From positions 1 to 7,584 of the forward strand of contig CALEDJ010000066.1 of assembly GCA_937951485.1 (NCBI GenBank): a stretch of 7,584 nt of DNA. Reading direction: 5' to 3'. The notes beneath the pieces were generated by a model that was not told where the DNA came from, searched no databases, and saw only the letters and a program-made list of their open reading frames with translations. Position numbers and translations under genes: made by a program. The stretch is from an uncultured bacterium. GTDB taxonomy: Bacteria > Hydrogenedentota > Hydrogenedentia > Hydrogenedentales > CAILVY01. Positions 1 to 7,584 of this stretch are shown here, piece after piece. Every line of letters starts with the position of its first letter. Positions within the stretch are counted from its first letter, which is position 1.

Positions 1-70
1 AGCGACACTTCCCGCCCCTCGTGGCGATTCAGAAAACACACGCAGTCCAAAGGGCGGCCACAGCAGACGG
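1..70. other. Unassigned left edge
   Basis: These bases lie beyond the stop codon of the decayed GH9 gene. A plus-strand frame is open from base 1 to about 122, but it has no recognisable protein character and overlaps the pseudogene, so I do not call a gene. I see no terminator hairpin. Confidence 0.4.
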
Positions 71-854
71 CTATTCACCGGCTGATGGCGATTGCCTGTC
101 CGTTGCGGCGTAGAGGGCGCTGAGGGCGTCGAGGCAGTGGGTGTTGTGGGGGAGCCGGACTTCGTCGGGTTCAAAGGCGGGGATGTCCACGCCGCTCACG
201 TCGAAAAAGGGGCGGTCGCCGCCGGGGGCGCGCCAGGTGATGCCGTTGACGACGCCGCCGGGGATGGCGCCGCGCGGGACGCCGGAGAAGGTGATGCGCT
301 GATGCATCACCGGGCGCAGGGCGTTTTTCACGCCGTGAACGCGGGGCAGTGCTCACGCTGTGCGGTTGCGCGCGAGATTCACAGCCTGGCTGGTTCGTCC
401 ACACAGGTGCATCCATGCGGCGCGGCGGTTGCCGTAGGCGCGCAGCAGGCCGTACACATACGGCGCGTTGTGGCACTTGTTGTAATCGCCCGCGTCGTGC
501 CAGCCGCCCCACAGTTGATGCTGCGTCTTGCGGTCCGGGCAGACCGCGTCGTCGAGGTGGCATGCGCCGTGACAGCCGGGGATTTCCATGCCGCAGCGCT
601 GGTAATAGAAGAAGCGGTAGTCGGGCTGCGCGGTGCGGTTCCAGAAGAGGTCGTGGTCAGCGGAGCCGCTTCGCCTCGCTGTTGCTGAGAATGATTTCCA
701 GCCCCGGCGCGGGATGCACATCCGCCGCGAGCGGCTGCGCATACAGGTTCGACCACGCCGCGCAGGACCACGCCACTTCCGGCTCCGCCGCAGTTCCCGT
801 GAACGACCATAGCGTCAACGAGACCATCACTGAGAAGCAAAAGCGTTTGGACAT
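71..854 (-). pseudogene. Decayed GH9 family cellulase (endoglucanase-like), centre deleted
   Basis: Remnant of a secreted glycoside hydrolase family 9 enzyme (β-glucan hydrolysis). ATG at 854-852 is preceded by a good ribosome site (AGGGAAAG, 865-872) and begins a signal peptide (MSKRFCFSVMVSLTLWSF, then GTAA). This frame stops at 657-659. The GH9 sequence continues in another frame: YRFFYYQRCG, a CHLDDA stretch and GGWHDAGDYNK; the DAGDY codons, which include the catalytic-base aspartates of GH9, are at 482-496. A TGA at 353-355 interrupts this frame, which then runs on without a shift to the stop at 71-73. The last part resembles the GH9 C-terminus: PGGVVNGI, then DEVRLPHNTHCLDALSALYA, where the Glu fits the general acid. 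The total of about 260 codons is roughly half a normal GH9 enzyme, so the middle is missing. Seen: one frameshift, one stop, both conserved ends. Inferred: inactivation by deletion. Sequencing error could explain the frameshift or the stop, but not the missing centre. Confidence 0.8.
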
Positions 855-1256
855 TGCCGTGTTTCTTTCCCTGTAAGATTCAAGCCGAATGGCGCGAAGT
901 TATGGGACGATATTCGATCACCCTTTTCCACCGTCATTGCAGGTCCCCGGCCGCCGACGTTTCGCAGGATAAAAAGGACAAGGTTTTCCGGCACTTGCGC
1001 CAAACATGACTTCTGATCCGTCAGCCGTGTTTCCCGGAACTTGTACCATATGGTTTGCGGGAGGCGTCAATTATCTGGAGTGCGCCAACTGGAGGCACGT
1101 TAGACCGCAGGCGCGATGTAACGCGTGAATTGTCATTCCGCAAACCTCTGACCCCTGAATTGTATTGGTGGCATATATTCATGCAATAATGCGGGGAAAT
1201 ATCACCGGTCTGCGGTCAAGACCATCACAAGATCATGGCGCTTTTTCGGAGCAGAT
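855..1256. other. Non-coding gap between divergent genes
   Basis: 402 bases between the GH9 remnant (minus) and the sulfatase (plus), so promoters for both should lie here. I see a perfect palindrome ACCATATGGT at 1045-1054, a direct repeat TGAATTGT at 1126-1133 and 1156-1163 (30 bases apart), the inverted pair GACCGCAG / CTGCGGTC near 1104 and 1210, and a small hairpin GGTCT-N7-AGACC at 1207-1223. The AT-rich stretch 1156-1200 is the likeliest sulfatase promoter zone (TTGTAT at 1160, AATAAT at 1185), but the 19-base spacer is poor. A 40-codon frame at 1006-1128 has no ribosome site and is not called. Confidence 0.5.
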
Positions 1257-2705
1257 ATGATGACACGAATCACACGCCGGGGATTTCTGCAAAGCGCATC
1301 CACCGGGATGGCGTACGCCGCGCTTGCGGGCACGGCGCAGCGCGCGGACGGCGTCGCGCCGCGTCACAATGTCGTGGTGCTGATGTCCGACGAGCACAAC
1401 CCGAAATACACCTCGCTCCACGGGCATCCGCTGCTGGAAACGCCGAACCTGGAGCGGCTCGCCGCGCGCGGCGTGCTTTTCGAGAACGGGTATTGTCCGT
1501 CGCCGTTGTGCCTGCCCAGCCGCAGCGCGTTCATGAGCGGGCGCCGTGTGCACGACATCCAGTGCTACAACAACTGCAACGCAATTCCGCATGAGTATCC
1601 CGCGTATGGGAACGTACTTCGCGAACAGGGCGTCCATACGGTGCATGCGGGCAAGACCGACGTGTATCGCCCCACGGCGGAATTGGGCTTTTCGGAAATG
1701 ATCCGCGCCCATGACCGCACGCCGCCCGGCGACTTGAACATCCGGCGCGATCCGCTCGCGGTGCGCGAGGGCGACGGAAAGCGCCGCGCACAAGGCTGGG
1801 GCCCCCGTGAAAACGCCTGGGCGGGCGACCGGGCGACAGCGGATGCATCGCTGGCGTGGCTGCGTGAACGCGGCCCTGCGACCCAGCCCTTCACGCTGTG
1901 CGTGAATATCATCGCGCCGCACTTCCCGCATTATGCGACGCCGGACCTGTGGCAGCGCTATGCCGCCGGGGCGGACCTGCCGGCCCACGGCCCGGATGAG
2001 GCATCGGCAAAACATCCCTATGCGCTGGACCTGCGCCGGCATTTTGAAACCGACACCTTCACGGAAGAACAGATTCGTGGCCTGCGCCGGGGCTATCTCG
2101 GCTGCGTGGCCTTTGTGGACGGCGTGATCGGGCGTTTTCTCGATGCGCTGGACGCGACCGGCCTCGCGGACAACACGGTCTTCATCTACGCGTCGGACCA
2201 CGGCGAGATGCTTGGCAAGTTCGGCATGTGGTGGAAGTGTTCGCTCTATGAAGACTCGGCGCGCGTGCCCATCCTTGCCGCGGGTCCGGGCTTTGATCGC
2301 GGACGCCGCGTCCGCACCCCGGTGGATCTGCACGACGTGCAGGCCGCGATCTTCGCGGCGACGCAGACGCAACGCCCGGCGGAATGGGTCGGCGCGCCGT
2401 TGCAGGCGTTGCAGCATGCCCAGGAAGATCGCGTCCTCTTCACGGAATACCACGGCCACGGCGTGCGCGGCAGCGGCTACTGCATCCGGCGCGGCGAATG
2501 GAAACTGATCTGGTGCGCCGAAGCCCCGCATCTGTTGTTCAACCTCGCCGAGGACCCGGAGGAATTGAACAACCTCGCGAAGAAAGCGCCCGATGTGTTC
2601 CGCGAACTGGAGGCGTGTCTCTACGCGGTGTGCGATCCCGTCAAGGAAAATGCGCGCGCCGCTGCGTTCATCGCACGCCAACTCGCCGCCGCGGCTTCCG
2701 CGTGA
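1257..2705 (+). CDS. Tat-exported type I sulfatase (formylglycine-dependent)
   Basis: Hydrolyses a sulfate ester; the substrate cannot be read from sequence. Residues 1-30 form a twin-arginine signal (TRRGFLQ, then an Ala-rich segment), so the protein should be exported folded. The core starts at NVVVLMSDEHN, with Asp45 and Glu46 in the metal-site position. The sulfatase signature is CLPSRSAFMSG at 85-95: Cys85 is the residue converted to formylglycine and Arg89 its partner. Further conserved points are GK133, APH222, SDHGE at 313-317 and the lysine of GMWWK327. The 482-residue length is normal for the family. The start is either ATG 1257 or the adjacent ATG 1260; GGAG at 1248-1251 is 5 or 8 bases away, so 1260 is the better fit. 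The core resembles choline-sulfatase-like members, but the GKTDVY segment differs from their usual GKMHF, so I give no substrate. The neighbouring GH9 remnant suggests a polysaccharide-use locus. A formylglycine-generating enzyme or anSME is needed from elsewhere. No plus-strand terminator with a T-run follows. Confidence 0.93.
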   Translation: MMTRITRRGFLQSASTGMAYAALAGTAQRADGVAPRHNVVVLMSDEHNPKYTSLHGHPLLETPNLERLAARGVLFENGYCPSPLCLPSRSAFMSGRRVHDIQCYNNCNAIPHEYPAYGNVLREQGVHTVHAGKTDVYRPTAELGFSEMIRAHDRTPPGDLNIRRDPLAVREGDGKRRAQGWGPRENAWAGDRATADASLAWLRERGPATQPFTLCVNIIAPHFPHYATPDLWQRYAAGADLPAHGPDEASAKHPYALDLRRHFETDTFTEEQIRGLRRGYLGCVAFVDGVIGRFLDALDATGLADNTVFIYASDHGEMLGKFGMWWKCSLYEDSARVPILAAGPGFDRGRRVRTPVDLHDVQAAIFAATQTQRPAEWVGAPLQALQHAQEDRVLFTEYHGHGVRGSGYCIRRGEWKLIWCAEAPHLLFNLAEDPEELNNLAKKAPDVFRELEACLYAVCDPVKENARAAAFIARQLAAAASA

Positions 2706-2714
2706 CCGTGCGCC

Positions 2715-2750
2715 AAGAATAAAAGCGTCATAACCAAGGGGTCATGACGC
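2715..2750 (-). terminator. Intrinsic terminator of RNA copy A
   Basis: Minus-strand hairpin: GCGTCAT (2725-2731) pairs with ATGACGC (2744-2750). An A·C mismatch and 3 more pairs follow, closed by a 4-base loop. The T-rich tail TTTTATTCTT occupies 2724-2715. On the plus strand nothing T-rich follows the hairpin, so it works as an intrinsic terminator only in the minus direction. Confidence 0.7.
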
Positions 2751-2847
2751 ACTCAAGGGGGTAAGCGTATGAGACGAGTCGCCGGAAGATGGTGTTGGGA
2801 TTGACACCCCGGCGTTCCTTTCGGATAGCCTTGTCTCATCCTCTTAC
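2715..2847 (-). ncRNA. Candidate structured small RNA, copy A
   Basis: Proposed RNA of about 130 nt with unknown function. In minus order: P1 5' strand GTAAG-AGG-ATGAGAC (2847-2833), a joining stretch with a small UCC-GAAA-GGA hairpin, P2 CGCCGG (2814-2809), P3 GGTGT (2808-2804), 8-nt loop CAATCCCA, P3' ACACC (2795-2791), a 5-nt bulge, P2' CCGGCG (2785-2780), P1' GTCTCAT-ACG-CTTAC (2775-2761), C-rich linker CCCCTTGAGT, then the terminator. P1 is 5 bp plus 7 bp around a 3x3 internal loop. The σ28-like promoter at 2853-2880 would start transcription about where P1 begins. Copy B at 3040-3213 keeps the same plan with compensating base changes. No gene lies downstream on this strand within 1.8 kb, so a leader or riboswitch is unlikely. 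I do not recognise it as a known RNA family. It could instead be a structured dispersed repeat. Confidence 0.6.
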
Positions 2848-2852
2848 GCACT

Positions 2853-2880
2853 CTATCGGCAATCCGCCCCAGAAACTTTA
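2853..2880 (-). promoter_or_regulatory. σ28 (FliA/WhiG)-like promoter of RNA copy A
   Basis: On the minus strand TAAAGTTT (2880-2873), 12 bases, GCCGATAG (2860-2853). The established FliA consensus is TAAAGTTT-N11-GCCGATAA, so the -35 is perfect, the -10 matches 7 of 8, and the spacer is one base long. The predicted start at about 2846 falls at the first base pair of P1. No flagellar or sigma gene is in the window, so the sigma factor is inferred from the motif alone. Confidence 0.5.
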
Positions 2881-2893
2881 ACGCGACGTACGT

Positions 2894-3030
2894 GCAGGCT
2901 TTAACCTGAAAAAGTTCTGGAGTCCAGTCTTCAGCCTGCAGTGGTCTTTTGGATTTACTTCCCAGGACGCAGGCTGAAGCCTGTACTCCAGAACGAGGGA
3001 CGCAGGCTGAAGTCTGTACTCCAGAACGAG
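2894..3030. repeat. REP-like cluster built on CAGGCTGAAGCCTG
   Basis: Two direct copies of a 32-base unit lie at 2966-2997 and 2999-3030 (period 33, one difference at 2980 versus 3013); the unit begins GACGCAGGCTGAAG and ends CTCCAGAACGAG. An inverted, slightly diverged copy at 2915-2940 matches 23 of 26 bases of the unit's 2969-2994 part, so the two can form a long hairpin with a 28-base loop. A fourth degenerate half (CAGGCTTTAACCTG) is at 2894-2907. Each core is itself a small palindrome (CAGGC-TGAA-GCCTG). This layout is typical of REP/BIME-type dispersed repeats. The cluster lies exactly between the two RNA copies and is non-coding in all frames I would trust. Confidence 0.8.
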
Positions 3031-3039
3031 TGATCCATG

Positions 3040-3073
3040 AAAAAGAAAACGCCATAACAGAACTGTCATGGCG
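3040..3073 (-). terminator. Intrinsic terminator of RNA copy B (and probably of the rtcB operon)
   Basis: Minus-strand hairpin: CGCCAT (3050-3055) pairs with ATGGCG (3068-3073). An A·C mismatch and ACA/TGT follow, with loop 3060-3063. The tail TTTTCTTTTT runs from 3049 to 3040. It is the first strong terminator after rtcB, 171 bases beyond the rtcB stop, so it probably ends both the operon mRNA and the small RNA. Confidence 0.8.
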
Positions 3074-3167
3074 CCTCTCATGGGAGGAAAGACTACAGGC
3101 GAAGCGCCGGTCGCGTTGGTGCTGGGACGGGCACCCCGGCGGTTCAATAGTCTTTCTACAATTTTTA

Positions 3168-3204
3168 TGACATCCGTGTCGGTTGACGCCTTGACCTCCG
3201 TGTC
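3168..3204. repeat. Direct repeat pair in the copy B leader
   Basis: TGACATCCGTGTC (3168-3180) and TGACCTCCGTGTC (3192-3204) match in 12 of 13 bases and are spaced 24 bases apart. They lie just downstream of the σ28-like promoter, inside the part of copy B that copy A lacks. This could be a protein-binding site or the scar of a local duplication. Confidence 0.55.
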
Positions 3205-3219
3205 TTGGCTGTACGGGAT

Positions 3220-3246
3220 TTATCGGCAGAAATACGGCGGGCTTTA
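3220..3246 (-). promoter_or_regulatory. σ28 (FliA/WhiG)-like promoter of RNA copy B
   Basis: On the minus strand TAAAGCCC (3246-3239), exactly 11 bases, GCCGATAA (3227-3220). Against the FliA consensus TAAAGTTT-N11-GCCGATAA, the -10 matches 8 of 8, the spacer is exact, and the -35 matches 5 of 8, keeping TAAAG. The -35 begins on the TAA stop codon of rtcB. TGCCGATA occurs only twice in the window, here and in the promoter of copy A. Confidence 0.55.
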
Positions 3247-4644
3247 ATCTTCGGGGCGTTCGCCGGCGGGCGCCATCTTGACCAGTTTCGGGTGGAACCG
3301 CGCCACCGGCGCGACCAGGTCCGCCTGGGCCGCCATGACTTCCTCGATGTCTTTGTAGACCATGGGCGCTTCGTCCAGCCCGGCGGTCATGACGGTGATC
3401 CCGCGCGCATCGAGCAGGGTGCGTGCCTCGCGCCAATGCAGCGTTTTTTTGGCTTGGCTGCGGCTGATGCGGCGGCCCGCGCCGTGGGCCGCGGACCGCA
3501 GCGACTCCGCATTTCCCAGCCCGCGCACGATGTAGGCGGGGCTGGCCATCGAGCCGGGGATGATACCGATCACGCCTTCATCTGCGGGCGTTGCGCCTTT
3601 GCGGTGCACGATCAGCGTTTCGCCGTCATATATTTCTTTCCACGCGAAGTTATGGTGGTTCTCGATGTCGAGGAAGACCTCTGCGCCAAGATGGCGCGCG
3701 ATATGGCGGTGGATCAACTCATGGTTCGCGGCGGCGTATCGCCCCATGAGTTGCATGGCGGCCCAGTATTCGCGGCCCTCATGCCGGTCGAGATCGAGCC
3801 AGGCGAGGTGGCGCAGTTCGGAAGGCAGGTCGCGGTGTTGCTGCATGGCGACTTTGCTATAATACTCGCACACAAGCGCGCCCGTGCCCCGGCTGCCGCT
3901 ATGGCTCATGAGCGCGAGGTAATGGCCGGGCGGGACGCCCAGCCCCTCGTCAAAAACCTCCAGGATGCCGAACTCGACGAAGTGGTTGCCGCTACCGCTC
4001 GTGCCGAGTTGCGCCCACGCCTTGTCCTTGTGTTCGCGCGTGACTGGTGAGACCGACCAGTCGAGGTCCATGACCTCATGCCTGCGGCGCACCTTGAACT
4101 CCGCGCCGACACCGAAGCGGGTCTCCGTTTCGATGGCGCGCTTGAGGCGGTCCAGGTCGTTGCGCAGCGTTTCCGGCGGCAAATCGAGCGCGGTAAGTTT
4201 CATGCGGCATGCGATATCCACGCCCACGGCGTAGGGGATGACCGCGTTGCGCACGGCGAGCACGCCGCCGATGGGCAGGCCGTAGCCGACATGCGCGTCG
4301 GGCATCAGCGCGCCCCGCACCGACACCGGCAACGCGCATGCGTTGCGCATCTGCTCGACGGACTTGGGATCGAGGTCCGTCCCCCATTGTCGCCACGGCG
4401 CGCCGCCGCCCGGCGACAACGCTGCGCAAGATGCCGGCGCGGCGCCGCCCGCGAGCAGCGCCGCCAGCGCGCCGAATTGCGGATGTTGCCGGAACGGCGC
4501 GGGGTTGCGCGCAATCATGCGCAGCATCTTGCGGATTTCACGCGCTTTCATGCCGCCTTGCGCGGCGGCCCGGGCGGCCGCGAGTGCGGCCTCCATCGGC
4601 GCGCCCCGCGCAATGCCCAGTTGAAGCAGTTCTTTTTCTTTCAC
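3244..4644 (-). CDS. rtcB: RNA-splicing ligase RtcB, long form
   Basis: GTP- and Mn-dependent RNA ligase that joins a 2',3'-cyclic phosphate (or 3'-phosphate) end to a 5'-OH, used in tRNA and rRNA repair. The family motifs appear in order: MPDAHVGYGLPIGG (114-127), GVDIACRM with metal ligands Asp143 and Cys146, GSGNHF with His221, SHSGSRG with His248, ENHHNFAWKE (328-337), HRKGATPA, GIIPGSM, and HGAGR with His387 as the predicted guanylylated residue. At 466 residues it exceeds the roughly 408-residue E. coli type because of a helical extension of about 80 residues before the PWRQWG start of the core. The C-terminus ends in GERPED, with no terminal Lys-Gly as in archaeal RtcB, although nearby Lys453 and Lys456 remain. 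The start is GTG with GGAG 8 bases upstream. The 24-base gap to the σ54 regulator implies co-transcription. No archease or RtcA gene is visible. Confidence 0.95.
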   Translation of the reverse strand: MKEKELLQLGIARGAPMEAALAAARAAAQGGMKAREIRKMLRMIARNPAPFRQHPQFGALAALLAGGAAPASCAALSPGGGAPWRQWGTDLDPKSVEQMRNACALPVSVRGALMPDAHVGYGLPIGGVLAVRNAVIPYAVGVDIACRMKLTALDLPPETLRNDLDRLKRAIETETRFGVGAEFKVRRRHEVMDLDWSVSPVTREHKDKAWAQLGTSGSGNHFVEFGILEVFDEGLGVPPGHYLALMSHSGSRGTGALVCEYYSKVAMQQHRDLPSELRHLAWLDLDRHEGREYWAAMQLMGRYAAANHELIHRHIARHLGAEVFLDIENHHNFAWKEIYDGETLIVHRKGATPADEGVIGIIPGSMASPAYIVRGLGNAESLRSAAHGAGRRISRSQAKKTLHWREARTLLDARGITVMTAGLDEAPMVYKDIEEVMAAQADLVAPVARFHPKLVKMAPAGERPED

Positions 4645-4652
4645 TGCGTATG

Positions 4653-4656
4653 CTCC
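4653..4656 (-). promoter_or_regulatory. Ribosome binding site that fixes the GTG start of rtcB
   Basis: GGAG on the minus strand, 8 bases before the GTG at 4644-4642. It lies in the 24-base gap after the regulator's stop codon and supports GTG as the true start; no upstream ATG in frame competes. Confidence 0.7.
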
Positions 4657-4668
4657 GGAGACCGGGAA

Positions 4669-6039
4669 TCAATCCTGGACATCGTGGCGGTCAATGGCGT
4701 GTTTTTTCAAGCGGTATTGCAGGGTTTTGTAACTCAACCCCAGCAGTTCGGCGGCCTCCTTGATGCGGCCGCCGCTACGGGTGATCGCCTGGCGGATGAG
4801 GTCTTCCTCTAATTCTTCGAGCACCAGGCCCCCGGGCGGCAGCGCGAACGCGCCGGAAACCGGCGTGGGTTCGCGGAGTTTTTCCGGCAGGTCCTCGACG
4901 GTGACGGGCCGTCCCTCGGACAGCACGAACAACTGCTCCAGGGTGTGCTCCAACTCGCGGACATTGCCGGGCCAGCGGTAGCGGCGAAAGGCTTCGATCA
5001 CATCGGCCCCGACCGGCGGTGCGGGGATGCCGAGTTTCTTTGCCAGTTTCTCGCGGAAGTGGCCGACCAGCAGCGGCAGGTCCTGCATGCGCGCGCGGAG
5101 CGGCGGCAGTTCGATAACCAGCACTTCGAGACGGAAGTAGAGGTCTTCGCGGAATGTGCCTTCTTCCACCGCTTTCTTGAGGTTGCGGTTGGTGGCGACG
5201 ATGGTGCGGACGTTGACCTGACGGGTCTTGGCGGAACCGACGCGCTCGACCACGCCGTCCTGCAATACGCGCAAAAGTTTCGCCTGGCTTTCGAGGCGCA
5301 TGTCGCCAATCTCATCGAGGAAAATGGTGCCGCCGTCGGCGATCTCGAATTTCCCGGCCCGGCTGGTTTCCGCGCCGGTGAACGCGCCCTTTTCGTGGCC
5401 GAAGAGTTCGCTTTCGACGAGGTTGTCGGGGATGGCGGCGCAGTTGACCACGATGAACGGCTTGTTTTTGCGCGGCCCCTCGAAATGGATATGGCGCGCG
5501 ATGAGTTCCTTGCCCGTACCCGATTCGCCGAAGATAAGCACGGTGCTCGCGACGCGGACGGCGCGCCGCACGCGCTCGAAGACAGCCTGCATCGCCTGGC
5601 TCTCGCCGATGATGTTGCCCAGCGCAACGCCGTCGGAGACCAGTTCGCTCAGGCGCAGGTTGCGGCGGCGCAGGTCGCCACGCTCCAGGCTGCGGCCGAT
5701 CACGTGCAGGAGTTCTTCCTTGTCGAAGGGCTTTTCCAGATAGTCGGCGGCCCCTTCCTTCATCGCGGCGACCGCCGTCCTGATGGTGGCGTGGGCGGTC
5801 ATGACGACAACTTCGAGGTCGGGGCGCAGGCGCTTGGCCCGGCGCAGAAGTTCCAGCCCGTCCATACCGGGCATCTTCATGTCCGTCAGGAGCAGGTCGA
5901 AATCCTCCTCGCGCAATGCGTCGAGGGCTTCCTCCCCGGATGCGACCGCCAGCGTCGGGTATCCGGCAAGGTCCAGGATGTCCGCGATGATGTCACGCTG
6001 CGTCTGATCGTCTTCGGTGATGAGGATGCGTTGGTTCAT
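4669..6039 (-). CDS. NtrC-family σ54-dependent response regulator
   Basis: Activator of σ54 promoters controlled by phosphorylation. Receiver domain at 1-120: acidic pair Asp10/Asp11, phospho-acceptor Asp53 (LTDMKMPG), Thr81 and Lys103 (KPF). AAA+ domain at about 143-370: Walker A GESGTGKE (171-178), σ54-contact loop GAFTGA (218-223), Walker B TIFLDEIGD (Asp242, Glu243), arginine-finger segment FREDLYFRL, and WPGNVREL (356-363). A Fis-type helix-turn-helix occupies about 424-448 (GRIKEAAELLGLSYKTLQYRL). All residues needed for phosphorylation, ATP hydrolysis and σ54 contact are present, and the 456-residue length is typical. The ATG overlaps the kinase stop as ATGA, so the two are translationally coupled and are probably cognate. 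It looks like a ZraR/AtoC/HydG-type regulator, but the specific signal and target promoters cannot be told; I found no good σ54 site in the window. Confidence 0.95.
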   Translation of the reverse strand: MNQRILITEDDQTQRDIIADILDLAGYPTLAVASGEEALDALREEDFDLLLTDMKMPGMDGLELLRRAKRLRPDLEVVVMTAHATIRTAVAAMKEGAADYLEKPFDKEELLHVIGRSLERGDLRRRNLRLSELVSDGVALGNIIGESQAMQAVFERVRRAVRVASTVLIFGESGTGKELIARHIHFEGPRKNKPFIVVNCAAIPDNLVESELFGHEKGAFTGAETSRAGKFEIADGGTIFLDEIGDMRLESQAKLLRVLQDGVVERVGSAKTRQVNVRTIVATNRNLKKAVEEGTFREDLYFRLEVLVIELPPLRARMQDLPLLVGHFREKLAKKLGIPAPPVGADVIEAFRRYRWPGNVRELEHTLEQLFVLSEGRPVTVEDLPEKLREPTPVSGAFALPPGGLVLEELEEDLIRQAITRSGGRIKEAAELLGLSYKTLQYRLKKHAIDRHDVQD

Positions 6040-7463
6040 GGCGCTTTCGTTTTCTCCAGCGGCATCGTGATGAGCACCTGGCAGCCCTGTCCGGGGGCGC
6101 TGGTGAACTCGATGCGGCCGCCGTGTTCTTCAATGATGCCGCGCGTGATGGACATGCCCAGGCCCGTGCCGCCGGGTTTCGTCGTGAAATAAGGGTCAAA
6201 CACGCGGTCCGCGATCTCCTTCGTGAGGCCGGGGCCGTCGTCGCGGATTTCCACCTCGCACGCGCTGTCGGTGATGCGCGAGAAAAGCCGGACGCGGCCC
6301 CCCGGCGGGCTGGCCTCCAGCGCGTTCAGCAGCACGTTGAGGATCGCGCGTTTCCAGTGTTTGGGGTCAATCATCAGGCGCGCGTCGCCCGCGCGCAACT
6401 CGGCAATCAGCCGCAACTGCCGGTCCTCGGCTTCCTGGCGAAACAACTGCACACACTCCTCCAGCAGCGCGTCCACGCGGTGCGGTTCGAGGTGCAGTTC
6501 CGTCTCCTTTGCCAACGACAGGAAACTCGACACGATGCCTTCCAGTCGGTCCACCTCCTGCCGGATGGTGTGCAGGGGCTTCGCGGCGCGACCGTCGCTG
6601 TCTTCGCCGATCGTGTCCAGGGCGTGGCTCGCCAGCAATTTGATCGCGTTGAGCGGGTTGCGCACGTCGTGCGCGACCCCCGCCGCGAGGTTGCCCAGCG
6701 CCGAGAGCCGCTGCGCCTGCCGCAATTTTGCCTCCACCAGTTCCTTCTCCCGCAGCGATTGCACCATCCGGTTGAAGGTTTCCTCCAGTGCGAGGATTTC
6801 GCCTGTCGCGCCCCGCGTGCTGACCGGACGCAGGTCGCCTGCCGAGATCGCGGCACAGGTTGCCGACAGCCGGCTCAGCGGGTGCAGCGCCCGCGCAATG
6901 AAATAGACCATCAGCCCCAGCGTCAGCAGAAACAGAACGACGAGCGCGGCCACGGCGCGGTGGGTGAACGCCCGCAGAATCTCCACCTGCGGCACGATGG
7001 TCACCGTGGCTGTGAGCAGCAGATGCCGGTCGCCGATGCGCACCGGCACACGCGCCACGCGGGTCAGGCGCCCCCCGCCCCTGGGTTCGATGGTGAACGA
7101 GGCGTCGCCGATCTCGCCGTTGTACGGCTGAATCTCAATTTCGAAACCACGGTGGAGGTCCATCATCTTTTTTTCCAGGTCGCCGTAGTCAATATCCGGT
7201 GTTTCCTCGAATTGCAGCGTGATGCTCTCGGCGATCTCGCTGGTCTGCGCCTCCATCTCGCGGACCGCCTCGATGAAAAAATACCGCGTGATCATCGCCG
7301 CAGACCCGAACAGGCACAACAACAGCACCACGCACAACAAAATCACGCGAAAATACAGCGAATCCCGCCAGCGCACCCGCGCCGGCGCCTGCCCCGCAAT
7401 GGATTCTTCATGCTGTCGTTTCGCCATATGCCAAACCCCGTGACATCGCTCCTGCGGTGTCAC
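6036..7463 (-). CDS. Membrane sensor histidine kinase (NtrB/ZraS-like)
   Basis: Senses an unknown extracytoplasmic signal and phosphorylates the regulator encoded next to it. In GTG-start numbering: transmembrane helix at about 38-60, external domain at about 61-165, second helix at 168-190, HAMP linker at 190-240, HisKA domain with phospho-acceptor His265 in GVAHDVRNPLNAI, and HATPase domain with N box NVLLNALEAS (376-385), G1 DDGPGL (408-413), F box FDPYFTTK and G2 GGTGLGMS (431-438). There is no PAS domain between HAMP and HisKA. The external domain is about 100 residues and shows no zinc-binding His/Cys cluster of the ZraS kind. Start choice: GTG 7463 overlaps the upstream stop as GTGA, matching the coupling style of this operon, but lacks a clear ribosome site. 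ATG 7427 (463 residues) has GGGG 8 bases upstream and is an equal alternative. The 3' end overlaps the regulator by 4 bases. Confidence 0.93.
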   Translation of the reverse strand: MTPQERCHGVWHMAKRQHEESIAGQAPARVRWRDSLYFRVILLCVVLLLCLFGSAAMITRYFFIEAVREMEAQTSEIAESITLQFEETPDIDYGDLEKKMMDLHRGFEIEIQPYNGEIGDASFTIEPRGGGRLTRVARVPVRIGDRHLLLTATVTIVPQVEILRAFTHRAVAALVVLFLLTLGLMVYFIARALHPLSRLSATCAAISAGDLRPVSTRGATGEILALEETFNRMVQSLREKELVEAKLRQAQRLSALGNLAAGVAHDVRNPLNAIKLLASHALDTIGEDSDGRAAKPLHTIRQEVDRLEGIVSSFLSLAKETELHLEPHRVDALLEECVQLFRQEAEDRQLRLIAELRAGDARLMIDPKHWKRAILNVLLNALEASPPGGRVRLFSRITDSACEVEIRDDGPGLTKEIADRVFDPYFTTKPGGTGLGMSITRGIIEEHGGRIEFTSAPGQGCQVLITMPLEKTKAP

Positions 7464-7584
7464 GACCCGCAGCGGCGCGCCGCGCCGCCCTTTTCGCTGA
7501 ATTGTATTACCCGAAGATAGTCACGGATTGCCGCCGGGTCTTCTTTTTCGAGGCGGAAACGCCATAATGGTACGTTGTGCCGCG
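7460..7584 (-). CDS. 3' end of an unrecognised gene, first visible member of the operon
   Basis: A minus-strand frame enters at the window edge and runs 40 codons to the TGA at 7460-7462. The visible tail includes VPLWRFRLEKEDPAAIRDYL, reads like ordinary soluble protein and is not a family I recognise. The other two minus frames stop early within this stretch. Its stop overlaps the GTG of the kinase (GTGA), the same overlap style as between kinase and regulator, which supports it being a real gene in the same operon. The evidence is limited by length. Confidence 0.5.
   Translation of the reverse strand, partial: RHNVPLWRFRLEKEDPAAIRDYLRVIQFSEKGGAARRCGS

Follow-up and report, generated by a model that had tools for sequence, protein, structure and literature searches.

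Tandem small RNAs with sigma28-type promoters in Candidatus Hydrogenedentota, one of them a probable CsrA decoy

Introduction

What are the two structured elements that lie between a sulfatase gene (1257-2705, plus strand) and rtcB (3244-4644, minus strand) in a 7,584-nucleotide stretch of DNA from an uncultured bacterium? This stretch, referred to below as the window, was assigned to Candidatus Hydrogenedentota by its best RtcB matches. An earlier note had described both elements as paralogous structured RNAs on the minus strand, of a family that it did not recognise. Here we consider how they are built, what would transcribe them, how widely they recur and what they may do.

Structure and genomic setting of the two RNAs

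Both RNAs sit in the rtcB-sulfatase intergenic region, on the minus strand. RNA A (type A, 2715..2847) is about 130 nt long and RNA B (type B, 3040..3213) about 174 nt, with 5′ ends taken from the promoters described below. Their folds were more stable than those of dinucleotide shuffles, with z-scores of -4.4 for RNA A with its terminator and -5.5 for the RNA B core (none of 200 shuffles equally stable in either case). Full-length RNA B had a z-score of -4.2. Together with the recovery of B by a model built from type A only (see below), these values bear out the proposal of two paralogous structured RNAs.

The minus-strand sequence showed the layout that had been proposed, common to A and B: P1, P2 (CGCCGG/CCGGCG), P3, an 8-nt loop ending in UCCCA, a C-rich linker and an intrinsic terminator. 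In RNA A, the inner helix of P1 pairs ATGAGAC (2833-2839) with GTCTCAT (2769-2775; span 2769..2839), and P2 and P3 (GGTGT/ACACC) occupy 2780..2814, closing on the apical loop CAATCCCA (2796-2803). The unpaired C-rich linker CCCCCTTGAG (2752..2761), which is anti-Shine-Dalgarno-like, precedes the terminator (2720..2750, stem 2725-2750 plus T tail). In RNA B, P1 pairs GAAAGACTA (3148-3156) with TAGTCTTTC (3087-3095; span 3087..3156), P2 and P3 (GGTGC/GCACC) occupy 3105..3141, and the apical loop CCGTCCCA lies at 3123-3130. Its C-rich linker TCCTCCCATGAG (3077..3088) is likewise anti-Shine-Dalgarno-like and is followed by the terminator (3040..3074, stem 3050-3074 plus T tail).

Two details of the earlier description needed correction. 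The A.C mismatch noted in the terminators belongs to the plus strand; an RNA read from the minus strand has a G.U wobble there and a stem that pairs throughout, which favours transcription of the minus strand. The limit of the B core at 3156 is not the 5′ end, as two more hairpins (3169-3209) and a promoter (3221-3246) lie beyond it. Neither the promoters nor these hairpins had been noticed before.

A structured element followed by a terminator, directly downstream of rtcB, could be a cis-acting leader (a riboswitch or attenuator) or part of the rtcB 3′ UTR. We regard this as very improbable, since A and B each have a promoter of their own, homologues lie beside other genes, and no riboswitch match was found in Rfam. 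Gene order ruled out the riboswitch or attenuator form, which would have to precede a gene in its own orientation: 3′ of A there is no minus-strand gene but a convergent one, that of the sulfatase, and 3′ of B there is RNA A. No tRNA or tmRNA was identified in the window. Immediately upstream of rtcB, an NtrC-type sigma54 regulator and a histidine kinase are encoded on the minus strand (4669-7463); this pair could control flagella or RNA repair.

Promoters

Upstream of RNA A, the minus strand carries TAAAGTTT-N12-GCCGATA (2854..2880; expected 0.00 times in window shuffles), and upstream of RNA B, TAAAGCCC-N11-GCCGATA (3221..3246), which overlaps the end of rtcB. Both fit the pattern TAAAG-N14/15-GCCGATA, which we take to be the flagellar sigma28 (FliA) consensus. 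The same arrangement, TAAAGTTT-N11/12-GCCGATAA or a close variant, was found upstream of homologues in other genomes.

A search of the whole 4.5 Mb genome for TAAAG-N13-16-GCCGATA gave nine sites, and its reversed control gave one. Besides the promoters of A and B, the nine comprise seven sites that all lie ahead of flagellar genes: two flagellin genes (Pfam Flagellin_N, 6e-35 and 9e-34), flgK, fliD (FliD_N, 4e-18), two flgM genes (FlgM, 8e-11 and 3e-8), and an EF-hand gene upstream of flgN (FlgN, 2e-5, below the curated cut-off). The flgK call was made mainly by eye from the sequence, its Flg_bb_rod match being weak and below the Pfam cut-off. FliA scored above its curated cut-off in the host genome and in 45 of the 68 genomes of the phylum. 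The sequence features expected of sigma28-dependent sRNAs, a correctly placed FliA-type promoter and fliA in the same genome, were thus present for both RNAs, and their identification as free-standing sRNAs driven by sigma28 is well supported by sequence.

Distribution and covariation of the family

Searching with the core motif GCCGGGGTGY-NNN-TCCCARCACC brought up clear homologues elsewhere in the order. The earlier note had pointed out that P1 is unrelated in sequence between A and B and pairs in both, and the same held among relatives, whose P1 sequences differ and still fold. P2 and P3 covary and the 8-nt loop retains UCCCA. The linker takes the form CUUACCUCC-NUGAG, with CUUACCUCCUUGAG as the counterpart of the RNA A linker, and is conserved both in the type A alignment and in the family. 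The terminator stem retains GGCGCCAUGAC...GUUAUGGCG.

In the type A alignment (8 sequences), double-sided changes were found at 10 of 27 pairs. The covariation score was 0.325, compared with 0.160 in shuffles. Compensatory changes affected the inner helix of P1 (helix 1) as well as P2 and P3 (helices 3 and 4), the terminator being helix 5. The type B alignment (12 sequences) had double-sided changes at 6 of 26 pairs, three of them among the five pairs of P3, and scored 0.233 against 0.160; here the terminator is helix 4, and P1 and P2, which are shifted by at least one column between members, were left unscored. None of 500 shuffles reached the observed score for either type, although some of these figures depend on the MAFFT alignments. 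Selection on an RNA fold, the explanation preferred from the outset over chance, is what this covariation indicates, and relatives were found to keep the pairing whose loss would have told against it.

A covariance model of type A sequences only (R1), in line with the search of related genomes that had been suggested, detected both window RNAs, A with an E-value of 3e-33 and B with one of 4e-12; the resemblance of A and B comes partly from the terminator common to both. Of the 68 genomes in the phylum the model matched 33, and 25 of these had not contributed to its training. Judged by sequence and predicted fold, A and B are members of a single RNA family with representatives across the candidate phylum Hydrogenedentota. 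Rfam 15 (cmscan on the window and six homologous loci) returned nothing above the gathering threshold, the known Csr/Rsm sRNAs included, and relaxed thresholds added only matches at chance level or below the cut-off. The family that went unrecognised at first reading is thus without a match there as well.

The position downstream of rtcB is correct for this window and is incidental to the family, as homologues adjoin unrelated genes and the core motif had no credible match at 80 other rtcB loci. Enterobacterial rtcB operons carry bacterial Y RNA. This identity, suggested by the neighbouring gene, was dropped as the homologues are not linked to rtcB.

In several genomes, two or three of these sRNAs stand in tandem, B first, then a third type (C), then A. 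Arrays of B and C (G016) and of B, C and A (G021, G026, G034 and G037) were found. Type C sRNAs, located between B and A or after B (G021 L121, G034 L119, G026 L176, G037 L126, G016 L125), have a sigma28 promoter, two CsrA hairpins and, in most, a hairpin of the ACAGGGUGG type whose loop is AUCCC. Their terminator is distinct (AAACGCG...CGCGUUU in most). Near the array of G026, a sub-threshold Rfam match to the Acido-Lenti-1 RNA was obtained (L176, 1556-1600, minus strand; 34.1 bits, cut-off 37). Four longer members of about 240-280 nt (L168, L185, L186 and L187) carry several UCCC-loop hairpins in series, and their first CsrA hairpin is the variant GAGGCACGGAGGCUAAGG.

Between A and B, at 2914..3030, lie units of a 33-bp palindromic repeat, GGACGCAGGCTGAAGCCTGTACTCCAGAACGAG, which are not part of either RNA. 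There are two direct units and one inverted unit, REP-like in character, and they occupy the spot where some relatives have the type C sRNA. The presence of a dispersed palindrome at this place could suggest that A and B are themselves decayed or selfish elements, mobile repeats that keep their palindromes for their own spread. However, only the 33-bp repeat is dispersed, with dozens of other places in the genome, and the A and B sequences occur at this locus (two copies) and nowhere else in the host genome. The covariation, with promoters and hairpins preserved, and a distribution that tracks fliA and csrA also speak against a mobile origin, a concern raised in the earlier note that we now find scarcely credible.

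CsrA-type hairpins of RNA B

RNA B begins with two hairpins, 24 nt apart, that resemble CsrA binding sites. Hairpin 1 (GCC-AA-GACACGGAGGUC-AA-GGC; 3188..3209, core 3193-3204, minus strand) consists of an outer three-pair stem, tandem G.A pairs and an inner GAC/GUC stem. Hairpin 2 (GACACGGAUGUC; 3169..3180, minus strand) has a GAC/GUC stem that was invariant in 51 distinct homologues. In full-length B, the minimum-energy fold breaks hairpin 1, whereas the centroid retains it. The SELEX consensus for CsrA is RUACARGGAUGU, with ACA and GGA at 100% (PMC7652899), and both hairpins match this high-affinity consensus exactly. The 12-mer consensus GACANGGANGTC occurred exactly twice in the window, both times in B (expected 0.01), and there were nine sites of the GACACGGANGTC form in the whole genome versus four for the reversed pattern. 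RNA A was examined for CsrA-type motifs and had none.

The hairpins are conserved across the phylum. A pattern combining the sigma28 promoter with one CsrA site matched 72 sites in 38 of the 68 genomes; its reversed form matched 4. By a hand count of the fetched sites, at least 54 sRNAs in 36 genomes retain both hairpins; about 10 further sites are mRNA leaders. Type B RNAs open with two copies of GACANGGANGUC, located 19-20 nt past the -10 element in 43 of these 54 sRNAs, and the spacing between the two hairpins was 22-26 nt in 45 of the 54. The outer stem of hairpin 1 showed compensatory changes among 48 distinct homologues (GC to AU, CG to UA and CG to GC). These changes, and those at the first inner pair, are not ones for which the search pattern could have selected.

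Outside the phylum, none of 392 Planctomycetota genomes had the two-hairpin pattern and 2 of 247 Desulfobacterota genomes did, once in a flagellin mRNA leader and once in a sequence resembling an mRNA leader, neither being an sRNA of the B kind. This survey covered Planctomycetota and Desulfobacterota, so the family may be wider. One locus, L238 (G625, Desulfobacterota), is a flagellin leader with a sigma28-like promoter, a GGCCGACAGGGAAGUCGGCC hairpin and ACAAGGAGGU over the Shine-Dalgarno site, and thus a two-site leader of CsrA type outside Hydrogenedentota.

An intramolecular switch, in which ACCUCC of the linker would pair with GGAGGU of hairpin 1, was considered and rejected, as the linker is unchanged where hairpin 1 reads GGAUGU.

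CsrA, FliW and flagellin leaders

In the host genome, csrA (G000:C8; E 5.9e-25) lies immediately downstream of fliW, and its product retains the equivalents of E. coli L4, R6 and R44. Two marks of Csr-family RNAs were therefore found together, multiple (A/U)CANGGANG(U/A) motifs in the hairpin loops of B and a CsrA with its RNA-binding residues in the same genome. It is very likely, as far as sequence can indicate, that CsrA binds RNA B.

FliW was found in 46 of the 68 genomes. The RNA pattern tracked fliA (33 of 38 RNA genomes; Fisher p 8e-5) and csrA (30/34; p 7e-6), both p values being calculated with phylogeny not factored in. Four genomes had the RNA and no detected csrA, three of them being 60-83% complete. 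In family f10, fliA was present in 2 of 17 genomes, and exactly those two had the RNA.

Both flagellin leaders of the host genome contain ACGGA hairpins, and the Shine-Dalgarno sites are covered by UCACGGAGGA (flagellin 1) and UUCACGGAGGAA (flagellin 2). The same arrangement of a CsrA site over the Shine-Dalgarno sequence is known from hag of B. subtilis (PMC7652899). In Campylobacter, titration of CsrA involves, besides FliW, a flagellin leader that bears two GGA hexaloops (PMC4894983). The 5′ domain of B looks like a flagellin leader detached from its gene.

Elsewhere in the phylum, a sigma28-type promoter precedes the gene of a small, conserved protein rich in Cys (MTVQCCVCKKV..., with a further C-x-x-C and no Pfam match), and the Shine-Dalgarno site of this gene lies under a CsrA-type hairpin, e.g. 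GGACAAGGAGGUCC (loci L154, L158, L140, L160, L170, L182, L194, L195, L152 and L197). The protein is a candidate for a new CsrA-controlled flagellar protein.

Proposed function and relation to known systems

We consider it probable that B is a sigma28-driven CsrA decoy and that A and the 3′ module shared by both RNAs act by base-pairing, with transcription, CsrA binding, antagonism and pairing all read from the features described above. Once the hook is finished and FlgM exported, sigma28 would be freed, and its RNA polymerase would make A and B alongside the late flagellar genes and flagellin mRNA. The two hairpins of B would imitate the two-site flagellin leader and sequester a CsrA dimer, so that CsrA is probably mopped up by B when the flagellar motor is complete. 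CsrA repression of flagellin mRNA and of further late flagellar messages would then be lifted, alongside the action of the protein antagonist FliW. The sign of this effect, antagonism, is our inference. With two sites, few compared with CsrB, B would need to be abundant to titrate CsrA.

The 3′ half common to A and B, comprising the UCCC-loop hairpin, the unpaired anti-Shine-Dalgarno linker of CUUACCUCC type and the terminator, is probably a second functional module. Its folded structure is conserved beyond the needs of a pure decoy, which counts against the decoy reading taken alone, and a second function is to be expected from the conserved UCCC loop and linker. This module would most likely pair with G-rich ribosome binding sites. 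As A lacks CsrA hairpins, it would act through the 3′ module alone. Both A and the shared 3′ half of B probably base-pair with mRNAs.

Taken further, such pairing might be the whole function: A and B would be sigma28-dependent base-pairing sRNAs, and CsrA on B would be a chaperone or stabiliser for pairing by the linker or UCCC loop rather than a protein being sequestered. Apart from the CsrA hairpins, no parts are as well conserved as the unpaired CUUACCUCC-NUGAG linker and the apical UCCC loops; these also occur in A, which has no CsrA site, and the long family members repeat the UCCC-loop hairpins. However, the duplexes predicted between linkers or loops and seven flagellar leaders had energies no better than shuffles, with one weak exception (the linker of B with one of the flgM leaders, z about -2), and the two-hairpin geometry fits decoys and flagellin leaders. 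We therefore think this alternative unlikely, and the decoy with a pairing module remains our preferred reading.

The decoy principle (CsrB) and sigma28-dependent sRNAs are each already known separately. Like CsrB/CsrC and RsmX/Y/Z of Gammaproteobacteria, B would be a free-standing sRNA with GGA in hairpin loops, a terminator and CsrA in the genome. Unlike that group, in which transcription is activated by a BarA-UvrY or GacS-GacA type system, it has only two CsrA hairpins, a sigma28 promoter and no Rfam match; furthermore, csrA is paired with fliW in this phylum, the folded 3′ half is conserved, and there is a sister RNA, A, without a CsrA site. E. coli McaS and GadY are base-pairing sRNAs that also bind CsrA via at least two GGA motifs (PMC7652899), and B resembles them in its two GGA sites and probable base-pairing module. 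They differ in fold and phylum, no sequence relation to B was seen, and the sigma28-type promoter is family-wide here. The flaA leader of Campylobacter jejuni (PMC4894983) similarly has two adjacent GGA hairpins and acts late in flagellar assembly with FliW, but it is part of a coding mRNA whereas B is a separate sRNA. Flagellar sigma28 control is shared with the paralogous Campylobacter sRNAs CjNC1 and CjNC4 (PMC4626219) and with E. coli UhpU, MotR, FliX and FlgO, which derive from mRNA UTRs (PMC10578931). Both groups are described as base-pairing and not as CsrA decoys.

Restraint of CsrA is known to operate through decoy sRNAs in Gammaproteobacteria or through the protein FliW in other motile bacteria. 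According to a 2020 review, it remained to be determined if any species combines FliW and sRNAs in the control of CsrA (PMC7652899). In the open-access literature we found no CsrA decoy described as driven by sigma28, no decoy sRNA from a bacterium with FliW and no work on sRNAs in Hydrogenedentota. The present family supplies specific RNAs that can be tested, in a lineage where FliW and candidate decoy sRNAs occur side by side, and adds a broadly conserved RNA family to Hydrogenedentota. Should the decoy reading be true, a CsrA decoy would stand directly under the flagellar checkpoint sigma factor. More tentatively, and with the odds slightly against so specific a scheme, the tandem sigma28 sRNAs might have a double role throughout the phylum, as decoys and as antisense RNAs devoted to the flagellar checkpoint: they would serve as a second, RNA-based CsrA antagonist beside FliW, coupling hook completion to CsrA release, while their C-rich module represses other mRNAs at the ribosome binding site.
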